NCBI GenBank assembly: GCA_028287465.1
Contig: JAQBPO010000082.1
Coordinates: 1 to 64,000 of the forward strand
Length of the DNA stretch: 64,000 bases
Reading direction: 5' to 3'
Source: Fibrobacterota bacterium
Lineage (GTDB): Bacteria > Fibrobacterota > Fibrobacteria > UBA11236
Shown here piece by piece: positions 1-64,000 of this stretch (position 1 is its first letter; every line of letters begins with the position of its first letter). Under the pieces are notes generated by a model that saw nothing but the letters and a program-made list of their open reading frames with translations, had not been told where the DNA came from and made no database searches. The position numbers were made by a program, and so were the translations under genes.

Positions 1-840
1 GGGGAACGGTGCCTGTACCTGGCCTTCGAGGAATCCCCTTCGCAGATCAAGCGCAACATGGAATCCCTGGGCCTGGACATGGAACAATGGTGCTCCAAGG
101 GCCTGCTGACCTACCATGCCTCCCGGCCCAGCGTCCACGGGCTGGAAATGCATCTCGTGAAGATCCATAAGATGGTCAAGGCCATCAAGCCCCATGTCAT
201 CGTCATCGACCCCATCACCAACCTGACGAGCCTGGCTTCCATCAACGAAGTCAATGCCATGCTGGTCCGCCTCATCGATTTCCTGAAATCCGAAGGGGTC
301 ACGGCCATGTTCACGTCCCTGACGAACGGGGCGCACGCCAATATCGAGGCGACCGATGTGGGCGTCTCCTCCCTGATCGACACCTGGCTTCTGGTGCGGG
401 ACATCGAAACCAACGGGGAGCGCAATCGCGGCATGTACGTCATCAAGTCCCGCGGCATGGCCCACTCGAACCAGGTGCGGGAATTCATCCTGACGAGCCA
501 CGGACTGGAGCTCAGGGACGTCTATTCGGGACCGGGGGGAGGCATGGTGACGGGATCGGCGCGCTTGAGCCTCGAGGCCGAGGAACGGGCGGCCGCCCTC
601 AGGGCGGAGGCGGAAATCGAGAACGCGCAAACCCGGATCGAAAACAAGCGCAAGGCCATGGAGGCCCAATGGGCCTTGATGCAGGCCGACCTGGCAGCGG
701 AGCAGGAGGAGACCGCGCGCTTCATCGCCCAGAAAAAAGCCGAACGGGGGAATCTAAAGGCGGACCGCCAGGTCATGGCCAGGCAGCGGATGTCGGATGA
801 GTTCCTGGCCGTTCCCGCCAATGGCCGGAAAGAGGCATGA
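1..840 (+). CDS. kaiC: KaiC-like clock ATPase, C-terminal part (5' truncated by window edge)
   Basis: The reading frame is open from base 1, so this is the last 279 residues of a KaiC protein. It starts inside the CII domain just before the catalytic glutamate pair (AFEESPSQ). The phosphosite region reads [10 protein letters not shown]. Aligned to Synechococcus KaiC, T426 is kept and S431/T432 become Ser-Ser, the pattern usually seen in KaiC2-type proteins. The KSRG and MAHSNQ motifs of the CII tail follow. The last ~100 residues are a charged, heptad-like helix rich in Glu, Ala, Arg and Lys, longer than the cyanobacterial tail and similar to the C-terminal coiled coil described for Rhodobacter KaiC. 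The stop codon overlaps the next kaiB start (ATGA). It is very similar to the complete KaiC at 3497-5290. The missing part should hold the CI domain and the CII Walker A. Confidence 0.93.
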
Positions 841-1160
841 TGGAAGACGCGACCATGGAACCCGCCCGGGAGACTTCCGCCGGCGGCGAGACCTTCCTCC
901 TGAAGCTTTATGTCGCCGGCCAGACGCCCAAATCCATGGCGGCCATCGAAAACCTGGACAGGATTTGCACGGAACATCTGCAGGGACGCTATAGGGTGGA
1001 GGTCATCGACCTGGCCCGCAACCCGAAATTGGCCCGCACCGACAAGATCCTGGCCATCCCGACCCTGGTACGCAACCTGCCCACGCCCATCAGCCGCATC
1101 ATCGGGGACCTGTCCGATGTGGAGCAGGTGCTGGTCGGCCTCAACTTCAGGAAGCTTTGA
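837..1160 (+). CDS. kaiB: KaiB clock protein (copy 1)
   Basis: This 107-residue protein has the KaiB thioredoxin-like core: [11 protein letters not shown] at the start of the fold, [10 protein letters not shown], the [15 protein letters not shown] segment and SRIIGDLSD near the end. KaiB is known to switch fold and bind the KaiC CI ring. The ~18-residue N-terminal extension before the core is poorly conserved against copy 2 and probably disordered. The start ATG overlaps the kaiC stop, with GAGG just upstream, so translation is probably coupled. An in-frame ATG at 840 is an alternative start. The kinase gene follows immediately. KaiA is not encoded in the visible sequence. Confidence 0.95.
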
Positions 1161-1162
1161 CC

Positions 1163-3307
1163 ATGCCGACCACGCTGGATACCCGGGACCTGATCCGTGA
1201 GAATGAGTCCCTGAAGCTCCGCCTGGCGGAGGCGGAAGCGACCTTGGATGCCATCAGCCACGGGTCCGTGGACGCCTTGGTGGTGACCGCGGGGAAGGAT
1301 AGGGAAGAGGTCCGCGTCATCCTGGATATGGGCTACCTGGGGGATTCCCTTTTCAACCAGGTCGCCCAGCCCATATTCATCCTCGATCATGCCTACCGCA
1401 TCGTGCGCTCGAACGGACCGGCGCAATTGATGTGCGGACGCAACCCGACCTCTCTGCCGTTCTCCGAGGCCGTGACCCTGCTTCCCACCCTCGAATCGGA
1501 TTTCCCGGTCCCGGATGAATTGGCCGCGGACTGGATCGGCGAAGGGAAGCATCTCTCCGCCCTCGAGGTCTGCCATCAGCACCCGCTTCGGGGCATGCGC
1601 TACTACCTGTTGGATGCGAACCCGGTGGCCCTGAGCTGGGAAGGGGTCCAGGGCGGGATGGTCACCTTGGTGGACATCACCGAACGCAAGCTGGCCGAAA
1701 TCCAGTCCTCCGTCATGAGCGGTCAGCTGCGCCAGCAATTCACCTTCATGAAATCCATCAGCGACAATATCGCCGAAGGACTGATCCTGGTGGACGAGGA
1801 CCAAAAGGTCATTTTCCAGAATCCCGCGGCCTCGCAAATGATGCAGATTCCGGAGTCCGAAGCGGCCGGCGAGGACGTTACCGAGGTGTTCCGGATCGAA
1901 TCCGAAGCCGGAGGCCGGCTCTCGCTGGATTGGACCGACCCGGGAGTGGTGGAAGGGGCGGCCCGCAGGGCCTGGGTCAGAGGCCGCAATGGGAGCCGCA
2001 CGCCGGTGCAGTACTCCATCTACCCCATCAAGGACGGCGAAAAGCTCCGCGGCAATATCCTGGTGGTCGGCAATATCTCCGAGCGTCTCACCTCGGAACG
2101 GCAATTGCACTTGAGCATGGAGAAGCAGCAGCAATCCCAGAAGATGGAGGCCATCGGAAGGCTGGCCGGCGGCATCGCCCATGATTTCAACAACCTGCTG
2201 CTTGTCATCCTTGGATTCACGGATATGATCCTGCAGCAACCCGGCCTCGATCCGGCCGTCGAGGACAGCCTCCGGGAAGTCCGGAAGGCGGGCGAAAAGG
2301 CCGCTTCCCTGACCGGTCAGCTGCTGGCATACAGCCGAAAGCAGGTGCTCGCCCCCAAGCTTCGCCCCATCAATGAAGCCGTGTTGGACATCCGGAAGAT
2401 GATCGGCCGATTCGTTGGGGACAATATCCACGTTGATCTGGACCTGACCCCTGAAATCCTGGAAGTGGAAATCGATCTGGCCAAGCTCCAGCAGGTCCTG
2501 GTGAACATGATCCTGAACGCCAAGGATGCGATGCCGGACGGCGGGACCCTTTCCATCCGTACCGGGAGGATGGAAACGAGCGGACGCGATAGGAGCGGCA
2601 TGGCGGGGGAGATCGCTCACGAAAGCGGGGACGGCGTCCCGCCGGGAAGTTACGCCTACATTGAAATCCAGGATACCGGATCCGGCATGAGCGAGGCCGT
2701 CATGGAGCGTCTCTTCGAGCCTTTCTTCACCACCAAGGAATTCGGAAAGGGCTCGGGTCTTGGCCTGTCCACGGCCTACGGCATCGTCCTCCAGCTAGGG
2801 GGACATTTGCAGGTCTTCAGCGAGGTGGGTAAGGGTTCCCGCTTCAGGGTCATCCTCCCCCTGGCCAAGAACCAATCCTTCCCGAGCGTTCCGGCCAAGT
2901 CCGCCAACTTGCCCTCGCAAATGGGGGCCGGAAAGGTCGTGCTTCTGGTCGAAGACGAGGACATGGTGAGGCGCCTTCTCGCCCGGTTGCTCAAGGAGAA
3001 CGGGTTCACCGTTCTTGAAGCCCGTAATGGGGAAGATGCCTTGGCGAAATTGCCCGCGCCGGAGACTCCCATCGATTTGGTGGTGACGGACCTGCTTATG
3101 GCGGGAATGGGCGGCATCGAACTGGCGAAACGCCTGGCCGAGGTCCGGCCGGGATTGGAAATCCTATTCATTTCCGGTTATCGCGAGGATCAATACAACA
3201 TGCCCTTGATCGCCGGGCAGCCGCCCTACTTCGTGGCCAAGCCCTTTGGGCCGTCCGAATTCCTCGCCAAAATACGCTCGATACTGGAAAAAAAGTGGGG
3301 CAATTAG
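1163..3307 (+). CDS. PAS/HisKA/REC hybrid histidine kinase linked to kaiCB (copy 1)
   Basis: This is a soluble hybrid sensor kinase of about 714 residues. A short N-terminal helix (LRLAEAEATLDAISHGSVDA) precedes two PAS-like regions, roughly residues 50-180 and 195-310; each ends near a sequence of the PAC type ([18 protein letters not shown]). The HisKA phosphoacceptor is His340 in GGIAHDFNN. The HATPase has NMILNAKDAM (N box), DTGSGM and GKGSGLGLS (G boxes). The C-terminal REC has acidic EDED, phosphoacceptor Asp in VVTDLLM, Ser in FISGY and Lys in VAKPF, so it looks functional. There are no transmembrane segments. A TTG at 1157 overlaps the kaiB stop and could be the start; I prefer ATG 1163. 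The gene is the third member of the kaiC-kaiB-kinase cassette and is closely related to the kinase at 5625-7784. Confidence 0.93.
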   Translation: MPTTLDTRDLIRENESLKLRLAEAEATLDAISHGSVDALVVTAGKDREEVRVILDMGYLGDSLFNQVAQPIFILDHAYRIVRSNGPAQLMCGRNPTSLPFSEAVTLLPTLESDFPVPDELAADWIGEGKHLSALEVCHQHPLRGMRYYLLDANPVALSWEGVQGGMVTLVDITERKLAEIQSSVMSGQLRQQFTFMKSISDNIAEGLILVDEDQKVIFQNPAASQMMQIPESEAAGEDVTEVFRIESEAGGRLSLDWTDPGVVEGAARRAWVRGRNGSRTPVQYSIYPIKDGEKLRGNILVVGNISERLTSERQLHLSMEKQQQSQKMEAIGRLAGGIAHDFNNLLLVILGFTDMILQQPGLDPAVEDSLREVRKAGEKAASLTGQLLAYSRKQVLAPKLRPINEAVLDIRKMIGRFVGDNIHVDLDLTPEILEVEIDLAKLQQVLVNMILNAKDAMPDGGTLSIRTGRMETSGRDRSGMAGEIAHESGDGVPPGSYAYIEIQDTGSGMSEAVMERLFEPFFTTKEFGKGSGLGLSTAYGIVLQLGGHLQVFSEVGKGSRFRVILPLAKNQSFPSVPAKSANLPSQMGAGKVVLLVEDEDMVRRLLARLLKENGFTVLEARNGEDALAKLPAPETPIDLVVTDLLMAGMGGIELAKRLAEVRPGLEILFISGYREDQYNMPLIAGQPPYFVAKPFGPSEFLAKIRSILEKKWGN

Positions 3308-3315
3308 GCTCTAAA

Positions 3316-3381
3316 GCCCATTTCCGCTATTGGGTTGGAGCCGGCGGCACCCTATCCAAAAGAAATGGGCCTATGGCTCCA
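3316..3381 (+). promoter_or_regulatory. Interlocking inverted repeats (possible pseudoknot) between the two kai cassettes
   Basis: Two complementary pairs are interleaved. GCCCATTTC (3316-3324) pairs with GAAATGGGC (3362-3370). TGGAGCC (3336-3342) pairs with GGCTCCA (3375-3381). The order A-B-A'-B' is that of an H-type pseudoknot. A TATATT box lies just downstream at 3384-3389, so the element could be the end of the first transcript or part of the promoter or leader of the second. Function is unknown and chance pairing cannot be excluded. Confidence 0.4.
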
Positions 3382-3417
3382 TTATATTGTTAATTGGTAG
3401 TACTTGGATTCCCAGGT

Positions 3418-3434
3418 CGAAGCCTTAGGCTTCG
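3418..3434 (+). promoter_or_regulatory. Perfect hairpin in the leader of the second kaiC
   Basis: CGAAGCC and GGCTTCG form a 7-bp perfect stem with loop TTA, 63 bases before the kaiC ATG. No U-tract follows, so it does not look like an intrinsic terminator. It may be a leader RNA structure or a protein-binding inverted repeat. Confidence 0.4.
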
Positions 3435-3496
3435 CGGGATGTAATCCTCCGATCCTCCTAAGGGACGGCCACCGGGACCCCGCCCTAGGAGACGAG

Positions 3497-5290
3497 ATGC
3501 CCCATCCTACCTTCAATATGACCCCGCCCGACGTGCAACTCGAGAAAGCCCTCACGGGCATCGAAGGCCTCGACGAAATCACCTCCGGCGGCCTGCCCAA
3601 GGGCCGGCCCACCTTGATCTGCGGCAGCGCCGGTTGCGGCAAGACCATGTTCGCCATCGAGTTCCTGGTGCGCGGGATCCTGGAACACGGGGAACCCGGC
3701 GTCTTCATCGCTTTCGAGGAAAGTCCCGAGGATCTTGCAAAGAACGTGGCCTCCTTGGGATTCAACCTCAAGGAACTGGAAGAGCAAGGCAAGCTGATCG
3801 TCGAGTACATCCATATCGATAAGAGCGATATCGCCGTGGCCGGGGATTTCGATCTGGAAGGACTGTTCCTCGTCCTGCAATCCTGCGTTGAGAGCATCGG
3901 AGCCAAGCGCGTTTCCATCGACACCCTGGAGGCGCTGTTCAGCGGCTTCGACAACCATGCCCTTTTGCGCCAGGAAATCCGGCGCCTGTTCCGCTGGCTC
4001 AAGGATCGCGACCTGACCACGGTCATCACCGCGGAACGCGGGGACGGGGCCTTGACCCGCCAGGGCCTGGAGGAATACGTTTCCGACTGCGTGATCGTGC
4101 TCGATCACCGCATCATCGACCAGGTGTCCACCCGGCGCCTGCGCGTGGTGAAATACCGCGGCTCCGTGCATGGCACCAATGAATACCCGTTCCTCATCGA
4201 CGATGGCGGGATTTCCGTGCTCCCGATATCCTCCCTGGGCCTGGACCATCCCGCCTCCAAGGAGCGCATCTCCACCGGCGTGCCGCGCCTGGACATCATG
4301 ATGGAGGGCAAGGGCTATTACCGGGGGAGCAGCGTCCTGGTTTCGGGAACGGCGGGCAGCGGCAAAACCAGCCTCGCCAACTTCTTCGCGGATGCCACCT
4401 GCCGGCGCGGCGAGAAATGCCTGTACATGGCCTTCGAGGAATCCCCTTCGCAGATCAAGCGTAACATGGAATCCCTGGGCCTGAACCAGGAGCAATGGAC
4501 GTCCAAGGGCCTGCTCACCTATTATGCTTCCCGCCCCAGCCTCCATGGCCTGGAGATGCATCTGGTGAAGATCCACAAGATGGTGAAGGAAATCCGCCCC
4601 CAGGTCATCGTGATCGATCCCATCACCAACCTGACCAGCCTGGCCACCATGAGCGAAGTCAACGCCATGCTGGTACGGCTCATTGATTTCCTGAAGGCCG
4701 AAGGCATCACCGCCCTCTTCACCTCCCTGACCTCCGGGACCCAATCCATCCTGGAAGCGACCGATGTGGGCGTCTCCTCCCTGATCGACACTTGGTTGCT
4801 GGTTCGGGACATCGAGAGCAGCGGCGAACGGAACCGCGGCATGTACGTCATCAAGTCCCGCGGCATGGCGCACTCCAACCAGATCCGCGAGTTCCGCCTG
4901 TCGAGCGAAGGCATCGACCTGAGGGACGTTTATGTAGGCCCTTCCGGCATGTTGACGGGTTCCGCCCGCCTGACCATGGAGGCCGAGGAACGGGCCGCGG
5001 CCGTGACCGCCGAGCAGGAAATCGAGAATACGAAAATCCGGCTGGAGCGCAAGCGCCAGGCCTTGGAGGCCCAATGGGCCGTCATGCAGGCGGAGTTCGC
5101 AAACGAGGAAGAGGAGGCGGCACGCTTCATCTCCCAGAAAAAATCCGTGCAAGGGCACCTGATGGAGGACCGCAACGAAATGGCCAGGCAACGCAAGTCC
5201 GATGATGCGGAGCCGCTTAACGTCAAGCCGCTCAATCTGCATCCGCCCACCCTTAAACCTTCCGCCGTCAACGGCCGGAAAGGGGAATGA
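3497..5290 (+). CDS. kaiC: KaiC-like clock ATPase/autokinase (complete, copy 2)
   Basis: This 597-residue double RecA-fold ATPase has CI Walker A GSAGCGKT (43-50) with the Glu74/Glu75 pair, and CII Walker A GTAGSGKT (284-291) with Glu314/Glu315. The phosphosite loop has Thr422, Ser427 and Ser428, matching Synechococcus T426, S431 and T432, with Ser in place of the last Thr. After the KaiC core (to about residue 495) comes a charged helix of about 75 residues (EEERAAA-like heptads) and a Pro-rich tail. C-terminal coiled coils of this kind join two KaiC hexamers in the KaiA-independent Rhodobacter system. The start was chosen at ATG 3497 because AGGAG lies 5 bases upstream; an earlier in-frame TTG at 3404 lacks support. 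The stop overlaps kaiB (ATGA). The absence of kaiA and the Ser-Ser site favour a KaiC2-like, hourglass or regulatory role over a self-sustained clock; this is inference. Confidence 0.96.
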
Positions 5291-5628
5291 TGGAAAACGC
5301 GAACGTTGAACCCGGATCCGGTGCCGTCCCACTTCCAGAGGAACCCGAGCTGCATGATACCTTCCTGTTGAAGCTCTACGTCGCCGGCCAGACGCCCAAG
5401 TCCATGGCCGCCATAGAGAATCTCAACAAGATCTGCAAGGAACACTTGCTCGGGTTCTATAAGCTCGAAGTGATCGATCTGGCGCGCAATCCGGCGCTGG
5501 CCCGCACGGACAAGATCCTGGCCATCCCGACCCTGGTGCGCAACCTGCCCACCCCCATAAGCCGCATCATCGGGGATTTGTCCGATGAAGAGCAGGTGTT
5601 GATCGGCCTCAACATAAAGAAGATATGA
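5287..5628 (+). CDS. kaiB: KaiB clock protein (copy 2)
   Basis: This 113-residue KaiB has a core nearly identical to copy 1 ([49 protein letters not shown]). The N-terminal extension of about 24 acidic residues differs from copy 1, showing divergence outside the fold. The start ATG overlaps the kaiC stop and GGAAAGGGGA lies just upstream. The stop overlaps the kinase start. It is expected to bind phosphorylated KaiC and so control signalling. Two paralogous KaiB proteins in one cell could exchange between the two KaiC rings or be specific to each. Confidence 0.95.
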
Positions 5629-7784
5629 CGAGCGACGGCGGTACCCGCATGGCCTCGCCAAGCCAGGAAATCGAAGAACTCAGGCAAAAGCTCAAGGACG
5701 CCGAAGATACCTTGAAGGCCATCCGTTCCGGGTCGGTCGATGCCTTGGTGGTCAAGGGCCACAAAGGCGAAGAGGAGATCCGCACCATCCTGGACATCGG
5801 GTCCCTGGGCGACTCCCTTTTCAACCAGTTCGCGCAGCCGATTTTCATCCTGGACAAGTCCTACCGCATCCTGAGGTCGAACAAGAAGGCCCAGGACCTA
5901 TGCGGCCTCAATCCCGTCAATGTCCTGTTCTCGGAGCTGTTCAGCCTCCTGCCCACCATCGAAACCGGCCTTCCCGTGGAAGGTGGGCTTTCAAGCGACT
6001 GGATCGGGGACCGGAGGCATATCTCCGCCCTTGACGTGGTCCACTACAATCCGGACCTCGGGACGCGGTTCTACCTGGTGGACGCCAGCCCGGTCGTGCT
6101 TTCCTGGGAAGGCGTGCAGGGCGGGATCGTGTCCATGATGGACATCACCGAACGCAAACTCGCCGAGATCCGCCTGTCCGTCAAGGCCGGCCAGTTGCGT
6201 CAGCAGTTCACCTTCATGAAGTCCATCAGCGACAATATCGCCGAAGGCCTGCTCCTCCTCGACGAGGATCATAAGGTCATCTTCCAGAATCCGTCCGCCT
6301 TGAGGCTGCTTGGGCTCGCCGATATCGATTTGCCGGGACGGGACCTCTCGGAAGTCTTCCATATCGAATCGGAAGACGGCGCCCGCCTGGAATTTCCCTG
6401 GCTGGCCCTGGTGACCGGGGACGCGCCGGATGCGACCACCCAGCGGGGTTGGGTCAAGGGAGCCGGCGGGGTGCGCACACCGGTGCAATATTCCCTTTAT
6501 TCGGTGAAGGACGGGGAGGACATCCGCGGAAGCATCCTGGTCATCAGCGATATCTCGGAACGGATCTCCTCGGACAAGCAACTGCGCCTGAGCGTGGAAA
6601 AGCAGCAACAGTCCCAGAAGATGGAGGCCATCGGAAGGCTGGCCGGCGGCATCGCCCACGATTTCAACAACCTGCTTTTGGTCATCATGGGATTCACGGA
6701 TCTGACCCTGCAGGGCATCGAAGACGATGCCGCTTACGAGAACCTCATGGAGGTCCGGAAGGCGGGGGAGAAGGCCGCGGCCCTGACCGCCCAGTTGCTC
6801 GCCTATAGCCGCAAACAGATGCTGGCGCCCAAGGTCCGCCTGGTGAACGACTCCGTAGTGGACCTGCAGAAGATGCTAAGCCGCCTTATCGGCGAGAACA
6901 TCCGCCTGGATTTGGATCTGACCCCGGAACCGTTGTCGGTCGAAGTCGACGAAGCCAAGCTGCAACAAGTCTTGGTGAACATGATCCTGAACTCCAAGGA
7001 TGCCATGTCCGAGGGAGGGGACTTGTCCATCCGCACGGGCAGCCTGGACGTCAAGGCCCAGGACACCACCGGCATGGTGGGCGAATTGATCAAGGAGAAC
7101 GAGGAGGGCGTCCCCCCGGGGAAATACGCCTTCATCGAAATCAAGGATACCGGACACGGGATGAGCGAGGATGTGCTCTCCCAGTTGTTCGAACCCTTTT
7201 TCACGACCAAGGAATTCGGCAAAGGTTCCGGTCTCGGCCTCTCCACGGCCTATGGGATCATCCGCCAACTGGGCGGGTATATCCAGGTCTTCAGCCTGCC
7301 CGGGGCTGGAAGCACCTTCAAGGTGATCCTGCCCCTTTCCGGGAATGCTCCGGAACCGTCCGAAGCGCGCGTGGTAACCCCCATTTCCGGAGTGGCAGGG
7401 GCCGACAAGGTCGTCCTGCTCGTGGAAGACGAGGACGTGGTCCGCAAGCTGCTGACCCGGGTGCTCCAGGACAATGGCTACCGCGTCATCGAGGCCCGTA
7501 ACGGCAAGGAAGCGCTTACCGTCCTTCCTCCCGGCAGCTCCGCCGTCGACCTCGTGATCACGGATTTGATGATGCCGGTAATGGGCGGGATCGAACTGGC
7601 GGAACGCCTGGGCCGGGAGCGTCCGGAACTGACCATCATGTTCATGTCCGGGTACTCGGAGGACAAGTACAATCTGCCTCCGATCCGCGGCGAGGCCCCG
7701 AATTTCGCGGCCAAGCCCTTCGCCCCCGCGGATTTCCTCGCCAAAATCCAATCCATCCTGGAGTCGAAGACCCCGGCCGCCTGA
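5625..7784 (+). CDS. PAS/HisKA/REC hybrid histidine kinase linked to kaiCB (copy 2)
   Basis: This cytosolic hybrid kinase has 719 residues and the same architecture as the gene at 1163: N-terminal helix, two PAS-like domains (about 60-185 and 200-315), HisKA with His345 in GGIAHDFNN, HATPase ([25 protein letters not shown]), then REC with VEDED, VITDLMM (phosphoacceptor Asp), FMSGY and AAKPF. All key residues are present in both the kinase and the receiver. The start overlaps the kaiB stop (ATGA), so expression is probably coupled. The two kinases differ most in their PAS regions, which suggests different inputs or KaiC partners. No DNA-binding output domain is present, so output must pass through the REC to another protein. 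Candidates in the window are the lone receivers at 31525-32424, but nothing shows this link. Confidence 0.94.
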
Positions 7785-7882
7785 GGCCTTGATCGTCCAT
7801 CACCTGCAGGTCAGCGGCCAAGGCCGCGGACCGCTTTCCCTCCCGCTTTTTGCATATTTACCAGGGTACCAAAGGGGATACC

Positions 7883-9397
7883 TTGCCTAAAACACGCCTG
7901 CCCGCCATGGCTTTTTCCATCGCCATCCTGTCCCTCGCGCCCACCTTCGCCCAAGTCTATCCCGCCTCGGAACCGGTCAATCGGGCCGCCGCGGGCGCCT
8001 ACTCCCTGCGCAACATCGCCTTGGGCGAACCCCGGTTCGCGAACCCGGACCTGTACAACCTTTACGATCAGGGCGGTTCGCCCATGGGATTGCTGGAAAC
8101 CCATAAGGAACGATTGGGCCTGACCCTGGGTCTCCTGGGCGGCGACCGCGCCACCGAAGGCGATTCCCTGGCCATGGGCCATCACGACTATTACCTCCCG
8201 CAATTGGCCTTCTTCCAGCCGGGCGTCTTCGGCGCGGTCCTTTACTTCCAGAGGGAATCCGAGACCTACCAGCGCCTGGGCGGGGACAGCCTGGATTTCG
8301 GCGCGTCCCGCTTCGGCCTGGATCTGGCCGCGGGCCCGGCCTCCGGACTGTTCCGGTTCGGCTTCAGCGCCCATGCGCGCATGGGCGAGATGGAATATCC
8401 CGGGGACGACAAACGCGTGGTCATGGAGGTCCCCAGCCTTCGCTTCGACCTGGGCAGCCGTCTCCACCCGGCCGTTGAGGCGGGCGTGTTCGCCGGCTTC
8501 GGCGGGCACTTCGACAGCCTGGAGGCTTCCGTGGCCCGGTTGGAACGGGTCGCCTCCATGACGCTCCCGCGTTACGGGGCCGTGGCCGATTTGGGAGGCA
8601 CGCCGGAACTGCCGATGCTCGGCAACCTGGTATTCGAAATGGGCACGGATCGGTTCTTCGGCGAATACAAACAGGCGAACGGTACCGGCATCCAATATCC
8701 CATCGTATGGACGAAGTATTGGACCTTCCAGACCCAATGGATGTACCCGGTCGACGTAGGCGGCTTCCGGTTGCAACCGGCCCTGCGCTTCGCCCGGCGA
8801 TCCGAATCCGTCCAGGGATATGAAGGCATCAAGGGGAACCAGAACCCGTTCAAGAAGGGCGACAAGATCCCCGGCTTCGACGGCGATCACGGTACCACGG
8901 ATTATGGCCTGGGCGGCTCGTTCGGCTTCCGGGAGATGGCCTCGCTCCTGATCGAATGGGAGACCTCCGGGCACAGCTTCGACGCGGACACCAATGAAGA
9001 GTACCGTTACAACCGGTTTTCCCTGGGCCTGGAACAGCATGTGGATCGGCTTCCCATCATGCATTTCCCGGAAGGGATGCGCCTCGCTTTGCGCGCGGGT
9101 TGGACCTGGCGCGAGGAACGGAAGGAACGTCCCGGTTACGCGGATTTCCAGTTCACGCCCTTCGTGCCTTCGCCCTTGGTTCCCACCTATATGACGGCGC
9201 TTACGGGCAATCCCAACTCCTCGGCGGGCTATGGCGCGTTCCATTTGGGGTTCGGCCTGGTATTGCTCGGAGAACGGGTGACCCTGGACGGCCTGTTCGG
9301 GTTTCCGGGACAAGTGGAACGCTTCGCGGCGAACCGGACCAGCGACGCTTCCGGAACCGAATTCGGCCTCCGGGCCGCCTATCATATCCTGAACTGA
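7883..9397 (+). CDS. Putative outer-membrane beta-barrel protein, unknown function
   Basis: This 504-residue exported protein begins with a signal peptide (MPKTRLPAMAFSIAILSLAPTFAQ). The rest is rich in alternating aromatic/hydrophobic and polar residues with many Gly turns, and repeats such as LGLTLGLLGG and FGLDLAAG. It ends in a pattern typical of outer-membrane barrels (FGLRAAYHILN). I do not recognise a named family. The start is TTG 7883, with AGGGGA a few bases upstream and the signal peptide beginning there; TTG at 7850 would add a non-signal extension. It follows the kai cassette on the same strand after about 100 bases but there is no sign that it belongs to it. A transport, adhesion or scaffold role cannot be told apart from sequence. 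Confidence 0.72.
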   Translation: MPKTRLPAMAFSIAILSLAPTFAQVYPASEPVNRAAAGAYSLRNIALGEPRFANPDLYNLYDQGGSPMGLLETHKERLGLTLGLLGGDRATEGDSLAMGHHDYYLPQLAFFQPGVFGAVLYFQRESETYQRLGGDSLDFGASRFGLDLAAGPASGLFRFGFSAHARMGEMEYPGDDKRVVMEVPSLRFDLGSRLHPAVEAGVFAGFGGHFDSLEASVARLERVASMTLPRYGAVADLGGTPELPMLGNLVFEMGTDRFFGEYKQANGTGIQYPIVWTKYWTFQTQWMYPVDVGGFRLQPALRFARRSESVQGYEGIKGNQNPFKKGDKIPGFDGDHGTTDYGLGGSFGFREMASLLIEWETSGHSFDADTNEEYRYNRFSLGLEQHVDRLPIMHFPEGMRLALRAGWTWREERKERPGYADFQFTPFVPSPLVPTYMTALTGNPNSSAGYGAFHLGFGLVLLGERVTLDGLFGFPGQVERFAANRTSDASGTEFGLRAAYHILN

Positions 9398-9451
9398 AAG
9401 CAGGCCTCCGGGCCGCCTATCGACTCATGACCCGGAATCCGGCCCGCAGGG

Positions 9452-10993
9452 TCAGTCCATGGGAGGCACGGTGAAGCTCCACTTGGTCACCTCGGTGCCG
9501 GAAGCCTCCCCTCCCGTGCAAGAGGGTTTGACCTGTTCGCCGGCCATGCCGGCCCCCGCGCCCATCAGACCGCTGATGGCGGGAAGCCAGGAGATCGTCA
9601 CCGGCGCCTTGCCGCTTTTGCCCGAGCAATCATCCGTCCAATCCACTTCGGCGGACAATTCCCCGGACGCCATGTAATCGTACCCGAAAAGCTGGACCGC
9701 CGCCGGGTCGGTGAAAATCTGGAGCGCACCGCCTTGTTCCAGGCTGCCCTTCGAGGTTTCCTTGTACGTGCAGGTTTTCCCGCCCCCCGTAACGGTCAAG
9801 ACCTTCTGGTATTCATAGCTTCCCTGCGATAGGTACTCGTGGAAGGTCGGGCTCCAAACCCAGCCTACCGAGGAGGTGACCGTGGTATTGGTGACGTCCA
9901 CCTGGGATCCCCACGGGTTGTTGCAATGCCAGGTCACGGTGACGTTCCCGTCCACCTTGGGGACCGGGTCCCCGCAAGGCACCACGGCCAACCGGGCCTC
10001 GCGCATGATGGTATTCTCGCTATAGTCGCCCAAGGTCTGATCGCTCCAGGCGAATCCCGCCTTGAGGCCTATGGACATGGCCGCGGTCTGGGGCGTGATC
10101 CCGGAACCGGTCTCGTTCATCTGGTTCAGGAAGCGCGCGGAATTCACTTCGTCCAATTCGTTTCGCGCTTGTTGGACCTTGGCGACGGCCCCGGGAGTAT
10201 AGTTCGGGTCGCTCTTGGTGACGATATTGGTGGGGTTGCGCGCGCAGCGTTCCAGGGCGTCCAGCTCCAATCCCCATTTGCCGTTCTGCTTGGCCAACTC
10301 AAGGGCGCCCCCGATGGCGGATGCGGCGGATGCCAAGGCGTAGATGTTGGAGAGCGCCCCCGTGGGAAGGCCTTTGTCCTTGGCCGCGTCGAGCAGGGAT
10401 CCGATGCCGACGTCCGCGCCGGTCTTGCCGACCTCGACCCAGGCCACGCCCGCGCCGTCCGACCCGCCGCCCGCGGAGGAATTCCGCGCGGCCGCGGAGG
10501 CGCGCGGCAAGGCGATGCGCCGGAGGTCTTCGGTCGAAAGGGCCGAAGAGCCGAGTTGCGAAAGGAGGGCGGGCGGAATCCCGGCATTGGGGACGAAATA
10601 ATCCAGCTCCATGCGCGTCGAGCCATCGGCCTGTTTCACGGACGCGTATTTGAAATCGTACAAGGCGGGGCCGCCTTTCGCGACCTTGGCGGATTCCTCC
10701 GCCGTGGGCGTATAGGCGCGGCCGGGCATGAGTTTCATGGTGATGTCGCGGGTGGCGCCGTTGGGGAAAGTCTGCTTATAGACGAAGGTATTGGCGTCGA
10801 CGCGGACGGTATCGAGCTTGGCCGCCGCCAGGAAGCGCGCGACATCGGAGGGGAGTCCTTGGGCGGTGAATGCCGTCGCCAGGGGTTCATTGACGGGGAA
10901 GTCCTGCGCCGTCCCTTCGGTTCCGACCGCGTCCTTCCCCGAGTCGCATGCCGAAAGGGCCAAAGCCAGAATGGCAAGTGTGAAGCGCGTCAT
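9452..10993 (-). CDS. Hypothetical lipoprotein
   Basis: This is a 513-residue protein with a lipoprotein signal (MTRFTLAILALALSACDSG; lipobox LSAC with Cys at residue 16). The start ATG 10993 has AAGGCGG 6 bases upstream. The mature part holds an N-terminal alpha/beta-looking segment, a Ser/Gly/Ala-rich middle (AARNSSAGGGSDGAG) and a C-terminal region with four or more Cys (VPCGD, WHCNN, KTCTYK, DDCSGK, PSCTGG) that could form disulphides. The end is beta-rich. I do not recognise a family. The gene converges with the barrel protein at 9397 and is divergent from the MASE1 kinase, sharing about 100 bases of upstream DNA with it. Confidence 0.75.
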   Translation of the reverse strand: MTRFTLAILALALSACDSGKDAVGTEGTAQDFPVNEPLATAFTAQGLPSDVARFLAAAKLDTVRVDANTFVYKQTFPNGATRDITMKLMPGRAYTPTAEESAKVAKGGPALYDFKYASVKQADGSTRMELDYFVPNAGIPPALLSQLGSSALSTEDLRRIALPRASAAARNSSAGGGSDGAGVAWVEVGKTGADVGIGSLLDAAKDKGLPTGALSNIYALASAASAIGGALELAKQNGKWGLELDALERCARNPTNIVTKSDPNYTPGAVAKVQQARNELDEVNSARFLNQMNETGSGITPQTAAMSIGLKAGFAWSDQTLGDYSENTIMREARLAVVPCGDPVPKVDGNVTVTWHCNNPWGSQVDVTNTTVTSSVGWVWSPTFHEYLSQGSYEYQKVLTVTGGGKTCTYKETSKGSLEQGGALQIFTDPAAVQLFGYDYMASGELSAEVDWTDDCSGKSGKAPVTISWLPAISGLMGAGAGMAGEQVKPSCTGGEASGTEVTKWSFTVPPMD

Positions 10994-11095
10994 GATAACC
11001 GCCTTTTCAGGCTTCCGCCTGTCGATGTTCCGGGCGTCGGGCTTCCGACACTTCCTGAAGAATAGCTTTTGCGCGCCGAATGGTATCTTGTTTGG

Positions 11096-13576
11096 ATGTG
11101 GTCCAATCAATCGGGATCCAAGACTGTTCCTTCTCCGGTTCTATTCCTGGCCCTTTGCGGCGTCTACTTCCTGTCGGGCAGGTTGGGGCTTTCCCTGGCC
11201 TGGGTCAATCCCAGCGCGAGCGCGGTATGGCCTCCGACCGGGATCGCCATCGCGGCCGTTTCCCTATGGGGAAACCGGGTATGGCCGGCCATCTTCGTCG
11301 GCGCCTTTTTCGTCAATGCGACGTTGACCGGGCATTTCCCGAGTTCGCTGGGCATCGCATGCGGCAATACCGCGGAGGCCCTGGCGGGGGGGTGGTTCCT
11401 GGTCCGCGCGGGAGGACCGCGGGCCTTCACCGAACCCAGGCTTATTTTCCGTTTCATCGTCCTGTCCGGGATGCTCAGCACGGCCATCAGCGCCACCTTC
11501 GGGTCGGTATCGCTTTACCTGGACCACTTGACCAAGCCCGGTATCCTGCCGTCGCTTTGGCTGAATTGGTGGGTCGGGGATTTCAACAGCGTGCTTATCA
11601 TCACTCCCCTGGTGGTCCTGGCCGCGGATCGGATGACGCGGCCCCTGGTGAAGGTCGAACGGAAAATGGAGTCCATGGGCCTGATCCTGGCCTTGGTCCT
11701 GGCTTTGGTCATGGTGCATCTGCTGGTGTTCGGGGGCTTCATTCCCATGTCCGGAAGACTATACCTGCTCGGTTACCTGGGGATCCCCTTGTTCCTGTAC
11801 ATCGCCTTCCGATTCGGGCAATTCCCGGCCTCCCTCGCGGTCGCCTGCATGTCCGTGATCGCCATTTGGGGCACCGTGGATTCCCGCGGGCCTTTCGCTC
11901 CGGAGGATCCGGATCTTTCCCTGGTCCTCCTCCAGCTTTACCTGGGCTGCATCGCCGTGACCATGATGATCCTCGCGGCCGTGGTATGGGAGCAAAAAAA
12001 GTCGCGGAAAGAGCTCGATGCGAAACAGAGGCGCCTGGACAATATCATCCGCTCGGTGCCGGGAGTGGTATGGGAGGTCTGGAAGCGGCAGGATCCGGAA
12101 GCGTTGCATCTCAACTACGTAAGCCCTTACATGGAGACCTTGCTGGGTTATCCGGTTGAGGAGTGGCTCGCGAACCCCCGATTCTGGCTGGAAGTCGTGC
12201 ACCCCGAAGACCGGGAATCGGCCGCCCGCTGGTTCCTCGAGGCCTGGGAAAGCGGCAAGGGCGGTGTCTCCAATTTCCGCTGGCTGGCCAAGGATGGCCG
12301 GGTGGTCGATGCCGAAACGCGGTCCGTGGCTTTTCTCGACGCGGAAGGCCGGCCCGATGGCATGTTGGGCGTGCTCATGGACACCAGCGAACGGCGGCGC
12401 ACGGAAAAGCGCCTGTGGCTGGCGGAGCAGCAAATACAGTACGGGCGCAAGATGGACGCCATCGGTCGTTTGGCGGGCGGAGTCGCCCATGATTTCAACA
12501 ATATGCTCACCACCATCCTGGGCTACAGCGATCTGCTTCGCGAAGCGGTGCAGGATGACGCGCGCCTGTCCGCCTACGTCGATGAAATCCGGTGTTCCGG
12601 GGAACGTGCGGCTTCCCTGACCCGGCAGCTCCTGGCCTTCAGCCGCAAGGAGATCACCCAACCCCGGGCCCTGAATCTCAACGACATGATCCGGGAAAAA
12701 GCGGGGGTGCTGGACAGGCTGGTCGGCGGAGGAATCCTCCTGCGAACCTCACTGCAGCCGGATCTGGGATGCATCATGGCCGACCAGGATCAGATCCTGC
12801 AGGTCCTGTTCAACCTGGTAGCGAACTCCCGTGAGGCCATGCCGGAAGGCGGCGTGCTCACCGTCGAAACCTCGCAGTGCGACAATCCCGAGGGAGAGGA
12901 GGGTGTTTTCCTCCGTCCCAAGGCCCGCGACTGCATCCGCTTGACCATCCGCGATCAGGGCAGGGGAATCGACAAGGATACCATGGGACATCTATTCGAA
13001 CCGTTCTTCACGACCAAACGGCTTTCCAAGGAGGTGGGACTGGGTCTTTCGACGGTATACGGAATCCTGGAACGGAACGGCGGCGGCATCGCCGTGATCA
13101 GCGAACCGGGAAGGGGGACCGTTTTCAATGTCTTCCTTCCGAGGATTACCGGGGTCGCGGGCAGGGAAGACGGCGGTTCCGGGGAAGCCTCGGCCACGGC
13201 GGACAACCTCCTTCTTGTGGAGGAGGATGGAAGCGCCCGGAGGATCCTGACGGATCTGCTGGCCGAGCGCGGCTATGCCGTGCTCGATGCGTGCGATATA
13301 CCCTCTGCGAAGGTTCTGGTGCGCAAATGCCATGGGTCCCTCGCCTTGTCGGTGATTGACCTTGCAGGCCCGGGCCGGGCGGCTTTGGAATTGGCAGGGT
13401 CCCTGCTCTCAGGCCACCCCGGCCTGAGGGTTTTGTTCATGGCCGAGGATCCGGACGAGGTCATCCTGCCGCCGGGGCTTCCCTTGGACCGGATCAGGAT
13501 CGTCCCCAAGGTCTACACTCCCCACCACTTGATGGGCATGATCGAAGAATTGGCGGGGACGGAAATCCCCGCCTGA
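11096..13576 (+). CDS. MASE1-PAS-HisKA-REC hybrid histidine kinase
   Basis: This is a membrane sensor kinase of about 826 residues. The N-terminal ~300 residues contain about eight hydrophobic helices with the MASE1 signature style (WPPTGIAIAA, NWWVGDFNSVLIITPL). A PAS domain follows (about 330-440), then HisKA with His465 in GGVAHDFNN, and HATPase with NLVANSREAM, DQGRGI and KEVGLGLS. The terminal receiver is degenerate: the Asp in SVIDLAG and the Lys in IVPKVY remain, but the usual Ser/Thr is Ala (LFMAED) and the loop after the Asp lacks the MPxMxG pattern. It may bind phosphate poorly. The start is uncertain: ATG 11096 has no clear ribosome site, and TTG 11069 is an in-frame alternative. 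The ligand of the MASE1 module is not known. Confidence 0.9.
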   Translation: MWSNQSGSKTVPSPVLFLALCGVYFLSGRLGLSLAWVNPSASAVWPPTGIAIAAVSLWGNRVWPAIFVGAFFVNATLTGHFPSSLGIACGNTAEALAGGWFLVRAGGPRAFTEPRLIFRFIVLSGMLSTAISATFGSVSLYLDHLTKPGILPSLWLNWWVGDFNSVLIITPLVVLAADRMTRPLVKVERKMESMGLILALVLALVMVHLLVFGGFIPMSGRLYLLGYLGIPLFLYIAFRFGQFPASLAVACMSVIAIWGTVDSRGPFAPEDPDLSLVLLQLYLGCIAVTMMILAAVVWEQKKSRKELDAKQRRLDNIIRSVPGVVWEVWKRQDPEALHLNYVSPYMETLLGYPVEEWLANPRFWLEVVHPEDRESAARWFLEAWESGKGGVSNFRWLAKDGRVVDAETRSVAFLDAEGRPDGMLGVLMDTSERRRTEKRLWLAEQQIQYGRKMDAIGRLAGGVAHDFNNMLTTILGYSDLLREAVQDDARLSAYVDEIRCSGERAASLTRQLLAFSRKEITQPRALNLNDMIREKAGVLDRLVGGGILLRTSLQPDLGCIMADQDQILQVLFNLVANSREAMPEGGVLTVETSQCDNPEGEEGVFLRPKARDCIRLTIRDQGRGIDKDTMGHLFEPFFTTKRLSKEVGLGLSTVYGILERNGGGIAVISEPGRGTVFNVFLPRITGVAGREDGGSGEASATADNLLLVEEDGSARRILTDLLAERGYAVLDACDIPSAKVLVRKCHGSLALSVIDLAGPGRAALELAGSLLSGHPGLRVLFMAEDPDEVILPPGLPLDRIRIVPKVYTPHHLMGMIEELAGTEIPA

Positions 13577-13581
13577 AAAGG

Positions 13582-14691
13582 TCAATCGATCAGGATGGGA
13601 CTGGTCAGGCGGCTTTGACCGTTGAATCGCAGCATCGTGAAATACAACCCCTTCGCCAATCCCCGGGAATCCATGGGGACCATGGTGGTTTCGCCGGGGG
13701 CGGCCTGGCCGTCGAACAGGGTGGCGAGTTCCCGTCCGGAAGTGCTGACCAGCTTCACGGTCGTCCTGCCCTTGGAGGGGACCGTGAAGGCGAGGCCTTG
13801 CATGGATCCCGATTGGCCGCGGAAGCCCTGGGCGATCGAGAAGCCGTTCCGGGCGCGCGCCTTGGCCAGGGTGGTCGAGGTCGCGGGCCTGGTGATGGTA
13901 TTGGAGGCCAGGGTAACCGCCGCGATACTCGCCAGAGCCCGGCCGTCCAGGGTGGCTCCGGTATTCAACGAGATGGATTGATCGGCCATGATGGTCCCTT
14001 TCATCTTGCAAGTGGTCCCCAAGGTGGCGGACGTGCCCACTTGCCAGAAGATATTGGCGGCCTTGGCGCCTCCGGCCAGGGTGACCTGGATGCCGTCGCC
14101 GACCACGAGGTCCGAGGCGATCTGGAAGATCCAGACGTCGTCCGCATTGCCGGTCAGGGTGACGTCCGATCCCGTGATGGAGAGGGTGCTGGTGAATTTG
14201 TACAGGCCGGGAATGAGGGTGAGACCGCCGATATTGCCGGAACCGGGATTCAGGAAGGGACCGGCGGGCACGGGCGTCCTGCCCGCGGCATCGTCATAGG
14301 CCAGGGTCAGATCGCCCTTGGCCGTGCTCAGGTCGGACGCTGCAATCGTCGATCCGGCGGGACCCGTGGCGTCCACGGTGAAGATGGTCCCCGTAACCTC
14401 GAGGTTTCCGAATCCCGTTATCATGCTTCCGCCCGCGGGGCTCAAGCCGATATCCCCGGTGATGGCGGAAGTGGGGACGTTGGAAATCAGCGAAGCGGAA
14501 AGGACGGCGAAATGGGCCGTGGATCTCAGGTTGACGGGTTGCAGGGGTTCGTCGGCGGCGAAGGGCGCCAGGGTCGCGGCGGCCATGATGAGGGCGAGAC
14601 GGCCAACGGTTCCGGAGGGGATAAGTCGGGTTACGAAGGGGGGGTGTTTGATAAAATCTCCAAGTGGTTGATAATGGGACGGTGTGGCCAA
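13582..14691 (-). CDS. Secreted DUF3494 ice-binding-like protein with C-terminal sorting module
   Basis: The central ~200 residues match the DUF3494 ice-binding (antifreeze/adhesin-like) fold: FAVLSASLISN, a SAITGDIGLSPAG motif, DDVWIFQIAS, AANIFWQVG, GTIMADQSISLNTGATLDGRALA. DUF3494 proteins form a beta-solenoid beside a helix, and some inhibit ice recrystallisation; others may serve as adhesins. After a linker, the last ~75 residues (VKLVSTSGRELATLF, GLAKGLYFTMLRF) resemble FlgD-Ig/type IX-secretion sorting modules. The hydrophobic signal segment (VGRLALIMAAATLAPFAA) lies about 40 residues into this frame. The start is unresolved: TTG 14691 is used here; ATG 14586 would leave too short a signal, and a GGAG sits before an ATC at 14652. 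The gene converges with the MASE1 kinase, only 5 bases apart. Confidence 0.82.
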   Translation of the reverse strand: MATPSHYQPLGDFIKHPPFVTRLIPSGTVGRLALIMAAATLAPFAADEPLQPVNLRSTAHFAVLSASLISNVPTSAITGDIGLSPAGGSMITGFGNLEVTGTIFTVDATGPAGSTIAASDLSTAKGDLTLAYDDAAGRTPVPAGPFLNPGSGNIGGLTLIPGLYKFTSTLSITGSDVTLTGNADDVWIFQIASDLVVGDGIQVTLAGGAKAANIFWQVGTSATLGTTCKMKGTIMADQSISLNTGATLDGRALASIAAVTLASNTITRPATSTTLAKARARNGFSIAQGFRGQSGSMQGLAFTVPSKGRTTVKLVSTSGRELATLFDGQAAPGETTMVPMDSRGLAKGLYFTMLRFNGQSRLTSPILID

Positions 14692-14854
14692 GGGGCCTAC
14701 CTTCGCACCCAGGGTACTATCAGGATGGGAACGATTGCAATCCGATTCCAGGCCGCCGCGCGGCTGGTGAGGCAAACGCACCTATCCTGCACGAACCACG
14801 GACTTTACCATTACTTTACGGCATCCTTGCCCCCCAAAAGGTTGATTGGATTGA

Positions 14855-17524
14855 ATGACCCGTTTTCCTTCCGGAACTTCCAAATCAATTCCGGATACGG
14901 AAACCCAGTTCGACGAAATCGGGAAGCTTCATAGTCTCAGCCTCAAGCTGAGCACCTATACCGATCAGGCGCAAATCCTCCAGGAAGTGCTCAGCCATGC
15001 GTTATCGGTTTACCGCACGCAAAAAGGCATCCTGTCCCTCGCCGCTCCGGATGGCGGCGGCCTCAAGGTCGGGGCCAGCCTGGGAATGTCCGCCGGATAT
15101 CTGAAGGCTTTTGAAACGGTCCCGGAAGGTTCCGGTGCTTTCCTGGCCACCGGGCGACCGGTGATCGTCGAGGACGTGGAAAGCGATCCGCTTTTCGGCG
15201 CGCACCTCGAGGCGGCCCGCCAGGAGGGTTTCCGCTCGGTCCACAGCGTTCCCCTGATCAGCCGCCAGGGCAAGGTCATCGGAGTCCTGTCCGCGTACTT
15301 CCCGGAACCCCGCCAGGCGGTCGAGCGGGAGGCCCGGTTCGCGGATCTCTTCGCCCGTCTCGGGGCCGATTCGATCGAGCAGGAAGAGCTCCGCGCCATC
15401 GCCAACCGGGAATCGGATCAACGCCTGCTCGCGGAAGGGAAGATGAGGGAATATTCCGAAACCCTGGAAGTCCTCAATCGAACGAGCACCCAACTGGTGG
15501 CCGAACATGATCTGGAGAAGATCGTCCAAGCGGTCACGGACGGGGGCAGGGAAGTGTCCCATGCCTCCTTCGGGGCCTTCTTCTACAATACCACGAACGA
15601 ACAAGGCGATTCCTTCATGCTGTACACGCTCTCGGGCGTGCCACGCGAGGCCTTCGCCCATTTCCCGATGCCCAGGAAGACGGAGTTGTTCGCCCATACC
15701 TTCGAAGGCAAGGGACCGCAGCGCTTCGACGACGTGACGAAACGGCCCGAGTACGGGAAATCCGCGCCTCACCACGGTATGCCCAAGGGCCATCTGGCCG
15801 TGCGCAGCTACATGTCCGTCCCCGTCATCTCCCGGACGGGAGAGGTGCTTGGGGGCCTGTTCTACGGGCATCCGGAGCCCGGCATCTTCACCGAAACGTC
15901 CGAGCGCCTCCTGGTCAACCTGGCGTCCCAGGCCGCCGTCGCCATAGACAATTCGAAACTCTACGCGAAGCTGCACGAGGATCTCGCCAAGAGGCGCAAG
16001 GCCGAAGCCGCCGCCCAGAAGTTCGCCGCCATCGTGAACTCTTCCGGCGACGCCATCATCAGCAAGGACGTGAACGCGATCATCACCAGCTGGAACAAGA
16101 GCGCGGAACGCATCTTCGGCTATAAGGAAGATGAGGCCATAGGCCGTCCCATCACCATCCTGATCCCGGATAACCATATAGACGAGGAACCCAGGATCCT
16201 CGAGCGGATCCTGCGGGGCGAGACCATCAGCCATTACGAGACCGTCCGCCGCCGCAAGGACGGGAGCATCATCAATATCTCCCTGACCGTCTCTCCCATC
16301 TTCGACGAGGATGGCAAGATCATCGGCGCTTCGAAGATCGCGAGGGATGTCACGGATCTCAAGGAAACCGAAGAGCAATTGCGCCAGGCCCAGAAGATGG
16401 AGGCCGTGGGACGCCTGGCGGGAGGCATCGCCCACGATTTCAACAACCTGCTGACCTCGATCATCGGGTTCACGGAGATGGCCCAGACCTTGGCGGGAGC
16501 GGATGCGACCCTGGCGGAATACCTGGACGAGGTGCGCAAGTCGGGGCAAAGGGCCGCCACCCTGACCCAACAACTGCTGGCCTACAGCCGCAAGCAGGTG
16601 CTTTCCCCGAAGGTGATCGACCTCAACGCCATCGTAGCCGAGATGGAACGGATGCTTTCGCGCCTGATCGGCGAAGACATCGCCTTCACCACCGTGCTGG
16701 AACCGGATCTGGGTTCCGTGAAGGCCGACCCGAGCCAAATCCAGCAAATCATCGTCAACCTCGTGCTCAACGCGCGGGACGCCATGCCCAACGGCGGCAA
16801 GCTGGTCATCCGCTCGCAAACCGTTTTCGTGGATCGCGAATCCGCCGCCGGAAGCGACGAAGCCGCGAGGGAGCCGTTCGCGATGCTCTCCGTGAGCGAT
16901 ACCGGGGTGGGCATGACCGAAGAAGTGCAGGCCCGCATCTTCGAGCCCTTCTACACGACCAAGGAAGTGGGGAAAGGCACCGGCCTGGGGCTTTCCAGCG
17001 TTTACGGGATCGTTTCCCAGAGCGGCGGGAGCATATCCGTCATCAGCGAGCCGGGGCATGGGGCGATGTTCAAGGTCTTCTTCCCGATAGTCGAAGGGAT
17101 CCATCGCAAGGAAAGCCAAGTCCTTCCGCCGCAAGCGTCCGCCAAGTCCCTGCGCGGGGAAACCATCCTGCTGGCGGAAGATGAGTCCGCCGTGCGGAAA
17201 TTCCTGGTGGCGACCCTGCGCGCGAACGGCTATGCGGTCCTTGAGGCGGCGGACGGCCCCCAAGCCATGGAAATAGGCCTGCGCACCCCCCAAATCGATC
17301 TTCTCCTGACCGATGTCGTGATGCCCGGCATGAACGGCGGAGGGCTGGCGGAAGGCCTCAAGGCCAACCATGAAGGGCTCAAGGTCCTGTTCATGTCCGG
17401 CTATACCAAGGACATCCTATCCCCGAACAGCCTGAAGGACAAGAACACCCGTTTCCTGCAAAAGCCGTTCACCCAGGCGGATCTGCTCGCGAAAATACGG
17501 GACATGCTCGCCAAGCCCGCCTGA
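14855..17524 (+). CDS. GAF-GAF-PAS-HisKA-REC hybrid histidine kinase
   Basis: This is an 889-residue cytosolic hybrid kinase. Domains in order: GAF (about 30-175, with SVPLISRQGKVIGVLS), a second GAF (about 205-375, with SVPVISRTGEVLGGLF), PAS (about 390-500, with GDAIISKDVNAIITSWN and the PAC-like KIARDVTDLKETE), HisKA with His527 in GGIAHDFNN, HATPase (NLVLNARDAM, DTGVGM, GKGTGLGLS), and REC with AEDE, LLTDVVMPGM (phosphoacceptor Asp), FMSGY and LQKPF. All catalytic motifs are intact. No transmembrane segment is present. Neither GAF shows the Cys of bilin-binding phytochromes at a place I can identify, so the ligand is unknown. It is divergent from the DUF3494 gene. Confidence 0.94.
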   Translation: MTRFPSGTSKSIPDTETQFDEIGKLHSLSLKLSTYTDQAQILQEVLSHALSVYRTQKGILSLAAPDGGGLKVGASLGMSAGYLKAFETVPEGSGAFLATGRPVIVEDVESDPLFGAHLEAARQEGFRSVHSVPLISRQGKVIGVLSAYFPEPRQAVEREARFADLFARLGADSIEQEELRAIANRESDQRLLAEGKMREYSETLEVLNRTSTQLVAEHDLEKIVQAVTDGGREVSHASFGAFFYNTTNEQGDSFMLYTLSGVPREAFAHFPMPRKTELFAHTFEGKGPQRFDDVTKRPEYGKSAPHHGMPKGHLAVRSYMSVPVISRTGEVLGGLFYGHPEPGIFTETSERLLVNLASQAAVAIDNSKLYAKLHEDLAKRRKAEAAAQKFAAIVNSSGDAIISKDVNAIITSWNKSAERIFGYKEDEAIGRPITILIPDNHIDEEPRILERILRGETISHYETVRRRKDGSIINISLTVSPIFDEDGKIIGASKIARDVTDLKETEEQLRQAQKMEAVGRLAGGIAHDFNNLLTSIIGFTEMAQTLAGADATLAEYLDEVRKSGQRAATLTQQLLAYSRKQVLSPKVIDLNAIVAEMERMLSRLIGEDIAFTTVLEPDLGSVKADPSQIQQIIVNLVLNARDAMPNGGKLVIRSQTVFVDRESAAGSDEAAREPFAMLSVSDTGVGMTEEVQARIFEPFYTTKEVGKGTGLGLSSVYGIVSQSGGSISVISEPGHGAMFKVFFPIVEGIHRKESQVLPPQASAKSLRGETILLAEDESAVRKFLVATLRANGYAVLEAADGPQAMEIGLRTPQIDLLLTDVVMPGMNGGGLAEGLKANHEGLKVLFMSGYTKDILSPNSLKDKNTRFLQKPFTQADLLAKIRDMLAKPA

Positions 17525-17573
17525 TCCGGGCCATGCCGGTTGATCCCGGGCGCCCAGGGAGCTTATTTAAGGA

Positions 17574-18470
17574 ATGGCTTCTCCCGCCGTCCTGATCCCC
17601 TTCGCCGCCGCCCTCCTGTTTCCCTTCGCGACCATGGCCTTGAAGCGCGCCATGGACCTCGCCAGGGATCCCTGGGGAACCGTGTTCGTCTCCAATGCCG
17701 CCATCGCGGCGGTATTCCTCCCCTTGTTCCTTTTCGAGGAAAGGGCGGCATCCCAAGGGAACGCCTGGCAACTTCTTTTGTCGGGCGCGGTTTTTTTCCT
17801 CGCCCAGGCGGCCGCATACAAGTCCTTCTCCGCCGGCGACCTCTCCGTGGCCGTCCCGGCGCAGGGCACCAAGGTCCTGCTGGTGGCGGTATTCACCCTG
17901 CTCATGACGGGGCAGAACGTGGGCGTCCGCCTGTGGGGAGCGGCAGGCATGACGGTGGCGGCCATCTGGTTCCTCCAGGATCGGGAGAGCGGGGGGACGC
18001 GCGATCGCCGACGGGTGCTCAGGACCTTGGCCTATGCCATGGCCGCCTCGATCGCTTTCGCCGCCTTCGACGTCTTCGTCCAGAAATGGAGCCCGGAATG
18101 GGGCCTGCATCGCTTCGGCCCCTGGGTTTTCCTATGCCAGGCCTTGCTTTCGGTTTCCCTGCTCCTGTTGCCCTGCAAGGGCAGGCGCCTCCGCTACGAT
18201 GGCCGCACCTGGGCCTGGCTGGCGGCCGGTTCCGCCGGCATGGCCGTCATAACCCTGGCCCTGGTGCTGACCATCGGCATCTACGGCAAGGCGACCCTGG
18301 TGAACATCCTGTTCAATTCCAGGTGCGTCTCCAGCGTGGCCTTCGTCTGGCTGGCGGGCAGGTGGTTCGGAAACAGGGAGGCGAAATCAGGCCGCCGGGC
18401 CATGGGCCACCGCCTGCTCGGCGCCGGATTCATGATGGCCGCCATCGCCCTGGCCATGTCGGGAAAGTAG
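17574..18470 (+). CDS. EamA/DMT-family membrane transporter
   Basis: This 298-residue integral membrane protein has about ten hydrophobic helices in two halves, the layout of EamA-type drug/metabolite transporters. The first half ends near residue 145 with a charged linker (DRESGGTRDRRR). The repeat-half motif AAYKSFSAGDLSVAVPAQGTK (read in parts) matches the EamA helix 3-4 region where substrates pass. The substrate cannot be inferred. It follows the GAF kinase on the same strand by 49 bases. AAGGA abuts the ATG, which is closer than usual for a ribosome site. Confidence 0.8.
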   Translation: MASPAVLIPFAAALLFPFATMALKRAMDLARDPWGTVFVSNAAIAAVFLPLFLFEERAASQGNAWQLLLSGAVFFLAQAAAYKSFSAGDLSVAVPAQGTKVLLVAVFTLLMTGQNVGVRLWGAAGMTVAAIWFLQDRESGGTRDRRRVLRTLAYAMAASIAFAAFDVFVQKWSPEWGLHRFGPWVFLCQALLSVSLLLLPCKGRRLRYDGRTWAWLAAGSAGMAVITLALVLTIGIYGKATLVNILFNSRCVSSVAFVWLAGRWFGNREAKSGRRAMGHRLLGAGFMMAAIALAMSGK

Positions 18471-18529
18471 AGGTTATTTCCTAACTTTGAGGAACGCAGC
18501 CAGGCCCGTAGCACCCCCACCAGGAACCC

Positions 18530-19957
18530 ATGAAAATCCCTTCCCGCCTCATCCCCCTCGTCGAAGACGGCATCATCGACGAAGTACTCGGACAGGTGCG
18601 GAGCGGCAAGGAAGCGGACGTATTCATCGTGCGGGTGGGGGAGGAGATCCGCTGCGCCAAGGTCTATAAGGAAGCGAACAACCGCAGCTTCCGCCAGGCG
18701 GTCCAGTACCAGGAGGGCCGCAAGGTCCAGAACAGCCGCAGCGCCCGCGCCATGTCCAAGCGCACGAACTACGGCCAGAAGGAAGCCGAGACTTCCTGGA
18801 TCAATGCCGAGGTGGAAGCCCTGAACAAATTGAGCGCCGCGGGGATCCGTGTCCCCATGCCCTTCGGATTCTTCGACGGCGTGCTCATCATGGAACTGAT
18901 CGTCGACGAGGACGGCCAGCCCGCGCCGCGGCTCAACGATATCTCGCTCTCGCCGGAGACGGCCCTGCTCTACCACGAGGAATTGATCTCCCAGATCGTG
19001 CGCATGCTCTGCCTGGGGATCATCCACGGGGATCTTTCGGAATTCAACGTCCTGGTCGACGCCGAAGGCCCCGTCATCATCGATCTCCCGCAAGCGGTCA
19101 ACGCGGCCGGCAACAACAGCGCCGGCATGATGTTCGCGCGCGACGTCAACAATATGGCGGGCTATTTCGGGCGCTTCGAACCCGGCATCCTGGGGCTGAA
19201 ATACGCGAAGGAGATCTGGGCGCTCTACGAGACGGGCAAGTTGACGCCGCATGCGGAACTCACGGGCCAATTCCAGGAACCCACCCGATCCGCCGATGTC
19301 GGCGGCGTGCTCAACGCCATCGGGGACGCCCGCAAGGAGCATGAGGATCGCGTTTTGAAGAAGGCCCTCCGGGAGGAGGAACGCAAATCGAAGAAGGTTC
19401 CCGAGGACGATCGGATGTCCGGGAAAATCCTGGACGAGGACCATGCCGCCGAGACCGGCCGGGGTGGAAATCGCGGTCATGGTGGACATGGCGGTCATAG
19501 CGGACATCGCGGGCCGGGCGATCACGGGGGACATCGCGGGCCGGGGCGGGGTCAAGGTCAAGGTCAAGGTACAGGGAACGATCGCGGACCGGGCCGGACC
19601 CAGGGCGGAGATCATGCCCATCGCGGACCCGGTGGGCAAGGCGGTCAACCGGGCCACCGGGGACCGGGCGGGAACCAGAACGCGAACAAGGGCCCTGGGG
19701 GCCAGGGCGGGGATCGCAGCCAACGCGGACCCGGCTCTCCGAACCGGCAACATGGAAACGACGCCAGGCGCCCACCCGAGGGAAAGCATTCTTCCGGGGC
19801 GGGGCCAGGCGGCAACCGCGAGCCGGGCGGAAGACAGGATGGCAATCGCGGGCCGGGTCCTGGACAAAATGGCAATCGGGGGGAATCCGCACCGCCCATG
19901 CCCAAGCGCGACTTCGGGCGCATGCCCAAAGGGCCCAGGAAACCTCCGGCGCATTAA
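18530..19957 (+). CDS. RIO1-like protein kinase with long Gly/His/Arg-rich tail
   Basis: The first ~285 residues are a RIO-type atypical kinase: a glycine-poor ATP loop (GQVRSGKEADVFIV), Lys in CAKVYKE, the catalytic loop HGDLSEFNVL and metal-binding IIDLPQAV. This is the usual bacterial RIO1 size. From about residue 305 to 475 the protein is low-complexity, built from Gly, His, Arg, Gln, Asn and Pro, with repeated RGPG, HGG and GGQGG units, and ends in a basic PKRDFGRMPKGPRK segment. It resembles RGG-type RNA-binding disordered regions of eukaryotes. RIO kinases act in ribosome maturation in eukaryotes and archaea; bacterial roles are little known. AGGA lies 5 bases before the ATG. The tail is open in the kinase frame throughout, so it is translated unless the sequence has an error. 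Confidence 0.9.
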   Translation: MKIPSRLIPLVEDGIIDEVLGQVRSGKEADVFIVRVGEEIRCAKVYKEANNRSFRQAVQYQEGRKVQNSRSARAMSKRTNYGQKEAETSWINAEVEALNKLSAAGIRVPMPFGFFDGVLIMELIVDEDGQPAPRLNDISLSPETALLYHEELISQIVRMLCLGIIHGDLSEFNVLVDAEGPVIIDLPQAVNAAGNNSAGMMFARDVNNMAGYFGRFEPGILGLKYAKEIWALYETGKLTPHAELTGQFQEPTRSADVGGVLNAIGDARKEHEDRVLKKALREEERKSKKVPEDDRMSGKILDEDHAAETGRGGNRGHGGHGGHSGHRGPGDHGGHRGPGRGQGQGQGTGNDRGPGRTQGGDHAHRGPGGQGGQPGHRGPGGNQNANKGPGGQGGDRSQRGPGSPNRQHGNDARRPPEGKHSSGAGPGGNREPGGRQDGNRGPGPGQNGNRGESAPPMPKRDFGRMPKGPRKPPAH

Positions 19958-20004
19958 TCTACCGCCCCCTGCCCTAAAGAATTAATTTTTCCGCTTCAAA
20001 AGGC

Positions 20005-20029
20005 CGCGGGAATCCGATCGATTCCCGCG
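20005..20029 (+). repeat. 10-bp inverted repeat between RIO kinase and DUF3332 genes
   Basis: CGCGGGAATC (20005-20014) pairs exactly with GATTCCCGCG (20020-20029) around a 5-base loop. No T-run follows on the plus strand. It may be a rho-independent-like end without a U-tract, an mRNA-stabilising hairpin, or an operator for the next gene, which starts 41 bases later. Confidence 0.45.
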
Positions 20030-20069
20030 CGTTACGATTGCACCTACCACCCCCATCCAGGAAAAGACG

Positions 20070-20594
20070 ATGAAAAATTCCAGCCGGATCCTTGCCACCC
20101 TAGTGGGCGCCGCCATGCTCTTGCAAGTGCAAGGGTGCTACGGCAATTTCTCCTTGACCCGCAAGGTCTACAATTGGAACGGCACCCTGGGTGACAAGTG
20201 GATCAATTCCGTGGTGATGTTCGCTCTCGCCATCGTCCCGGTTTACGGAGCCTGCGGATTCCTCGACTGGGTCATCTTCAACCCGATCCAGTTCTGGACG
20301 GGAAAGAATCCCGTGACCCTCAATGCCGGGGAAAAGGATATCCAGATGGTGCAATGGAAAGGCGGGGAGTATCGCCTGACGGCCACCACCAACCGCCTGG
20401 ACGTGCAGCAAATCATCGACGGGAAGCCCGGAGCGCCCGTCAGCCTCGTCTACGATATCCGCACCCAGTCCTGGTCGGCGGGCAACGCCAAGGAACAGCA
20501 CCGGATCATAGAAATGGTGAGCGAGGACGGCCGGGTCGCCGACCTGGTCTACCCCGACGGGCACAAGCAACGGGTGGAACTCGCGCAAGAGTGA
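20070..20594 (+). CDS. DUF3332-family lipoprotein
   Basis: This 174-residue protein begins with a lipoprotein-type signal (TLVGAAMLLQVQGCYG, Cys23) followed by the family hallmark GNFSLTRKVYNWNGTLGDKW. A hydrophobic segment (VVMFALAIVPVYGACGFLDWVIFN) follows, then a soluble beta-rich domain. This layout fits DUF3332, a family of unknown function widespread in Gram-negative bacteria. AGGAAA lies 6 bases before ATG 20070. A strong hairpin follows the stop, so it is probably monocistronic. Confidence 0.85.
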   Translation: MKNSSRILATLVGAAMLLQVQGCYGNFSLTRKVYNWNGTLGDKWINSVVMFALAIVPVYGACGFLDWVIFNPIQFWTGKNPVTLNAGEKDIQMVQWKGGEYRLTATTNRLDVQQIIDGKPGAPVSLVYDIRTQSWSAGNAKEQHRIIEMVSEDGRVADLVYPDGHKQRVELAQE

Positions 20595-20601
20595 GGCATG
20601 A

Positions 20602-20634
20602 GCCCGGCCCCGTGATGCGGCCGGGCCATCTTTT
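20602..20634 (+). terminator. Probable intrinsic terminator after DUF3332 gene
   Basis: GCCCGGCC (20602-20609) pairs with GGCCGGGC (20619-20626), an 8-bp G+C stem with a 9-base loop, followed by CATCTTTTCC. It lies 8 bases after the DUF3332 stop and before the converging 1470-residue gene. Confidence 0.7.
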
Positions 20635-20656
20635 CCGTCGCCGGATCGGCCTTGGC

Positions 20657-23600
20657 TCAGGGAAGCGCGCTGGCCTTGAGGATGCGGTGCCCGGACCAAG
20701 TCCGTCCGGACCCTGTCCGTCCGGACCCTGTCCCGCCTGAACCGTTCCGGCCCTCGGCGGTAACCTCGATCAGATAGACCCCGGGCGCGACCGCACCGTT
20801 CTTTCCCATCAATTCCCCGGCCTTCCAGGTATGGGTCCCGGCCCCGGAAACCCCTTCTACCATGCGGCCCAGGCATCTGCCGTCCGACGTCCAAATCCGC
20901 ACTTCCAGGCGCGCCGCTTCGGGCAGGATGACCGAAAGGACGAAGGATCCCGCGGCCGCCCGTAAGGCGCACCGGAAGGGCCCCGCGGATTCCACTCCCC
21001 GGATCAAATCGCCCACCCCCGAAAGGGCCTCCGTCGTTCCGGCATAGACGAGCAGGGTATCCCCCTCCGTAACCGGCAGGCTACCGCCTTCCTCCAGGCG
21101 GTATTTGAGGCGCCGGGCCGGGGAGACGGCCCAGGCTTGCCAGCCCTCCGGGAGGGATGCGTTCCTTACCGTCAAGCGGTCTATCTCCTGCCGGCCGTTC
21201 GCGACCAGGGTCCAGGCCATGGCGGCGCCTTTTTCCATCGGCACGAAATCGCCGACCAGGGCATGGCCGTCGCGGTCAATCCGGATTCCGCCTTCCATCC
21301 GTTGCGGCGGGGACATTTCGTCTTCCCGGCCCACGCCTTCGCGGGCGATTGCGTCCGCCCCGATCTTGAGGGGAATCCCGTGCCCCGGATCGAGGGTGAT
21401 TTCCATCCATCCCCCCGAGGCCGCCTTGGGTGCGGAAACCCCGTTCTCGGGAAAGGCGCGTCCCGATCCGGGACCGATGCGCAACACCGTGTCCGTGCCG
21501 GAATAGTGGACGTAGTACCCTTCCCAGGGCCTCAGGGTATCGAGCACGGCGTACGCCTTGCCATCGAAGCCGATGAGGGTCTGAAAGGAGGAGCTCCGAT
21601 AGGCATCTCCGTCGCTGCGGGAAATGGGCCATGCCAACGGACGGAAGCCCGGGCAGGTCACCATGTTCCACCCGTGGATGAGATGGATCGGGAACAGGCC
21701 GTCCGTATCGGAGGAAAAGGTCCTGGAGGCGGGAAAGGCCAAGTTGGGCGTGGCCGCCTTGGAGGCGAGCCAGAAACCTTTTCCCATGGGCAGCGCATCG
21801 TCGTCCTCGATGAAGGCGTACCCGGCCTCCGTGCCTGGTCCGGTCTTCCACAAAGCGCCGATGAGGCCGTTCGTTCCGCTGCCCTCCGCCAGGCTGCTCA
21901 AGGTGATCGGGTCCTGGGTATTGATCGGCATGCCGACCAGCTTCCATTCGAGGCCGGAAGGAATGGCGATGGGGGATTGGAAGGCCGGGAGATCGCGGCC
22001 CAAGGTCAGGGCCGTGGCCGCCCCGGGGGGGTAGGAAACGATCTGGGCATGGTCCGTGGCCAGGAAGCGGATCTCGGCGGGGGATTGGCGATCGGTCCCG
22101 AACGGGAAGGAAAAGCCCACCGTGTCGCCCGCGGTGGCCGCCCACCAGCCCAGGCTGTCATGAACGCCGTTCCAGATGTGGAACATCACTTGGGGATTCG
22201 CGACATTGTCCTCGATCGCGTAGGTGACATGGGCCGAATCCCCGCCGAACAGGGACTTGCCCGCCAGGCTCACCTTAGGGGCCAGGGTATCGCGGGCCCA
22301 GAAATAGTCGCCCGCCATGGGGATCATCAGCTTCTGCCCGGACCGGGGCATCCACAGGATGGCGCCGTTCTCCTCCAGGCGGTAGAGGGATAGCGAGGCC
22401 ATGTCGAGGCTGGAGGAAAGCATCAGGCCCGGGAAGACCGAACGGGTATCTGTCGCGGCGATCCGGAATCGGGACCCTACCTTGTCGAACCCCGCCGGAG
22501 GCGGGTTCCAGGCCGGCCCGGCGGAAACCACCACGGGGGCCTGGGCGTCCTGGGCCGGATAGTCGATCCAATGTCCCGCGTCCAGGTTCACCGTGCCCCC
22601 GGCCTTCAAGGTGTCCCCGGAAGCGACCGGATTGATCACGAGGGTGTACGCGGTCGAAAGGATATCGCTTCCGATCCCGTCCGCGTAGGCCCTGGCGTTG
22701 AGGACGGAGGTTTTCCGGATCAGGATGGGCGGACCGTACAAGGCGGTCGTGGACTTCGCCGGATCCGGTTCGCTTCCGTCCAGGGTATAATAGATGGCGG
22801 CCCCGGCGGTAGCGCTCGTCAGCCGGACGCTCTGGGGGTCATTGTACGGCCCTCCGGGCGGGTCCGCGGTGGGCGCGGCCACGGTAGGCTCCACCAGCTT
22901 CTGGCTCGTGACCGGCCCCAAGGCCACGGCTTTGGAGCCTTCCTTCTGCGTTTCGTGCGCGAGCTTGATCCAATCCGCCGAGCGCGCCACTCCCGACAAT
23001 TGCACCGCATCGATGTCGCCGGTGAATCCGTACTGAAAGGTCCCGTCGCTCCAGTGGGCGCATCCGATCGCGAAACCCGAATCGGAGACGGCGTAATTGT
23101 CCGCGGTCATCGAGCCCAGCGAGACCCCGTTTTCGTAGAGCGACATGGAATTCCCGGTATAGGTCAGGGCGAGATGATGCCATTTTCCGTCGTTGATCGC
23201 CGCATTGTAGGTGACGCCCAGATCCCCGCCGGCCCGCAACCCGCTCCAAAAGGCGGCCTTGCCCGAAAGGGAGACCAATCCGAAATCGCCGCTGGAAGCT
23301 CCCGGGGACTCCATGCCGAACAGGGTGGGGTAGAAGATGTAGGTGGGACCCGTACCGCCGCCGCTACCGATCTCCCTTGCCCACATCGAGATCGTGAAGG
23401 CCGTGCGGCCCTTGGTCAGGGATGCCGGTATGCCCACATGGTCGGACCCCCCCGCGAAACGGAACGCGCCGCCGATGATGCCGGCCACGTCCCGCGTGGC
23501 CCCGGCCACGGATCCGGTCCCCGACCCGGATATCGCGTCGACCGCATCACCGTCCTTTTCGTCGAAATGCCAGACGCCGGCGAAACCGTCCTGGGGACGG

Positions 23601-25069
23601 AAGACGGACCCTCTCGCGGCCCCGGCGGGAGCCAGGCCATTGCCCCAATACATGGTTACGAAGTCCGCCGCGGTGTTGCTCTTTACGAGAGGGACCCGCA
23701 CCCAGATTTCCGCCTCGGACAGGACGGGATCCCAACGTTCGATCTCGAAGGGGAGATGCGTCCCATCCTTGTCCGCGAAGCGGATATCCTTGCCGCCGGC
23801 CATGAACTGGGTGAAGTCCAAGGTGCCCTTGACGAAGCGCAGGAGCATGGGGAAACCCGCCACCGGGCCGGATATCACGGCTCCCGTGGAGGTGGTGTTG
23901 AACGTGACGGTCCGCTTGAAATTCCATCGGGAATAATCCTCCGGTTCCGCGGGAATGGAATCCTGCAGGAACTCGAAGGAAAGGACGCGGGAGCCCGGCT
24001 TCTGGGTTTCATAGGAAAGCTTGATCCAATCGGGAGTGCGGCTCACCAGGGAGATTTCGGGCTCGTCGATTTTCCCATGGAAATAGCCGTCCGCATGCCA
24101 ATTGGAGTGGCCCAGGTAATTTCTGGTGCGTACTACGTTCGGCAGAAAGTATCCGTTCTTGGCCGACAAACCCTTTGCGCCGTTCTTGTAGATTGCGACT
24201 TCCTGTCCGGAGTACGTCACCGCGACATGCATCCAGGCGTTCGCCTCGATGCTCCCGGGCAATACCTGTATGCTGTTCCCTGCGGTCCCGGCCATGGTGA
24301 CGAAGGATAACCCATTGGAGCTGTCCTGCCGGGACAGTACGATGTTATCAATCCCTTCTCCGTTTCCCAGATCGAAAATCCGTTCCCATAGTCCCAGGCC
24401 GGATGAGAACACCCACCCCGAATAGGTGAATCCCTTGGACATATCCCCAAATCCTTTTCCCAGATCCAGGTAGGCCCCGGCCGGCGCCCCGTTCAGGCTG
24501 TCGGCGTAGCCGATGACGCCGGACGTGCGCTCATTCCCGGTAAAGTTGACGGGCGTGGCATGGTTGCCCGTGCCGACGGAGTTGGCGCGCGCCTGGACGC
24601 CGCCCTCGCCGAGATGCCAGGCTCCCGCGAAGCCGTTTTCCGCGGGAAAGACCTTGGATCCGTCCGAGGCCATGATGGCGGCGGGGTTTCCCCAATAACA
24701 CTTGATGAAGTCCTTGTCGCTGGCCCCGTCGATTTGGGGAACCTTCACCCAGAATTCCGCCTTCATGCCGGCCTTGTCCCAGCGTTCGACCTGATGGTTC
24801 AACGGGGTCCCGTCCGCGTCCACGAAGCGCACGTCCGCCCCATCGGCCCTGGCCTCCTCGAAGATCCGCGACGGACCCGCCAGGCGCACCAGCACCGGGA
24901 AATCCTTGACGGGAGCGGTGATGCCGGCCCCGGCGGGGGTGGTATTGAACAGGATGACGGCAGAATGCGGCCAGGCGGACAGATCTTCGGCGCGACCGGT
25001 TCCGCGGAAAAGGAGAATTACCAGGAACGCCGCGAGGAACGGTCCGGAGTTACGGAGCAGTTGTTTCAT
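20657..25069 (-). CDS. Large secreted DUF2341/LamG surface protein with C-terminal sorting module
   Basis: This 1470-residue exported protein has a signal peptide (MKQLLRNSGPFLAAFLVILLF...GRA). The N-terminal ~700 residues are two copies of a DUF2341 module (DFPVLVRL...VERWDKA; GFPMLLRF...IERWDPV) followed by a LamG/concanavalin-type module (GAWHLGEGGVQ; GVWHFDEKDGD), both ending in the same WIKLSYETQKPGS / WIKLAHETQKEGS motif. A chitobiase-C-terminal-like module follows (about 735-800; IYYTLDGSEPDP). The next ~550 residues are beta-rich and not recognised. The last ~100 residues are FlgD/T9SS-like (LEVRIWTSDGRCLG, GVYLIEVTA), with a TGSGR repeat inserted before the final strand. The architecture suggests glycan binding or adhesion at the cell surface; no catalytic domain is recognised. 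Confidence 0.85.
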   Translation of the reverse strand: MKQLLRNSGPFLAAFLVILLFRGTGRAEDLSAWPHSAVILFNTTPAGAGITAPVKDFPVLVRLAGPSRIFEEARADGADVRFVDADGTPLNHQVERWDKAGMKAEFWVKVPQIDGASDKDFIKCYWGNPAAIMASDGSKVFPAENGFAGAWHLGEGGVQARANSVGTGNHATPVNFTGNERTSGVIGYADSLNGAPAGAYLDLGKGFGDMSKGFTYSGWVFSSGLGLWERIFDLGNGEGIDNIVLSRQDSSNGLSFVTMAGTAGNSIQVLPGSIEANAWMHVAVTYSGQEVAIYKNGAKGLSAKNGYFLPNVVRTRNYLGHSNWHADGYFHGKIDEPEISLVSRTPDWIKLSYETQKPGSRVLSFEFLQDSIPAEPEDYSRWNFKRTVTFNTTSTGAVISGPVAGFPMLLRFVKGTLDFTQFMAGGKDIRFADKDGTHLPFEIERWDPVLSEAEIWVRVPLVKSNTAADFVTMYWGNGLAPAGAARGSVFRPQDGFAGVWHFDEKDGDAVDAISGSGTGSVAGATRDVAGIIGGAFRFAGGSDHVGIPASLTKGRTAFTISMWAREIGSGGGTGPTYIFYPTLFGMESPGASSGDFGLVSLSGKAAFWSGLRAGGDLGVTYNAAINDGKWHHLALTYTGNSMSLYENGVSLGSMTADNYAVSDSGFAIGCAHWSDGTFQYGFTGDIDAVQLSGVARSADWIKLAHETQKEGSKAVALGPVTSQKLVEPTVAAPTADPPGGPYNDPQSVRLTSATAGAAIYYTLDGSEPDPAKSTTALYGPPILIRKTSVLNARAYADGIGSDILSTAYTLVINPVASGDTLKAGGTVNLDAGHWIDYPAQDAQAPVVVSAGPAWNPPPAGFDKVGSRFRIAATDTRSVFPGLMLSSSLDMASLSLYRLEENGAILWMPRSGQKLMIPMAGDYFWARDTLAPKVSLAGKSLFGGDSAHVTYAIEDNVANPQVMFHIWNGVHDSLGWWAATAGDTVGFSFPFGTDRQSPAEIRFLATDHAQIVSYPPGAATALTLGRDLPAFQSPIAIPSGLEWKLVGMPINTQDPITLSSLAEGSGTNGLIGALWKTGPGTEAGYAFIEDDDALPMGKGFWLASKAATPNLAFPASRTFSSDTDGLFPIHLIHGWNMVTCPGFRPLAWPISRSDGDAYRSSSFQTLIGFDGKAYAVLDTLRPWEGYYVHYSGTDTVLRIGPGSGRAFPENGVSAPKAASGGWMEITLDPGHGIPLKIGADAIAREGVGREDEMSPPQRMEGGIRIDRDGHALVGDFVPMEKGAAMAWTLVANGRQEIDRLTVRNASLPEGWQAWAVSPARRLKYRLEEGGSLPVTEGDTLLVYAGTTEALSGVGDLIRGVESAGPFRCALRAAAGSFVLSVILPEAARLEVRIWTSDGRCLGRMVEGVSGAGTHTWKAGELMGKNGAVAPGVYLIEVTAEGRNGSGGTGSGRTGSGRTWSGHRILKASALP
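20701..20730 (-). repeat. 15-bp tandem repeat (two exact copies) coding TGSGR units
   Basis: TCCGTCCGGACCCTG is present exactly twice in a row, with a degenerate third copy at 20686-20700. It is in frame within the C-terminal module of the 1470-residue protein and encodes TGSGR TGSGR TWSGH. Such 15-bp units can change copy number by slippage without breaking the frame. Confidence 0.75.
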
Positions 25070-25259
25070 TACCGAGCAATTTTAGGGGGTGGGGCGTCCA
25101 ACCGGAGGGTTAAATCGGGGACCATTCGCGCTTAAATTCCACAGGTGTGAATAGGACCGGTCAGCCGGTCGAACGGGCATGAAAAATCCCTGGATTCCCA
25201 AACTTCCTAAGGGCAAGAGGAGGTTTTATTTCCGGGGCTTTTCCGCTTCCGCCTCCGGA

Positions 25260-27158
25260 CTATTGATCCAGGGCTTTCACCTCGGCCTCGGCCATCACCC
25301 CGCGCATGCCTTCCCGCAAGGCGGTATTGTCCCAGGCCGCGTCCACCTCGGACTGGGTGATCCCGCCCTCCTTGAACAGGTTCTCCCCTTCGCGGATCTT
25401 GCCGCGCATCTGCTCCATGAAGGTCTTGCGGTCGCCCCAATGCTTGGCCATGTCGCGGAAGGCCGCTTCGTTGTAGGTCCGGAAGGCCTGCACCACGCGA
25501 TGGGCATGGTGGCCGCGCACCCCGACCAGGCGCAAGGCCTGGAAGGCCATGTCCAGGGAGGTCCCCATGGTCTCGCGGAAGACGTATTGGAATCCCAGGT
25601 TGACCAGGCCGTAGCCGTCGTTGCGGTCGCTCGCCCGGCAGAGGATCTCCAGGTGGGGGAAATGCTTGCGCACCGTCTCCGCGATCTCGATGGTCTTGAC
25701 GGGATCGTCGATGGCCAGGATGAACACCTTGGCCTTGGCCGCGCCGGCCGCGTGCAGCAGGTCCAGGCGCGAGGCGTCCCCGTAATAGGCGCGGAGCCCG
25801 AGCTTGCGCACCACGTCCACCACCTCCGAATCATGGTCCAGGACCGTGGTGCGGACCTTGTTGATTTCCAGGAGCCGTCCGATCATGTTCCCCATGCGGC
25901 CGAAGCCGGCGATGATGACGGGAGCGTCTTCGGATTCGATCGTGTCCATCTCCCTTTTGGGCGCGGCCCTGGTGAAGCGGGGCAGGATGGTTTTCTCCAG
26001 CAGGATCAACAGGGGAGGCGTCGCCACCATGGACAGGGCCACCGCCGCAACCAACAGTCGCACTCCGTCCCCCTGCAGCACGTGGAACTGTTCCGTAAGA
26101 CCGAGGAGAACGAAGGCGAACTCGCCCACCTGGCACAGGGAAAGGGCCAACAGCACGCCTTGCGCCTTTTCCAGGCGGAAGATCATGCCCAGCCCGTAGA
26201 GGACTCCGGCCTTGACCGCCATGATGGCGGCCACCAGGCCCAGGACCAACCCGGCATGGGAGGCGATATACGGCAGGTCCACGCCCGCCCCCACGGTGAT
26301 GAAGAACAGGCCCAGCAAAAGACCCTTGAACGGCTCGATATCGCCTTCCAGCTCATGCCGGTATTCGCTGTCCGCGAGCATCACGCCCGCCAGGAAAGCG
26401 CCCAGGGCCGGGCTCATGCCCACCTTTTCCATCAGCAAGGTGATGCCGACCACCAGGAACAGGGCGAAGGCGGTGAAGACCTCGCGGAGGCGGGATCCGG
26501 CGATGAACCGGAATACGGGGCGGGCCAGGAACCGGCCGCCCGCGATCACGCCCACCACGGCGGCAAGCACCGATAGGGCCTGCAGGCCGGGGGACAAGGA
26601 CGCGACCCCGTCATGGACCGGCTTGGCGGAGCCTGCGGCGTCCGGGGAGGCGAGCAGGGGAAGCAGGGCCAGGATGGGGATGACGGCGATGTCCTGGAAC
26701 AGGAGCACGGAGAACCCGCTCTGGCCCCCGGCGGTCTTGTCCAGCCGTTTCTCCTGCAGGCTTTGCAGGACGATGGCGGTGGAGGACATGGCCAGGGTCA
26801 GCCCGATGGCGATGGCGGCCCGCCAGGGCAGTCCCAGGGCCGCGGCCCCGGCGGCGATGACGGCGGCGGTCAAGGTAACCTGCAGGGTACCCAGGCCGAT
26901 GATGGGGACGCGGAGCTTCCAGAGCACCTTGGGCTGCAGTTCCAGGCCGATCAGGAACAGCATCATGATGACGCCGAATTCGGCGAAATGCGAGACGTCC
27001 TCGCCCTTGCCGGCCCAGCCCAGGAGGTGCGGGCCGATCAGGACGCCGGCCAACAGGTAGCCGAGCACGGAGCCGAAGCCGGCCCGTTTGGAGATGGGCA
27101 CGGCCACCACGGCGGCCGCCAGGTAGATGAAGGTCTGGAACAGGGGAGAGGTGTTCAT
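25260..27158 (-). CDS. KefB/KefC-like CPA2 cation/proton antiporter
   Basis: This 632-residue protein has an N-terminal Na+/H+-exchanger domain of about 12-13 helices (GYLLAGVLIGPHLLG, FGVIMMLFLIGLEL, FLAGVMLADSEY) and a C-terminal RCK/TrkA-N domain beginning at PVIIAGFGRMGNMIG with the Rossmann GxGxxG. The tail has the KefC-like VRGHHAHRVVQAFRTYNE segment. KefB/KefC export K+ in exchange for H+ and are gated by glutathione adducts in E. coli, where electrophile stress opens them. Whether glutathione is the signal here is unknown. The ATG overlaps the stop of the KefF/G-like gene (ATGA), matching the known pairing. The frame is open further upstream but the MNTSPLFQTF start at 27158 is clear. 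Confidence 0.93.
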   Translation of the reverse strand: MNTSPLFQTFIYLAAAVVAVPISKRAGFGSVLGYLLAGVLIGPHLLGWAGKGEDVSHFAEFGVIMMLFLIGLELQPKVLWKLRVPIIGLGTLQVTLTAAVIAAGAAALGLPWRAAIAIGLTLAMSSTAIVLQSLQEKRLDKTAGGQSGFSVLLFQDIAVIPILALLPLLASPDAAGSAKPVHDGVASLSPGLQALSVLAAVVGVIAGGRFLARPVFRFIAGSRLREVFTAFALFLVVGITLLMEKVGMSPALGAFLAGVMLADSEYRHELEGDIEPFKGLLLGLFFITVGAGVDLPYIASHAGLVLGLVAAIMAVKAGVLYGLGMIFRLEKAQGVLLALSLCQVGEFAFVLLGLTEQFHVLQGDGVRLLVAAVALSMVATPPLLILLEKTILPRFTRAAPKREMDTIESEDAPVIIAGFGRMGNMIGRLLEINKVRTTVLDHDSEVVDVVRKLGLRAYYGDASRLDLLHAAGAAKAKVFILAIDDPVKTIEIAETVRKHFPHLEILCRASDRNDGYGLVNLGFQYVFRETMGTSLDMAFQALRLVGVRGHHAHRVVQAFRTYNEAAFRDMAKHWGDRKTFMEQMRGKIREGENLFKEGGITQSEVDAAWDNTALREGMRGVMAEAEVKALDQ

Positions 27159-27778
27159 CGGGTAGCCGCCTTGAAGTCCAGGGTCCTGGCCGGGAGCAGG
27201 TCGTTGATGCGCTCGGCCTTCCGGGCGGCCTCCAGATCGAGGGTCCCGTCGCGCAAGGCCTCGATCGTCCGCACGAATTCGTCGGCGAAGGGCGCGCACT
27301 GGGCCTCGGTGACGATGAACAGGCTGCGGTGGATGACGAACGGGGCCAGGTAAATCATATTGCAAAGGTTGGCGGTCTGGTCGAACGGCGTTAGGAACTG
27401 CCGGATGGTGAACCGGTTGTGGCCCTCGGCCCGGTAGGCCTCCTTGGGCCCGCCCGTGGTGATGGCGTTCATCAGGTACTTGCCCTTGAAGGCCACGCCG
27501 CCCTTGCCGTAGGCATACCCGTATTCGAGGACCAGGTCCTGCCATTCCTTCAGGATGGACGGCGAGCTGTACCAGTAGAAGGGATGCTGGAAGATGACGA
27601 TGTCGTGCTCCTCCACCAGGCGCTGCTCCCGTTTCACGTCGATGAGGAGCTGGGGATAGGCCTCGTACAGGTCATGGAAGGTGACGCCGGGCAGGTTCCG
27701 GACCGCGCGCATGAGCTGCACGTTGACTTGGGACTTCTCCAGGGCGGGATGGGCGAACAGGATCAGGACTTTGTTCAT
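27155..27778 (-). CDS. KefF/KefG-like NAD(P)H oxidoreductase subunit
   Basis: This 207-residue flavodoxin-fold protein of the MdaB/KefF quinone reductase family begins KVLILFAHPALEKSQVN, has IVIFQHPFYWYSSPSILKEW (read in parts) for flavin binding, and TTGGPKEAY typical of KefG/F. In E. coli such ancillary subunits are needed for full activity of the paired Kef antiporter and some reduce quinones. It is slightly longer than KefG (about 184 residues), mainly at the C-terminus. It overlaps the antiporter gene by 4 bases and follows the PAS-AraC gene by 73 bases on the same strand. Confidence 0.92.
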   Translation of the reverse strand: MNKVLILFAHPALEKSQVNVQLMRAVRNLPGVTFHDLYEAYPQLLIDVKREQRLVEEHDIVIFQHPFYWYSSPSILKEWQDLVLEYGYAYGKGGVAFKGKYLMNAITTGGPKEAYRAEGHNRFTIRQFLTPFDQTANLCNMIYLAPFVIHRSLFIVTEAQCAPFADEFVRTIEALRDGTLDLEAARKAERINDLLPARTLDFKAATR

Positions 27779-27851
27779 GGGCCTCGCATCGCGCGGGCCG
27801 CGCCGGTATCGCGCGCGTCCCGGGCATGGCCCAAATATAGGATCTGTCCCT

Positions 27852-28565
27852 TTACGGGGAGTTGGAGCGGGGCCCGTATTTCCGGCGGTAATCCAAGGGG
27901 CGGATCCGCAGGTGCGCGAAGAAGCGTTTGGTGAAATAGCTTTGATCGGAGAACCCGGCCCGCCGGGAGACTTCGGCCACGTTCAAATCCGTGTGCAGCA
28001 GCAGGCCGCAAGCGGCGCGGATGCGCTGGCGGTTGATGAACTTCAGGGGCGTTTCGCGGAAAAGGCTCTTGAAGCGCCGTTCGAATTGGACCACGGAGAG
28101 GCCGGCCTGTTCCGCCAGATCGGTTACCGAAAGGTCCCCGCCAAGGTTCTCCTGGATGTGCTGGACAACGTCCGCAAGGCCGCGGATACGGGCCTGGCCT
28201 TCATCGATCTGGCTTAGGGAACGGGTGGTGCCGGCGGTCCCCCAGATATGCCGCTCCGCATCCCGCAAGGGGACCTTGGTGGTGGCGTACCAATGCAAGG
28301 CGCCGTGCTTTTCCCGCACCAGTTCCATCTTGTTGGCCAAGGCCTTGCCGCTGGTGAGGACGGACTTGTCGTCCTGAACGTATTCCTGGGCCAGGTGCGG
28401 CGGCGAAACGTCGAAGTCCGTCCTTCCCGCCAACTGGCTCAAGGAGGTGAACCCGAAATGGTCGAGGAAGGCGGCATTGGCATCCACGAACCGGCCTTCC
28501 TTGTCCTTGATCCAGAATTGGATTCCGGGAAGGTGATCGAACAATCTGGCCAGGTCGTTCTGCAT
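27852..28565 (-). CDS. PAS-AraC transcription regulator
   Basis: This 237-residue protein has an N-terminal PAS domain (about 1-115; IQFWIKDKEGRFVDANAAFL, then KVPLRDAERHIWGTAGTTR) and a C-terminal AraC-type double helix-turn-helix (about 130-230; LAEQAGLSVVQFERRFKSLF, VAEVSRRAGFSDQSYFTKRF). PAS domains fused to AraC output usually sense a small ligand, redox state or light; no cofactor residue is evident. It lies upstream of the kef pair on the same strand, so it probably controls or is co-expressed with that pair. No good ribosome site is seen before ATG 28565, so the start is somewhat uncertain. Confidence 0.9.
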   Translation of the reverse strand: MQNDLARLFDHLPGIQFWIKDKEGRFVDANAAFLDHFGFTSLSQLAGRTDFDVSPPHLAQEYVQDDKSVLTSGKALANKMELVREKHGALHWYATTKVPLRDAERHIWGTAGTTRSLSQIDEGQARIRGLADVVQHIQENLGGDLSVTDLAEQAGLSVVQFERRFKSLFRETPLKFINRQRIRAACGLLLHTDLNVAEVSRRAGFSDQSYFTKRFFAHLRIRPLDYRRKYGPRSNSP

Positions 28566-28702
28566 GCCGAAAATATACCAAAAGATGTAATTTTTATACC
28601 TGTTTACCCTGATTTGGAACGGTCCCAGGATGATAACCTCGGCTTTTGCCGCCGGGTGCGCCTAGGTTGCGGTCGGGGTTGGGATTCAAAAAGGTTGGCG
28701 AT

Positions 28703-30346
28703 ATGCGAATGATCCGGTCAGGTCTCGTTCTGGGATTGCTGTTGGGAAGCCTATGTCCGGGCGAGGGAGCGATCCCCTTGAGCCCGTATCTGATAGGGGA
28801 GAACAGTTTCAACGCGGATGCGCCCGGGAAGGATGCGGACCGGGTCTGGAGCCGGATGAAGGATGCCCGCTTCCGCCTGATCCGCATCGGCGGGATCAGC
28901 AACAATGACCGGACCCCTTCCCCGGAGAATCATGCCCGATGGATCGATTCCATCCGGTCCATCGGCGCCGAGCCCCTGGTCCAGGTGTCCAGCATCGATC
29001 CCGCGGCCACGGCCGCCGATCTCGTGCGCTACCTGAACGTGGACCGCAAATACGGCATCCGCTTCTGGTCCATCGGCAATGAACCGACCTGCGTCGAAAA
29101 GACCACGCCGACGGTGACGGCGGCGATCGCGGCGAACGTCAAGGCGCGCGCCCTGGCGATGAAGGCGGTGGATCCGACCATCAAGATCCTCTTCGGGGAC
29201 GAATGCTATTGGAAGCCGGATCTCTACGACCCCCTCATCGGCGGCGCCAACGACGTAACCGGCGAGTCCGGCGGGGTCCGGTATATCGACGGTGTCACCT
29301 TCCATACCTATCCGCTCCCCGGAGCCAACAAGGACGCTCCCTACACCCGGAACGACGTGGTCTCCGGGGCGGTGGCCAATGTCAGGGGCCAGTTCCAGAA
29401 ATGCCGCGCGGCTGCGGCGGCGGCGGATGCCGCCCATAACCGCACCGGGGATGCCCGCCTGTCCATTTCCCTCACGGAGTTCAACGTGACCTATTGGAAC
29501 TCCAGCGACAACACCCCTTCCGGCGTGGGGGTCCGCTCCTTCGTGGCCGGGCAATTCGTCGCCGAGGTGTTCGGGATGGGGATGGAGTACGGCGCCTTGA
29601 CGGTCGCTCCCTGGAGCATGCTCGAGTCCGGCGGGGACGGCCGCGCGGGCGACCTGGGATTGTTCGACGGGGCGGGGGACATCGTGCCGCGGCCCGCCTA
29701 CCACCATATCAAGATGATCGCGGACAATATGTCGGGCGGCTTCATCGCCTCCTCGGCGGAAAAGGCGGACCTGGTCCGGACCTACGCCACCCAGGACAAG
29801 GATCAGGCCGCCATCCTCATCCTCAACGAGCATCTCACCGCGGGGTACCGCTTCACCTTAAGGTTCACGGCCCAGAGCGGCCCTGCGGCGGCCCGGCCCG
29901 CCTTGCATATGGATGCGGGATGGGACGGGGAGATAACGGATTCCATTCCGGCCCAGGCGACCTTGCTCCTCAAGGTGCGCAAGCCCGGCGAGGTGCTGAC
30001 CCGGACCCTGTACACCCTCGCCATGGCGGAGAAGTACCAGCCGCCGGTGGTGAAGGTCATGCCCGTTTCCATCCGTTCCGGGGCGGGCGGAGAAGCACGT
30101 CCGGCGGCCGGTGCCGGGCATTCCCCTCACCTCCTTTACACTGGTCGCGACGGGTTCGCGGGAGAATTGGCCCAAGCCGGTCCGTACCAGGCCGTGCTGG
30201 CGGATTTCCGGGGACGGGTGGTTTCCCGGAGCTCCGGCAATGCCGCGATCTGGAGCCTTCCCGTTTCGGGGTTGCGTGCGGGCGGCTATGTCCTGCGATT
30301 GCGCGCGGGCGGGATCACCACGATATCCAAGGCGGCGATTCCCTGA
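28703..30346 (+). CDS. Secreted clan GH-A-like glycoside hydrolase with sorting tail
   Basis: This 547-residue protein has a signal peptide (MRMIRSGLVLGLLLGSLCPGEGA) and a TIM-barrel-like body. The expected clan GH-A catalytic pair is visible: Glu127 in FWSIGNEP (acid/base after Asn) and Glu259 in SLTEFN (nucleophile). Their spacing and the order fit families such as GH39, GH44 or GH51, but I cannot assign one. A small beta domain follows (about 385-440), then a ~60-residue C-terminal module (QAVLADFRGRVVSRSS, GLRAGGYVLRLRAGG) of the sorting type. ATG 28703 is chosen with AAGG upstream and the signal peptide beginning there. Substrate is probably a plant cell-wall polysaccharide, by context only. 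Confidence 0.8.
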   Translation: MRMIRSGLVLGLLLGSLCPGEGAIPLSPYLIGENSFNADAPGKDADRVWSRMKDARFRLIRIGGISNNDRTPSPENHARWIDSIRSIGAEPLVQVSSIDPAATAADLVRYLNVDRKYGIRFWSIGNEPTCVEKTTPTVTAAIAANVKARALAMKAVDPTIKILFGDECYWKPDLYDPLIGGANDVTGESGGVRYIDGVTFHTYPLPGANKDAPYTRNDVVSGAVANVRGQFQKCRAAAAAADAAHNRTGDARLSISLTEFNVTYWNSSDNTPSGVGVRSFVAGQFVAEVFGMGMEYGALTVAPWSMLESGGDGRAGDLGLFDGAGDIVPRPAYHHIKMIADNMSGGFIASSAEKADLVRTYATQDKDQAAILILNEHLTAGYRFTLRFTAQSGPAAARPALHMDAGWDGEITDSIPAQATLLLKVRKPGEVLTRTLYTLAMAEKYQPPVVKVMPVSIRSGAGGEARPAAGAGHSPHLLYTGRDGFAGELAQAGPYQAVLADFRGRVVSRSSGNAAIWSLPVSGLRAGGYVLRLRAGGITTISKAAIP

Positions 30347-30362
30347 TTCCCGTTCCCTGCGC

Positions 30363-31283
30363 CTAACCCTTGTTGCGCGGGTGGAAGCTGCGATGCACTT
30401 CCTTCAGGTATTCCTGATCCAAATGGGTGTAGATCTGGGTGGTGCTGATGTCGGCATGGCCCAGCATCTCCTGGACGGAACGCAAATCCGCCCCGGCATC
30501 GATCAGGTGGGTGGCGAAGGAATGGCGGAAGGTGTGGGGCGAAACGGCGATCCGGATATCCGCCCCGGCGCAAATCCGTTGCACGATCTTCCAGGCCCCC
30601 ATGCGGGAAAGCGGTTTCCCGAATCGGTTGAGCAATAGCGTTTCCGTGCGGCCCTTGGCCTCCCAATCCTTCTCCAGGTATTGGCGGATGGAATCCGCGA
30701 CCTTGCGTCCCAGGGGGACAAGCCGCTGCTTCTTGCCCTTGCCCTGCACCATCACTACGCCCTCCTGAAGGTTCACCTGGTCCAGTTTCAGGGAGGTGGC
30801 CTCGGAAATGCGCAGGCCCAGGCCATAGAGGAGCTCCACCAGGCACAGGTTGCGGCGCGCCCCGGCGGCTTCCCCCATGACGGCCGCTTCCAGGGAGTCA
30901 TAGAGGGCGTCCATGTCCTGCCGCGTAAGGCTGGAGGGCTTGTAGCGTTGTTGGCGCGGGCCCTGGAGGCTCCGGGTCGGGTCCCCGGTGAGGACGCCTT
31001 CATCGGCCAGGAATGCCGCGTAGCTTTTCAGGGTGGAGAGGTAGCGGGAGATGCTGGAGGGCGCGAACCCCAATTCCACCAGATTCCGGATGAAGACCCG
31101 CAACCGGGGCAGGGTCAAGGCTTCGACGCCCGACCCGGCGGCCGCTTGTCGGAAAAAAAGCCTCAGGTCCGAGAGATAGGCGGACACCGTTTCCGGACTG
31201 AGCCGTTTTTCCAGGCGGAGGTGCGCCAAATACCCGTCTTCCACGGGAATGGGCGGGGGCGGAGTGGGGGAAATGGGAAGCAT
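30363..31283 (-). CDS. xerD: Tyrosine recombinase XerD/XerC
   Basis: This 306-residue tyrosine recombinase has all catalytic residues: Arg158 (LGLRISEA), Lys182 (GKGKKQR), His250 and Arg253 (HTFRHSFATHL), His276 (LGHADIST) and Tyr285 (QIYTHL). These are spaced almost exactly as in E. coli XerD (R148, K172, H244, R247, H270, Y279). The N-terminal SAM-like core-binding domain is complete. XerC/D resolve chromosome dimers at dif. Length and conservation favour a housekeeping Xer over a phage integrase. XerC versus XerD is not certain. It is divergent from tRNA-Lys, 59 bases away. Confidence 0.93.
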   Translation of the reverse strand: MLPISPTPPPPIPVEDGYLAHLRLEKRLSPETVSAYLSDLRLFFRQAAAGSGVEALTLPRLRVFIRNLVELGFAPSSISRYLSTLKSYAAFLADEGVLTGDPTRSLQGPRQQRYKPSSLTRQDMDALYDSLEAAVMGEAAGARRNLCLVELLYGLGLRISEATSLKLDQVNLQEGVVMVQGKGKKQRLVPLGRKVADSIRQYLEKDWEAKGRTETLLLNRFGKPLSRMGAWKIVQRICAGADIRIAVSPHTFRHSFATHLIDAGADLRSVQEMLGHADISTTQIYTHLDQEYLKEVHRSFHPRNKG

Positions 31284-31304
31284 GCGATTTGGGTCCGGAA
31301 TGGT

Positions 31305-31332
31305 TTGAAAAAATAGAACCTTTGTTTATATT
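31305..31332 (+). promoter_or_regulatory. Sigma70-type promoter of tRNA-Lys
   Basis: TTGAAA (31305-31310) and TATATT (31327-31332) are separated by 16 bases. Transcription would start near 31339, a few bases before the mature tRNA end at 31343. Confidence 0.65.
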
Positions 31333-31342
31333 TATGCGCCTT

Positions 31343-31418
<76 letters not shown>

Positions 31419-31524
31419 CTTCCCCCCTCCAGACCGGTCGATTCGAAAGAAGAAGGCTCAGGCTTGGAGGGGGAATTTTTTCCTCTCCCTCAATTCCCCT
31501 TCCCGATTCAAAAACGATTTGGAT

Positions 31525-31908
31525 TCAAGCGGATGCGGCCGTCGCGTAAACGCCGTTCACGGAGTCCTTCAGTTTTTCCAGGGAAAAAGGTTTCTGGAGA
31601 AAACTGGATTTCCAATTGACGACGGCGGCGGCGACTTTTTCCGTGGCGGCGTAACCGGACATGAAAATGATCTTCACGTCCGGATTGATGTTCTTGACGG
31701 CGGTGGCCAAGGCCAGGCCGTCCGCCTTGGGCATCTGGATATCCGTCAATACCAGGGAGATCCGATCCTGCGCGCGCTCGAAGACCATCATTCCGTCCAG
31801 GCCGTCTTCGGCGGTCAGGACCTCATAGCCGGCTTTCGTGAGGATGAGCGAGCCCAATTCCCGGATGGTCCGTTCATCGTCGACCAGAAGGATGGTTTGG
31901 GCGGTCAT
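31525..31908 (-). CDS. Stand-alone receiver (CheY-like) protein
   Basis: This 127-residue single REC domain has ILLVDDERT (acidic pocket), phosphoacceptor Asp in LVLTDIQMPKADG, Ser in FMSGYA and Lys in LQKPFS. It has no output domain. ATG 31908 is preferred; an in-frame TTG at 31917 would add three residues. It follows the receiver gene at 31936-32424 by 27 bases on the same strand, so the two are probably co-transcribed. It may take phosphate from one of the hybrid kinases or act by protein-protein contact. Confidence 0.92.
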   Translation of the reverse strand: MTAQTILLVDDERTIRELGSLILTKAGYEVLTAEDGLDGMMVFERAQDRISLVLTDIQMPKADGLALATAVKNINPDVKIIFMSGYAATEKVAAAVVNWKSSFLQKPFSLEKLKDSVNGVYATAASA

Positions 31909-31935
31909 TGTGACCAATTTAAATAACCCGGAGGG

Positions 31936-32424
31936 TTAAGTGTAAGAAATGTCGCGTTTCGCTTTTTCGCTTGCATGATCCCGTTCGGCGGCGAAGGCCT
32001 CGATGGCGGAAACGAGGTCCACGGTCTTGACCGGCTTCTGCAGGAAGGGCGCGTCCTCGGGAACCAGGGTGAGTTGGTTGAGGATGTTCCGGGAATGGCC
32101 GGAAATGAAAACGGCCTTCAGATCGGGACGGATGGAGCGGGCGCGTTTCAGCAATTCATTCCCGTGCATGTACGGCATCAATACGTCGGTGACCAGGACC
32201 CCGATCGGGTCGTCCATGTCGGCCAAGGCCAGGAGGGCGGCCTTCCCGCCTTCCGCTTCCAACACTCGGTAACCGGCGTTTTCCAGGCCGGTGCGGATGA
32301 ACCGGCGCACGTCCGCCTCATCGTCCACCAAAAGGATGACCGGCTTTTTGGAGTTTTCCACTTTCGGATGGCCTGGGACCAGGCCGCTCCTTCCTGTTGG
32401 ATTGAAAGTTCCCTGCCTCACCAT
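31936..32424 (-). CDS. Stand-alone receiver (CheY-like) protein with short extensions
   Basis: This is a 162-residue protein: about 27 basic or polar residues, then a REC domain (VILLVDDEADVRRF, phosphoacceptor Asp in VLVTDVLMPYMHG, Ser in FISGHS, Lys in LQKPVK) and a charged C-terminal tail (ERDHASEKAKRD). No output domain is present. ATG 32424 is chosen because AGGAA lies 7 bases upstream; the frame is open further back to 32499. It is paired with the receiver at 31525. No kinase gene is adjacent. Confidence 0.9.
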   Translation of the reverse strand: MVRQGTFNPTGRSGLVPGHPKVENSKKPVILLVDDEADVRRFIRTGLENAGYRVLEAEGGKAALLALADMDDPIGVLVTDVLMPYMHGNELLKRARSIRPDLKAVFISGHSRNILNQLTLVPEDAPFLQKPVKTVDLVSAIEAFAAERDHASEKAKRDISYT

Positions 32425-32837
32425 AGGCGCATTCCTGGACCGAGTCCCCTTTCCATGGCGGATTGCCTCCACCAAAAAAGCCGATTCGATTTTCACCAAG
32501 CACCCGGGATGCCCTTGGTCCGACCGGAGCCGGAAAATCCCGTTTCCAATCCTTCATCCGTCTTGGGGTAAACGATTCAGCGGAACCGCGATCCCGTCCC
32601 GACGGGCATACTCTATCTACGTAGATACATTCCCCGGAATGGGGGGGCAAATCAAAAATCCGGAAAAGCGTCGGAAATCCTCCCGGCCATCCGGACCTTT
32701 TTCAGTGGACCTGCTTTAGTGGGACGGGGAAAAGACAATACTCATGGCCGAGGTGGGGCCTGGCGTCCCGAAAACGTTCGAAGGTCCGTTTTGTTCAAGG
32801 GAAGGGTTTGAGGTATTGGAGGCATCCATACCTAAAG
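32425..32837. other. 413-base non-coding gap with palindromes
   Basis: No convincing gene is seen. It holds a 14-bp perfect palindrome TATCTACGTAGATA (32614-32627) and a short inverted repeat CCCGTC/GACGGG (32593-32606). It follows the CNNM gene end at 32838 and precedes the receiver pair, so it should contain the receiver promoter and perhaps a terminator for the CNNM pair. Confidence 0.6.
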
Positions 32838-34139
32838 CTAACCGGGCGATCTGGTGGCCTCGCACCAACGTACTCCGAGGCCATCCGTCGACGTGACCCT
32901 GAAGGCCATCCCGCCGTATTCCACCCGATCATTGACCAAGGGCGGCCGGCCGAGCAGATCGAGGACCAGACCGCTGACCGTGTCCACTTCCTCATGGTCC
33001 AGTTCCAGTTCCGCCCATTCGCCCAGTTCTTCCAGGCGCGCCGTGCCCGCCACCAGGAACCGCCCCTGTCCGTCCCGGATGATCTCGCCCACCTGCAGGA
33101 CTCCCTCGGGAACCTTGCCGATGACTTCCTTGAACAGGTCGCTCAGGGTAATGATGCCTTCCGTCCCGCCGAACTCGTCCAGGATGACGCAGAGCTGGGT
33201 GCTTTCCTTGCGCATCGCCTCCAGCACCTGGTTGAGGGAGGCGGATTCGGGTACGAAGGGCACCTTGCGGATGACGGCCTCATCCACCGTCCTGCCGGCG
33301 CGGATGAGGGCGAAGATATCCTGCACGTGGAGCATCCCGATGATCTTGTCGATGGTCTCGCGATAGACCGGATAGCGGGTGTGGGGATTCTTCTTGAACA
33401 GGCGGCGGAGTTCCTCGGGACCCGCTCCCAGGGGGATGCCGGTCGATCGGACGCGCGGTACGAGCACCTCGCGGGCCAGGAGCGCGTCGAAGTCGAAAAC
33501 CTCCTGCAACAGCTTACCCGCCTCGGCGGTCAGCTTCCCGCCTTCCTGGCTTTCCTGGACGATGTATTGCAGCTCCTCGGCGCTATGCTGGCCGTGGGTT
33601 TCCTCCGCGGCCCGGCGGATGCCCATGGCCTTGAGGATGAGGTTCCCGGCCCCGTTCAGGGTTATCACCGCGGGATAGGTGAGGCGGGTCAGCCATTTCA
33701 TGGCGGGGACAACCCACTTTGCCGTCTTCCACGGCTCCTGCAGGGCCAGGGATTTCGGGATCATCTCGCCGAAAACGATGTGCAGGTAGGTCAGGAGGCA
33801 TACGGCCAGGACCGTGCTCACGCCATGTACGGCGATCCAGGCCGCGGCCCCGGTAGCCTGGAAGAGATACTCGAACCCATGGGCAAGGACATGCTCGCCG
33901 TACCCTCCCAGTCCCAGGCTCGCCAAGGTAATCCCCAATTGGGCCGTGGCTATGTACTGGTCCTGCTTGCGCGTGTTCCGCAGCAGGATGCGGAGGAGGC
34001 GGGCGACGCGATGGCCTTCGCCGGCCTTGGTTTCCACCTTGGCATGGGGGACGCCGAGCAGGGCGAACTCCGCGGCCACGAAAAGCCCGTTCACTATCAC
34101 CAGGGCGGCGATTATCAAGAGGGAGGCCGCGCTAGGCAA
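32838..34139 (-). CDS. CNNM/CorC-family membrane protein (DUF21-CBS-CorC_HlyC), second of a pair
   Basis: This 433-residue protein has three to four N-terminal helices of a DUF21/CNNM domain (ALVIVNGLFVAAEFALLGV, TLASLGLGGYGE, IVFGEMIPKSLAL), a CBS pair (about 205-330; VLVPRVRSTGIPL, LHVQDIFALIR, VILDEFGGTEGIITL) and a C-terminal CorC/HlyC domain (about 345-425). Family members have been linked to Mg2+ or Co2+ transport and are often misnamed hemolysins. The start is TTG 34139, which overlaps the end of the upstream paralogue by 8 bases; no upstream ATG gives the conserved N-terminus. Confidence 0.9.
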   Translation of the reverse strand: MPSAASLLIIAALVIVNGLFVAAEFALLGVPHAKVETKAGEGHRVARLLRILLRNTRKQDQYIATAQLGITLASLGLGGYGEHVLAHGFEYLFQATGAAAWIAVHGVSTVLAVCLLTYLHIVFGEMIPKSLALQEPWKTAKWVVPAMKWLTRLTYPAVITLNGAGNLILKAMGIRRAAEETHGQHSAEELQYIVQESQEGGKLTAEAGKLLQEVFDFDALLAREVLVPRVRSTGIPLGAGPEELRRLFKKNPHTRYPVYRETIDKIIGMLHVQDIFALIRAGRTVDEAVIRKVPFVPESASLNQVLEAMRKESTQLCVILDEFGGTEGIITLSDLFKEVIGKVPEGVLQVGEIIRDGQGRFLVAGTARLEELGEWAELELDHEEVDTVSGLVLDLLGRPPLVNDRVEYGGMAFRVTSTDGLGVRWCEATRSPG

Positions 34140-35430
34140 GGTCGGAACCCCGTTTCACCAGCAGGGAAACCACCTTGTTGCCTTCGACCGCTTCGACTTC
34201 TATTTCCGCCGCGCCCATCTTCGCCGTTTCCCCCGCTGCGGGCAGATGACCCAGAAGCTCGAGGACCATGCCGCCCACGGTGGAGGCTTCGCCCTTCCAG
34301 GGACTGCCCAACAAGGCGCCCACCTCGTCAACCCGCATATAACCGTATACCCGCACGCGGCCGTCCGGCAGGGTCTCCGGGCCCTGCTCGCCGCGTTTGA
34401 ATTCGTCGGGCATGTCCCCGAGCATCTCGGCGACCAGATCGTCCAAAGTCACCAGGCCGGCCACGGATCCGAATTCGTCGACGACCATGACGATGTGGAC
34501 CGAATGTTCCATCAGGAAGCGGTAGAGCTTGTCCGCCGTCATGTTCTCGGGGACGAACAGGGCCGGGTGCATGATTTCGGCGATGGAGGGCGGCCGGTCA
34601 TGATCCAGGTAGAACTTGATGGCCTCCTTCGCCAGGATGATCCCCGAAACCCGATCCATGCCGTCCCCGAATACCGGAAGGCGCGTAAAGGGAGCCTCGG
34701 TGACCTTGTCGAGGAGCTCCTGGGGCGTGGCGTCCGCGCTCAGTCCGCGCAGCATCAGGCGCGGGGTCATCAATTGGCTTACCGGGCGGGTGGTCAGTTT
34801 CAGCGCCCCTTGCAACCGGGTCTCGTCCTCGGTGGCGAGCAGTCCGCCCTTTTCGCTCTCGGAAAGCAACAGGCCGATCTCCTTGGGAGAATGGACATGT
34901 CCATGTCCCGAGGACTTGCGCCCGAGGAGGCGAAGGATGAGCCCGCCGCTGCCGTTGAGGAAGGAGATGAACCAGGAATAGCCGAAGAGGCTCCAACGCA
35001 TGGGCTGGATGGTGAGCATGGCGGCGCGCAGGGGGTCGTGGAGGGCCAGGGATTTCGGGACCAGCTCCCCAAGTATCATCTGGGTTACGGTCAGCAGGAC
35101 AAGGATGGCGGTGACGGATACCGTGACCGCGGTATGGGGCTGCCAGGAAAAGGCGGATTGCAGGCGCCAGGAGAGCCCGGGGGCGAAGGCGGCCTGGCCA
35201 TAGGCGCCCAGGACCAGGCTGGACCAGGTGATGCCGACCTGGCAGGCGGCGATATAACGGTCCAGGCTATGGGGATCGCCCAGATGGCGGAGGAGGCTCT
35301 GCGCGGCGCGGTTCCCGTTTTCCGCCAGGGGCTTGAGGCGGCTCTTGGGCAGGCTTACGGAGGCGAATTCCGCAGCCACGTAAAAGGCGTTCACGGCCAA
35401 AAGGGCCAGGAGGACGATCCAGGCGGTCAT
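34132..35430 (-). CDS. CNNM/CorC-family membrane protein (DUF21-CBS-CorC_HlyC), first of a pair
   Basis: This 432-residue paralogue of the next gene starts MTAWIVLLALLAVNAFYVA and carries the DUF21/CNNM helices (GITWSSLVLGAYGQ, MILGELVPKSLAL), two CBS repeats (MTPRLMLRGLSAD, IILAKEAIKFYLD, VVDEFGSVAGLVTLDDL) and a CorC/HlyC end. The conserved GE(I/L)(I/V)PKSLAL motif marks the Mg-binding region in CNNM structures. Tandem pairs of these proteins are common and may form heterodimers. ATG 35430 is preferred; the frame continues upstream to 35697 without a recognisable N-terminus. Confidence 0.9.
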   Translation of the reverse strand: MTAWIVLLALLAVNAFYVAAEFASVSLPKSRLKPLAENGNRAAQSLLRHLGDPHSLDRYIAACQVGITWSSLVLGAYGQAAFAPGLSWRLQSAFSWQPHTAVTVSVTAILVLLTVTQMILGELVPKSLALHDPLRAAMLTIQPMRWSLFGYSWFISFLNGSGGLILRLLGRKSSGHGHVHSPKEIGLLLSESEKGGLLATEDETRLQGALKLTTRPVSQLMTPRLMLRGLSADATPQELLDKVTEAPFTRLPVFGDGMDRVSGIILAKEAIKFYLDHDRPPSIAEIMHPALFVPENMTADKLYRFLMEHSVHIVMVVDEFGSVAGLVTLDDLVAEMLGDMPDEFKRGEQGPETLPDGRVRVYGYMRVDEVGALLGSPWKGEASTVGGMVLELLGHLPAAGETAKMGAAEIEVEAVEGNKVVSLLVKRGSDLA

Positions 35431-35945
35431 TTCAGCGGCCGGGGTCCGGGCGGGGCGGGATTGATGGAAGCGGAATACGGGAACGGGAAACGGTATCGGA
35501 TTCCCGAAAAATACGTCCGCGAGGGCGGGGTTACAAGGCCGGAACCGGTTTCTACCCGCAAATGGACGGTTTCCGGGGGTGGGCCGCCTTTTGGCGGCGT
35601 GGACCTTGACCGTCGTGAGCATGCCTCCCATCCCAAGCGGGCCGCCCGCGTTTTGCCTTCGATAAACCCCAAGGGAATCCCAGGTGCCGCGCTCCATACC
35701 TCCGACCTTGCCATTCTGGCAGGTCGCTTGCCATTCTTTTCCAGGGTTCCCGGCAGGTTACGGATGGCGTTCGTCCTTCCCCTCCGGCTTTTCCGCAGGA
35801 TAATTGGACAATCCCATCCCCAGGGGATTTATTTCCAGGATGGAGGGCCCGATGAATGATGGCATACGGCTTGCTCAAGTCCATATACGAGGATAACCGA
35901 ACGATCCCCGAACGATTCCCAAACGATAGCCAGGAGACTCCGCGC
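35431..35945. other. 515-base divergent intergenic region
   Basis: This lies between the CNNM pair and the 4-TM gene. No gene is convincing here; the minus-strand frame open to 35697 is an extension of the CNNM gene without family support. The 3' end holds the phased repeats at 35888-35931. Confidence 0.55.
35888..35931 (+). promoter_or_regulatory. Phased 11-bp direct repeats (possible response-regulator operator)
   Basis: GAACGATCCCC (35899), GAACGATTCCC (35910) and AAACGATAGCC (35921) are consecutive 11-bp units with the core AACGAT. A weaker fourth unit starts at 35888. Eleven-base direct repeats with a 7-bp conserved part are the layout used by OmpR/PhoB-type regulators. They end 14 bases before ATG 35946, and the AGGAG of that gene begins right after them. 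Confidence 0.55.
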
Positions 35946-36419
35946 ATGAATCCGGTCCAAATCCACCTCGCTCTGAACCATGCGCCGCTCTTCGGCATCC
36001 TCTCGTTCCTGGCCTTGTTCGGGTACGGGATGTACGCGGCCAAGGAGGAACTCAAGAAGGCGGGCCTTGCCGGTCTCCTGGTTTTCTCCCTGGTCACGCC
36101 CTTCGCGTTTTTTTCCGGGGAGAAATCCGAAGACCGGGTGGAACGCCTGGACGGGATTTCCCGGGAGGACATCCACGCGCATGAGGAGGCGGGTGAATCG
36201 GCTTTCGCCTTCGCGGCCGGAATGGGCGCGATTGCCGCCTTCCAACTCCTCCTTTATCTGTTCCCCAATTCGGCCGGACTGAGGCGGAAGACGGCATGGG
36301 CCGTACTCCTCATTTCCCTGATCGCGCTCGGGACCATGGCCTATGCGGCCAGGACCGGAGGCCATATCCGGCATGGAGAGGAGTTGGGTAAAGGCCCGGC
36401 CGTTCCCGGAGGTTCCTGA
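35946..36419 (+). CDS. Four-helix membrane protein with conserved-looking histidines (DUF2231-like)
   Basis: This 157-residue protein has about four hydrophobic helices (FGILSFLALFGYGMYAA, AGLAGLLVFSLVTPFAFF, AFAAGMGAIAAFQLLLYLF, AWAVLLISLIALGTMAYAA). His7 and His12 in HLALNH, and His residues in IHAHEEAG and GGHIRH, sit at helix ends as in small haem-binding membrane proteins. DUF2231-type proteins share this layout, but the assignment is tentative. The start at ATG 35946 has AGGAG 9 bases upstream. It is preceded by phased 11-bp repeats, so it may be under two-component control. Confidence 0.65.
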   Translation: MNPVQIHLALNHAPLFGILSFLALFGYGMYAAKEELKKAGLAGLLVFSLVTPFAFFSGEKSEDRVERLDGISREDIHAHEEAGESAFAFAAGMGAIAAFQLLLYLFPNSAGLRRKTAWAVLLISLIALGTMAYAARTGGHIRHGEELGKGPAVPGGS

Positions 36420-36498
36420 GGCTTGGCGCTCCGGTACCGGCCCCGCATTTGAGTCCCGGGGAAGGGGTTTTTAGATTGTCCCTTTTCGGGGAGCGATT

Positions 36499-37137
36499 TT
36501 GGCCAAGAAGAATTTCTACGCGGCGGTCTTCAAGGATGGGACGCATCGCATCTACTCCAATTGGCCTGACTGCCAAAGGGCCACTTCCGGCGTCGCCGAT
36601 ATCAAGTTCAAGGGGTTCGCCACCCGGGACGAGGCCCATGCCTGGATCGCCCTTTCCGTCCCCGGCGAGGCTTCCCTGAACGTGGAAGAGACTCCGCAGC
36701 AGGCCGCTCCGGGGGACGCCATCCTTATCTATGTGGACGGTTCCTACATCCATAAACGCTGCAAGCGCGCCGGCTGGGCCTGGCTGGCGGTCAAGGACGG
36801 ACAGGTCATCGCCAAGGATTCCGGGGTCACGGAAGACGACGCCCTCTCGCGCAATATCGACGGGGAGCTCGAAGCCGCCATCCAGGCCATGGACTGGGCC
36901 GCCCGCAACGGCAATCGCGCCGTCATCTGCCATGATTATTCCGGCATCGCCATGTGGGCATCCGGGGCCTGGCAGGTCAAGGCGGAAATCTCCAAGTCCT
37001 ACGTGGAGCGCATCCGGCATCTGAAATCCGGCATCACCTTCCGGAAGGTGGTGGGGCATTCAGGCGACAAGTTCAACGACATGGTCGACCAATTGGCCGG
37101 TGAGGCCATCGCGTCCTACCTCGACAAGTCCCGCTGA
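36499..37137 (+). CDS. rnhA: Ribonuclease HI with N-terminal hybrid-binding domain
   Basis: This 212-residue protein begins with a viroplasmin/hybrid-binding domain (about 1-55; NFYAAVFKDGTHRIYSNW, FKGFATRDEAHAWI), then an RNase H fold with Asp80 (IYVDGSY), Glu123 (GELEAA), Asp146 (CHDYSG), His187 (VGHSGDKF) and Asp197 (MVDQLA). These complete the DEDD active site. It cleaves RNA in RNA-DNA hybrids. The domain order is that of bacterial/eukaryotic RNase H1 with HBD. The start is TTG 36499 with GGGGAG upstream. Confidence 0.93.
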   Translation: MAKKNFYAAVFKDGTHRIYSNWPDCQRATSGVADIKFKGFATRDEAHAWIALSVPGEASLNVEETPQQAAPGDAILIYVDGSYIHKRCKRAGWAWLAVKDGQVIAKDSGVTEDDALSRNIDGELEAAIQAMDWAARNGNRAVICHDYSGIAMWASGAWQVKAEISKSYVERIRHLKSGITFRKVVGHSGDKFNDMVDQLAGEAIASYLDKSR

Positions 37138-37165
37138 TTTCCGGTTGAAGGAAGGAGGCCGGCGC

Positions 37166-38434
37166 TCAGCCGCGGGCTTCCGGGAACCGGTCCATCTTCC
37201 GAAGGCCGGGGAACAGCCGCATCCAGAATCCCGTGATGGCCAGGGTCGCCGCTCCGCCCAGCACGATGGACGGAACCAGGCCGAACCATCCGGCCGTAAT
37301 CCCCGATTCGAATTCCCCCAATTCGTTGGAGGCGCCGATGCAGACGGCGCTCACCGCGCTCACCCGGCCGCGCACCGCGTCCGGGGTCCCGCTCTGCACC
37401 AGGTATTGCCGCACGTAAACGCTGAGCATGTCCCCGAAGCCCAGCAGGAACAGGGCCGATAGGGAGATCCAAATGGAGCGGGAAAGCCCGAGGATGATGG
37501 TGGCCGCCCCGAACAGGGCCACGCCGGAGAACATCCAGGCGCCCACGCGCCGGCGCAGGGGCTTCCTGGCGAGGATCAGGGACATGCACGCGGCGCCCAC
37601 CGCGGGAGCGGCCCTCAGCATGCCCAGGGCGGAGGAATCCGCGTGCAGCTGGTCCCTGGCGATGGCGGGCAGCAGGGCCGTGGCGCCGCCGAAGAGCACC
37701 GCGAACAGATCGAGGGACATCGCGCCCATGAGGATCGGCCGCGAACGGACGAAGCGGAATCCCTCCAGGGCGCTGCGCAAGGATAGGGGAGAGGCGGGGC
37801 CCCGCACCTGCCGGGTCCTGACCAGGTAAAGCCCGAGGATGGCCGCGGCCAGGCAGGCGCTAACCGTCGCATGGGTCACGGCCGGTCCGGCCAGGTAGAG
37901 GAAGCCTCCCAGCATGGGTCCGGCGACCACGGCGATGTGGAAGGCCCCGGTGGCCATGGGAAGGGCGCGGTCCAATTGGGAATCCTCCACGACGTTCCGG
38001 AGCACGGCCTGGCTGGCCGGCATCGCGAACGCGCGGGATGTACCCAGCAGGCACAGGACCGCGAAGACGGGCGCGACCGACTGCATTCCGGAAAGGGAAT
38101 AGGCCAGGAGCGCGAGGGAACCGGCCAGGTAGGCGGTATTGCAGGCCAGCAGGATCCGCCGGCGGTCATGGCGATCCGCGACATGTCCCGACCAGAGGAT
38201 GAAGGCGATGAAGGGCAGGAACTGGGCCAGCCCCACGTATCCAAGGTAGGAGACCTTGCCGGTCAGGGCGTAGATCTGCCAACCGATGGCCACGCTTTGC
38301 ATGGTCACGGCGGTGGCGGTGAGAAAACGCGCGCCCAAAAGCAGGAGGAAATACGGGTTGGCCAGAAGGGAGGGAGAGGGGGTGAAAGGAGAAGGGGTGG
38401 AAGGAGAAAGCGGTGGAACCGGAGGAGTGCTCAT
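37166..38434 (-). CDS. MFS transporter (enterobactin-exporter/DHA3-like)
   Basis: This 422-residue protein has about 12 hydrophobic helices and the MFS loop 2-3 motif (SGHVADRHDRRRIL). Overall it resembles the DHA3 group (MFS_3; LRNVVEDSQLDRALPMATGAFHIAVVAGPMLGG read in parts). The N-terminus is Pro/Ser/Thr-rich before helix 1. The ATG at 38434 overlaps the stop of the RBBP9-like gene, so the two are translated together. Substrate unknown. Confidence 0.9.
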   Translation of the reverse strand: MSTPPVPPLSPSTPSPFTPSPSLLANPYFLLLLGARFLTATAVTMQSVAIGWQIYALTGKVSYLGYVGLAQFLPFIAFILWSGHVADRHDRRRILLACNTAYLAGSLALLAYSLSGMQSVAPVFAVLCLLGTSRAFAMPASQAVLRNVVEDSQLDRALPMATGAFHIAVVAGPMLGGFLYLAGPAVTHATVSACLAAAILGLYLVRTRQVRGPASPLSLRSALEGFRFVRSRPILMGAMSLDLFAVLFGGATALLPAIARDQLHADSSALGMLRAAPAVGAACMSLILARKPLRRRVGAWMFSGVALFGAATIILGLSRSIWISLSALFLLGFGDMLSVYVRQYLVQSGTPDAVRGRVSAVSAVCIGASNELGEFESGITAGWFGLVPSIVLGGAATLAITGFWMRLFPGLRKMDRFPEARG

Positions 38435-39000
38435 TCCCGGATCAGGGACGACAACAAAGCCCGTCCTTCCGGCCATGCACCGATTCCGCTATCCGAATTG
38501 ATGTGGCCCTTCGCGCCTATCCCGGCCAGGCCGCATCCCCAGGCCTCGGCGCAGGCGCGGGAGAATTCCAGGGTCGCATAAGGATCGTCGCTGCTCGCCG
38601 CCACCAGGGCAGGGAAGGGGAACGGCCTCAATGGAACCGGCGAGAATCCCGTGGCCGTCGCGGGGAAGACCGGTCCCAGGGGATCCACGGGCGCCACTAG
38701 GAAGGCCGCGCGGATCTTGGCCAGGGAACCGGAGGGCGCCTGGGCTGACCAATGCGCCACGAGCAGGCAGGCCAGGCTATGGGCGATCAGGACGGTTCCC
38801 GGCGAAGCCAGGAGGACCGCCCGGTCAAGGGTTTCCACCCAATCCTTACGGTCCGGGCTTATCCAATCCCTTTGGCGAACGCGGTTGAAGGCGGGACCGC
38901 CCGCCTCTTCCCATAGGGTCTGCCAATGCCCCGGGCCGGAATCGCCATAGCCCGGCAGCACCAGGTAGCCGCTTACGGAATCGCCTTTTTCGGGAACCAT
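38431..39000 (-). CDS. RBBP9/YdeN-family serine hydrolase
   Basis: This 189-residue alpha/beta hydrolase has YLVLPGYGDSGPGHWQ at the N-terminus, the nucleophile Ser in VLIAHSLAC, Asp in SSDDPYATL and His in KGHINSDSG. The last is a hallmark of the RBBP9 family. Physiological substrates of bacterial members are mostly unknown. ATG 39000 is chosen because the family core begins soon after it; the frame runs upstream to 39084 and would cross the palindrome. Coupled to the MFS gene by ATGA. Confidence 0.9.
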   Translation of the reverse strand: MVPEKGDSVSGYLVLPGYGDSGPGHWQTLWEEAGGPAFNRVRQRDWISPDRKDWVETLDRAVLLASPGTVLIAHSLACLLVAHWSAQAPSGSLAKIRAAFLVAPVDPLGPVFPATATGFSPVPLRPFPFPALVAASSDDPYATLEFSRACAEAWGCGLAGIGAKGHINSDSGIGAWPEGRALLSSLIRE

Positions 39001-39075
39001 AGGGCTTAATTTAGGGTTTTCCGCCGGATTTAGCAATCCCCTCCCATCCCGCCGATTCGCGTTTTCCCGGGCCTC

Positions 39076-39113
39076 CAGGCCCATGGGTAACCCATGGGTT
39101 ACCCATGGGCCTG
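39076..39113. repeat. 38-bp perfect palindrome (three CCCATGGG units)
   Basis: CAGG + CCCATGGG-TAA-CCCATGGG-TTA-CCCATGGG + CCTG, with the outer units sharing a C or G with the flanks, reads identically on both strands. It lies in the 185-base divergent region between the hydrolase (start 39000) and the esterase (start 39186). It could be a cooperative operator, a cruciform site or a mobile-repeat relic. Confidence 0.85.
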
Positions 39114-39133
39114 CCGTTTACCAATGTAAACGG
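39114..39133 (+). repeat. 8-bp stem-loop beside the palindrome
   Basis: CCGTTTAC (39114-39121) pairs exactly with GTAAACGG (39126-39133) around CAAT. It directly abuts the 38-bp palindrome, 53 bases before the esterase start. Confidence 0.6.
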
Positions 39134-39185
39134 GGTTGCTTGATTCCCGGTTTCTTTCCCGGGCATTTGGCCTATCTTTCCCGGT

Positions 39186-40373
39186 ATGAAGGAACCATCC
39201 GCAACGACCCCGCCAGGCCCCGATAGTCCAAGGTGGATTCCCCTGGCTTACTGGGCCGTCCTTTTCTTCGCGCTCATGGGAATGGCGGCAGGGCTTACCT
39301 GCGACGACAAGCCGGGCCGCTACGTGAAGCACGATATATTCCCCACCCTGAAGGAAACCATCAACGTTCCGTTCGGTTCCAACAAGAACCCGCTCCACGA
39401 CAACGCCGTGGAAACCCTGGCCGCGGACATCTTCCAGCCGGCGAACGATACCTGCGCCAAACGGCCCTTGATCCTTTTCATGTGGGGAGGGGGATTCCAA
39501 TCCGGGACCCGCCAAGGCGAAACGGGGGATTGCCGCGCCTTCGCCAAGCGGGGATTCGTCTGCGCGACCACGGATTACCGCAAAGGCAATCCCGGTCCGT
39601 ACACCCTCCGCAATTTCTGCGGCCCGGCGTTCATGGCCGCCCAGGACGCCCGCGCCGCGGTCCGGTTCTTCCGCATGAATGCCTCCCGATACGGCATCGA
39701 TACCTCCCTGATCTACGTGGGAGGGTGCTCCTCCGGGGCCTATGCGGCCATGCACACGGCCTATCTCGATCGCGAGGCGGAGATCCCGCCCTACATTGCA
39801 TCCGATATCGCGGCGGGCGGCATCGAGGGGACCAGCGGCAATCCGGGTTTCAGTTCCAAGGTGGCCGGAGTGCTTTCCCTTTCCGGGGGGCTGTTCGACA
39901 GCGCCTGGGTGGAGAAGGGAAGCGTGCCCGCCGCCGCGGTACTGTGCCTCCAGGATGCCATCGAAAGTCCGGATTCCCTCCATGACGGCACGGGAGGCAA
40001 GGCCTTCGCGAAGAATTTCGATATGAACCGCCTGATGCCGCGCTTCGGCCACATGGGGATACCGACCGCGGTGAAAGCCTACAACCGGGATTGCCATTGC
40101 CCGCATTTCACGGATGCGAACGGGCAGGACGAAACGGTGGATTTCCTGGCCAATGCGGCTTACCGGTTCATGACCTCGCCGGTAACCGCGGTGGTACGTC
40201 CTTCCCTCGCGTTTTCCCAGTCGGACCTGGGACGGCTGGCGGAAGGGGAATTCTGGGTCGATGCCAGGGGCGGGCGGGTGGCCGGGAACGGCGGTATTCC
40301 CGGGCATCCCTCAACGGAGCGTTTCCATCCGGGCCTTTATTTCCGCTTCAAGGCGGGGAAGGGGATCCGGTAG
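39186..40373 (+). CDS. Exported alpha/beta-hydrolase esterase
   Basis: This 395-residue protein has one N-terminal hydrophobic segment (WIPLAYWAVLFFALMGMAAGLT), acting as a signal peptide or anchor. The esterase body has an oxyanion-type LFMWGGGFQSG, a region like those of carboxylesterases (FMAAQDARAAVRFFRMNASRYG read in parts), and the nucleophile elbow YVGGCSSGAYAA with Ser. Candidate Asp and His are in LCLQDAIESPD and CHCPHF. The end (ERFHPGLYFRF) is weakly like a sorting tail. Substrate unknown; an acetyl or feruloyl ester of plant polymers would fit the context but is inference. Confidence 0.8.
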   Translation: MKEPSATTPPGPDSPRWIPLAYWAVLFFALMGMAAGLTCDDKPGRYVKHDIFPTLKETINVPFGSNKNPLHDNAVETLAADIFQPANDTCAKRPLILFMWGGGFQSGTRQGETGDCRAFAKRGFVCATTDYRKGNPGPYTLRNFCGPAFMAAQDARAAVRFFRMNASRYGIDTSLIYVGGCSSGAYAAMHTAYLDREAEIPPYIASDIAAGGIEGTSGNPGFSSKVAGVLSLSGGLFDSAWVEKGSVPAAAVLCLQDAIESPDSLHDGTGGKAFAKNFDMNRLMPRFGHMGIPTAVKAYNRDCHCPHFTDANGQDETVDFLANAAYRFMTSPVTAVVRPSLAFSQSDLGRLAEGEFWVDARGGRVAGNGGIPGHPSTERFHPGLYFRFKAGKGIR

Positions 40374-40463
40374 GGATCCTTTCCAGGATGGGCAACGCGG
40401 TTTGGGTTGAATGAGGTTCCCGTCGGGAGAACGATTCAATTTTATCAAATCGCATAAATACGA

Positions 40464-40492
40464 TTGACAATTCATCGTATATGTACGATATT
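40464..40492 (+). promoter_or_regulatory. arsR promoter
   Basis: TTGACA (40464-40469) and GATATT (40487-40492) are 17 bases apart. The start would fall near 40499, giving a leaderless or near-leaderless arsR message if ATG 40499 is used. Confidence 0.5.
40474..40489 (+). promoter_or_regulatory. Probable ArsR operator
   Basis: ATCGTA (40474-40479) and TACGAT (40484-40489) form a perfect inverted repeat with a 4-base spacer inside the predicted promoter. A second weaker pair AATCG/CGATT lies at 40448-40465. Binding here would block transcription, the usual ArsR autoregulation. Confidence 0.6.
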
Positions 40493-40498
40493 GATCCC

Positions 40499-40834
40499 AT
40501 GGCACAGAGCAAAAAAGATGAGTTCGGAACCATGGACAGGAAGATCGCGGAGATGGCCAAAGCGCTCTCCCATCCGGCCCGGGTCGCCATTCTGCGCGAG
40601 CTGGCACGGCGGGGGACCTGCATCTGCGGGGATATCGTAGAGGTGCTTCCCCTGGCCCAATCGACCGTGTCCCAGCACCTCAAGGAGCTGAAAGCGTCCG
40701 GCCTCATCAAGGGCGATGTGGAGGGCGCCAAGTCATGCTATTGCATCGACTGGGCCGCCTTCAGGGAAGCCATCACCGCGTTCACGGGGATTTTCTCCGA
40801 GATCGAAACCAACCACGCCAAACGCTGTTGCTGA
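40499..40834 (+). CDS. arsR: ArsR-family metalloregulator
   Basis: This 111-residue winged-helix repressor has [17 protein letters not shown], the recognition region [17 protein letters not shown] and a wing ending CYCIDW. Cys41 and Cys43 (TCICGD) sit where the ArsR As(III)-binding Cys-x-Cys lies at the DNA-binding helix. Further Cys pairs are Cys80/Cys82 and the terminal Cys110/Cys111. ArsR releases DNA on binding arsenite or antimonite. Starts at 40481, 40499 or 40532 are possible; the first would overlap the operator. Upstream of a Cys-rich gene and a channel gene in one operon. Confidence 0.9.
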
Positions 40835-40844
40835 GGAGGATGAA

Positions 40845-41114
40845 ATGGAAATACGGGAAGGATCGGGAAACGAGTCGCAGGCATCGGGACAAGCGGTCAA
40901 TTGCTGCGGACCGGATTGCTGCAGGAGCGTAGCGGAGGCGCAAGGCGAGATCGCCAGCCTGAAGCAATCCGTGCAGGAACTGTTGGCGGCGGTTTTCGGC
41001 CGGGCGGAGTCGGCTTCATGCGGATGCTCGCCCCTGTGCTGCGCCGGGGACATCCAGGTGAACGTTCGCGTGGAGCGTCTGGCTCCTGAGAAGCGCGCCT
41101 ACGCATGCTGCTGA
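40845..41114 (+). CDS. Small Cys-rich protein in the ars operon, unknown function
   Basis: This 89-residue protein has ten Cys: Cys20/21 and 25/26 (NCCGPDCC), Cys59/61/65/66 (CGCSPLCC) and Cys88/89 (YACC at the end). A helix-like segment (ASLKQSVQELLAAVFG) separates the two clusters. The CCGPxCC pattern resembles the Cys cluster near the N-terminus of arsenite methyltransferases, but no methyltransferase domain is present. Vicinal Cys pairs are also a feature of the ArsD metallochaperone, which this is not by sequence. GAGGAGG lies 5 bases before ATG 40845. It overlaps the channel gene by 10 bases. I infer trivalent arsenic or metal binding. Confidence 0.8.
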   Translation: MEIREGSGNESQASGQAVNCCGPDCCRSVAEAQGEIASLKQSVQELLAAVFGRAESASCGCSPLCCAGDIQVNVRVERLAPEKRAYACC

Positions 41115-41803
41115 CGCATCGCGCCAAGGCGATTACGGCGGAGGCCCTGGGAACGGGGCTTCTGCTCGCCGTCGTGGTGGGCTCCGGAATCATGGCGGAA
41201 CGACTTTCCGGAGGGAATGCCGCCGTGGCCCTTTTGGCCAACGCCTTGGCGACCGGGGGCGGCCTGATCGCCTTGATTCTCTCCTTGGGCCCGGTTTCCG
41301 GCGCCCATTTCAACCCCGTCGTCACCTTGACCCAGGCCTTCGAAAAGGCCCACCCCTGGCGGCGGGTTCCCGAATACATCCTGGCGCAAATCCTGGGCGC
41401 CTTCGCCGGCACCGCCGCGGCCGATTTCATGTTCGGCCTTCCGCTCTTTTCCGCTTCCCATCATGACCGGCATGGCCCTGCCCAATGGTTCAGCGAAGCC
41501 GTGGCCACCTTCGGGCTGTTGCTTGTCATCAAGGGTTGCTCACGGAACCAAAAGGAAGCCGTCCCCTTCGCCGTCGCGGCCTATATCGTCGCCGCCTACT
41601 GGTTCACGTCTTCCACGTCCTTCGCCAATCCGGCGGTGACCCTGGCCCGTACCGCGAGCGATACCTTCGCCGGGATCCGTCCCGCGGACGCCCCCGGGTT
41701 CATCCTCGCGCAGCTGGCGGCGGCGGCCCTGGCCGCGCCATTCCTGCATTGGCTGATGCCGCCGCATCGTCATGTCAGGGAAATGCCGGCGGACCCGGGC
41801 TGA
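41105..41803 (+). CDS. AqpS-like aquaglyceroporin (MIP family)
   Basis: This 232-residue MIP-family channel has six helices and two pore loops: AHFNPVVT (Asn70; NPV) and SFANPAVTLAR (Asn175; NPA). The Arg that normally follows the second NPA is Val, which should widen the selectivity filter. Ars-operon aquaporins such as AqpS of Sinorhizobium have this type of motif and let arsenite or methylarsenicals cross the membrane. No arsC, arsB or acr3 gene is next to it, so the flow direction depends on the gradient. A His-rich loop (SASHHDRHG) is present between helices. It overlaps the Cys-rich gene. Confidence 0.9.
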   Translation: MLLTHRAKAITAEALGTGLLLAVVVGSGIMAERLSGGNAAVALLANALATGGGLIALILSLGPVSGAHFNPVVTLTQAFEKAHPWRRVPEYILAQILGAFAGTAAADFMFGLPLFSASHHDRHGPAQWFSEAVATFGLLLVIKGCSRNQKEAVPFAVAAYIVAAYWFTSSTSFANPAVTLARTASDTFAGIRPADAPGFILAQLAAAALAAPFLHWLMPPHRHVREMPADPG

Positions 41804-41844
41804 CAACGACCCATCCCGGATCAGGACCGATCCGGGATATGGAC

Positions 41845-43974
41845 TCAGTTGCCCATGCTGTCTTCTGAGGGGCGGTATTCCTTGTCGATCAGGTCGGCGT
41901 TCTTGCGGTCGCCCTTGGCGACCAGGGCCCGGTATAGGCTCTGGTATATCTTGCGCTTTTCCGTCTCGTTCGCGTAGAGGATGTTCCCCAGGCTCTGGCG
42001 GAACATGGCCACGGCCTCGTCATAACGCTTGTTCTGCAGGTAGAGCAGACCGACGCGATGCTGCATCTCGGAAAGCCTCGGATGGCGCGGGAGCTTCTCG
42101 ATGGCCCTCAGGTAATATTCGATGGCCTTGTCCTGGTTCCGGCCCACTTCCAGCTCGGCCAGGCGCAACCAGGATTCCCCGGAAAAGGCGCCGTCCGGGT
42201 ACAGGGCGAGATAGCGGAGGAAATCCTCCTTGGCCTGGGACTTCTCCCGTTCATGTTCGGCGCGCAAGCGCGCGATCGAAAAGGAAGCCGCCTCCTTGCG
42301 GAGAGGCTTGGCTGCGGGATTGTCCAGCACCTGCCGGTACAGGGCCACGGCGGTCTGCCAATCCTGGGCCTGGACCGCATCGGCCTTGCGGTAGATGAGA
42401 TCGGCTTCTTCCGCCCGCGAGATCCCGGTCGGCGGAGCGGCGGGTTTGACGGCCGGCTTGGGATGGGACTTGGCCGGCTTCGCATGGCGCCCCCTTTCCG
42501 CGGGACGGGGTCCTTCGGCGACGGAAGCGGGCGCGTCCGGCAGGTCGGGCAGGGCCACGGTGAGGCGATGGGCCCCCCCGACGTCCACCAGGACCGAGGT
42601 ATCCACCACGGCATGGCCTTCCAGGGAGAGTTGCACCTCGTGCCGGCCGGCGGGGAGCAGCACCACCATCGGCGTCGCGCCCTTGTAGCGGTTGTCGATG
42701 CGCACTTCCGCGCCCACCTGCTCGGAAACGACCGTGACCACGCCGTAACGGCTCAGCTCGTCCACGCCGGGAACGGTCTCGATGTCTTCGCGGCGGACGC
42801 TGGAGCCGCCGTCCTGCACGTGGTACCTTCCCGAGGCGGCATCGAAGACCAGGCTCTGGCCGGCCACGATTTCGAATTCCCCGTAGGTTTCCGAATGGAT
42901 CTTGACCTTGCCCTCCAGCACGGAGGTGGACACGCGACCCCCGAGATCCGGATGCACCCGGAAATAGGTTCCCACCACCTCGATGCGGTAGTCCGGGGTC
43001 GCCACCTGGTATTTCTCGTTGCCTTTGCGCTTGTTCACGAAGAAGGTGACGTTGCCGCGCGCGGTGCGGCCGTGGCCGGCGAAGCCCACGCGATAGCCCA
43101 CCTTCTTCCGGTCGGCCTCTTCGATTTCCAGGTGCGAGCCGTTGCGCATTTCCACGAAGCCGCGCTGGTTCACCAGGATCATGGCCCCGTCGTCGCGGGA
43201 CTGGATGTCGGTACGCCCCAAGATGGCGGGCCTGCCCTGCGGGAAGGCCGCGGCCAGGTCGCCCACGGTGGCGCCTTGCGCCTGGTATACCAGGGTTTCC
43301 AGGGCCGGGGCCGGATCCTGCCCGAGTCCCAGGCGGCCGGACAGGGCTCCCAGCAACGCGCCCACGGCGAGCAACAGGGCCGCCGCGATCCTGACCGAAG
43401 GGCGCCGCAGGTACATGCCGAGTCCCAGCCACATGGAGGGAGGGGCCACCAGATCCAGCTTGCGGTGCCGCTCGATGCGCGTGAACAACTTGTTTTCCAG
43501 GGCTTCCCATCGGCCCATGGGAAGGTGGACGTCGGCCTTGAGGTATTTTTCCCAGGGCTCGAGGGCCGAAGCCTGGCGGATGCGCTCGTCCAACCTGCTT
43601 TCGATGCGGTGCAGTTCCATTCCGGAGGGTTTGACCGATCCCGCGATGATGTCGTTGACGGGCTGTTCGTATTCGCGATGGTTCTGGATCCGCGCGAACA
43701 GGTCCCCTTCCACCTTGTCGAAGAATCCCGTGGGCGCCGCCTCTTCCGCCTTGAGGGCGGCGAGCGGGCCCAGGGCTTCGGCCTTCCGGATGCGTTCCAG
43801 CAAGGCCTTCTCAATGCTTGCGAAGTCCGGATCCGCATCAATGTCCTGCCTGAGCAGGCGTTCGAACAGGCCCATTAGGCTTTCGGGACCGCCACGGCCA
43901 TCCTGGCCGCCACGGCCATCCGGGTCGCCGTTTCCGGGCGCTTCGCCGTCATTGGGTAGAGGAGGGAGTTTCAC
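41845..43974 (-). CDS. FecR-PEGA-TPR membrane protein, probable sigma-factor partner
   Basis: This is a 709-residue protein. Residues 1-190 are predicted cytosolic and contain a ~70-residue duplication: helices at 51-75 and 121-146 match each other (IEKALLERIRKAEAL, IESRLDERIRQASAL), as do 85-102 and 156-173 (VEGDLFARIQNHR, LENKLFTRIERHR). A single helix follows (about 194-213). Outside come a FecR domain (about 270-400; VEVVGTYFRVHPD), a PEGA domain (about 425-490), a Pro/Lys/Ala-rich linker and TPR repeats (about 535-700). It lies 5 bases after the ECF sigma gene, so the N-terminal part may bind the sigma factor. A DGRGGQDGRGG repeat is near the start. Confidence 0.88.
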   Translation of the reverse strand: MKLPPLPNDGEAPGNGDPDGRGGQDGRGGPESLMGLFERLLRQDIDADPDFASIEKALLERIRKAEALGPLAALKAEEAAPTGFFDKVEGDLFARIQNHREYEQPVNDIIAGSVKPSGMELHRIESRLDERIRQASALEPWEKYLKADVHLPMGRWEALENKLFTRIERHRKLDLVAPPSMWLGLGMYLRRPSVRIAAALLLAVGALLGALSGRLGLGQDPAPALETLVYQAQGATVGDLAAAFPQGRPAILGRTDIQSRDDGAMILVNQRGFVEMRNGSHLEIEEADRKKVGYRVGFAGHGRTARGNVTFFVNKRKGNEKYQVATPDYRIEVVGTYFRVHPDLGGRVSTSVLEGKVKIHSETYGEFEIVAGQSLVFDAASGRYHVQDGGSSVRREDIETVPGVDELSRYGVVTVVSEQVGAEVRIDNRYKGATPMVVLLPAGRHEVQLSLEGHAVVDTSVLVDVGGAHRLTVALPDLPDAPASVAEGPRPAERGRHAKPAKSHPKPAVKPAAPPTGISRAEEADLIYRKADAVQAQDWQTAVALYRQVLDNPAAKPLRKEAASFSIARLRAEHEREKSQAKEDFLRYLALYPDGAFSGESWLRLAELEVGRNQDKAIEYYLRAIEKLPRHPRLSEMQHRVGLLYLQNKRYDEAVAMFRQSLGNILYANETEKRKIYQSLYRALVAKGDRKNADLIDKEYRPSEDSMGN

Positions 43975-43979
43975 GTTCG

Positions 43980-44543
43980 TTATTCCAGGGTATCCAGGTA
44001 TTCTTTGATTTTCTGCCGGGCCGTGAACAGGCGGGACTTCACCGTGCCTTCCGGAATGTCCAGGGCAATGGCGATTTCGGAGAGATCCATGTCGCTGTAG
44101 ATGTTGAGTACGAGAGGCACGCGCAGCTTCTCGTCGAGTTGCGCCAGGGCCAGCTCCACCAGGTTCTTGAGTTCGTATTCCCTGGCGATGCCCGCCTCCT
44201 GGCTGGGCAACTCATAGTCCATGCTTTCCAGGCTGGTCGTCTTCTTCGAGGAAATGCGTTTGCCCGCCTCCTGGAAGCGCCAGCGCGCGGTGCAGGTATT
44301 GATGATGACCCGGTGGAACCAGGTCTTGAAGGAGGAATTCCCCTGGAAGGATTTCAGGGATAGGTACATCTGGAAGAAGGCTTCCTGCACCAGATCCTCA
44401 TGCTCGCCTTGGGGACCGGTGATCTTGTAGACGAGATTGTAGGCGTAGCTGCGGTACATATGGAATACTTCTTTGAATGCGGCCGGATTGCCGGCCTTGC
44501 ACTCGCTCAATAATTCCTTGCTGGGCTCGGTCAGGTTAGTCAT
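43980..44543 (-). CDS. ECF-family RNA polymerase sigma factor
   Basis: This 187-residue sigma factor has region 2 (AFKEVFHMYRSYAYNLVYK, HEDLVQEAFFQMY, FKTWFHRVIINTC) and region 4 (LDEKLRVPLVLNIYSDMDLSEIAIALDIPEGTVKSRLFTAR read in parts), joined by a linker of about 50 residues. It fits the RpoE-like ECF group. Together with the FecR-like gene it should form a cell-surface or envelope signalling unit. GAGG directly abuts the ATG; an overlapping 5-codon frame (ATG at 44553) precedes it. Confidence 0.95.
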   Translation of the reverse strand: MTNLTEPSKELLSECKAGNPAAFKEVFHMYRSYAYNLVYKITGPQGEHEDLVQEAFFQMYLSLKSFQGNSSFKTWFHRVIINTCTARWRFQEAGKRISSKKTTSLESMDYELPSQEAGIAREYELKNLVELALAQLDEKLRVPLVLNIYSDMDLSEIAIALDIPEGTVKSRLFTARQKIKEYLDTLE

Positions 44544-44681
44544 CCTCGTTCATCCCCCCCTTCCCAGTTAGTGGGACCCCGTGAAAAAAGGTTCGGAAAT
44601 CCCCGGCGAAATCTTTTGCGGCGCGGTATATTCGGAAATTTCCTTTTTCCGGGCACTACCGGCCCCCAAAACCGCAAGCCA

Positions 44682-45590
44682 TCAGAACGCGAAGCTCAAG
44701 GCGAGGGTGGCCCCGGCCAGTCCCAAGGCCGCGTAAGCCAGCCTTTCGAAGGTCTGTGCCGTGCGGAAATCCTCGCCGAAGGCTTCCGGGCGGTCCGCCT
44801 GGTCGATGGCGCCCAAGGCCTGGTAGCGCGAGTAATAATGGTTTTCCAGGCCGAAGGAGATCAGGGCTGCCGCCCCTGCCGCCACCGCCGGATAGATGAA
44901 GCCCGAATGGTAGAAGCGGCGCTTGGCCATCTGCAAATCGTAGGTGTGGAGCCCGGGAGTGCCGAGATCGACTTCCCGCTGCAGGGTGAGGTACCCGGCC
45001 TTGTCCAGGGTAACGGGAATGGTACCCAAGGGCATCACCCATTCCACCGGCGTCCTGCCTTCCAACCCCGAAGGCGTGCGGACGGATGCGCCGGGGGGAT
45101 GGGATCGGACGATCAGATAGGCGACGTATTGGGCCCGCAGGTTCTCCTGGATCTTCTTGGCCAGGATGTTGGGAAGGCCGGGAGCCTCCCCGGCGCCGAA
45201 CCGCAAGGAGACCAAGGGGCGGGATACGGCTACGGGCAGCCCCCCGCGGGCCAGTTCCCGGACGCGGAGCAGGGCCACCAGGACGGTTCCCTGGCCGGCC
45301 GTTTCATCCTGGGCCAGGGGCTGGAGGATGAGATTGTCCCCGTACCGCGCCGTATCGAGGATGCCCCGGAAATCCTTCACTTCCTCCAGGCAATAGCCCA
45401 GATCCAGGACCGGTCCGTTCAATTGCGCGAGCAGGCTGTCGGAGAATCCCGGCGCGGTGCGGGCATCGAGCAGGGGATGGGGAGAGTAGAACAGGGTCCG
45501 GTTGCCGGTCTTGCACGGGGCGGCATGGACGGATCCCATCGCGGCCAAGGCGATCAAGGCGATCCATGCGATCGGCCGGCGGAAATACAT
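44682..45590 (-). CDS. Exported PEGA-domain protein with C-terminal membrane helices
   Basis: This 302-residue protein has a signal peptide (MYFRRPIAWIALIALAAMGSVHAA), a soluble domain of about 150 residues, a PEGA domain (about 170-230; VRSHPPGASVRTPSG, GTIPVTLDKAGYLTLQREVDL in parts) and two C-terminal hydrophobic segments (FIYPAVAAGAAALISFGL; LAYAALGLAGATLALSF). Start ATG 45590 has GGAGA 7 bases upstream; upstream ATGs at 45596 and 45608 are less well placed. It is upstream of the sigma gene on the same strand, 138 bases away, and shares the PEGA module with the FecR protein, so they may work together on a cell-wall-related signal. Confidence 0.78.
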   Translation of the reverse strand: MYFRRPIAWIALIALAAMGSVHAAPCKTGNRTLFYSPHPLLDARTAPGFSDSLLAQLNGPVLDLGYCLEEVKDFRGILDTARYGDNLILQPLAQDETAGQGTVLVALLRVRELARGGLPVAVSRPLVSLRFGAGEAPGLPNILAKKIQENLRAQYVAYLIVRSHPPGASVRTPSGLEGRTPVEWVMPLGTIPVTLDKAGYLTLQREVDLGTPGLHTYDLQMAKRRFYHSGFIYPAVAAGAAALISFGLENHYYSRYQALGAIDQADRPEAFGEDFRTAQTFERLAYAALGLAGATLALSFAF

Positions 45591-45664
45591 CGACATTCTC
45601 CATGGCATAAGGAAGAATTTACCCATCCCAACCTGATCGGGTTTGGATTAGATTAATTATACCC

Positions 45665-47314
45665 ATGTTCGCGAGCCTCATCCCGCATTTCCTATCAGTA
45701 CATCGCCGCCGTGGACGGATCGGTTCCATTCCCCTCTGCCTCGTCGGCGCGGCCATGGTCTCATCGTGCATCGACCGCTCCAATCCGTTCGATCCCGTCA
45801 ACGTAGGTCCCAAACGCGCGGAATCGATCCGCGAGGAGCAGGGACCGGATCTGGCCGCCCTGTTGGCACCCGCGGCCGCGTTCACCAGGGATCTCGCCGG
45901 TTTCACCGGCCTTTTCAGGGCGGACTCCGCGCATGATGCCGCGATCATCGAGGCCAATGCCGGAGTCCGGGTCCGCAACGAAACCACGGCGGCGGTGAAC
46001 GTCCAGATCGCCGCTTACAATGACGGCAAGCCGCCCGTGGACAGTCTCCGCAAAAAGTCCCTTTACCCGCTGCCGGATACCCTGAAGGCCTTCGGCCCCT
46101 ATGACGGGTTCCAGGCCAAGCGGACCGGCCTGCAATCGGTGAGCGCCCAGGTTTCCGGGTTCATGTCCACGGTGAACGGGCGATACCTCAGCTTCGCGGT
46201 ATACCCGCCTGCCATGAGGGATTCCATCCTGGCCCCGTTGGTCCGGGACTCCCTGGGCTTCGTCCGCTTGCAGATCCGCATGGACAGCGCCAACCTCGCG
46301 GTCAGGGACAGCAACGCCGCGGTCCGCGTCTACGCCCAGGCGCGCGCCGCCGAGAACGCGATGGTGAAGGCTTACAATGATTCCATCGGGTTCCTCATTT
46401 CCACCCAGGCCCGGCCGCCCATAGTCCGATCGGACTCCCTGCAGGCGAAGACCTTCCTCGCCAAGCCGGGGGATTCCCTGGTCCTGGGGCCGGGAACCTT
46501 CCAGGTGGAATTGCAGTTCACCAATTCCGGGACGCCGGACAGCCCGATCGTGGTACGCGGGTACCCGGGCCGGTCCACCATCATCCGCCCAACGGTCAAG
46601 AACGGCGTCACGACCAACAACGCCATGATCCTGTCGAAGCAGAACTACATCCGCTTCGAAGATCTGGTGTTCCGGGGCGGGACCCAGGGTACGGCCAAGG
46701 TCCAGGGCCAGTCGACCAACATTTCCTTCCGTCGCTGCCTGTTCGACAGCAGCGCTGGGCCCGGGCTGGAGGCCTTCGACAGCGATCTGGAGCTCACGGA
46801 TTGCGAGATCCGCGCCAACGGGGGCGTGGGCGTGAAGCTGGGCGGCGGCACCTACCCGGGATGGCGCATGCGCTTCACCAATGTCCTGATCGTCCGGAAC
46901 AAGGGCGTGGGCCTGGAATGCACTTCCCAATACCTGGAGATGAAGAACTGCACCCTCGCCGATAACGGGAGCCATGGGATCCAAATCATCTCCCCCCTGC
47001 AGACCATCAGTATCGCGAACTCGATCCTCTCCGGCAATCTTGGGTTCGGGATCGACAGGCAGGCTACCAACATCAATCAGGATCTGTTCGTTGTTTCGGA
47101 AAGCGACCTTTTCGGGAACGCGTCGGGTAATTGGAACCTGCCTGCCATGGATTCGGCCAAGGCGGAAAAGCTGATCAAGGCCAATCTGGTCGTGAATCCG
47201 GATTTCAACGACGCCGCCGCCTTCGACTATGGGCCCAAGCCGGGAAGCATCCTGGACGCCTATGAAAGGCAATCTCCCACCCTCACGATCGGTTTCCGCA
47301 AACCGGCCCCTTAG
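45665..47314 (+). CDS. Lipoprotein with right-handed beta-helix domain
   Basis: This 549-residue protein has a lipoprotein signal ending in AAMVSSC (Cys35), an alpha-helical Ala/Asp-rich domain (about 60-260), then a parallel beta-helix (about 280-500) with repeated strands of the NosD/pectate-lyase-like kind (NYIRFEDLVFRGG, NISFRRCLFDSS, LELTDCEIRANGG, MRFTNVLIVRNKG, LEMKNCTLADNGS, SIANSILSGNLG). No catalytic residues of a named lyase are evident. It is probably an outer-membrane polysaccharide-binding or modifying protein. It is divergent from the PEGA gene; no ribosome site precedes ATG 45665. Confidence 0.8.
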   Translation: MFASLIPHFLSVHRRRGRIGSIPLCLVGAAMVSSCIDRSNPFDPVNVGPKRAESIREEQGPDLAALLAPAAAFTRDLAGFTGLFRADSAHDAAIIEANAGVRVRNETTAAVNVQIAAYNDGKPPVDSLRKKSLYPLPDTLKAFGPYDGFQAKRTGLQSVSAQVSGFMSTVNGRYLSFAVYPPAMRDSILAPLVRDSLGFVRLQIRMDSANLAVRDSNAAVRVYAQARAAENAMVKAYNDSIGFLISTQARPPIVRSDSLQAKTFLAKPGDSLVLGPGTFQVELQFTNSGTPDSPIVVRGYPGRSTIIRPTVKNGVTTNNAMILSKQNYIRFEDLVFRGGTQGTAKVQGQSTNISFRRCLFDSSAGPGLEAFDSDLELTDCEIRANGGVGVKLGGGTYPGWRMRFTNVLIVRNKGVGLECTSQYLEMKNCTLADNGSHGIQIISPLQTISIANSILSGNLGFGIDRQATNINQDLFVVSESDLFGNASGNWNLPAMDSAKAEKLIKANLVVNPDFNDAAAFDYGPKPGSILDAYERQSPTLTIGFRKPAP

Positions 47315-47343
47315 AAGCGGCGTCATCCGGCCCTTCCTTCATC

Positions 47344-50300
47344 TCAACGCCGCATCAACCCGAAACGGATCACCCTCGACTCGACCAGGGCATGGGGCTT
47401 CCCGTCCGCATCCTCGGCAACGCTGGTCGCGGTGACCTTGGCGAGGTAGGCCCCGGTTCCCGCGCGCGTGCGATCATGGGCACGGGCATTCCAGCTGATC
47501 TTTACGGCGTAGCGGCCGTTCGCGCTCCTGCGGAAGGCCCCCGGGGCGCCTGCCACGGGATTGTTGCGCGCGTCCAATCCCAATAGATCATTGCCGATCT
47601 CGCCGGTGAACCCGTTCACGAATTCCCCCAGGTTGGTGAAGAGGGTGACGCTGTATTTTATGGCCCGGTCGGTCTCGACCGTGAAGGCGGGCCGGTCGAT
47701 GGCCCCTCCCGCATCCGCACGGACGGGATCGCCGCAAGCCAGGGAACGGCAGTCCCCGCTCCGGCCGGTGGTGAGGCTTCCCTGCACCGGGGACCAGAGG
47801 GTCGAATCGGCCCCGGGGGAAAGCACCAGGAAGTCCAGGTCCTGGGCCGCGTTCCCGACCCCTTGCAAGGGACGGTCCATGCGCAAGGTGAGGAAGGGGG
47901 GCTTGGGCACGGTCTTGAGGCGCAGGACCACGGGGCGGTTGGCGGCGTGGGCATGGTTTCCCAGGGCATCGGTCAGGGGTCCGGCGCCATTGATGCGGAG
48001 GGAATCCCCGGCCACCGGGGCTTGCGCTCCCAAATCGGCCAGGGCCACCCGGAATCCCTTTCCCGCGGCGAGTTCGGAGGCCGAGAGTATCGCCAAGGTT
48101 ACCGGGGCGCTTCCGTTTTGAGGTATGAGAATAAGGGAAGCCCCGTTCAGGCCCGCGGCGTCCATCTTCTCGTTGAAGGCCACGAACAGGGTATCCCCTC
48201 CGGGGCCGGTCTTTTCCTGGACCTTGGCGCTATCGAGAAGGGAACCCACCGAATCCGCCGCGGTGAACTCCCCGGCCTGGACGGGAATGTCCGGGGTCGC
48301 GGGATCGAAGGTGTAGACCGTACCGGACCCGATTCCGGAGGAGAGCCCGGCGGGGAAGGGTTCGGACAAGGCCAGGGTCACGTGCCGGGGGTCGGCGGGA
48401 TCCAGGGTGATGCCGGATTTCAGGGTGCGGGTGTTCCCGCCCTTGGCCGGCCAGGCGATTCCCACCGAGTCCGGCGCGCGCTTGAGGTCCTGGCGGAAGC
48501 GGATCTCGACCCGGTCCACGCTCGCGAAGCCGTTGTCTGCATGGAAGGAGGCGGATAGGACCGAGCTGGGGACGAAGGTGAAGAAGATCTTCGACCGGGT
48601 GCCGGGGAGGATGGTATTGTCGGCCGCGGGGGAGACGGTCAGGCTCCCGTTGTCGACGGGTAGCAGGCCGGTAACGTAGATGACGGCTTCGCCGTTGGCG
48701 AGTTTGAAATCGTAGGTCGGGACCGCGTCCGTGGCGGAGGCGTAGATGCCCAGGCCCGGCGTGCCGTTGACCTTGAAGTCCGTATTCCGGTCGGCCAATT
48801 TCGCATCCGCATCCTTTCCCGCCCTGATGGTCACGGCCAAGCGCTGTCCCGCGGTCCCGCGGAGCTCCGTGGCCGGGTTATAGGAGGCCGCGTCCGAATA
48901 CAGGATCCACAATTTGTCCCGGGCCTTGCCTACCTTCAGGTCGGCCTTGTCCGGGGTCTTGCCCGGGATGGAGGCTTCCAGCTCGAAGGTCTGGTTCAAT
49001 TCGCCATTGGTCACCTTGGCCTTGAAGACCGCGATGCCCAGGGAATCGGTGGCGGCGGTGGCGGACCCGTCCACGTCCCCGATCGCGGGTTGATTGCTTT
49101 TCAGGGTCACGGTCACGGGCGTGGTGATGGCATTGTCGAAGCGATCGCGCACTTCCGCCTTCACGGCGTAAAGCTGGCCCGGATCGATCACCGGCGCGGA
49201 TCCGGGATTCTGGATCTTGGAGGGCGGGTCCTGGAAGAGGACCTTCTCCGGATCTCCGGGGAGGATGCGGATTCCGTCCGATACCCCGTAGAAGGCCAGG
49301 GTATTGGTGCCGTTCTTCCAGATGCCCGAGACCGTGACGTATTCCAGGCCTCCCGCCGGGACCTTGGTGAACAGGACGGGTGTGGTGGTGACGCCTTCCA
49401 CCTTTCCCAGGACGACTTCGGACGGGGGCGTTCCCGGGGTCATCAGGTCCACGCCGGAGTTCAGGTTGACCTCGACCGGGGCGATGGGATTGTTGAACGG
49501 AGTGCCGTCGAGCTTTTGCGGCGTGATGCGGAGCCGCACCGTTTCGCCCACCTTTACGGTCGCGGTCTTGGCGCCCGCGGCATCGATGATTTCGACCAGG
49601 AACTTGTAATCCAATTTGCGGTAGGGGATGAAGCCCACATTGGTCGTGGCGGACCGGCCGTTGGGGGCCATTCCCTCGGCGATGACTTCGAAGAAGGCGA
49701 AATTCTCCGTGGCCGCAAGGGGGGTGAACCCGGTGACCGTGACGGTATTGCTTCCCATCTTGAGGGCGGAGTTGGCCACCGCCACCGTGACGGGCTCGGG
49801 AACGATCAGGGCCTTGGAGCCGCCGAACCCGTCCACCAACAAGGGAAGGGAGCGCACCATGCGGATGTATTTGATCTCGGCGCCGGCGAGCTCGCCGGAA
49901 ATCGCCTGCAAGTCGAAACTCAAGGTGGCGGCTGACCCGTTGATGATGGCGGGCGCCAGGGGGCGGATGACGACGTCCGCCGTCGATCGGCCCGCGGAGG
50001 GCACGGCGCCCAGGTCCGCGATCTTTCCGTCGGCATTGTATATGCCCGCTTCCGGCCAGCCCGCGTTCATGATGAGCTTCTTGACGATGGGATCGTCCCA
50101 GTCCGGGGACAGGAAGTCCGGGCTGGCCGGATCCGTCGACTTGAAACGGACCTCGTACCAGCGAACGTTCGCGGCGGCGGGGAAGGGGTCGGAGGCGGAT
50201 CCGATCAGTCCGCCGGGCAGGTTGGCTCCGTTGATGGTCTGGGGCACGACCAAGGGACCGGTGGACATCGGCAAGGTGACGTCGACGTTGAAATTTTCCT

Positions 50301-51633
50301 GGGCCACCGTGCCCATATTGTTCATGATGCGCACCGAGCGGTAGAACTTCACGACCGTATCCTTGACCACCTGTTGCCTGGACCCGTCGTCGTATTTCTG
50401 GGCCTGGATTTTCTGGCTGTCGAGCTTGGGCGGCTCGGTCTGGGCCGCGTAGAGGCAGTGTTTCATCCGGTTCACGAAGAAGGGATCGAGGATATGGAAC
50501 GGATTCGGGAAGGCGGCGCTCTGGGCGTAGTATTCGTTCGGGTTGGCGAAGATATTGTTGAAGATGAGGTGCTGGGCCCCGGGACGGTATCCGCCCGCGA
50601 AGTTCGTGTAGTTGTGCCAGAAGGTGTTGTTGTAGATGCCGAGGGGGGTGAGCATCACGTCCTTGAAAAGGAACCCTCCCCCGGGCTGGTGCTGGCCGTC
50701 CGGAAGGTTCTTGACGGCCAGGGCCGATGCAGGCGTGGCATGGTGGTTCTCGTAAACCAGGTTGTATCGCGCCGTGGAACCCAGATCCCAGGCGGATTCG
50801 AAGAACCAGGCCCAGACATTGTTGTGCACGCGGTTCTTCTCGAACAGGTGGCCGCCGGTGCGGCCGAAACCGGATAAGGGCACGATGTTGAACTTTTCCA
50901 GATCGGCGGGATTGAAGTTGGCGAATACCCCGCCTTCATTTCGGTCCTTTACGTTGATCCCGAAGAACCCGTTCGAGATGTCGCAATTCCGGACCGTGAC
51001 GCCGCCGGATACCCATACGGTGATGGCGGCATTGCCGTGGAACAGGGGATAGAGGATCCCGTTGCAGGTGACGCCGTCCTGGCTCCATACCCCGGGATAG
51101 GCGAAAGGCGTCGCGGCGCCGCCATCCACGCCCAGGCCGTCTATGGTGACGTTGCGGACCCCCAGCAGGCGCAAGGCGCCGTTCTGATCGAAATCGATCT
51201 TGCCCTTGGTGAGGGACTCGGCGCAATTGGTAGGGCCTACATGGATCTTGTCGGTGAAGCGGATGGTGGGCTTCGCCGCTGCCGCGGGATTGGCGGAGCG
51301 GATGGTGAGCCCGCCCTTGGTGCTGTCCAGGGTGACCTGTTCGTTATAGACCGCGGCGTCGAGGATTTCGATCACGTCCCCCTTGCGCGCCTGGTTCACG
51401 GCCTTCTGGATTTCCGAGAACGCTCCCCGTCCGTCCTTGGAAACCGTGAAGGTCGCGGCATGGAGGCCGATCGGGGCGAGCAAGGGCGCGGTTGCCATCG
51501 CGATCCGGATGGCTTCCCGGATCCCTTTCCAAAATCCCGATAGGCGGTTTCCCGATGGGGCCCGGAGGGGACCGCGGCTCGAACGACGGGTGGATGGCGA
51601 TATTGGCGAGGTCAGGATGGTGCGCGACTGCAT
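47344..51633 (-). CDS. Very large secreted beta-helix/Ig-like surface protein
   Basis: This 1429-residue protein has a long basic N-terminus and a hydrophobic signal (about 40-60; IAMATAPLLAPIGLHAA). Residues about 60-400 are a pectate-lyase-like beta-helix (FTVSKDGRGAFSEIQKAVNQA, VTIDGLGVDGG, VRNCDISNGFFG, FEKNRVHNNVW). The middle contains several Ig-like or Big-type modules (about 560-980; TATVKVGETVRLRITP, PVTVTLKSNQPAIGDVDGSA in parts) and SwmB-like segments. The end (ISWNARAHDRTRAGTGAYLAKVTA in parts) is FlgD-Ig-like. The start at ATG 51633 has GGGGG 5 bases upstream; the frame opens earlier. It is likely a cell-wall polysaccharide-acting or binding protein of the cellulase locus. No lyase active site was identified. 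Confidence 0.82.
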   Translation of the reverse strand: MQSRTILTSPISPSTRRSSRGPLRAPSGNRLSGFWKGIREAIRIAMATAPLLAPIGLHAATFTVSKDGRGAFSEIQKAVNQARKGDVIEILDAAVYNEQVTLDSTKGGLTIRSANPAAAAKPTIRFTDKIHVGPTNCAESLTKGKIDFDQNGALRLLGVRNVTIDGLGVDGGAATPFAYPGVWSQDGVTCNGILYPLFHGNAAITVWVSGGVTVRNCDISNGFFGINVKDRNEGGVFANFNPADLEKFNIVPLSGFGRTGGHLFEKNRVHNNVWAWFFESAWDLGSTARYNLVYENHHATPASALAVKNLPDGQHQPGGGFLFKDVMLTPLGIYNNTFWHNYTNFAGGYRPGAQHLIFNNIFANPNEYYAQSAAFPNPFHILDPFFVNRMKHCLYAAQTEPPKLDSQKIQAQKYDDGSRQQVVKDTVVKFYRSVRIMNNMGTVAQENFNVDVTLPMSTGPLVVPQTINGANLPGGLIGSASDPFPAAANVRWYEVRFKSTDPASPDFLSPDWDDPIVKKLIMNAGWPEAGIYNADGKIADLGAVPSAGRSTADVVIRPLAPAIINGSAATLSFDLQAISGELAGAEIKYIRMVRSLPLLVDGFGGSKALIVPEPVTVAVANSALKMGSNTVTVTGFTPLAATENFAFFEVIAEGMAPNGRSATTNVGFIPYRKLDYKFLVEIIDAAGAKTATVKVGETVRLRITPQKLDGTPFNNPIAPVEVNLNSGVDLMTPGTPPSEVVLGKVEGVTTTPVLFTKVPAGGLEYVTVSGIWKNGTNTLAFYGVSDGIRILPGDPEKVLFQDPPSKIQNPGSAPVIDPGQLYAVKAEVRDRFDNAITTPVTVTLKSNQPAIGDVDGSATAATDSLGIAVFKAKVTNGELNQTFELEASIPGKTPDKADLKVGKARDKLWILYSDAASYNPATELRGTAGQRLAVTIRAGKDADAKLADRNTDFKVNGTPGLGIYASATDAVPTYDFKLANGEAVIYVTGLLPVDNGSLTVSPAADNTILPGTRSKIFFTFVPSSVLSASFHADNGFASVDRVEIRFRQDLKRAPDSVGIAWPAKGGNTRTLKSGITLDPADPRHVTLALSEPFPAGLSSGIGSGTVYTFDPATPDIPVQAGEFTAADSVGSLLDSAKVQEKTGPGGDTLFVAFNEKMDAAGLNGASLILIPQNGSAPVTLAILSASELAAGKGFRVALADLGAQAPVAGDSLRINGAGPLTDALGNHAHAANRPVVLRLKTVPKPPFLTLRMDRPLQGVGNAAQDLDFLVLSPGADSTLWSPVQGSLTTGRSGDCRSLACGDPVRADAGGAIDRPAFTVETDRAIKYSVTLFTNLGEFVNGFTGEIGNDLLGLDARNNPVAGAPGAFRRSANGRYAVKISWNARAHDRTRAGTGAYLAKVTATSVAEDADGKPHALVESRVIRFGLMRR

Positions 51634-51780
51634 ATGTACCCCCGGCGTCGACCCCAAAATGCGCGTGTATCGAGCATTCCAACCATGAAGAACGGTCCGC
51701 CTGCAGGGTTTGTAGCCAAAGCCGGTGGAGGGGTTCATGAGGCTGCCTGGGCCGGCCCACCCAAGTTGCGGGGCTTTGGT

Positions 51781-53178
51781 CTAGGGCAAGGTAGGGATGG
51801 CGCGGCCATCTGCGGAAACCCGGTCGCCTCCGAATAGGAGCATGGCCGCGCCCGGAGCCGCGTCCTGGAATACCCTGGCCGCTCCGTTCGCGGCGCGGGT
51901 GGGCCTTTCCAGGCCGACGGGGACGACATCGCCTTTCATGTCCTCGAGAACGTTCGGGAACTGGCCGGTGATGGCTGCGAACCCCAACAGCCCGAGGGAT
52001 TGCTTGTAGTAATAGTCGATTTCCCCGAGTTGGGTGGATCCGAAGCCGTCGGTGAGGCCGTCTCCCACCAGGCGCAGGATCAGATCACGTCCGAGCACCT
52101 TGGAGGAATAGGCCTTGTCCCCCGATGCGAGGACGGCCGTGGACCACATGGCCATGTGATCGAGCGCGGAGGTACCGGCGATGAGGCTTCCGTCCGACTT
52201 GTAGAGTCCCATCTGGTTCAGGACGAAGCGGCTGTCCGCGTTCGCGTATTCGGAAAGGGTGGTCCGCGAGTTGCGGCAGAATTCCTGCGCGGTCGCATCG
52301 CCGGACCATAAGGCGTCCAGGCCAATGCGGTAAGGGGCGCGGATCCCGTCATCGAGCATGTCATTGCCCTTGGGGCCTTTGGTTCCGTCCTTGGTGATCC
52401 AATCCGGGGCCTGGCCCTTCTGGTATTGGGCCGAACATTTCCTGAGTACGGCATAGGAGGTCGCGATGACCGGCCTGAAATCGACCTCGGTCTGATAGGC
52501 GTCGAAGACCTTCATGTTCGCGGTCGCGAAGTAACTGGGATTGAGGTTGTTGAGGCCGTCCCCGCCCCAGTTGTCGCCGGGCAACAGGTAGTCCTGGGAA
52601 GTCATGTTCTTGCGGATGGAACGGATGATGTCCATGGCGCGGGAATGGTAATCCACCCCGCCCTTCGAATAGGGCTGCCAGAGTTTCTTCTTCTGCAATT
52701 CGTCCGCGAACACGAGGGCCATGCCCACGTCGATGTCCGCGTCCGTCGCGGATCCCTGCCCGCCGGAAGGCCAATTCCAGATGAAGTAGGATTTCCGGTC
52801 GTCCCGCCACATGTATTGGTTGGCGGCCTCGAAAATGCGGTTGAAGGTGGCCTGATCGTTCAGGATTACGGCCAGCAGCATTCCGTAGCCCTGCCCCTCG
52901 GACACGGCTTCGTTGGCGCCGATGACCTGTCCGTTCTGCTTGCGGCGGTGGCAGACCAGGCCGTTGGACATAATGAAGGTCGCCTTGTAATAGCCCCAGC
53001 CCTTCTGCAGGGCGGACTTCAGGAAGGCGGGGTCCTCCTTGAGGCCGCTCGTAAGGGTCGCGCTATAAAAGGAGGTATAGTCGTATTTGGCGGGACGGAC
53101 ATAGGGCAGGTTCCACTGGGCCCTGGGCGCGGCCCACATCCCCAAAACCGCGGCGCATACCATCATCAATCCGTTCAT
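51781..53178 (-). CDS. Glycoside hydrolase family 8 endoglucanase
   Basis: This 465-residue secreted GH8 enzyme has a signal peptide (MNGLMMVCAAVLGMWAAPRAQ). The proton donor is Glu94 in AVSEGQGYGM and the active-site acid region SATDADIDVGMAL has Asp146/Asp148. Further family motifs are WNWPSG, LLPGDNWGG, NPSYFA and DGIRAPYRIGLDALW. GH8 enzymes are inverting endo-beta-1,4-glucanases, chitosanases or xylanases; the context favours cellulose or beta-glucan. A short tail of about 60 residues lacks the full sorting module seen in its neighbours. ATG 53178 is chosen with GGGGA upstream. Divergent from the CBM11-like gene. Confidence 0.94.
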   Translation of the reverse strand: MNGLMMVCAAVLGMWAAPRAQWNLPYVRPAKYDYTSFYSATLTSGLKEDPAFLKSALQKGWGYYKATFIMSNGLVCHRRKQNGQVIGANEAVSEGQGYGMLLAVILNDQATFNRIFEAANQYMWRDDRKSYFIWNWPSGGQGSATDADIDVGMALVFADELQKKKLWQPYSKGGVDYHSRAMDIIRSIRKNMTSQDYLLPGDNWGGDGLNNLNPSYFATANMKVFDAYQTEVDFRPVIATSYAVLRKCSAQYQKGQAPDWITKDGTKGPKGNDMLDDGIRAPYRIGLDALWSGDATAQEFCRNSRTTLSEYANADSRFVLNQMGLYKSDGSLIAGTSALDHMAMWSTAVLASGDKAYSSKVLGRDLILRLVGDGLTDGFGSTQLGEIDYYYKQSLGLLGFAAITGQFPNVLEDMKGDVVPVGLERPTRAANGAARVFQDAAPGAAMLLFGGDRVSADGRAIPTLP

Positions 53179-53408
53179 GAGCTTTCCCCGTTGTTCCGTC
53201 GCTCGCTTAGTGGCCATCGCGGAATGCCCGGTTCACCGGGGCCCGCATGGCGGACGGCCGAGGGCGGACGGCGGGGGAGGGGAAGGAATCCGATCGCGAT
53301 CCGTGAACCCGCGCTCCCGATCCCGTCACTAAGGGTCGAGAGCAGGGTCCGCTACGGCGGCCGGGTGCCCGCGGTTGCGGGTCCATCACATCAAACGGGG
53401 ATGAAGAT

Positions 53409-55145
53409 ATGATTTCAAGCAGGTTGAAAGCGTTGCTGGTCGGGGCGGCCGCGGTCTCGATGTCCGCGGGAGCCGTAAAGGCCCAGGATGCCCTGATGGA
53501 CAATTTCGAGGCCGGTACCAACCAGAACAAATTCATGTCCTATTGGTACTACTATAACGATGCGGTCAACCTGGGCACCTCCAAGGTGATCAGCTCCAAG
53601 CCCGGCACGGGAACGGAATTGCTCTTCGATCCGACCGTCTCCCTGGGAGCGGACGAGACCGGCGGCAAGGCCGCCAAGCTCGATTACGAGATGGGGCCGA
53701 CCCCGCTTTCCTGCGGGGGCACTTGCACCTTCGGGCAATTCGTCGGCTTCGGGACGGACTTCACGCCTACCAAGAAGGCCTTGGACCTCACCGGCGCGAC
53801 CAAGATCACCTACAAGGCCAAGGCCGCCGCGCCCACCGTCGTGGTCGTCCAGGTCTCCATCACAAGCGTCACTTCCCAGGCCGGCGATCAGCAATTCGCC
53901 GTGCATGAAGTGACCCACAATATCGGCACCTCCTGGAAGACCTACGAAGTGGCCCTTTCCGAAACCGCCCTGAAGGATGCGCTGAAGCAGCCGAGCTGGG
54001 CCAAGCCCGCGGTCCCCTTCAATCCCAAGGAAGTGGAGAAGATCGCCTGGAAGGTTTCCATGGACGCCGCCACCAATCCCCTCAAGGGCACCATCCTCAT
54101 CGACAGCGTGGTGGTCAGGAACTACACCTGGCCCAATCCTTACGCCTGCATGACCTGCGTGGGCCTTCCCGGCGCGGGCACCGGCGGCCTCCTCGCCGAC
54201 TTCGAATCCCTTCCCAAGAACCAGAACAAGGCGGGTTTCTACTGGTACGCCTACAATGACGCGGAAGGCCGCACGGTTTCGTCCCAGGCCGATTATTCGG
54301 AAATCTTCGGAGGCGTGACCCCGAACGCCCTGGTCCCGACCAAGCCCGACCTCACCATAGCCGGGGCCAAAGGCAATGCCGCCGGCGACGCGGCCTTCAT
54401 CGAATTCACCCTCGGGCCCACGTGGTTGCAGGGCGCCAATACCATCAAGCCTTTCGTGGGCGTGGGCACCCGTCTCTCCGACGAGCTGAACGTTTCGCAT
54501 TTCAACGCCTCCACTTCCACCGGCATCTCCTTCGATTACAAGACGACGGGAACGGACATCGATTACATCCGCATGGAAGCCAAGGACGAACGCAACCTGG
54601 GCGCCGGCATCGTGCATTTCACCTTGCTGCCCGGCACCAAGGGCGAGTGGAAGAGCGCGACCATCCCCTGGACCAAGATGCAATTGCCCGACTATGCGGA
54701 AGTCGCCCTGATCGCGGACCAGACCTTGCATACCAAGTCCCTGGAGCAGATACAGTGGACCTTCCAGGGCGATCCCAAGAAGACCGGCTCCATCGCCATC
54801 GACAACGTGAAGATGGTCGGCATGGCCAAGGTCGATACCAGCTTCGTAGGCCTGGTCGCTCCGGCCCGCAACGCTTCCTCCCATGGATTGTCCGCGATGG
54901 CGTCCGGGAATGCCCTCCAGGTGGCTTTCGCCTTCCCCGCCGGACGCAATATCGGGGTGGCCGAGTTGCTGGATACCCGCGGCAAGGTGGTCTCCCGCGA
55001 GAACCTGGACCTCCAGGGCGGCGCGCGAACCTTCGCGATGCCCTTGGCCGGCAAGGCCTCCGGCGTGCACTTCCTCCGCCTCAAGACCGTGAACCAATCC
55101 GGCCGCGTCTCGGATGCGCATAGCCGCCTGACCTTGCTGAACTGA
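53409..55145 (+). CDS. Secreted double CBM11-like carbohydrate-binding protein
   Basis: This 578-residue protein has a signal peptide (ending GAVKAQ) and no catalytic domain. It has two CBM11/CIA30-like jelly-roll modules, about 29-235 (LMDNFEAGTNQNKFMSYWYYYND in parts; KTYEVALSE; ILIDSVVVRNY) and 243-470 (LLADFESLPKNQNKAGFYWYAYND in parts; KSATIPWTKM; IAIDNVKMVGM). CBM11 modules of cellulases bind single beta-glucan chains. The modules are joined by a Cys-containing linker (YACMTCVG). The last ~80 residues are a FlgD/T9SS-like module (GVAELLDTRGKVVSRENL, GVHFLRLKTV). It lies between the GH8 and GH9 genes and may anchor or present substrate to them. Confidence 0.85.
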   Translation: MISSRLKALLVGAAAVSMSAGAVKAQDALMDNFEAGTNQNKFMSYWYYYNDAVNLGTSKVISSKPGTGTELLFDPTVSLGADETGGKAAKLDYEMGPTPLSCGGTCTFGQFVGFGTDFTPTKKALDLTGATKITYKAKAAAPTVVVVQVSITSVTSQAGDQQFAVHEVTHNIGTSWKTYEVALSETALKDALKQPSWAKPAVPFNPKEVEKIAWKVSMDAATNPLKGTILIDSVVVRNYTWPNPYACMTCVGLPGAGTGGLLADFESLPKNQNKAGFYWYAYNDAEGRTVSSQADYSEIFGGVTPNALVPTKPDLTIAGAKGNAAGDAAFIEFTLGPTWLQGANTIKPFVGVGTRLSDELNVSHFNASTSTGISFDYKTTGTDIDYIRMEAKDERNLGAGIVHFTLLPGTKGEWKSATIPWTKMQLPDYAEVALIADQTLHTKSLEQIQWTFQGDPKKTGSIAIDNVKMVGMAKVDTSFVGLVAPARNASSHGLSAMASGNALQVAFAFPAGRNIGVAELLDTRGKVVSRENLDLQGGARTFAMPLAGKASGVHFLRLKTVNQSGRVSDAHSRLTLLN

Positions 55146-55154
55146 TCGCTATTG

Positions 55155-55185
55155 AAAGGCCCCCTCCCCCTCTGTGGGGCCTTTT
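55155..55185 (+). terminator. Probable intrinsic terminator after the CBM11-like gene
   Basis: AAAGGCCCC (55155-55163) pairs with GGGGCCTTT (55176-55184) and runs into TTTT at 55182-55185. It lies 10 bases after the stop and 72 before the GH9 start, so the GH9 gene probably has partial or separate expression. Confidence 0.7.
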
Positions 55186-55256
55186 GACCCCGTCCGCCGT
55201 TCCAGCCCCACCGGAATGGCGTGGCGGGGTCTCCCTTCCAGCCGAAAGAGCCACCC

Positions 55257-57869
55257 ATGCCCTTCACCTTCCGTTCCATCCTATCCGGCCTTCGCATCCC
55301 ATCGAACCTTTTCCCGTCCGCCTTGCTGGCCTCGGCCCTGGCTTGCGCCTCATCGGCCCCGGCCCAGGATTGGGGCTCCCTGCAGAACCTCCTGATCCGT
55401 TTTTACGGATTCCAGCGCGCGGGGGACAAGGCCTTCGATTCCCATAATCCCTTCTACAAGACATCGCCCTATCCGCATTCCCAGGACAACCACCAGGGCA
55501 AGGATCTGAGCGGCGGCTGGTACGATGCCGGCGACTTCGTGAAATTCGGATTGCCCCTCGGCTACTCGGTCTACACCTTGCTGAAAGGCTACGATGTCTT
55601 CCCCAATGCCTACGATGATCTCGATTCCTGGGACTATAAGGGGGCCAAGGACAATATCCCGGACGTGCTCGGCGAGGCGAAGCTGGCTACCGATTACCTG
55701 ATCAAGGCCGTCATTTCCGAAGGCGTGGTCGTCACCGACGTTGGCAACGGGGCGCAGGATCACCAACAGCTGAACGAGAGCGGGTACGCGAACTCCCAAC
55801 GGACCAGCCCGCGATCGGCGACGGTGGGCACGGGGGCCGATGTCGCGGGACTGTACGCGGCCTCCCTAGCGCTCATGGCGAAATTGTACAAGCCCTACGA
55901 TTCCGCCTACGCCGCGATCTGCCTGGCAAAAGCCAAGGACGCCTTCAAGTTCGGGCTTTTGAACCAGAAGCTTTCCGTCCAGCAGGGGAACGCCTCTTAC
56001 TATTCCACCAAGACCTTCGCGGACAAGATGGCCTGCGGCGCGATCGAACTGTACCGCGCCACCGGCTCCGTGGAATACCTGACCCATGCCCAGGCCTTCC
56101 AGGCCAAGGTCGCGTCCCATTTCTTCGTCCTCGGGTACGCCAATGTCGGGGACCTGTCCGCTTTCGAGCTGGCACGATTGGGGTACGATACCTACCAGGC
56201 GGTCTGGATGACCGACGTGGATCTTTCCCTGAGCCGCGTCGTCACCGCCGCCTCGGCCCCGGAGCTCATCAAGGGCGCCTTTATCCGTTCCGATTGGGGC
56301 AATGCGGGCCATGCCGCCGCGGCCGCGTTCTCGGCCGCCCTTGCCTTCCAGCTCACCGGCGCGAACGCCTACCGGGACTTCGCCATCAACCAGATGAAAT
56401 GGGTGGCCGGTATCGCGCCCTTCAAGCAATCCTATATCGTCGGGTACCTGAACGGTCCCACGGCGCCCCACCATCGCAATGACGTTTCCATGTCCAACGT
56501 CGCCCGCTTGAAAGGCGGGATCGTATCCGGCCCCACGCCCACCGGCACGTTCAACGATACCAAGCCGGAAGCCTCCGGATGGAGCTTCGACGGGAACAAT
56601 TCCGCCAATTACAAGAACACGGAGGTGGCGCTGGACTACAATGCCGCCGCCGTCGGCGCCGCGGCCTTCATCCGCGATTACCTCAATCCGCCCGCGGGCG
56701 TGGTCCGTATCGTCACGGGCGTGAAGGCGACGCCGGACAACGTGGACTTCAATACCCAGACGACGACCATCACCTTCGAACTCGAGACCGCCTCCGCGTG
56801 GAAGCTGGCCCTCTCCGGACGCGTCAGCAAGGCGAAGAAATCCTTCACGGGCACGGGGACCGCCGGCGCCGCCAAATGGTCCGGGGAAGCCGATGAAGGC
56901 GCCTTCACGGCGGGCGAAACCGTGGACCTGATCCTGGAAAGCCCGGTCATCGCCTCGTACCATCTTTCCCGCGCCAAGGGAAACCTTTACATAACGGCCG
57001 TGAAGAAGGAGGCCTTCCGCGCGGAAGACATCGTCCTGGACGATTTCGAGGATGCGGATTCCCTGAACGCGTTCAAGGGCCCCTGGTCCGTCTTCACGGA
57101 CAAGGCCGCCAAGGGGACCTCCTATGCCAACCCGGCCGGCTTCGGTCCCGCCATGTTCGCGTCCGGCGAGGCGGGATCCAAATGCATCAGCGTACGCCTG
57201 GTAGGCGCCGCCGGAGCCCCCAAGCCCGTGGCCGGCATCCGCACCGTATTCAATCCCGCGGGAACGGCCGTCGGGCTCGGACCGGCGAAAAGCGTAGTCT
57301 TCGACGTGAAATCATCCGCGGGAGGAACCTTCCGGGTCGAGTTGGAACAGAGCGATATCGCGGACATGGCCTTCCACGGCTTCCAGGCCACGGTCGGGAA
57401 CGATCTATGGAACCGGATCCGGATCCCTTTCACGGCCTTTTCCCAACCGGCTTGGAAGACCCAAGCCAAGGGATTCAATCCGAACTCGGTGACGGCCTTG
57501 CGCTTCGCCTACTACGGCGAGGGAACGGTCCGGTTGGACCTCGATAATATCCGGATGGAAGGGATGAAGATTGGGCCTGCGGGGATAAAGGCGTTCGCGG
57601 GTCCCGGCCGGAGCAAGACCGTTGAAGGCCTACGCATCTCGCCCGCTTCCCTGGAATACCGGTTCCGGCCCGGGATACCGGGAGCCTCGTGGAGGGCGGA
57701 AGTCCTGGACCTGGAGGGCCGGGTACGGTATGCCAAGGATCTCGGAAAGGTGGCCATGGGATCCCCGGTTTCCCTGACGGGATGCCGCCTGGAACGAGGC
57801 CGTTATTTCCTGCGGCACATCGCTGAATCCGGCCGGGCGGAAATCCCTTTTTCCCTCTTGGTTCTCTAG
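55257..57869 (+). CDS. Glycoside hydrolase family 9 cellulase with CBM11-like module
   Basis: This 870-residue secreted enzyme has a signal peptide ending SSAPAQ (37). The GH9 domain (about 38-480) has the catalytic Asp90 and Asp93 in GGWYDAGDFVKF, the APHHRNDVS substrate motif and the acid Glu456 in NTEVALDYNA. An Ig-like segment follows (about 485-590), then a CBM11-like module (about 600-775; LDDFEDADSLNAFKG, VRLDLDNIRMEGM). The end (WRAEVLDLEGRVRYAKDL, GRYFLRHI) is sorting-type. ATG 55257 has AAAGAG upstream. GH9 enzymes cut beta-1,4-glucan by inversion, often processively. It shares its binding module with the upstream gene. Confidence 0.95.
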   Translation: MPFTFRSILSGLRIPSNLFPSALLASALACASSAPAQDWGSLQNLLIRFYGFQRAGDKAFDSHNPFYKTSPYPHSQDNHQGKDLSGGWYDAGDFVKFGLPLGYSVYTLLKGYDVFPNAYDDLDSWDYKGAKDNIPDVLGEAKLATDYLIKAVISEGVVVTDVGNGAQDHQQLNESGYANSQRTSPRSATVGTGADVAGLYAASLALMAKLYKPYDSAYAAICLAKAKDAFKFGLLNQKLSVQQGNASYYSTKTFADKMACGAIELYRATGSVEYLTHAQAFQAKVASHFFVLGYANVGDLSAFELARLGYDTYQAVWMTDVDLSLSRVVTAASAPELIKGAFIRSDWGNAGHAAAAAFSAALAFQLTGANAYRDFAINQMKWVAGIAPFKQSYIVGYLNGPTAPHHRNDVSMSNVARLKGGIVSGPTPTGTFNDTKPEASGWSFDGNNSANYKNTEVALDYNAAAVGAAAFIRDYLNPPAGVVRIVTGVKATPDNVDFNTQTTTITFELETASAWKLALSGRVSKAKKSFTGTGTAGAAKWSGEADEGAFTAGETVDLILESPVIASYHLSRAKGNLYITAVKKEAFRAEDIVLDDFEDADSLNAFKGPWSVFTDKAAKGTSYANPAGFGPAMFASGEAGSKCISVRLVGAAGAPKPVAGIRTVFNPAGTAVGLGPAKSVVFDVKSSAGGTFRVELEQSDIADMAFHGFQATVGNDLWNRIRIPFTAFSQPAWKTQAKGFNPNSVTALRFAYYGEGTVRLDLDNIRMEGMKIGPAGIKAFAGPGRSKTVEGLRISPASLEYRFRPGIPGASWRAEVLDLEGRVRYAKDLGKVAMGSPVSLTGCRLERGRYFLRHIAESGRAEIPFSLLVL

Positions 57870-57878
57870 GCCCGCCGT

Positions 57879-58595
57879 TTACCGTGCCGGGGCGATGCTC
57901 TTCTTAAGGGCCACGTTCTCCAGGACGATTTTATCCGCTCCCCGCTTCACGAGCCGCAACATGGCCTTGGCCAGATCCACCGAAGTGATCATGGTGGACG
58001 GCGCGATGAAGTTGACGATGGGGTAGAGCGGGATGACCAACCGCTCGAAAAAGGCCGGGTTCTCCTTCTTGTGGACGGGGATGATGCCCCCGGGCCTTGC
58101 GATGTAAAGCTTCTTGAAGGGCAACCGCTTCAGATTGTTCTCCGCCTTGCCCTTGACCCGGGCGAAAAGCGTGCGGCTCTTTTCCTGGGAGTCCGCGCCC
58201 ATGCCGCTCAGGAATACGAAGGTGAGGGCCGGGTTGGCGCTAAGCATGGCCTGCGCCGCGGTCACCACGTACTCATAGGTGATCCTGATGTATTCGTCCT
58301 CCTTGACCTGGGACTGGGAAATCCCCAGGCACCAGATACAGGCGTCATGCGCCTTGAACACTTCGGTCAGGGAGGAGTAGTCCCGGTAATTGTCGTGCAG
58401 GACGATCTTGAGCTTGGGATGCTGGATGGGAAGCGGCCGCCGGACGATGGCGGTTACCTGGCTGATGCCTTCGTCGAGGATGGCCTGGCGGACCACCTCG
58501 GAGCCGGCGAGGCCGGTGGCCCCGGTGACCATGATCTTCCGGGGGCGCTCCTGGGCATTTCCGTCTTGCCTGGTTTCCTCTTGCCTGTTTTCCAT
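57879..58595 (-). CDS. NAD(P)-binding atypical SDR (NmrA/HTATIP2-like)
   Basis: This 238-residue Rossmann-fold protein has MVTGATGLAGSEVVRQ (TGxxGxxG), AIVRRPLP at the end of beta2, FVFLSGMGAD near the catalytic site and YIARPGGIIP. It fits the NAD(P)H-binding atypical SDRs. Substrate unknown. A polar N-terminal stretch of about 20 residues precedes the fold and may be an over-extended start; no ribosome site is clear. It follows the large GH9 gene by 27 bases on the same strand. Confidence 0.85.
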   Translation of the reverse strand: MENRQEETRQDGNAQERPRKIMVTGATGLAGSEVVRQAILDEGISQVTAIVRRPLPIQHPKLKIVLHDNYRDYSSLTEVFKAHDACIWCLGISQSQVKEDEYIRITYEYVVTAAQAMLSANPALTFVFLSGMGADSQEKSRTLFARVKGKAENNLKRLPFKKLYIARPGGIIPVHKKENPAFFERLVIPLYPIVNFIAPSTMITSVDLAKAMLRLVKRGADKIVLENVALKKSIAPAR

Positions 58596-58622
58596 TAGGC
58601 AAAACTAATCATTACCCGGCGG

Positions 58623-61600
58623 TCAGGGGCTGCGGAGCAGGCCGAATATCCTTTTCCCCTCGGTGGATTGCGGATCGCCATCGGTCGGGAAAAACGTCAG
58701 TTTCCAGGCATGGACATAGGCGCCGGTAGCCGCCGTATTGCCGTTGTCCGCGGTGCCGTTCCAGAGCAGCAAAAGCCGGCGGCTGCCCGCCGTCGTGCCC
58801 GGTTCCAGGGTGGCGAAGTCCTTCGGGGCGATATCCAGCCGGACCCGGGTGACGAAGTGCCCCAGATTGTCGTAGACACCCAGATGGACCTTGAAGGGAT
58901 GGGTGGACTCGACCATCAAGCCTCCGGAGCGTCCCCGGTCCGGAAGCGCCGGAACCAGGGGCAGGTCGGCCGGGGCCTGGCCTATGGTTCCCATGGCACC
59001 GGGCCCGGCATAGACCGTCCACCGGGGACCCTGGGGGATCGAGGGGAGATTCGCGATCCCGCCCGGCGAAACGCCTTCCACGGTATAGGCGAGGGGGGAA
59101 TGGATTCGCAAGGGCACGCGGACATTGGCGCGATTGAGCTGGGCATTCCCCAGGGTGTCGGAAACCGCGGCCTCGGGATCCAGCCAAAGCGAATCCCCGG
59201 CCTTGGGCACGGTGGCAAGGCCCGTAGCCGCCGCGGGCGTGGACACGACGGTGAAAAGGTAGGCGGTCTCCCCATCCCGCACTCCGACCGCATCTACCTT
59301 CCGGACCCCTTCGACCGTGATTCCGTAGAAGGAACCATCCGCCTGGCGAAGGGCGGGGAAGGCGAACCGTCCCAGGCCGGCGGTCCGGATGGGTTCGGAC
59401 AGGATGATCTGGAGGGAATCGGGGGCGCCCCGGATGCCCCTCCGGAGGACGGCCCGCCGCAATACCGGAGCGACCAGGTCCCGTAGCGGATACGCACCGG
59501 GCCGCAGCATGCCGGTGGAGTCCGTGGCGGGGCGGGGAATGGCAAGGGTATCCTTGCCCGCCAGGACCGGGATGGCGTTCGGCCGCAAGGGCATGCGCAG
59601 GGTATCTCCTGAGATACGGGGGGCGCCGGCTCCGGCCGCGGTCGTCGCGAATCCCGACGTCATCGAGCAGGCACCCATCTGTTCGGCGGCGAAGGCGGGT
59701 AGGGGGCGCGCCTCCAGCGTATCCAGCATCAGGACAAGGCCGTCCGCGAATCCATCCGCATCGGCATCGGCCAGCCCGGCGCTCTTGATGTTGACCACGG
59801 GAAAGGCGAAGATATCATAGGTCTCGGTCATGATTTCGCTCGGCAGCCACTCCGGCCTGACCGCGATCGCCTTGACCGTCGCCGGTCCTTTCAGGACGAT
59901 GGGGCCAAGGTACCGGATGGAGCCGGCCGCACCTGGGGAGGGAGCCTTTCCGTCCAGGGTGTACCAGATGACCGCGTCCGCGGTTTCGGTCGCTAACCCG
60001 ACCGCGATGGAATCCGTGGCCGCGCGTCCCGCGGGATCCGCGGTAGGCCGGGCGACCTGGGAGGGCGGCAGGGCGGGGCCTTTTTTCCAGTTCAGGATCA
60101 GCTTCCTCGCCTCCACGGCGCAATGCACCGTGTCCCAGGCGATGATATCGAAGACATTGGTGCCTTCCGCCAGAACGACCTGATGGCTGAAGGTCAGGGC
60201 CCCGTTCGCGTCCCGCTTCAGTTCCGATTCGGGCAGGGTGGCGCCGTTCACCACCACCTCATCCACGCGCCCATCCGGGGATACCGAGGCCTTGCCGGAC
60301 AGGAGGACCGATCCGGTTTCCCGGCGCAGGTCCAGGCGCTCCTCAGGGCTCGCGACCGGCGAGGTCAACTCCAAGGTAACGGCCCGATCCACATGCAAGG
60401 GATCCGCTGCGCCGTCCGGCGCGTGGCCGAAGACGTGAACGCCTTTGTAATACGCGGTGATATACGGGTCTTCGACGTAGGAGAGGATCTTCACCCCGTT
60501 GACGGTTTCGATCATTTCCGGCCCGCCATAAGCGCCGCTCTCCCCTTTGGAAAGGTCCACCCCGGCGAAGTCCACGGGATCGGCCGGCCTTGAATGCGCT
60601 CGGATCGACCAGGCATCCTTCAGGCCCGCGAAAGGGAAATCCCCCCATCCGCCGGATCCGGAATTGATCTGCAATTCGAAACGCGCCCTCCCCGCCACGG
60701 GCAGGATGGAGTTGAGGGTGATGGGGAAGTACCAGATGCCGTCCATGCCCGGCACCGCCTTCGGCGCGCCGTAAGCGATGTCCAGGGCCGCGGGGATCCC
60801 GGTCACGCCGAAGACCTGATTGTCGAAGCCCTTGGCGACCAGGGCGGCGGCCGTTGCCGCATCGGCGGAGAAATAGAACCGCAGTTCCAGGCCCTGGTAG
60901 GCCTGGTTCTCGTTGTTCGACACATCCACGTAGAAATGCGCGCTCTGGCCCTTATTGGCTTTCCCCGTCGGTTTGATGCGGATGGTATAGTCGACCAGCA
61001 CCTGGGTGGTCCCCAGGGAATACAGGTTCCCGCCATTGTCGTCCTTGGCCGCCCCCGAGAGGACCCGGAACCAATAGCGGGTGGCCGGTTCCAGATCCCG
61101 CAAGGTGACCCGATGGAACAGGGTGGGGAGGCCCCCGTCATCGGGGCTCCTGGTTGAGCCGAGGTCCTTGGTCTTTCCGTAATCCACCTGGCTCGAATAG
61201 GGGCCGTTGCGGGTCCACCACGTCACCAAGGCCGATTCATGGGTTTCGTTGCAGACCTTGACGCCGGTGATGGCCGCCAGGGGAAGGGAGGACTGGGTCG
61301 TGAACGTATAGAAGGCTCCGCCGTTCTTGTCCGTCGAGACGTTGCGCCGGATGTCGATGCCCTGCAACCAGAACCAATAGGTGGTATTCGGGGTCAGGCC
61401 CTTGATGTCCACGCGCTTATCCCGGGAGAGATCGGCGGCGGGCAGGACCTGCAGCACCTTGCCTCCGGGGGCGTCCAACAGGTACAGGGTATCGCGCGAC
61501 AATTCATCCGTCGTCCAGGTCACCAGGGCGGATTCCGTTTCCGGGAAGGCATTCACGTTGCGGAACTTCGGCCCCGCCTTGTCCTCCGGCAGATCCATGG

Positions 61601-63557
61601 CCAGCATCTGGGCCGGGATCAGCAATTGGGAGGAGAAGTCGATGCAGGTTTCCGTATTGGTGTAGAGTTCCCAATCGTCGATCAAGGTCGCGCCGGGCTT
61701 GCAGCCGCCCATCAAGGCTCCCTTGGGGCTCCTGTAGGCGTAGGGGAGGCCTCCGGCATTGTAGCCTTCCGGGTTGGCCGCGCGGTTGTGGGGATGCTGG
61801 AGGTTCTTCTCGCCCGTCCCCATGATGAAGCTGATGTCCCACGGGTTCATGCCCAGGTTGTAATTCAGGTTGTCCATGCCGATATCATGATAGGCGCGAT
61901 CGCCGGTCAGATCCCAATACATGAAGAGTTCGGCCACGATCCCCATATTGTAGCGGTTGAATCCCCAGTCCACGGAGGTGAAGACCCCATGGTAGGGCTC
62001 GTCCGCATGGATGCCGGGCGCGGGATTTCCCGAGCCGTTGGAACCGATGCGGATGCTGTTGTAAAGGGCCGCGATGCAATCCTTCCTCAGGGAATCGGCG
62101 ACGGCGGGCGTAAGGCCATAGCTCGCGGCCGTGCCGGGGGATTCCGTGATGAGCTTGGCCAGGCCGTACAGCACGAAGGCGTGGACGTTCTCGTAGTCCG
62201 TGGTCCAGCCGCCATGGTGGAACGGGGAGTTGGCCATGATCCCTGCCGGGAATTCGCCCTGGTTGAAAACGGCGGTGGCGTTCTTCCCGAGCGCCGGGTT
62301 CTCCAGGAGATCGAACTTGTACCTGGCGTCCTTGGTCGCGAACCACAAGGCGAGCGCGGCGAGGCCTTCATCATCCTTGGTCTGGCCCGCTCCCGGATAG
62401 CAGCATGGCATGGCGGTGGCGGTCGATCGACGCGCCGTCACGATCCTGGCATAGATGTCGGCGGCGGCGGCCAGGCATTCCTTGGCATAGGCGGGATCGA
62501 ACGGCTCCCAACCCCATGCGAAAAGGGCCAGGGAGGCCGCATAAAGCCCGGCCACGTTGCTGCCGATGCCGGCGGAGACGGGCCGGGCCGGTCCGCCCTT
62601 GCTTACCGGCTGGGCATCCTGCTTTTCCGGTACGTCCCAATAGGAATGATCCATCCCGGGGCCCATGCCGACGCTATGGTACATGTCCCCTTTTTCGAGG
62701 AGGCCGTTCGCCTTGGAGGCGCGGTACAGGTTCAGGATATAATCCGCGCCTACCTTCGCCTCATAGAGCACGTCCGGGATCCCGTCCGTCCCGAAAGGGA
62801 GGGTGTCGTCATACGAAGTCCCGTAGAAATCCTCGCCCTTCTGCGGCCACAGGGCGTAGGTCAGGGAAAGGGTCACGGCCGCATAGGCTACGGTTTCGCT
62901 GTACTTGCCGTGATCGCCGCAGTCATGCCATCCTCCGGTAAGCTTCCCCGCGAAGGAGGCCCCCAGCGCGTCCCCGTCCTTGAGATGGCAGGCTCCGTGC
63001 ATCCAACTGTGGGTGGCCCCGCAGCGGTTGGAACCGAAGAATTTCAGGGAGGTTTCCAGGATCTGGTTATAGACCTTGGGATCGATCCGGAAGGACGCGG
63101 AGGTGTCCTTGCCGCAAGCGATGCGGTATTGCCCGGGCGCCTGGAAGGCGGAGAAGTCGGCGCGGTAGAGGTTTTCCGCGCGGGCGGGGCGGGAGAAGGC
63201 GTAGAGGTCGGTGATGGAATTGTATGCGCCGCGGATGTTCATGGCGCCGCCGGTATAGGAGCCAATCGATTTCAGGGTTCCGCTGAAGACGGCCGCGCGG
63301 GTCCTGGCGTCCAGGACGGTAAAACCCGTTCCGGAAGGATCGGCGATGAGGGCGGTCTTGTTCGGGTCCGCGGGGCGGTATCCGACCTGATTGAGGCGGA
63401 TGTTCCGGACGAGGAGGTTGAGCGAATCGCTTTGGCGGCGGGAGCAGGTGGCGCAGGTCCGGTCGATGGCGACTTGCGCGGTAGAGGCTGCCGCGAAAAG
63501 GAGAACGGCGGAATGGATAAGGAAAAACCAACGGTAAACCGGGGAGAGTGTACGCAT
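58623..63557 (-). CDS. Large modular GH9 cellulase with FnIII and binding modules
   Basis: This 1644-residue protein has a signal peptide (ending AASTAQ), a Cys pair (CATCS), and an N-terminal Ig-like CelD_N domain (about 50-160; IRLNQVGYRPADPNK). The GH9 domain (about 165-650) has both catalytic Asp in GGWHDCGDHGKY, HPHNRAA and the acid Glu in NTETCIDFSSQ. Two FnIII modules follow (about 660-860; ESALVTWTTDEL, ESALVTWWTRNGP), then a CBM3-like module (about 865-1000; ELRFYFSADAA, SGSGGWGDFPF), an Ig-like part, a chitobiase-C-like module (about 1165-1235; VIWYTLDGKAPSPG) and a FlgD-like end (KVHLGVYDNLGHFV, NGTADNGNTAATGAYVHAW in parts). It is over twice the usual GH9 length. Confidence 0.93.
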   Translation of the reverse strand: MRTLSPVYRWFFLIHSAVLLFAAASTAQVAIDRTCATCSRRQSDSLNLLVRNIRLNQVGYRPADPNKTALIADPSGTGFTVLDARTRAAVFSGTLKSIGSYTGGAMNIRGAYNSITDLYAFSRPARAENLYRADFSAFQAPGQYRIACGKDTSASFRIDPKVYNQILETSLKFFGSNRCGATHSWMHGACHLKDGDALGASFAGKLTGGWHDCGDHGKYSETVAYAAVTLSLTYALWPQKGEDFYGTSYDDTLPFGTDGIPDVLYEAKVGADYILNLYRASKANGLLEKGDMYHSVGMGPGMDHSYWDVPEKQDAQPVSKGGPARPVSAGIGSNVAGLYAASLALFAWGWEPFDPAYAKECLAAAADIYARIVTARRSTATAMPCCYPGAGQTKDDEGLAALALWFATKDARYKFDLLENPALGKNATAVFNQGEFPAGIMANSPFHHGGWTTDYENVHAFVLYGLAKLITESPGTAASYGLTPAVADSLRKDCIAALYNSIRIGSNGSGNPAPGIHADEPYHGVFTSVDWGFNRYNMGIVAELFMYWDLTGDRAYHDIGMDNLNYNLGMNPWDISFIMGTGEKNLQHPHNRAANPEGYNAGGLPYAYRSPKGALMGGCKPGATLIDDWELYTNTETCIDFSSQLLIPAQMLAMDLPEDKAGPKFRNVNAFPETESALVTWTTDELSRDTLYLLDAPGGKVLQVLPAADLSRDKRVDIKGLTPNTTYWFWLQGIDIRRNVSTDKNGGAFYTFTTQSSLPLAAITGVKVCNETHESALVTWWTRNGPYSSQVDYGKTKDLGSTRSPDDGGLPTLFHRVTLRDLEPATRYWFRVLSGAAKDDNGGNLYSLGTTQVLVDYTIRIKPTGKANKGQSAHFYVDVSNNENQAYQGLELRFYFSADAATAAALVAKGFDNQVFGVTGIPAALDIAYGAPKAVPGMDGIWYFPITLNSILPVAGRARFELQINSGSGGWGDFPFAGLKDAWSIRAHSRPADPVDFAGVDLSKGESGAYGGPEMIETVNGVKILSYVEDPYITAYYKGVHVFGHAPDGAADPLHVDRAVTLELTSPVASPEERLDLRRETGSVLLSGKASVSPDGRVDEVVVNGATLPESELKRDANGALTFSHQVVLAEGTNVFDIIAWDTVHCAVEARKLILNWKKGPALPPSQVARPTADPAGRAATDSIAVGLATETADAVIWYTLDGKAPSPGAAGSIRYLGPIVLKGPATVKAIAVRPEWLPSEIMTETYDIFAFPVVNIKSAGLADADADGFADGLVLMLDTLEARPLPAFAAEQMGACSMTSGFATTAAGAGAPRISGDTLRMPLRPNAIPVLAGKDTLAIPRPATDSTGMLRPGAYPLRDLVAPVLRRAVLRRGIRGAPDSLQIILSEPIRTAGLGRFAFPALRQADGSFYGITVEGVRKVDAVGVRDGETAYLFTVVSTPAAATGLATVPKAGDSLWLDPEAAVSDTLGNAQLNRANVRVPLRIHSPLAYTVEGVSPGGIANLPSIPQGPRWTVYAGPGAMGTIGQAPADLPLVPALPDRGRSGGLMVESTHPFKVHLGVYDNLGHFVTRVRLDIAPKDFATLEPGTTAGSRRLLLLWNGTADNGNTAATGAYVHAWKLTFFPTDGDPQSTEGKRIFGLLRSP

Positions 63558-63648
63558 CCCGGGGTTAGTGTGAAGACGCGCCCCCAGGGTTCGGAGGAAC
63601 CCGCGCCTTCAGGCGGGGAATGATGGGTTATCGGCGACCCAAAAGGAA

Positions 63649-63670
63649 AGGGGGAGCTTTCGCTCCCCCT
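63649..63670 (-). terminator. Hairpin terminator after the small membrane-protein gene
   Basis: AGGGGGAGC (63649-63657) pairs exactly with GCTCCCCCT (63662-63670) around TTTC. On the minus strand it is followed by CCTTTTGGG. It lies 62 bases after the end of the 60-residue gene and before the GH9 start. Confidence 0.65.
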
Positions 63671-63732
63671 GGTTCCTGTCATTTTGGATTCGCAATCCTA
63701 GTGGCGAATGCGATGCGAAGCCCGGCGGGCGG

Positions 63733-63915
63733 TTATTCGCCCTGGACGCTATTCGCCTGGATTTCACGCGGTTGGGCCGCGGCCGCCTTGGCCATGTACT
63801 TCCCGATTTCCGCCGGAACCCGGGCCATGATGGCCAAGCCGAGGAAGAATAGGATCATGACCAGCATTTCCCATAGCGGGCGCTTGGACCGAGAATGATC
63901 AGGTAGGTATCCCAT
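63733..63915 (-). CDS. Small single-pass membrane protein
   Basis: This 60-residue protein has a basic N-terminus (MGYLPDHSRSKRPLWE), one helix (MLVMILFFLGLAIMARV) and a polar Ala/Lys tail. AGGA lies a few bases upstream of ATG 63915 (minus strand), and a strong hairpin follows, which together support a real gene. Family unknown. Confidence 0.65.
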   Translation of the reverse strand: MGYLPDHSRSKRPLWEMLVMILFFLGLAIMARVPAEIGKYMAKAAAAQPREIQANSVQGE

Positions 63916-64000
63916 GCGAATCCTCCAGGATGGTTTTTAATCCAATGCAAAAATAAGACGATGTCACCGGATCCGCGTAGGGAAAAATGTCCCCTCAGGG

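Follow-up and report, generated by a model that had tools for sequence, protein, structure and literature searches.

We found that a PA4780-family RIO1-like kinase of a Fibrobacterota bacterium continues beyond its kinase domain into a long disordered tail, and that most orthologues in the phylum, however different their tails, end in the same short peptide. We read this protein as a probably active kinase with a hypervariable disordered tether, a terminal docking peptide and a repeat expansion peculiar to its lineage, with a probability of slightly better than even (about 0.52). According to this reading, a weakly basic disordered linker would join the kinase to a short terminal peptide, which reads RDFGR in the window protein and WGR(R) elsewhere in the phylum. 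This peptide would be the site by which the kinase docks onto a partner; the linker, a flexible tether, would depend little on its precise sequence for this role.

An intact RIO1-like kinase gene with a disordered C-terminal tail

The window, by which we mean the whole 64,000-nucleotide stretch that was analysed, is part of contig 76 in a 5.8 Mb genome. Its features relevant to the kinase are listed below.

18530..19957, + strand: the complete ORF; its 475-aa product is a PA4780-family RIO1-like kinase that carries a C-terminal tail (open for 475 codons, tail continuous with kinase; profile matches)
18530..19351, + strand: RIO1-like kinase domain, residues 1-274, with GKEADVF, HGDLSEFN and IIDLPQ kept (NF041645, Pfam RIO1, invariant columns)
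19352..19393, + strand: charged helix prolonging the kinase C-lobe, residues 275-288 (AlphaFold2 helix 257-288)
19394..19954, + strand: linker and tip (residues 289-475), of low complexity, predicted to be disordered and rich in Gly, Arg, His, Gln and Pro, with a net charge of +12 and a single aromatic residue (AlphaFold2 pLDDT near 45 for the greater part; composition)
19463..19570, + strand: imperfect tandem repeats, each period (18, 9, 27 or 6 bases) a whole number of codons; probably expanded by slippage (repeat analysis)
19907..19921, + strand: RDFGR, residues 460-464, likely a degenerate copy of the (R/K)EWGR(R) of the orthologues (MAFFT alignment; the only aromatic residue of the tail)

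The model NF041645 (PA4780-family RIO1-like kinase) matched the window protein over its full length, residues 1-274 of 274, with 441.9 bits against a cut-off of 350; the model stops at residue 274, whereas the window protein has 201 more. Pfam RIO1 matched the kinase with 132.4 bits. The closest PDB entry by sequence was human RIO1 (E 1.2e-15), and the best fold matches of the modelled G003 orthologue were human RIOK1 in late pre-40S particles, at about 25% identity. The RIO1 domain is thus common to this kinase and to Rio1/RIOK1 of archaea and eukaryotes, but our analysis found no evidence for a link between the window kinase and the ribosome. GKEA, HGDLSEFN and IIDLPQ, which we take to be the nucleotide loop and the motifs of the catalytic Asp and the metal-binding Asp, respectively, were all present, and their core columns were invariant across 37 aligned family members, suggesting that the window enzyme is probably active. 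One other Fibrobacterota kinase, L058 (G012:C537), has HGY instead of the HGD of the others, by which the catalytic Asp would be lost; a sequencing error could account for this, and L058 is cut short within its tail by the contig end.

The 201 residues past position 274 comprise 57 Gly, 24 Arg, 23 Pro, 13 His, 12 Gln and a single aromatic residue. Seven of the His fall between residues 305 and 335. AlphaFold2 gave a pLDDT of about 45 across most of 301-470 and predicted no structure from the end of the helix (288) to residue 475. The sequence-only reading had described a disordered tail fused to a normal RIO1 domain. The intact 475-residue ORF, the NF041645 and RIO1 matches and the predicted disorder bear this out, the tail being genuine and in frame with the domain. 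The stretch it reported corresponds to residues 304-475 (172 aa), with the codon start at 19439, one base from the 19440 that it gave.

We compared the Gly/Arg/His/Gln/Pro content of the best 150-residue stretch among 294 called genes, sampled from the window and 400 kb of the same genome. The kinase protein ranked highest (0.75, against a mean maximum of 0.31), and we read the next-ranked entries as out-of-frame 5' extensions. A whole-genome search with the tail as query found no second copy of it. The periods of the tandem repeats, all multiples of three, fit growth of the tail by in-frame slippage, and the Gly/His-rich make-up would then be a lineage-specific repeat expansion.

A short terminal peptide is kept while the linker diverges

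Among 167 Fibrobacterota genomes, NF041645 scored above its cut-off in 12, and a further genome (G086) had a full-length match below the cut-off. Of these 13 orthologues, that of G012 was left out of the tip count as it ends at a contig end, which gave 12 complete C-termini, the window included. The number of residues after the kinase domain was 9, 9, 19, 60, 70, 74, 82, 106, 125, 143, 179 and 201, so that 9 of the 12 have tails of at least 60 residues. Tail composition ranged from Pro-rich (G004, 28% Pro) to Gly-rich (the window, 28% Gly); most orthologues have Pro-rich tails and do not share the Gly-rich make-up of the window. The linkers have diverged far more than the domains that carry them. 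Between the window and G004, 232 of 274 kinase positions are common but only 35 of 91 tail positions. Between G087 and G088, which belong to another family of the phylum, the kinase domains agree at 223 of 274 positions and the aligned tails at 42 of 122, with WGRR at the end of both proteins.

WGR(R) was present within the last 15 residues in 10 of the 12 orthologues, the exceptions being the window, with RDFGR, and G086, with no tip. When the tails were shuffled in 20,000 rounds, a WGR tip appeared in at most 2 of 12, a figure that flatters the motif as the pattern was picked after the ends had been seen and that ignores shared ancestry. None of the 294 sampled genes of the window's genome had WGR in its last 15 residues. 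In G003 (KKKEWGR) and G002 (KKTEWGR) the tip follows the kinase domain directly, indicating that it is retained even without a linker.

MAFFT, unaided, aligned RDFGR of the window with KEWGR of G003 and with EWGR of others. RDFGR lacks the Trp, and 11 further residues follow it. From these five residues, RDFGR is likely homologous to the WGR tip, that is, a degenerate copy of it. A second Trp patch (such as KKWEPR or IWEPKRK) lies 12 to 22 residues past the kinase in L050, L052, L055, L058, L068 and L069; the window protein does not have it.

In a quick tree of 106 kinase domains, the main Fibrobacterota clade came out next to sequences from gammaproteobacteria and G087 and G088 branched elsewhere, which hinted at two independent origins of WGRR within Fibrobacterota. 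We withdrew this idea after an AU test: a single clade for both tip-bearing lineages was not rejected (p 0.772), and constraining the tree in this way improved it by 20.4 log units. The ten tips may therefore be one inherited state seen ten times and kept while the linkers were rewritten.

The search for a partner of the terminal peptide

SSB and FtsZ have their parts in the order found here: a folded domain comes first, then a variable disordered linker and lastly a constant terminal peptide. In these two proteins the short conserved end behind the linker binds partners, as described in two papers (PMC12143593; PMC10906006). There is no sequence relation to either protein, the tip here being WGRR or RDFGR. 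The linker is predicted to be disordered and varies between orthologues as in SSB and FtsZ; the terminal peptide is conserved as WGR in the 10 orthologues, and the window has only the likely degenerate RDFGR. For a RIO kinase, an excerpt of PMC5374425 describes the C-terminal domain of yeast Rio1 as a docking site for CK2.

Docking of the tip on its own kinase was considered and dropped. AlphaFold2 models of the window protein and the G003 protein gave no sign of the tip folding back (window residues 461-466 below 50; last block of G003 at 59). Nor did the gene surroundings reveal a conserved operon: we compared the ORFs in a 22-kb part of the window with those in 5 to 20 kb of DNA around the gene from 11 other genomes, and no neighbour recurred in more than three of these. 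Of ten neighbouring genes taken from seven other loci, nine had Pfam results unrelated to each other and the tenth matched no family. We also rejected WGRR as a general protein tag. DNA matches to W-G-R/S-R/S-stop were inspected in G000 (19 of 20), G004 (14 of 15, kinase excluded), G008 (5 of 5), G001 (5 of 9), G003 (5 of 9) and G087 (5 of 6), and only one of them lay behind an open frame of at least 150 codons (G004:C52, 422 codons). Neither the gene neighbourhood nor these matches pointed to a partner.

Downstream of the kinase gene, CGCGGGAAT and ATTCCCGCG form an inverted repeat, separated by 7 bases, at window positions 20005-20029, before the next gene. It is perhaps a terminator without a T run; a terminator scan listed none. 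Directly downstream is a gene for a small DUF3332-family protein (125 bits) with a lipoprotein-like start (20070-20594), and a 1470-residue protein is encoded at 20657-25069 on the minus strand. By resemblance, the latter seems to contain LamG-like units in repeat and, at its C-terminus, a domain of the sorting type.

Tails of related kinases outside Fibrobacterota

In the proteobacterial relatives that we saw, tails are mostly short; the proteins in the Stutzerimonas and Pseudomonas records finish with PPW followed by two or three more residues. Long tails were found in a second phylum-level group, that of G167 (Deltaproteobacteria bacterium UBA796); L043, which falls near it in the tree, carries the label Myxococcota. 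In the G167 group, 51 of 188 genomes scored above the NF041645 cut-off. Of fifty loci examined, 47 had an ORF that was complete and aligned with a high enough score to be counted. Tails of at least 60 residues occurred in 24 of the 47 and tails of at most 15 residues in 21, and 20 of the 24 long tails had at least 15% Arg. The sequence-only reading had held such tails to be rare in bacteria, which does not agree with these counts for PA4780-family kinases. Some of the Arg-rich tails carry true tri-RG or di-RGG clusters. The tails of L093, L095, L109 and L245, also of this group, are built of long regular repeats.

Eight of the 25 complete long tails (the 24 and that of L043) contained DLDx(F/L/W)L within their last 30 residues; shuffled tails contained it at most once in any of 5,000 rounds, a figure that again favours the motif as it was chosen after the ends had been seen. 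We put forward, tentatively and at somewhat less than even odds, a wider proposal: bacterial RIO kinases of at least two phylum-level groups would carry a hypervariable Arg/Gly/Pro-rich tether in the style of SSB and FtsZ, together with a lineage-specific docking peptide (WGRR or DLDx(F/L/W)L), which would recruit the kinase to a partner, for example the ribosome-assembly machinery.

Alternative readings of the tail

The tail might instead be an RGG/RG-type RNA-binding, condensing region that keeps the kinase on rRNA or ribosomes. Its net charge over residues 289-475 and its 11 RG dipeptides agree with such a role, as do the nine other Fibrobacterota tails of at least 60 residues, all net positive (+6 to +18, among them that of L058, which is cut by the contig end). 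The nearest structural match of the kinase is RIO1 on pre-40S particles, and Arg-rich tails, some with tri-RG or di-RGG clusters, are common in the G167 group. RGG boxes are defined by a di-RGG or a tri-RG cluster. Although the window tail resembles RGG/RG-box proteins in being Gly/Arg-rich, net positive and disordered, it contains neither RGG-X(0-4)-RGG nor RG-X(0-4)-RG-X(0-4)-RG, and it has one RGG in all, so that the term RGG-like, used in the sequence-only reading, does not fit it. It also has one aromatic residue only; the orthologous tails are mostly Pro-rich and do not share its Gly-rich make-up, and G002 and G003 have no linker whatsoever. We consider this reading of the window tail unlikely, though not negligible. 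A weakly basic linker may still bind RNA, and this is most conceivable for the Arg-rich tails in the G167 group.

A second alternative is that slippage enlarged the tail almost neutrally; it would then have no specific role and be tolerated since it lies behind a folded domain. Short tandem repeats would be expected of such a tail, and its codon use is atypical for the genome (codon score −21, compared with +133 for the domain). The post-domain length, which ranges from 9 to 201 among the orthologues, and the loss of the tip Trp in the window point in the same direction. However, 10 of the 12 orthologues have kept the tip despite scrambled linkers, 9 of the 12 retain tails of at least 60 residues, and an aromatic-Gly-Arg remnant is still present in the window. 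A tail without any specific role is therefore rather improbable in our judgement.

The His residues of the window tail, 13 in 201 with seven of them clustered, would suit a metal-binding tail, but between 0 and 8 His are found per tail in the other Fibrobacterota proteins. His richness is thus at most a trait of the window's lineage, and the metal binding that the sequence-only reading had suggested is very improbable as the role of the tail.

We give equally little credence to an artefact, that is, a frameshift or mis-assembly past the kinase domain. The tail scores poorly in codon use, an alternative open frame in its region is nearly as bad (−29), and third-position GC falls from 0.86 in the kinase domain to 0.65 in the tail. 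Yet it also falls in orthologues with an intact tip (L050, 0.89 to 0.70; L052, 0.77 to 0.65), indicating that the drop is no sign of a frameshift, and the tip-like motif occurs in frame shortly before the end of the ORF. Orthologues that end at the kinase domain, combined with frameshift signs in this region, had been named beforehand as evidence against a genuine tail. The former almost exist, in G002 and G003; the frameshift signs were absent, given the like GC drop in orthologues and the in-frame motif.

Implications for bacterial RIO kinases

We found no description of the function of PA4780-family bacterial RIO kinases in the literature searched, and a search for RhlE-type bacterial tails yielded nothing. 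The Gly/Arg/His composition of a single tail can mislead; comparison with orthologues shifts the focus from its bulk to the last few residues, the terminal peptide that the sequence-only reading had not noticed. The wider proposal, an SSB/FtsZ-style C-terminus in at least two phylum-level groups, would, if true, open a way to the substrate of bacterial RIO kinases. The short conserved tip, WGRR, is a concrete bait for finding a partner.
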